Shown here piece by piece: positions 1-11,750 of a DNA stretch of 11,750 bases. How positions within the stretch are numbered: the stretch's first letter is position 1; each line of letters opens with the position of its first letter. The stretch is from NCBI GenBank assembly GCA_016840385.1, contig JAEOSL010000109.1, forward strand, positions 1-11,750, written 5' to 3'. The notes beneath the pieces are model-generated. The model was given only the letters and a program-made list of their open reading frames with translations, had not been told where the DNA came from and did no database searches. This DNA comes from Candidatus Thorarchaeota archaeon (GTDB taxonomy: Archaea > Asgardarchaeota > Thorarchaeia > Thorarchaeales > Thorarchaeaceae). The translations under genes were made by a program, and so were the position numbers.

Positions 1-218
1 ACTTCGAATTCATCTTCGCGGGCGATTGGTTTTACACCAGTACATTTCCCATGTGTCAGCCCAATGAAAGCCATCACGTCGTGGTCCAAATTACCACTAG
101 CTCTGGCAATGAAGACAAAATCCCCGGTCCACCAAGATGCTGCTTTCGCATACGCTTCGTTATTGTTGATTGCATCCTCGTAAAGACCCAACCACTCTTC
201 TGACATGAATTTCGGCAT
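1..218 (-). CDS. SCP2-like (sterol carrier protein) domain protein, 3' part cut by window edge
   Basis: The first 72 residues are visible; the gene continues past position 1. The start MPKFMSEEWLGLYEDAINNN is followed by A-Y-x-K-A-A-x-W-W-x-G-D-F-x-F and later H-G-K-C-T-G. This resembles small archaeal and bacterial SCP2-family proteins, which typically open with S-E-E-W, a helix with N-x-A-Y, and a strand of the form W-x-G-D-F-x-F. The family binds fatty acyl chains, acyl-CoA or isoprenoids in a hydrophobic tunnel; the ligand here is unknown. The ATG at 218-216 is chosen because an in-frame TAG lies a few codons upstream. No clear ribosome binding site precedes it. It lies 58 bases downstream of the MoaD-like gene on the same strand and is probably co-transcribed with it. 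Next to an acyl-CoA ligase, a lipid or acyl-CoA carrier role would fit, but that is inference. Family call from recall, without a profile search. Confidence 0.6.
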   Translation of the reverse strand, partial: MPKFMSEEWLGLYEDAINNNEAYAKAASWWTGDFVFIARASGNLDHDVMAFIGLTHGKCTGVKPIAREDEFE

Positions 219-276
219 AGTAATCAAAATCTAGTGCTTCGTCAACTAAAAGTAGTTCGGTTTCTAATTCTGTGAC

Positions 277-558
277 CTACCCACCTGCAACAAGTGGGAA
301 AATCGATATCTCATCGTCAGATTCCAGAATGGTTTCCATCCCATTTAGAAACTTAATCTCTCTACCATTCTTCATGAAAGTAATGTCAGATTTGAGTTCT
401 CCAGTTTTATCCAATAGATGCATCTTGATTTTGGAATCCAGAATTAGCTCATCTAGGAGATTGGAGATTGTGGCACCATCTTTCATGTCAAACTCAATCT
501 TCGACTTTCGGTCAACGAGGTCTCCAAGATGCCCGTAGAACTTGACCGAAACCTTCAT
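277..558 (-). CDS. MoaD/ThiS-like ubiquitin-fold sulfur carrier
   Basis: A 93-residue protein with the beta-grasp layout of MoaD/ThiS. It opens with MKVSVKFYGHLGDLVDRK, has a central helix (about 29-40, A-T-I-S-N-L-L-D-E-L), then I-T-F-M-K-N-G-R-E-I and D-D-E-I-S-I-F-P, and ends exactly in V-A-G-G. In this family the C-terminal Gly-Gly is adenylated and thiocarboxylated to deliver sulfur for the molybdopterin or tungstopterin dithiolene, or for thiamine or thiolated tRNA. MoaD-like genes often sit beside AOR genes, and an AOR fusion starts about 80 bases away on the other strand, so a tungstopterin role is the best inference. The ATG start has AGAGGA (571-566) seven bases upstream and a TATA box about 35 bases upstream. 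Length and ends are normal for the family. Which pathway it serves is not decided by sequence alone. Confidence 0.85.
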   Translation of the reverse strand: MKVSVKFYGHLGDLVDRKSKIEFDMKDGATISNLLDELILDSKIKMHLLDKTGELKSDITFMKNGREIKFLNGMETILESDDEISIFPLVAGG

Positions 559-592
559 CGTTGATTCCTCTAGGTCATTGTCAACACTATGC

Positions 593-601
593 TTATAAAA
601 T
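593..601. promoter_or_regulatory. Shared TATA-like box between divergent genes
   Basis: TTATAAAAT reads as an archaeal TATA box in both directions. Placing transcript starts about 25 bases away gives about 622 on the plus strand, just ahead of GAGGT (630-634) and ATG 642. On the minus strand it gives about 572, just ahead of AGAGGA (571-566) and ATG 558. Both geometries work with short leaders. No convincing BRE was found on either side, so the preferred direction is unclear. Confidence 0.5.
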
Positions 602-641
602 CCAAGGAAACTATACTTTGGAACTCACTGAGGTTTCCTTC

Positions 642-3600
642 ATGATGTACGGTTACATGGGTAAAATTCTTCGAGTAAATCTGACAACCTCCACCATAAC
701 GGAAGAATTCCCAGATGATGAAACATTACGCAAGTATCTTGGAGGAGCCGGACTTGCAACAAAATATCTCTTTGATGAAACCGAACCAGGTATTGATCCC
801 CTTGGTCCGGAGAACAAGCTCATCTTCATGACTGGACCACTGACTGGCACACGATCTCCAAGTACAGGACGTTACAGTGTGGTTACTAAAGCACCACTTA
901 CCAATGGATGGGGACAGGCTAATTCTGCAGGATTCTGGGGACGCGATTTCAAACGCTCAGGATTTGATGGTGTCATCTTCGAGGGTGTAGCACCAAAACC
1001 AGTTTATCTTCTTACTGAAGATGAAAAGGCAGAACTTGTAGACGCTGAGGAGATCTGGGGACAGAACACATCTGATACCACTAGATTACTGAAGGAGAAG
1101 CACGGGAAGAAGTTCAACGTCACTTGCATCGGTATCGCAGGTGAGAAACTTGTCAAGTACGCTGCGATTATGAACGACTGCGATGAATGGGGATGGGGAC
1201 GAGCAGCAGGTCGTTGTGGCGTAGGTGCAGTCATGGGTTCTAAGAATCTCAAGGCAATTGCATCCAGAGGAACTATGACCATTCCTATTGCAGATGAAGA
1301 AGCTTATCGAAAAGAGGCCAAGCAAAGATTCGACTGGGTGAATCAGAGTATCCTGAAGATGACACTTGAGGTGTATGGTACAGCGACCATGGTTGACTTA
1401 GTTAGTGTCAAGGGAGGTATCCCAACTAGAAACTGGCAAACAGGAGTCTTCGAGAATGCAGACAAGATCAACGGGACTGCAATCAATGATCAGATACTAG
1501 TGAAGAGAAAACCCTGCTTCGCGTGTCCAATCCATTGTGGGAGAATTGCTGAGATCAAGTCAGGTCCTTTCAAGAGTAAAGGAGAGGGACCTGAGTACGA
1601 AACTATCAGCTCGTTTGGAACGATGTGTGGTGTTGATAATTTAGAAGCAATCACTCTTGCACACTTCCTCTGTAACGAGTATGGAATAGACACCATCTCT
1701 GCAGGAAACACTGTAGGCTTTGCAATGGAATGTTACCAGCGTGGAATTCTGAAAAGCGAAGATGTTGATGGAATGGATTTCTCTTGGGGTAATGCTCATC
1801 TAATTGTTGATATTGTTCACAAGATAGGCAAACGAGAAGGTGTCGGAAACCTGCTTGCTGAAGGGACAATGAGGATGGCTCAGAAACTCGGACAGGGTTC
1901 TGAACGATTCGCTATGAATGTTAAAGGACTCGAATTACCTGGATACGATAGTCGTGCGGCTAAAGTTACAGGACTTGCTTATGCAACTGCCAACAGAGGT
2001 GGAGACCATATCACTGCGTATATCGAGGGACCTGCATTTCTCAATATGCCATTCATGATCGTTGAAGAAGCAGACATTGGAGACCCACTAATAGAAGATC
2101 CAACAACATCCCTGATAGTCAAGAACTTCGAGGATGCGTTTGGAATCTTTGATGCTATCGGTGGTTGCAAGTTCATGGGGATGGTTCTAACAGCTGATGA
2201 CTGGGCAGGTCTCATGGGAACCCTCATGGGTATTGATTACACGGTTGATGAATTTCGCAAGACTGGGGAGCGGATATACAATCTTGAACGAGCCTACATC
2301 CTGAGAGAAGGATTCACTCGAGCAGATGATACTCTCCCACCACGAATGTTAGAAGAACCACTACCTGAGGGACCTGCAGAAGGTCACGTTGTAAACTTGG
2401 AGATTCTTCTCGATGCATACTACGAGTACCGTGGATGGGACGAACAAGGTCGGCCAACGAAGGAGAAGCTACGAGAACTCGGACTAGAATGGTTGATCGA
2501 TATTGTTTATGCGGATACGACTTCTGTTATGGAAACTCAAAAACAGAAAGTCCAGCAAGTTGTTACAACGGAGAAGAAAGAAAAAGTAGCAACGGAAGAA
2601 AAAGAAATCACGGGAGAGAAACCCTGGTTAGATAGTTACCAGATTGGTCCCTTCAAACTTGAACACTCAATGGCTCCCTATCCTGAGATGAACGTGTACA
2701 AGTTCCTTGAAGATACCACAGAGAAGTTTCCTGACATCGTAGCTTGTGAGTACGCTGGAGAAGAGATGAAGTATCCCGAATTGAAGGACAAGGTTGACAG
2801 ACTTGCATCAGCCCTCGTAGCAATAGGAGTGAAGAAGGGTGACACTGTTGCGACGGTGCTGCCCGGATGTCCTGAATTCATCATTGCAGATTACGCTGTA
2901 ATGAAGATTGGTGCAATCCATGTTCCATTAAGCATTCTACACAAGGAAGACGACCTACAGTACGAACTCAAGGAGAGCAAGACGAAATTCGCAATATGTT
3001 CCTACAGGCGTCTAGAACGGCTCAATGCAATAAAGTCTGAAACCAATGTGGAAACCGTCATCTATGTTCCGACAAAGCTCTTCCCAGATTACGAGTATCC
3101 AGAAATGGAAGAGATTCGGGATGAGAACTACTATCTCATGAGTGATCTGATTGAGAAACACGAACCTCACACAGAAACAGTCGAGATCAATCCGAAAGAA
3201 GACATTGCGCTTCTACCCTTCACTGGAGGTACCACTGGGCAACCTAAGGGGACAATGCTTTCTCACCACAACATCACATCCAATGTCAGACAGTCAATCC
3301 ACTGGATGATGGAGCCACTGAAGGAAGGGATCATAGGAAAGAGTTCTGCTGTTGTATGCGTACCAATCTTCCACGCATACGGTCACTGGGCGATTCATGC
3401 TTGTATCTCGTGGGGAATCAAGATGCACCTGATGGACTCACGTGATATTCCGAAAATTGTTGACACCATCAACAACCATCGCCCATTCATTGTGTTTGCA
3501 GTTCCAACTCATTACTCGATATTTTCACAAATGGATCTAGTGAAAGCCCAGATATTCTATTTCTCAGGAGCAGCAGCACTTCCCGAAGATCTTGCAGAAG

Positions 3601-4271
3601 AATTCGAGCAAAAGGCGGGTGTACCAATGGGTGAAGGTTATGGTGCAACAGAAACATCATGTATTGTTACCATAAATATCTCAGCACTTTCAAAGGTAAC
3701 TGGTTTTATGGATGAAACGAAGAGAGGAGTCGGGATTCCAGCCCCAGATACAGAAATCAAAATTGTAGATCCGGATACTGGACAAGAATTACCGATTGGT
3801 TCACGTGGAGAGATTTGGATACGAGGGCCTCAGATCATGACTGGGTATTTTCCTACACCGGGAAGTGGTTTGAAAGAGGGCGGATGGTTACCAATGGGAG
3901 ATATTGTCGAAATGGATAGTGATGGTTACTTCAAAGTCGTAGACAGGATAAAGGACATGATCAATGTTTCAGGGAACAAAGTGTACAGTAGAGTAATCGA
4001 TGATATCCTTCACGAACACGATGCTGTCGAGATTGCCGGTGTGATTGGTATCCCAGATCCAGAGAGACCTGGAAGCGAGCGAGTCAAGGCATTCATCCAG
4101 CTGAAACATGAGTACAAGGGTAAGGTTTCTGAACAGGACATCATTGACTTTCTCAAGGACAAAGTCAAGCCATATGCAGTACCAAAGTCGGTCGAGTTCA
4201 GAGATGAACTTCCACTGACTGTTGTCATGAAGCTATTCAAGAAGAAGCTTAGGGAAGAAGAAATTGGTTAG
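642..4271 (+). CDS. Fusion: tungsten aldehyde:ferredoxin oxidoreductase + AMP-forming acyl-CoA ligase
   Basis: A 1209-residue protein with two complete enzymes. Residues 1-625 form an AOR. It has the typical opening YMGKILRVNLTT, the G-A-V-M-G-S-K-N-L-K-A motif, the [4Fe-4S] Cys motif CFACPIHC (C292, C295, C299) and the fourth ligand C509 in DAIGGCKF. AORs use a tungsten or molybdenum bis-pterin to interconvert aldehydes and acids with ferredoxin. A charged Lys/Glu-rich linker (about 626-660) follows. Residues 662-1209 form an ANL-family ligase with the P-loop-like TGGTTGQPKG (861-870), YGATE (1000-1004), a G-D in W-L-P-M-G-D, DRIKDMINVSGNKV, and a C-terminal P-L-T-V-V-M-K with likely catalytic K1197; Met replaces the usual Gly before it. 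ATG 642 has GAGGT seven bases upstream and matches the AOR family start; the frame opens earlier at a TTG (561), but that lies upstream of the TATA box. The reading frame is unbroken and no ribosome binding site lies at the junction. The aldehyde or acid substrate is unknown. Confidence 0.93.
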   Translation: MMYGYMGKILRVNLTTSTITEEFPDDETLRKYLGGAGLATKYLFDETEPGIDPLGPENKLIFMTGPLTGTRSPSTGRYSVVTKAPLTNGWGQANSAGFWGRDFKRSGFDGVIFEGVAPKPVYLLTEDEKAELVDAEEIWGQNTSDTTRLLKEKHGKKFNVTCIGIAGEKLVKYAAIMNDCDEWGWGRAAGRCGVGAVMGSKNLKAIASRGTMTIPIADEEAYRKEAKQRFDWVNQSILKMTLEVYGTATMVDLVSVKGGIPTRNWQTGVFENADKINGTAINDQILVKRKPCFACPIHCGRIAEIKSGPFKSKGEGPEYETISSFGTMCGVDNLEAITLAHFLCNEYGIDTISAGNTVGFAMECYQRGILKSEDVDGMDFSWGNAHLIVDIVHKIGKREGVGNLLAEGTMRMAQKLGQGSERFAMNVKGLELPGYDSRAAKVTGLAYATANRGGDHITAYIEGPAFLNMPFMIVEEADIGDPLIEDPTTSLIVKNFEDAFGIFDAIGGCKFMGMVLTADDWAGLMGTLMGIDYTVDEFRKTGERIYNLERAYILREGFTRADDTLPPRMLEEPLPEGPAEGHVVNLEILLDAYYEYRGWDEQGRPTKEKLRELGLEWLIDIVYADTTSVMETQKQKVQQVVTTEKKEKVATEEKEITGEKPWLDSYQIGPFKLEHSMAPYPEMNVYKFLEDTTEKFPDIVACEYAGEEMKYPELKDKVDRLASALVAIGVKKGDTVATVLPGCPEFIIADYAVMKIGAIHVPLSILHKEDDLQYELKESKTKFAICSYRRLERLNAIKSETNVETVIYVPTKLFPDYEYPEMEEIRDENYYLMSDLIEKHEPHTETVEINPKEDIALLPFTGGTTGQPKGTMLSHHNITSNVRQSIHWMMEPLKEGIIGKSSAVVCVPIFHAYGHWAIHACISWGIKMHLMDSRDIPKIVDTINNHRPFIVFAVPTHYSIFSQMDLVKAQIFYFSGAAALPEDLAEEFEQKAGVPMGEGYGATETSCIVTINISALSKVTGFMDETKRGVGIPAPDTEIKIVDPDTGQELPIGSRGEIWIRGPQIMTGYFPTPGSGLKEGGWLPMGDIVEMDSDGYFKVVDRIKDMINVSGNKVYSRVIDDILHEHDAVEIAGVIGIPDPERPGSERVKAFIQLKHEYKGKVSEQDIIDFLKDKVKPYAVPKSVEFRDELPLTVVMKLFKKKLREEEIG

Positions 4272-4316
4272 AAACCGTGACTATGCAGCTCTGGCAGTCT
4301 GCGTTCAATGTAAATT

Positions 4317-4556
4317 CTATTTCTTCCTGTCCTTTCGTTTCTGTTCCCTTTCAGCGGCTTTGCGTTCTCGTTCAGCGATTCGTTCAGCTTTCTTCTTCTC
4401 TCGTTCTGCCTTTTTTGCCTCTCTCTCTTTCTCTCGTTCTGCTTTCTTTCGTTCCCTCTCAGCTTTCTTTGCTTCTTTCTCACGAATAGCTGATTCATCA
4501 TCAACCTTGAGTTTTCCATCTTTTATGGAGAAACTGATTTTCTTCTCATCGGCCAT
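4317..4556 (-). CDS. Small highly charged E/K/R-rich helical protein with 18-residue repeats
   Basis: A 79-residue protein of unrecognised function. Residues 1-22 (MADEKKISFSIKDGKLKVDD...) look like a short beta hairpin. Residues 24-79 are almost entirely Glu, Lys, Arg and Ala. Two 18-residue repeats, 28-45 and 46-63, begin E-A-K-K-A-E-R-E and agree at 15 of 18 positions. Such composition favours a stand-alone charged (ER/K) alpha helix or a coiled coil; 18 residues equal five helical turns, so each repeat returns to the same face. The start is ATG with only a weak purine stretch (GGAAGTGA) upstream. A TATA-like box lies at 4632-4639. The stop is 45 bases from the convergent fusion gene. An RNA- or protein-binding spacer role is conceivable, but nothing here shows it. 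The clean start and the non-repetitive N-terminus argue for a real gene despite low complexity. Confidence 0.7.
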   Translation of the reverse strand: MADEKKISFSIKDGKLKVDDESAIREKEAKKAERERKKAEREKEREAKKAEREKKKAERIAERERKAAEREQKRKDRKK

Positions 4557-4631
4557 TTGCTTTTCACTTCCAAGAGTTGCAGGATTTTAATTCTTCAAAT
4601 GTAACTAAAGAGTGACAGACAGTAATACTTG

Positions 4632-4639
4632 CTATAAAT
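4632..4639 (-). promoter_or_regulatory. TATA-like box ahead of the small charged protein
   Basis: On the minus strand the sequence reads ATTTATAG, a good archaeal TATA match. It would place a transcript start near 4610 and give a leader of about 50 bases before ATG 4556. It lies downstream of the hairpin that follows the paralogue ending at 4717, consistent with a separate transcription unit. Confidence 0.4.
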
Positions 4640-4687
4640 CTATTCGATTTCAATCTCATCAACATTCATGTTTCCTCTGAATAGTAC

Positions 4688-4710
4688 AAGAAGGGGAAAC
4701 ACCCCTCCTT
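4688..4710 (-). terminator. 3' hairpin after paralogue 1
   Basis: In the minus-strand RNA, AAGGAGGGG pairs with CCCCUUCUU across a 5-base loop (UGUUU), nine pairs with one G-U. It begins 6 bases after the TAG stop (4719-4717). No strong U-tract follows, so it may be a processing or stability hairpin rather than a classical terminator. Equivalent hairpins follow the other two paralogues. Confidence 0.5.
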
Positions 4711-4716
4711 GTTGGT

Positions 4717-6810
4717 CTAACAATTACTCGTTATGTAGACATACCACATCATATTCTCAGGCAAGGGGTCAGAGCATACGTAGCCGGACCCCTTTGCATG
4801 GTCATTGATAGGATCATCCAGTTGAGGTTGGAAGGGATTCGTTGAGTTCGTACCGTAGAACACTGCGACTTTCTTGTCATAATTTTGATGCTCAAGACCA
4901 GCTCTGAACCAGGATTCCATTATTGTGAGAGCTGGGAGTGGGTACAGACCTGTCATATAGAGGGCGAATTGTAATCCCATACTAGCGGTGTTCTTTGCAC
5001 TCGTAGCGAATCCACAGACTTGATGAATACCATGAAGGACAGGACCCCACAGTTCGAATACATTTAGCCCGTAATGATTATAGAATTGTAACACATTGCA
5101 TGATTCCATTGCTAGAGTTTCAAGGTCTCCATCACCCAATTTCAAATCACGGAAATCGGCGTATTCACCATCATGGTCAGATGTGAAAGAAATCGCGCCA
5201 GGATTACCATGCCCTTTGTAGTACACCATGTCTACTGCATCAATCCACTCAGAATCATTGCCATCGTTTTCAGTGGCTCGGAAGTCCGATTCCCAGGCAT
5301 TCCATTCACCCCAGTTGAACTCTTGACTATATCCGCCTGTTGTACTCATATGGTGGTAGAACCTTCCTGCATCGCTTTCGGAGTTGGTTAGTCTAGCCTC
5401 GTACGATAGACCCACCCATTCGACTCCAACCTCTTTGATGCCATCATCATAATCTCCTGTTGGAGTATTTGGTCGGAATTCATGATTGTCATCATCTTGA
5501 CTGTATGCTGTAGTGATTGGCAAGAATATGAAAGCTGAAAGTATTAGAAATAGGAAAGGCACTATCAATGAGCCTTTCTTCTTTGCAACAATAAGAAACA
5601 CTACCAGAAGGGCTATTGCCCCAAGTGCAATAAATACAATACCGGGATCAATACTCATTGCAGCAGTCGAATCAATTGTGACAGCAATGATGTCATAACA
5701 ATACTGATTTTCCGAGTCTCGAACAGTTAGTATTATTGGATGTGGAATACGTTCATTCTCCTTGAATACTTCAGAGAGAGTAGAAGTTGTGAAGTTCTTG
5801 GAATTACTTAGGACACCATCATGGAGAGAGTGCCATTGATATTGATAGGGTGGTGTTCCAAAGGACACCAGACAATCGAAGGTAATTGGAACTCCTGGTT
5901 GTCTTGTGATACTACTTGAGGACTGAATAATCCCGGTAAATGGTTGAAACTCTGTAGCATCAAACTTCAGATTCAATATAATTGGATTCCCTTCATCATC
6001 GGTCTCACTAAGAGTTACATCATAGACAGGATAGAGGAGGTCGTTGTTCGAATCTTCTTCACCAGTTTCATACACCAGATTGTATGCCACAACTGAATCA
6101 TCCGGGATTCCATATGTTGACAGGATAGAATCAAACTCTATGAGGACAGCAGTAGTATATGGAGTTGGAACGATGTCCCGCCATTTCCAGTCAAATCCTA
6201 CAATATTTTCAGCAGGACCGGGGATACCTCCACCGTCGCCAATGACGACCTTAATCCCCGCACTCTCTTCTGCAATTGGAGTATTGTCTATTTCAAAATC
6301 ATAATTGAAGTGATAATTGAGTATTTTTGAGTGCATCACATGAGTCTCAATATTGTATATCGTTGCATTGGTTGTCCCTATTCCGACAAACCCCGCATTA
6401 GCTGGGACCAGTCCCTTCTCATCCATCCATGCTTCAGCAATTGTCTGACACTCACCCTCACTCGGGAGATCATCACCCGACGAGATATTCCAGAGTCGAT
6501 CATAATCTGCAAACCAGATGGACCCATCCTTTGAGTCAACCTCAAAGTAGCTGTTACTCCAATTAACGAAGTAGATACCCTCGGTTTCTTGAGGTAGTAT
6601 GTCATGAAGACCAAAGAGAGATGATACCAGACTCTGCACGTAGGTTTCATTGACCTCGGGAGTTACCAGCTCATAAATTGGCATCTCCGTTTGCGATAAG
6701 ACAAAGCCAAGTGGTTCATGAGTTACCGTGGGTTCAGGTGTTGCAGAAGCATCTGTAAATGAAACTACAAGTAAAAGCAACAATAAGAGTAAGATTGCAT
6801 CCCTTCTCAA
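4717..6810 (-). CDS. Paralogue 1: secreted/membrane protein with Ig/PKD-like and C-terminal DUF6345-like (putative clan CD-like) domain
   Basis: 697 residues. A signal peptide (1-23, MRRDA then a Leu run, A-S-A) is followed by an N-terminal region (about 30-290) whose W-x-N-I-S, A-x-x-W-M-D-x-x-G-L and G-F-D-W-K-W motifs weakly suggest PepSY-like alpha/beta repeats. An Ig/PKD-like domain follows (about 300-380, P-I-T-F-D-C, GTPPYQYQWHS). Two membrane segments (389-409, 414-436) flank a cytoplasmic AKKKG loop. The C-terminal domain (about 455-697) has EVGVEW, GGYSQEFNWGEW, KGHG (H534), LGDGDLETLAMESC (C571) and HQVCGF, the pattern I recall for DUF6345. The His-Gly and Cys each follow a hydrophobic strand, as in clan CD peptidases; peptidase activity is inferred only. 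With the signal peptide, both large regions should lie outside the cell. The start is TTG with GGAGGT seven bases upstream. This is the most divergent of the three copies, for example K-G-H-G where the others have H-x-H-G. Confidence 0.85.
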   Translation of the reverse strand: MRRDAILLLLLLLLVVSFTDASATPEPTVTHEPLGFVLSQTEMPIYELVTPEVNETYVQSLVSSLFGLHDILPQETEGIYFVNWSNSYFEVDSKDGSIWFADYDRLWNISSGDDLPSEGECQTIAEAWMDEKGLVPANAGFVGIGTTNATIYNIETHVMHSKILNYHFNYDFEIDNTPIAEESAGIKVVIGDGGGIPGPAENIVGFDWKWRDIVPTPYTTAVLIEFDSILSTYGIPDDSVVAYNLVYETGEEDSNNDLLYPVYDVTLSETDDEGNPIILNLKFDATEFQPFTGIIQSSSSITRQPGVPITFDCLVSFGTPPYQYQWHSLHDGVLSNSKNFTTSTLSEVFKENERIPHPIILTVRDSENQYCYDIIAVTIDSTAAMSIDPGIVFIALGAIALLVVFLIVAKKKGSLIVPFLFLILSAFIFLPITTAYSQDDDNHEFRPNTPTGDYDDGIKEVGVEWVGLSYEARLTNSESDAGRFYHHMSTTGGYSQEFNWGEWNAWESDFRATENDGNDSEWIDAVDMVYYKGHGNPGAISFTSDHDGEYADFRDLKLGDGDLETLAMESCNVLQFYNHYGLNVFELWGPVLHGIHQVCGFATSAKNTASMGLQFALYMTGLYPLPALTIMESWFRAGLEHQNYDKKVAVFYGTNSTNPFQPQLDDPINDHAKGSGYVCSDPLPENMMWYVYITSNC

Positions 6811-6812
6811 CT
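6733..6812. repeat. 80-bp direct repeat, copy A (start codon and signal-peptide region)
   Basis: These 80 bases are identical to 8971-9050. They cover the start codon and the signal-peptide codons of paralogue 1. The rest of the two genes is much more diverged, so this stretch looks recently homogenised or strongly constrained. Confidence 0.9.
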
Positions 6813-6817
6813 ATTGG

Positions 6818-6823
6818 ACCTCC
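6818..6823 (-). promoter_or_regulatory. Ribosome binding site fixing the TTG start of paralogue 1
   Basis: GGAGGT on the minus strand lies seven bases before TTG 6810-6808. The same motif and spacing occur in paralogue 2, which supports TTG as the true start in both. Confidence 0.8.
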
Positions 6824-6842
6824 GAATAATGTCACGCGGATT

Positions 6843-6865
6843 CATCCTTTCGTAGGGAAAGGATG
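6843..6865. promoter_or_regulatory. Inverted repeat at the predicted transcript start of paralogue 1
   Basis: CATCCTTTC and GAAAGGATG form a perfect 9-bp inverted repeat around a 5-base spacer. It lies 21 bases downstream of the TATA-like box, where transcription should begin, and 19 bases before the ribosome binding site. Paralogue 2 has the same arms at the same distance from its TATA box. It could be an operator or a 5' RNA hairpin. Confidence 0.65.
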
Positions 6866-6886
6866 TTTGTACAACTGTAATCGCGG

Positions 6887-6895
6887 CATAAAAAT
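6887..6895 (-). promoter_or_regulatory. TATA-like box of paralogue 1
   Basis: The minus strand reads GGGGAG then ATTTTTATG. The purine-rich stretch is a plausible BRE and ATTTTTATG a plausible TATA box. The element and its flanks are nearly identical ahead of paralogue 2 (9124-9132). Confidence 0.6.
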
Positions 6896-6938
6896 CTCCC
6901 CAATTTAGATGTTTCAAGGAGTGGAGAAAATTGTGTAA

Positions 6939-6959
6939 GGAAGGGGAAAATCCCCTCCC
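6939..6959 (-). terminator. 3' hairpin after paralogue 2
   Basis: In the minus-strand RNA, GGGAGGGG pairs with CCCCUUCC across AUUUU, eight pairs with one G-U. It starts about 7 bases after the stop codon and sits between paralogue 2 and the promoter of paralogue 1. An AT-rich stretch follows about 10 bases later. Confidence 0.5.
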
Positions 6960-6966
6960 TCCAGAT

Positions 6967-9048
6967 TCAACATCCCGACGTGATATAGACAAGGTGATTG
7001 GTACTTCCAGGCGTTGGGTCTGAACAAACATATCCGAATCCGTACGCATGGTCGTTTATAGGATCGTCAAGCTGAGGTTGATACGGATTTGCAGACTTCG
7101 TGGCGTAGAATACAGCAGACACCTTATCGCTACTTTCAGTTTCTAGACATGATCTAAACCATGCATTCACTATCGTGAGGCTTGGATTAGTAAAGTAGCC
7201 TGTCATATAGATTCCGAATCCCACACCTGTTTTTGGAGAATTCGTACTTGATGTTTGAAAAGAACAGACTTGATGAATACCTTGCAGGGCAGGCCCCCAC
7301 CTCTCAAATACATTGTTACCATGCTTATCCTCCCAGGCTAATGGTTTGCATGCATCAATCGCGAGAGTATCTAGATCACCATCACCTAGTCTCAGCTCAG
7401 TAAAATTCAGAAAATGTTGATCGTGTTGGTAAGCCGTGAAACTAATACTAGTGGGACCTCCATGACTGTGCAGGTATGCAATGTCTACCGCATCTATCCA
7501 TTGATTATCGGTCCCACCAAAAGAAGTAGCTTTGAAATCTTCTTCCCAAGCTGAAAATTCTCCCCAATTGAACTCTTGACTGTAACCGCCTATTGCACCC
7601 ATCCAATCGTAGAAACCTTCAGTATTTTCCTCATTATTATACAAAGGGCTGTTTAGATGAGATAACCCAATCCATTCCACTCCGACTTCTCTGACATTAT
7701 CATCATATGCTCCTGAGGGTGGACTATATGCTATTTTTTTAGTGCTAGATATTCCACTACTTGCAGAGATGATAGGGAATAACATGAAAGCTGAAAATAG
7801 CATGATTAGAAGGGGCAATACGCGACTACCCTTCCTCTTCACTATTACGAAAGAGATGGCTAGAACAAAAACAGCACCTATGGCACTCAGAAGAACAAGA
7901 TTGAAGCCACTATTGATACGCGGGTACTCGACAGTTACAGCAATAACATCACTATCCCTTCTGCCCTCCGAATCCCAAACTACCACCGTAACCGCATGAG
8001 GTACAAGTACGTCTATCTTCAAAGGTTCTGAGAGCGTTGAAATTGAGAATGTACTTGCAGTGCTCAGGACACCATCAAAGTCGGAGTGCCATTCATAGAT
8101 ATAGGGGGGAGTCCCGTATTCAACTTCGCAATCAAAAGTAATGGATTGTCCAGGTGAAACTGTTATGCTATGACTGGGTATGGGGCTCACAATATCGACA
8201 TGTGGTTTATAATCGGTACCATCGAACTCTTCTTCGTAATAAACATCATTACCTTCATCATCAGTTTCGACACGGGATATCTCGTAAACAGGAAATAGAA
8301 AATTATTGTTATCATCTTCCATGGTGTCATAAACTAGTCTATGTTCTAACACGCTACTTGCAGGGATATCATAAACATCCAGAATAGACTCGTATTCTAT
8401 GAGATTCGCAGTGGTATGTACATCAGGCTTAACTTCTCTCCACTTCCAATCAAATCCTATTATTTCGCCTCCTTCACCCATCATGACTGATACTTGTGCT
8501 GACTCTCCGGTAATAGGAAATTCACCAATAGTAAATTCATAATTCACATGGTACTGAAGAATCTTTGAAAGAGTTTCTCCTGAATCTATGTTGTATGCTA
8601 TTGCAGAAGTGTTTCCAATATTTGTAAAGAATGCATTTGCAGGAAACAGTCCATTTTCATCTAACCACCTCTCCGCAAGTACACGACACTCACCTGGAGT
8701 AGTTTCACCTACTCCCAGAGAAATATTCCAGAGTTTATCGTAGTTTGCAAACCAGATAGACCCATCTGTTGAATCAACCTCGAGATAGCTGTTACTCCAG
8801 TTTGCTACATAGATCCCTTCTACTTCCTCTGCTAATACATCATAAATACCAAAGAGTGAGGATGCTAGACTTTGTACATAGGTCTCATTCACATCAGGAA
8901 TTATCATCTCGTAAATTGGCATCTCCGTTTGTGATAGAACAAAGCCAAGTGGTTCACGAGTTGCTATGGATTCAGGTGTTGCAGAAGCATCTGTAAATGA
9001 AACTACAAGTAAAAGCAACAATAAGAGTAAGATTGCATCCCTTCTCAA
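6967..9048 (-). CDS. Paralogue 2: secreted/membrane protein with Ig/PKD-like and C-terminal DUF6345-like (putative clan CD-like) domain
   Basis: 693 residues from the TTG at 9048-9046. The frame also opens at a GTG (9072), but GGAGGT lies seven bases before the TTG, and the GTG is out of frame in the otherwise matching upstream region of paralogue 1, so TTG is preferred. The layout matches paralogue 1: signal peptide (1-23), N-terminal region with D-G-S-I-W-F and G-F-D-W-K-W, Ig/PKD-like domain (about 298-375, GTPPYIYEWHS), membrane segments 383-403 and 408-429 around a KRKG loop, then the C-terminal domain. Key residues are H529 in H-S-H-G and C567 in T-L-A-I-D-A-C. The second membrane segment ends in S-A-S-S, like a signal peptidase site. 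The final residue is Cys, as in all copies. The protein is closer to paralogue 3 than to paralogue 1, especially in the last 150 residues. Substrate and biological role are unknown. Confidence 0.85.
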   Translation of the reverse strand: MRRDAILLLLLLLLVVSFTDASATPESIATREPLGFVLSQTEMPIYEMIIPDVNETYVQSLASSLFGIYDVLAEEVEGIYVANWSNSYLEVDSTDGSIWFANYDKLWNISLGVGETTPGECRVLAERWLDENGLFPANAFFTNIGNTSAIAYNIDSGETLSKILQYHVNYEFTIGEFPITGESAQVSVMMGEGGEIIGFDWKWREVKPDVHTTANLIEYESILDVYDIPASSVLEHRLVYDTMEDDNNNFLFPVYEISRVETDDEGNDVYYEEEFDGTDYKPHVDIVSPIPSHSITVSPGQSITFDCEVEYGTPPYIYEWHSDFDGVLSTASTFSISTLSEPLKIDVLVPHAVTVVVWDSEGRRDSDVIAVTVEYPRINSGFNLVLLSAIGAVFVLAISFVIVKRKGSRVLPLLIMLFSAFMLFPIISASSGISSTKKIAYSPPSGAYDDNVREVGVEWIGLSHLNSPLYNNEENTEGFYDWMGAIGGYSQEFNWGEFSAWEEDFKATSFGGTDNQWIDAVDIAYLHSHGGPTSISFTAYQHDQHFLNFTELRLGDGDLDTLAIDACKPLAWEDKHGNNVFERWGPALQGIHQVCSFQTSSTNSPKTGVGFGIYMTGYFTNPSLTIVNAWFRSCLETESSDKVSAVFYATKSANPYQPQLDDPINDHAYGFGYVCSDPTPGSTNHLVYITSGC

Positions 9049-9050
9049 CT
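8971..9050. repeat. 80-bp direct repeat, copy B (start codon and signal-peptide region)
   Basis: Identical to 6733-6812. Similarity continues at lower identity upstream through the ribosome binding site, inverted repeat and TATA box, and downstream into the codons for the F-V-L-S-Q-T-E-M-P-I-Y-E stretch. Confidence 0.9.
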
Positions 9051-9055
9051 TTTCA

Positions 9056-9061
9056 ACCTCC
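9056..9061 (-). promoter_or_regulatory. Ribosome binding site deciding the TTG start of paralogue 2
   Basis: GGAGGT on the minus strand ends seven bases before TTG 9048. It lies inside the reading frame that would be used from the upstream GTG, which argues against the GTG as the start. Confidence 0.8.
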
Positions 9062-9079
9062 CAATGAGTCACGCGAAAT

Positions 9080-9102
9080 CATCCTTTCGTGGGGAAAGGA
9101 TG
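9080..9102. promoter_or_regulatory. Inverted repeat at the predicted transcript start of paralogue 2
   Basis: The arms CATCCTTTC and GAAAGGATG are perfect over 9 bp with a 5-base spacer that differs from the paralogue 1 copy by one base. It lies 21 bases downstream of the TATA-like box, exactly as in paralogue 1. Conserved arms and fixed spacing point to a functional operator or 5' leader hairpin. Confidence 0.65.
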
Positions 9103-9123
9103 TTTGCCCAAATGTAATCGCGG

Positions 9124-9132
9124 CATAAAAAT
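9124..9132 (-). promoter_or_regulatory. TATA-like box of paralogue 2
   Basis: The minus strand reads ATTTTTATG preceded by purine-rich AAGGGGAG. This matches the paralogue 1 promoter. It lies just outside the end of the SGNH hydrolase gene, so paralogue 2 probably has its own promoter. Confidence 0.6.
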
Positions 9133-9140
9133 CTCCCCTT

Positions 9141-9168
9141 AATCTCTAATCTCTATAATTAATCTCTA
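9141..9168. repeat. Short AATCTCT repeats upstream of paralogue 2
   Basis: The heptamer AATCTCT occurs at 9141-9147 and 9148-9154 in tandem and again at 9161-9167, overlapping the SGNH stop codon. It lies directly upstream of the paralogue 2 promoter box. It may be a regulator site or simple-sequence drift. Confidence 0.4.
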
Positions 9169-9885
9169 AGATGGTGTAGATTCAAGAAGAATAGGTTTCA
9201 CTATCGATGTCCAAATCTCATATCCAAGTTCAGTCATGTGAATTCCATCCCATTTGAATAATTCAGGCCGGGGAGTACCTTCGGTGGTAAGCATAGGAGG
9301 AACAATATCGATGTAATGAAGTAGGTCATTAGAATTACAAAATTCCTCAACGAGAGAATTTGCTCTCTTCATTTCATCCCAGAGTTTCTTTCGTCTCTTG
9401 GGAGGTTTGATTGATATGAAGTAGATTGGAACTTCAAGCAATTGTCCATGAATCTTTTCACAAAATTCACGGAAGTTATTCTTCACTTCTTCTGGAGTCT
9501 TCTTCTTTGTATAGAATAAACCTGAGAGATCATTCTCACCAGCATAGAAGACTATTGATTTTGGCTTATATGGAAGTACAATACGGTCTACATAGTAAAT
9601 AGCATCAGAAATTCTAGAACCACCAAATCCACGATTCAAAATATTTAGGGGGGTCATATCCTGTTTCAGCGTATTCCAGTATCGAATACTTGAGCTACCA
9701 GTGAAAAGAATAGCACCTTCTGTTGGTGGGTTTTCAATATCCTGCTTTTCATACTTGCTGATTTCACGTTCCCATATAGTCGGGTCTCCACTGTTTAGTT
9801 TCGCTCGAAATCTCAAAATGAAGATTAACGCGAAAATAATACCTATTACTATTGCACCAACAGAAACCGTCAGTAATGTGTTCAT
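9166..9885 (-). CDS. Membrane-anchored SGNH/GDSL-family hydrolase
   Basis: 239 residues. An N-terminal membrane anchor (about 4-26) is followed by a complete SGNH domain. Block I is FTGSSSIRYW (catalytic Ser probably S65), block II NRGFGGS (Gly for the oxyanion hole), block III YAGEND (N118) and block V DGIHMTELGY (D213, H216). The family hydrolyses esters such as lipids, acetylated sugars or arylesters; the sequence gives no substrate. The entry W-E-R-E-I-x-x-Y-E and the stretch Y-F-I-S-I-K-P-P are typical of a widespread subfamily of outer-surface or exported SGNH esterases. The orientation of the anchor is uncertain: the flanking R-F-R-A-K on its C-terminal side would favour a cytoplasmic domain by the positive-inside rule. 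The ATG has AGGAG ten bases upstream. The gene starts 70 bases after paralogue 3, so it may be reached by read-through. Confidence 0.88.
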   Translation of the reverse strand: MNTLLTVSVGAIVIGIIFALIFILRFRAKLNSGDPTIWEREISKYEKQDIENPPTEGAILFTGSSSIRYWNTLKQDMTPLNILNRGFGGSRISDAIYYVDRIVLPYKPKSIVFYAGENDLSGLFYTKKKTPEEVKNNFREFCEKIHGQLLEVPIYFISIKPPKRRKKLWDEMKRANSLVEEFCNSNDLLHYIDIVPPMLTTEGTPRPELFKWDGIHMTELGYEIWTSIVKPILLESTPS

Positions 9886-9926
9886 TCATTCTGCGCTCCT
9901 TTGTACTCATTTCTTTAAAGTGGTAC

Positions 9927-9949
9927 AAGAAGGGGAAAATCCCCTTCCT
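9927..9949 (-). terminator. 3' hairpin after paralogue 3
   Basis: In the minus-strand RNA, AGGAAGGGG pairs with CCCCUUCUU across AUUUU, nine pairs with one G-U. It starts 6 bases after the TAA stop. The right-hand flank (CUUGUAC) is shared with the hairpin after paralogue 1. Confidence 0.5.
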
Positions 9950-9955
9950 GTTGGT

Positions 9956-11750
9956 TTAGCAACTCGATGTGATATAGACGAAGTTCTTGTATACTCCAGG
10001 AGTAGGGTCACTACACACATAGCCGAATCCGTAAGCATGATCATGAATCGGATCATCCAGTAGTGGTTGATACGGGTTCGAAGACTTTGTTGCATAGAAA
10101 ACAGCAGACACTTTATCGCTACTTTCGGTTTCAAGACATGCTCTGAACCACGCATTCACTATCGTTGCACTCTGAAGAATATTGAGACCTGTCATGTAGA
10201 GTCCGAATCGGGGACCTGTTTCTGGAGAATTTTGACTGTTGGAAGCAAAACCACAGACTTGATGAATGCCTTGAAGCGCAGGAGCCCACCTTTCGAAGAC
10301 GTTAACACCATCCTTATCTTCCCAAGCTAATGGTTTGCATGCATCCATTGCGAGTGTATCAAGATCACCATCACCCAGACGCATTTCAGTAAAGTTCAGC
10401 CACGATTGATCATGCCACGATGTGAAACCAAGACCATTGGGACCTCCATGAGTATGAATATACACAAAATCTACAGCATCTACCCATTCATTGTCAGTCC
10501 CACCAAACGAAGGATCAACAAAATCTTCTTCCCAAGCACTATATTCATGCCAATTGAATTCTCTACTATAACCACCGACATTCCCCATCCAATTGTAAAA
10601 ACCTTCAGTATTCACCTCATTGTTGTACAATGGTTTCTTATGATGCGACAAACCTATCCACTCTACTCCTACTTCTAAGAAACCATCATCATAGGCTCCA
10701 GTAGGTGCGCTAGGTGTCAGTTCATTAGTGACAGGCATTCCACTTCCAGCAGATACGATTGGGAGGAAGATAAATGCGGAAGTTAGAAAGACGAGAAATA
10801 CCAACACAAACATGCCCCTCTTTTTCACAATGACAAAAGATATGGATAGAAGAACAACTGCGCCTAAAGCAATCATAACTACTCCCACATCAATAAGGAT
10901 AGGTGGGTCCTCGATAGTTACAGCTCTAGCTTCACTATCCCATCTGTTCTCGGAATCCCAAACAGAAACCGAAATCGCATGGGGTACAAGTACCTCCTTC
11001 TTCATCTGCTTAGAGAGTGTCGAAATAGAGAATGATTTAGAGGTACTCAAGACTCCATCAAAATCTGACCGCCATTCATAGGTATAGGGAGGTGTTCCCA
11101 AAACAACAGTGCAATCAAACGTAATGGATTGCCCTGACTGAGTGACCAGACTACTTGCAGGGTCGTGAATGATAACACGTGGGCTAAATTCTGTGGCATC
11201 GAATTTCAAGTTGATGTGAATATCATTCCCATCATCATCAAGTTCAATCCAAACTATTTCGTAGACAGGGACTAGAAGTGTATCACCGGGGTCAGTAAGA
11301 TCATACACCAACCTATTGCTTACAACGCTGTCTGCGGGAATTTCATTTACATCCAGAATTGATTCGTATGTAATGAGATTTGCAGTTGTATAGACATCAG
11401 GTTCAATATCTTGCCACTTCCAGTCAAATCCGACTATTCCACCACCTTCACCAATCATCACTGAAATTTGTGCGGTTTCTCCTGTAACTGGATATTCACC
11501 AATTGTGAATTCGTAATTGACATGATATTGAAGAATCTGTGAATCGGATTCACCAGAATCTGTATTGTATATTCTCGCGGTAGTATTTCCAATATTTGTA
11601 AAGAATGCATTTGTCGGAAGTAGTTCATGAGTACCAAGCCACGTATCTGCACCTGTGCGACATTGGCTTGGAGTAGTTCTATCTATTGCTAGACTAATAT
11701 TCCAGAGTTTCTCATAATCAGCATACCAAAGTGAGCCATCGCTTGAATCA
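9956..11750 (-). CDS. Paralogue 3 (5' end beyond window): Ig/PKD-like, two membrane segments, C-terminal DUF6345-like domain
   Basis: The last 597 residues are present; roughly the first 95 residues, including any signal peptide, lie beyond the window edge. The frame is open without interruption to position 11750. The ATG and GTG near 11461 are internal, because the upstream codons encode matching paralogue sequence (D-G-S-L-W-Y-A-D-Y, N-A-F-F-T-N-I-G-N-T, Y-E-F-T-I-G-E). Numbering from the edge: an Ig/PKD-like domain at about 205-280 (GTPPYTYEWRS), membrane segments 288-308 and 313-334 around KKRG, then the C-terminal domain with H434 in H-T-H-G and C471 in L-A-M-D-A-C. The second membrane segment ends in V-S-A-G-S, a possible signal peptidase site. 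It ends VYITSSC, with the terminal Cys shared by all copies. It is most similar to paralogue 2. Function is inferred only from the domain pattern. Confidence 0.85.
   Translation of the reverse strand, partial: DSSDGSLWYADYEKLWNISLAIDRTTPSQCRTGADTWLGTHELLPTNAFFTNIGNTTARIYNTDSGESDSQILQYHVNYEFTIGEYPVTGETAQISVMIGEGGGIVGFDWKWQDIEPDVYTTANLITYESILDVNEIPADSVVSNRLVYDLTDPGDTLLVPVYEIVWIELDDDGNDIHINLKFDATEFSPRVIIHDPASSLVTQSGQSITFDCTVVLGTPPYTYEWRSDFDGVLSTSKSFSISTLSKQMKKEVLVPHAISVSVWDSENRWDSEARAVTIEDPPILIDVGVVMIALGAVVLLSISFVIVKKRGMFVLVFLVFLTSAFIFLPIVSAGSGMPVTNELTPSAPTGAYDDGFLEVGVEWIGLSHHKKPLYNNEVNTEGFYNWMGNVGGYSREFNWHEYSAWEEDFVDPSFGGTDNEWVDAVDFVYIHTHGGPNGLGFTSWHDQSWLNFTEMRLGDGDLDTLAMDACKPLAWEDKDGVNVFERWAPALQGIHQVCGFASNSQNSPETGPRFGLYMTGLNILQSATIVNAWFRACLETESSDKVSAVFYATKSSNPYQPLLDDPIHDHAYGFGYVCSDPTPGVYKNFVYITSSC

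Follow-up and report, generated by a model that had tools for sequence, protein, structure and literature searches.

A Thorarchaeota protein joining an aldehyde ferredoxin oxidoreductase to an acyl-CoA ligase, a probable ferredoxin-reducing route from aldehydes to acyl-CoA

The Asgard archaea, which include the Thorarchaeota, are the archaeal group nearest to eukaryotes, and to our knowledge the substrates and partners of the many aldehyde ferredoxin oxidoreductases (AORs) encoded in their genomes are mostly uncharacterised. The question of which aldehyde such an enzyme oxidizes, and for what, is raised by a gene in the window analysed here (a stretch of 11,750 nucleotides from Candidatus Thorarchaeota), which encodes an AOR and an acyl-CoA ligase as a single chain. 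The gene occupies 642..4271 on the forward strand as one uninterrupted frame of 1209 residues, with its start at 642 or possibly at 645, since residue 2 is the first residue in most relatives of our alignment A1. The AOR half, residues 1–620 (642..2501, forward), matches the Pfam domains AFOR_N (residues 7–211, 255.2 bits) and AFOR_C (238–615, 464.1 bits), and the ligase half, residues about 660–1209 (2619..4268, forward), matches AMP-binding (690–1070, 289.9 bits) and AMP-binding_C (1119–1194, 50.2 bits). All four matches lie above the gathering score, bearing out the initial annotation of both enzymes in one polypeptide, and no further Pfam domain was found at an E value of 0.001. We propose, with a probability of about 0.62 and from sequence comparison, that the two consecutive enzymes of this polypeptide constitute a ferredoxin-reducing, ATP-pulled module that converts aldehydes to acyl-CoA.

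The fusion is real, and the main catalytic residues are intact in both halves. A stop or frameshift between the domains, named at the outset as a possible refutation, was not encountered, as the linker frame is open in nine Thorarchaeota DNA loci and, in a tenth (L016), as far as an assembly gap just within the ligase. We dropped the reading of this last locus (genome G004) as an AOR joined to some other partner, because the linker and first ligase residues are followed there by the run of X that represents the gap. It could be argued that the fusion is an artefact of assembly or annotation, given that the sequences, going by their titles, are all environmental (metagenomic) and that four proteins with 85–92% identity to the fused clade contain a single half (P0121, P0122, and P0128 of the ligase and P0236 of the AOR). 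Each of the four is shorter than a whole half and lies on a contig of less than 4 kb, and they could be fragments from contig ends or interrupted frames. A frameshift or mis-assembly is ruled out by the occurrence of the frame on many different contigs and by purifying selection of similar strength on both halves (dN/dS 0.027–0.035 against two relatives, with dS saturated), and we give an artefact practically no credence.

In the AOR half, the four cluster cysteines are exactly where they had been placed (C292, C295, C299, and C509) and align with C288, C291, C295, and C494 of Pyrococcus furiosus AOR. The positions of E332 and H383, the dimer-bridging iron ligands of archaeal AOR, are occupied by L339 and V389 in the fusion. 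These ligands do not define the whole family, because the AORs of Aromatoleum and Moorella are reported likewise to lack both typical dimer-iron residues (PMC6365974). The second-shell residues Thr243, Glu313, Tyr427, and His448, named in a review (PMC12096430), have their counterparts in T247, E320, Y435, and H456. In P. furiosus numbering, the four cysteines, E313, Y427, and H448 are kept in all 60 rows of the tree and T243 in 59, the remaining row having a gap. Asn345 occupies the position of Asp338 of P. furiosus AOR (59/60 rows), and the position of Tyr452, also named in that review, is Tyr in only 43 of the 60. With its AFOR_N and AFOR_C domains, the four 4Fe-4S cysteines, and the second-shell Thr/Glu/Tyr/His, this half falls by sequence with the AORs sensu stricto.

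The ligase motifs reported initially are also in place, namely TGGTTGQPKG (residues 861–870), YGATE (1000–1004), and the C-terminal lysine, K1197. In the motif naming of the ANL superfamily, the P-loop Lys is K869, the YGATE Glu is E1004, the A7 Asp is D1087, and the A10 Lys is K1197; all four are invariant across the 24 fusions of alignment A1, and the P-loop Lys is replaced by Arg in one of the 21 fused rows of the tree. The P-loop, YGATE, A7, and A10 residues together with the AMP-binding and AMP-binding_C domains place the half in that superfamily. Its A8 stretch, NVSGNKVYSRVIDDIL, departs from the usual consensus, as it does in the split relatives, and the fold model is of low confidence around the A10 Lys. 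Among the best 25 of 108 NCBIfam families, none had its cut-off reached by the ligase half. In particular, the PRK06187 long-chain-fatty-acid-CoA ligase subfamily gave 371.9 bits against a curated cut-off of 476, so that the half looks like a long-chain-fatty-acid-CoA ligase by sequence yet falls outside this subfamily.

The two halves are joined by a charged linker, residues 626–654 (2517..2603, forward), that is predicted to be disordered in the fold model of the whole protein and varies in length and sequence among relatives (15–50% identity in four comparisons). The initial annotation was right that the linker is charged and in frame but not that it is free of internal start sites, as residue 630 (2529–2531) is an in-frame ATG and residue 618 a TTG. 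Several other fused loci also have in-frame start codons in the linker stretch, and at L003 and L011 a Shine-Dalgarno-like stretch precedes a TTG late in the AOR half. These codons, and a disordered linker that might be cleaved, would allow the cell to make two proteins after all. We consider this very unlikely, since a simple motif check found no Shine-Dalgarno-like stretch upstream of either ATG 630 or TTG 618 in the window, Lys stands at the position of ATG 630 in P0002, the closest relative at 92% identity, and no start position is common to the loci that were scanned.

How such a chain arose can be read from its relatives. AFOR and AMP-binding domains share one chain in 46 of the 120 protein clusters listed, 37 of which have all four domains. 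Two observations concern single members, in that the L008 fusion (genome G005) lacks its first 245 residues, in frame, and the sequence of P0043 is garbled around residues 76–95. The split orthologues are adjacent genes in identical order and strand in Lokiarchaeota, Hodarchaeota, Heimdallarchaeota, some Thorarchaeota, Bathyarchaeota, and two loci of Chloroflexota, a class scan of which matched 2 of 249 genomes and found a fusion in none. Their AORs are about 55–76% identical to the AOR half and, when the longest frames are used, the two genes overlap or are separated by 5–72 bases. Among 40 loci collected with two scan patterns, both confined to the AOR half, 37 have the ligase either fused to the AOR or in its vicinity, compared to one weak match at 20 paralogous AOR loci. 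The expectation that the two families are usually separate is thus too simple for these orthologues.

The fused proteins form two clades in the trees of each half, one of Thorarchaeota and one of a Hodarchaeota-like group, and the same gene pair thus appears from the trees to have been fused twice. Both half-trees require two changes and an AU test, run on the AOR tree only, gave p = 1.9e-9 for a single fused clade, which together rule out a single origin. The likely sister of the Thorarchaeota fusions differs between the trees, being a set of split Thorarchaeota-like pairs in the AOR tree (support 84/58) and Lokiarchaeota L013/L034 in the ligase tree (81/58). In the proposed origin, the AOR of an ancestral adjacent pair would have lost its stop codon and the short intergenic stretch would have become a flexible linker. 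The close spacing of the split genes and the disordered, poorly conserved linker are also what a neutral read-through would leave behind, in which tethering provides equal expression and no kinetic coupling. This is possible but doubtful, as the identical fusion in identical order arose twice by these trees and every one of the 17 Thorarchaeota-clade rows in them is fused. Two apparent fusions of the same pair suggest that the two enzymatic steps work together.

The neighbouring genes bear on the substrate and on the direction of the reaction. Divergent from the fusion is a small protein of 93 residues similar to MoaD/SAMP1 by profile matches (277..558, reverse strand), probably a sulfur carrier for the metallopterin, and a candidate archaeal TATA box, TTATAAAA, lies between the divergent genes as read from the sequence (593..600, forward). 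The window edge truncates an SCP2-fold lipid-carrier gene (1..218, reverse), leaving a piece of 72 N-terminal residues. The piece itself has no Pfam match, but it is 68–85% identical to SCP2-like genes at seven Thorarchaeota loci, and its full-length relatives match SCP2 in Pfam, with profile and fold in agreement. SCP2 is near 31 of the 40 pair or fusion loci (20/23 with complete 3-kb flanks) compared to 2/20 paralogous AOR loci, and MoaD is within 3 kb of 19 (12/23 with complete flanks) compared to 2/20; both queries were picked for their recurrence at these loci, which makes their presence there partly a product of selection, and what carries weight is the difference from the control. Despite full flanks, SCP2 is absent from L008 (a fusion), L015, and L035, and MoaD from 11 of the 23. 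A 136-residue gene near the Thorarchaeota fusions (F5) has no Pfam match. Acyl-CoA dehydrogenase and 3-hydroxyacyl-CoA dehydrogenase families were found in six of six fusion-bearing genomes, and one of these, G003, has a 3HCDH gene on the opposite strand about 0.6 kb from the fusion.

The module might also run in reverse as an electron sink, in which acyl-CoA or free acid would be reduced to an aldehyde with reduced ferredoxin. An alcohol dehydrogenase would then turn the aldehyde into an alcohol, and the ligase would either regain ATP from acyl-CoA, AMP, and PPi or compete for the acid. Some AORs are reported to reduce non-activated acids (PMC12096430, PMC10816221). Iron-dependent alcohol dehydrogenase (Fe-ADH) genes are found less than 1 kb from the pair at 7 of the 40 loci, but the control loci have them at 3 of 20, and without enrichment we no longer count Fe-ADH among the constant members of the module. 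Moreover, AMP-forming ligases usually operate in the direction of acyl-CoA formation, and a fused ligase would consume the acid that the reverse reaction requires. We regard this direction as unlikely.

For the preferred aldehyde-to-acyl-CoA module we infer an activity, a metal, a direction, a lipid-type substrate, and a physical coupling, as follows. In the AOR half, a tungsten (or molybdenum) bis-pterin site would oxidize R-CHO with H2O to R-COOH, the electrons passing via the 4Fe-4S cluster to ferredoxin, and the ligase half would convert R-COOH, ATP, and CoA via the acyl-adenylate to R-CO-CoA, AMP, and PPi. ATP-driven removal of the acid would pull the otherwise nearly reversible AOR towards ferredoxin reduction, and the carbon would enter acyl-CoA metabolism (beta-oxidation). 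The SCP2-fold protein, encoded by a gene of its own, probably ferries the hydrophobic substrate, the MoaD-like protein probably acts in cofactor synthesis, and the fusion would hold both activities near each other in a 1:1 ratio. The initial suggestion of a coupling between aldehyde oxidation and entry into acyl-CoA metabolism gains support from the conserved adjacent pair, the two fusion clades, and the linked lipid-carrier gene.

The substrates are probably lipid-type aldehydes. The same chemistry could instead serve the short, branched, or aromatic aldehydes of amino-acid fermentation, as the last Asgard common ancestor has been proposed to have degraded amino acids (PMC7015854) and the Hermodarchaeota AORs to oxidize aldehydes from 2-oxoacid oxidoreductases (PMC8163825). 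Two points make this rather improbable, namely the linkage with the SCP2-fold lipid carrier and the long-chain designation of Archaeoglobus fulgidus FadD-1, the solved ligase closest in sequence. Tentatively, and with more doubt than for the module itself, we also suggest that the tungsten and adenylating sites form a fixed assembly with direct transfer of the acid, as the initial annotation envisaged, and that this assembly receives long-chain or isoprenoid aldehydes from the SCP2-fold carrier. The pTM of the fold model (0.81) is above what we would expect for two unrelated rigid bodies, although only 19 of the 68 alignment rows hold both halves and the linker is predicted to be disordered. 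If so, a single ATP-pulled step on lipid aldehydes would supply Asgard archaea with both strong reducing power and acyl-CoA, a route that differs from NAD-dependent acylating aldehyde dehydrogenases. In more general terms, the adjacency of the pair across several archaeal lineages and its two fusions reveal the reaction downstream of the AOR and turn the question of which aldehyde, and for what, into an assay of a single protein, and the linked carrier hints at lipid-type substrates and so bears on the diet of the archaea nearest to eukaryotes.

Both enzyme families were already known. A full-text search of the open-access literature found no description of this architecture, in agreement with the initial annotation. 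The AOR half resembles P. furiosus AOR (PDB 1AOR; 550.8 bits over residues 2–615) and shares its Fe-S cysteines and second-shell Thr/Glu/Tyr/His, but 1AOR is stand-alone, without a ligase, and has E332 and H383 (the dimer-iron ligands) where the fusion has Leu and Val. The best solved sequence relative of the ligase half, FadD-1 (PDB 3G7S; 201.7 bits), is likewise stand-alone and only distantly related. Carboxylic acid reductases, with their adenylation-carrier-reductase architecture, also carry adenylating and acid/aldehyde redox domains on a single chain, but the fusion has neither carrier-protein nor NAD(P)H reductase domains in Pfam, which rules out a comparable carrier mechanism, and AOR acts on free acids. 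Fusions of AOR to PF00215 (OMP-decarboxylase/hexulose-phosphate-synthase-like), found in Methanomethylicaceae and Nezhaarchaeota among the matches listed, similarly join AOR to a metabolic enzyme, although the partner is a different one and the proteins have about 830 residues. The closest counterparts are the split AOR and ligase pairs of this analysis, which have orthologous halves in the same order and strand but are two proteins.

The reading frame at 642-4271 (plus strand) is open across all 1209 codons and carries AFOR_N, AFOR_C, AMP-binding and AMP-binding_C domains, each above its Pfam gathering score, which bears out the proposal of the initial annotation that an AOR half and an acyl-CoA ligase half are joined in a single polypeptide. 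The nearest named relative among the matches listed is a Thorarchaeota protein (P0002, 92% identity), which makes a Thorarchaeota origin of the window most likely. The catalytic roles of AOR residues follow a review that names Tyr452 among them (PMC12096430). When the AOR halves of the 60 rows used for our trees (21 fused and 39 split, that is, with the two enzymes as separate adjacent genes) were aligned with P. furiosus AOR, the four Fe-S cysteines, which the annotation had described as intact, were identical in every row, as were the equivalents of E311, E313, D343, Y427, H448, and D489. T243 is matched in 59 of 60 rows (one gap) and Y312 in 59 (one Phe), the Tyr452 equivalent is Tyr in 43 and otherwise Phe or Trp, and the D338 position is Asn in 59. 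The positions of the dimer-iron ligands are not kept in this alignment. The diagnostic ligase residues were likewise said to be intact, and K869 (P-loop), E1004 (YGATE), D1087 (A7), and K1197 (A10) are invariant in the 24 fusions of one alignment; the P-loop Lys is Arg in one of the 21 fused tree rows, where for some motifs the commonest variants are listed. Motif A8 reads NVSGNKVYSRVIDDIL and is common to split relatives. Relative to the fused loci L001 and L002, respectively, the AOR half has a dN/dS of 0.027 and 0.031 and the ligase half one of 0.035 and 0.033, and that of the linker is 0.39, 0.19, 0.96, and 0.26 relative to L001, L002, L004, and L005, with dS near or past saturation and values for both halves not computable for the last two.

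The architecture search that the annotation had suggested (AFOR plus AMP-binding) returned at least 46 one-chain proteins including the query, with AFOR_C and AMP-binding together as the criterion, and all four domains occur in at least 37, both among 120 matches listed of 1583. Readable organism names assign ten of the 46 to Thorarchaeota and one each to Promethearchaeota and Hodarchaeota. In a genome collection described as comprising 84,980 species, two patterns from the AOR half matched at 40 loci, nine of which are fused by frame analysis (L001-L006, L008, L010, L011), all titled Thorarchaeota, while a tenth so titled (L016) is fused as far as an assembly gap. Split pairs occupy 28 loci, with the genes adjacent on one strand and AOR before ligase, in Lokiarchaeota, Hodarchaeota, Heimdallarchaeota, Bathyarchaeota (L038, where a contig edge cuts the AOR), Chloroflexota (L015 and L036), and one locus titled Thorarchaeota (L029). 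The ligase is absent at L035 and at L040, whose AOR is cut by the contig end. Of 227 genomes from the phylum of L001, scanned at 1e-165 with the top three candidates per genome scored, 56 match; as read from their rows, the fusion occurs in 11 (some interrupted by contig ends or gaps), a split adjacent pair in 28, one half only in six, and nothing but a more distant AOR in 11. Six of 256 genomes in the class of the Bathyarchaeota locus match, two with adjacent split pairs (G364 and G429) and the others partial, as do two of 249 sampled from the class of L015, and the fusion was found in neither set.

Trees for each half comprised 60 rows (58 different), drawn from 37 loci, 14 of the 37 four-domain proteins, and nine pairs of separate proteins matched up by equally long contigs; seven of 44 loci, truncated or missing one half, were left out. 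The fused rows form two clades in both trees, and two changes are needed on each. One clade is of the Thorarchaeota type (17 rows) and the other, known here from four protein clusters (P0038, P0039, P0041, and P0043, all from JGI, P0041 also from NCBI), lies beside the split Hodarchaeota locus L028 within a Hodarchaeota/Heimdallarchaeota group. A single fused clade was rejected when forced on the AOR tree (p-AU 1.9e-9). The AOR-ligase architecture is real, conserved, and evolved twice.

In near split relatives the AOR C-terminus resembles ...LGLDWVIDIIY and the ligase N-terminus MSYQEKPWLKSY; the junction here, ...LGLEWLIDIVY-(linker)-GEKPWLDSY, resembles both, so that the two inner ends of the fusion look complete, and the linker appears to occupy the former place of the stop codon and short intergenic gap. 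The linker stretch, which a script could delimit in all of 38 proteins but P0019, where its pattern did not fit, has 75-81 residues in the Thorarchaeota type and 83 in all four of the second clade; that it is open at the DNA level rests on the frame-analyzed loci, as proteins cannot reveal stops. AlphaFold confidence is mostly high in both halves and below 50 at linker residues 626-654; it also falls below 50 in two brief segments, one at the P-loop and one surrounding the A10 Lys. At two loci of a split Thorarchaeota-like clade (L049 and L051) the frames lie 6 bases apart, in register, with one stop codon between.

The left window edge holds the first 72 residues of a minus-strand SCP2-like lipid-carrier gene (68-85% identity to seven Thorarchaeota loci). 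This piece has no Pfam match; its full-length relatives match SCP2 at 25.4 and 24.0 bits (cut-off 21.3) and Thermus SCP2 (2CX7) with a profile E of 3e-27 and fold TM of 0.76/0.87, and row 36 of the fold-search matches is 1PZ4, an SCP2 structure in complex with a C16 fatty acid. At 277-558 (minus) a domain match identifies a MoaD/SAMP1-like protein, and the pairing of MoaD with neighbouring AOR genes is already known from archaea (PMC2948915). Within 3 kb of the 40 orthologous loci we found the ligase at 37, SCP2 at 31, MoaD at 19, and Fe-type alcohol dehydrogenase (Fe-ADH) at seven, compared with one, two, two, and three for 20 paralogous control AORs, where the controls were hand-picked from four fusion-bearing genomes and the cases came from 40 contigs, the SCP2, MoaD, and Fe-ADH queries were drawn from the orthologous loci themselves, and flanks, many cut by contig ends, were measured outside the pair for one set and outside the AOR for the other. 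Even so, ligase and SCP2 differ strongly in frequency between the two sets; Fe-ADH shows no such difference. One paralogous AOR (L080, contig 9 of genome G002) directly adjoins an Fe-ADH and lies about 2.4 kb from an SCP2-like gene that shares 51% identity with the family, possibly a second alcohol/aldehyde module. AOR and ligase paralogues are numerous in each of eight Thorarchaeota/Lokiarchaeota genomes (G001-G008), with 12-25 matches to the fusion at E 1e-40.

We propose that the AOR half would oxidize an aldehyde to the acid with reduction of ferredoxin, and that the ligase half would then convert the acid to acyl-CoA at the expense of ATP. Support for such consecutive reactions comes from the order of the fused halves, from the existence of two fusion clades, and from the linked genes for a carrier and for the cofactor. 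A loose tether, with the halves working uncoupled, is less likely. Acyl-CoA dehydrogenase and 3-hydroxyacyl-CoA dehydrogenase families are present in 6 of 6 fusion-bearing genomes, in one of which (G003) the latter gene lies about 0.6 kb from the fusion on the opposite strand. Operation of the module in reverse, from acyl-CoA or free acid toward aldehyde, seems unlikely. A lipid-type substrate is favored by SCP2, and aldehydes derived from amino acids would be less likely natural substrates.

Downstream lie three tandem minus-strand genes for proteins of about 700 residues that look secreted or membrane-anchored (4717-6810, 6967-9072, and 9956-11749, the last cut); the first matches DUF6345 and the others are similar by eye. 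A GDSL-type lipase/acylhydrolase (9166-9885, minus; domain match, its N-terminus including a segment that looks hydrophobic by eye) sits between the second and third. Genes comparable in size to the three tandem ones follow the fusion at L001 and L002.

The annotation was aware of no description of this architecture, and neither fusion nor gene pair appears in the titles and abstract beginnings of the open-access matches listed, nor is the fusion mentioned in the parts covered of PMC11291895, PMC8163825, PMC2948915, PMC12096430, PMC6365974, PMC12533140, PMC9723677, PMC8027215, PMC7015854, and PMC9295118; as this scope is that of open-access main texts, a prior mention is possible. A different fusion of about 830 residues joins AOR to a PF00215 domain (P0053-P0069 and others), with source names including 3-hexulose-6-phosphate synthase (Methanomethylicaceae) and orotidine 5'-phosphate decarboxylase (Nezhaarchaeota), and perhaps combines formaldehyde oxidation and fixation within one chain. 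Five further proteins (P0072, P0086, P0089, P0090, and P0093) have a ThiS/MoaD domain within the AOR chain, echoing the separate MoaD gene that adjoins the fusion here. The AOR-ligase architecture itself is assembled from already known enzyme families.
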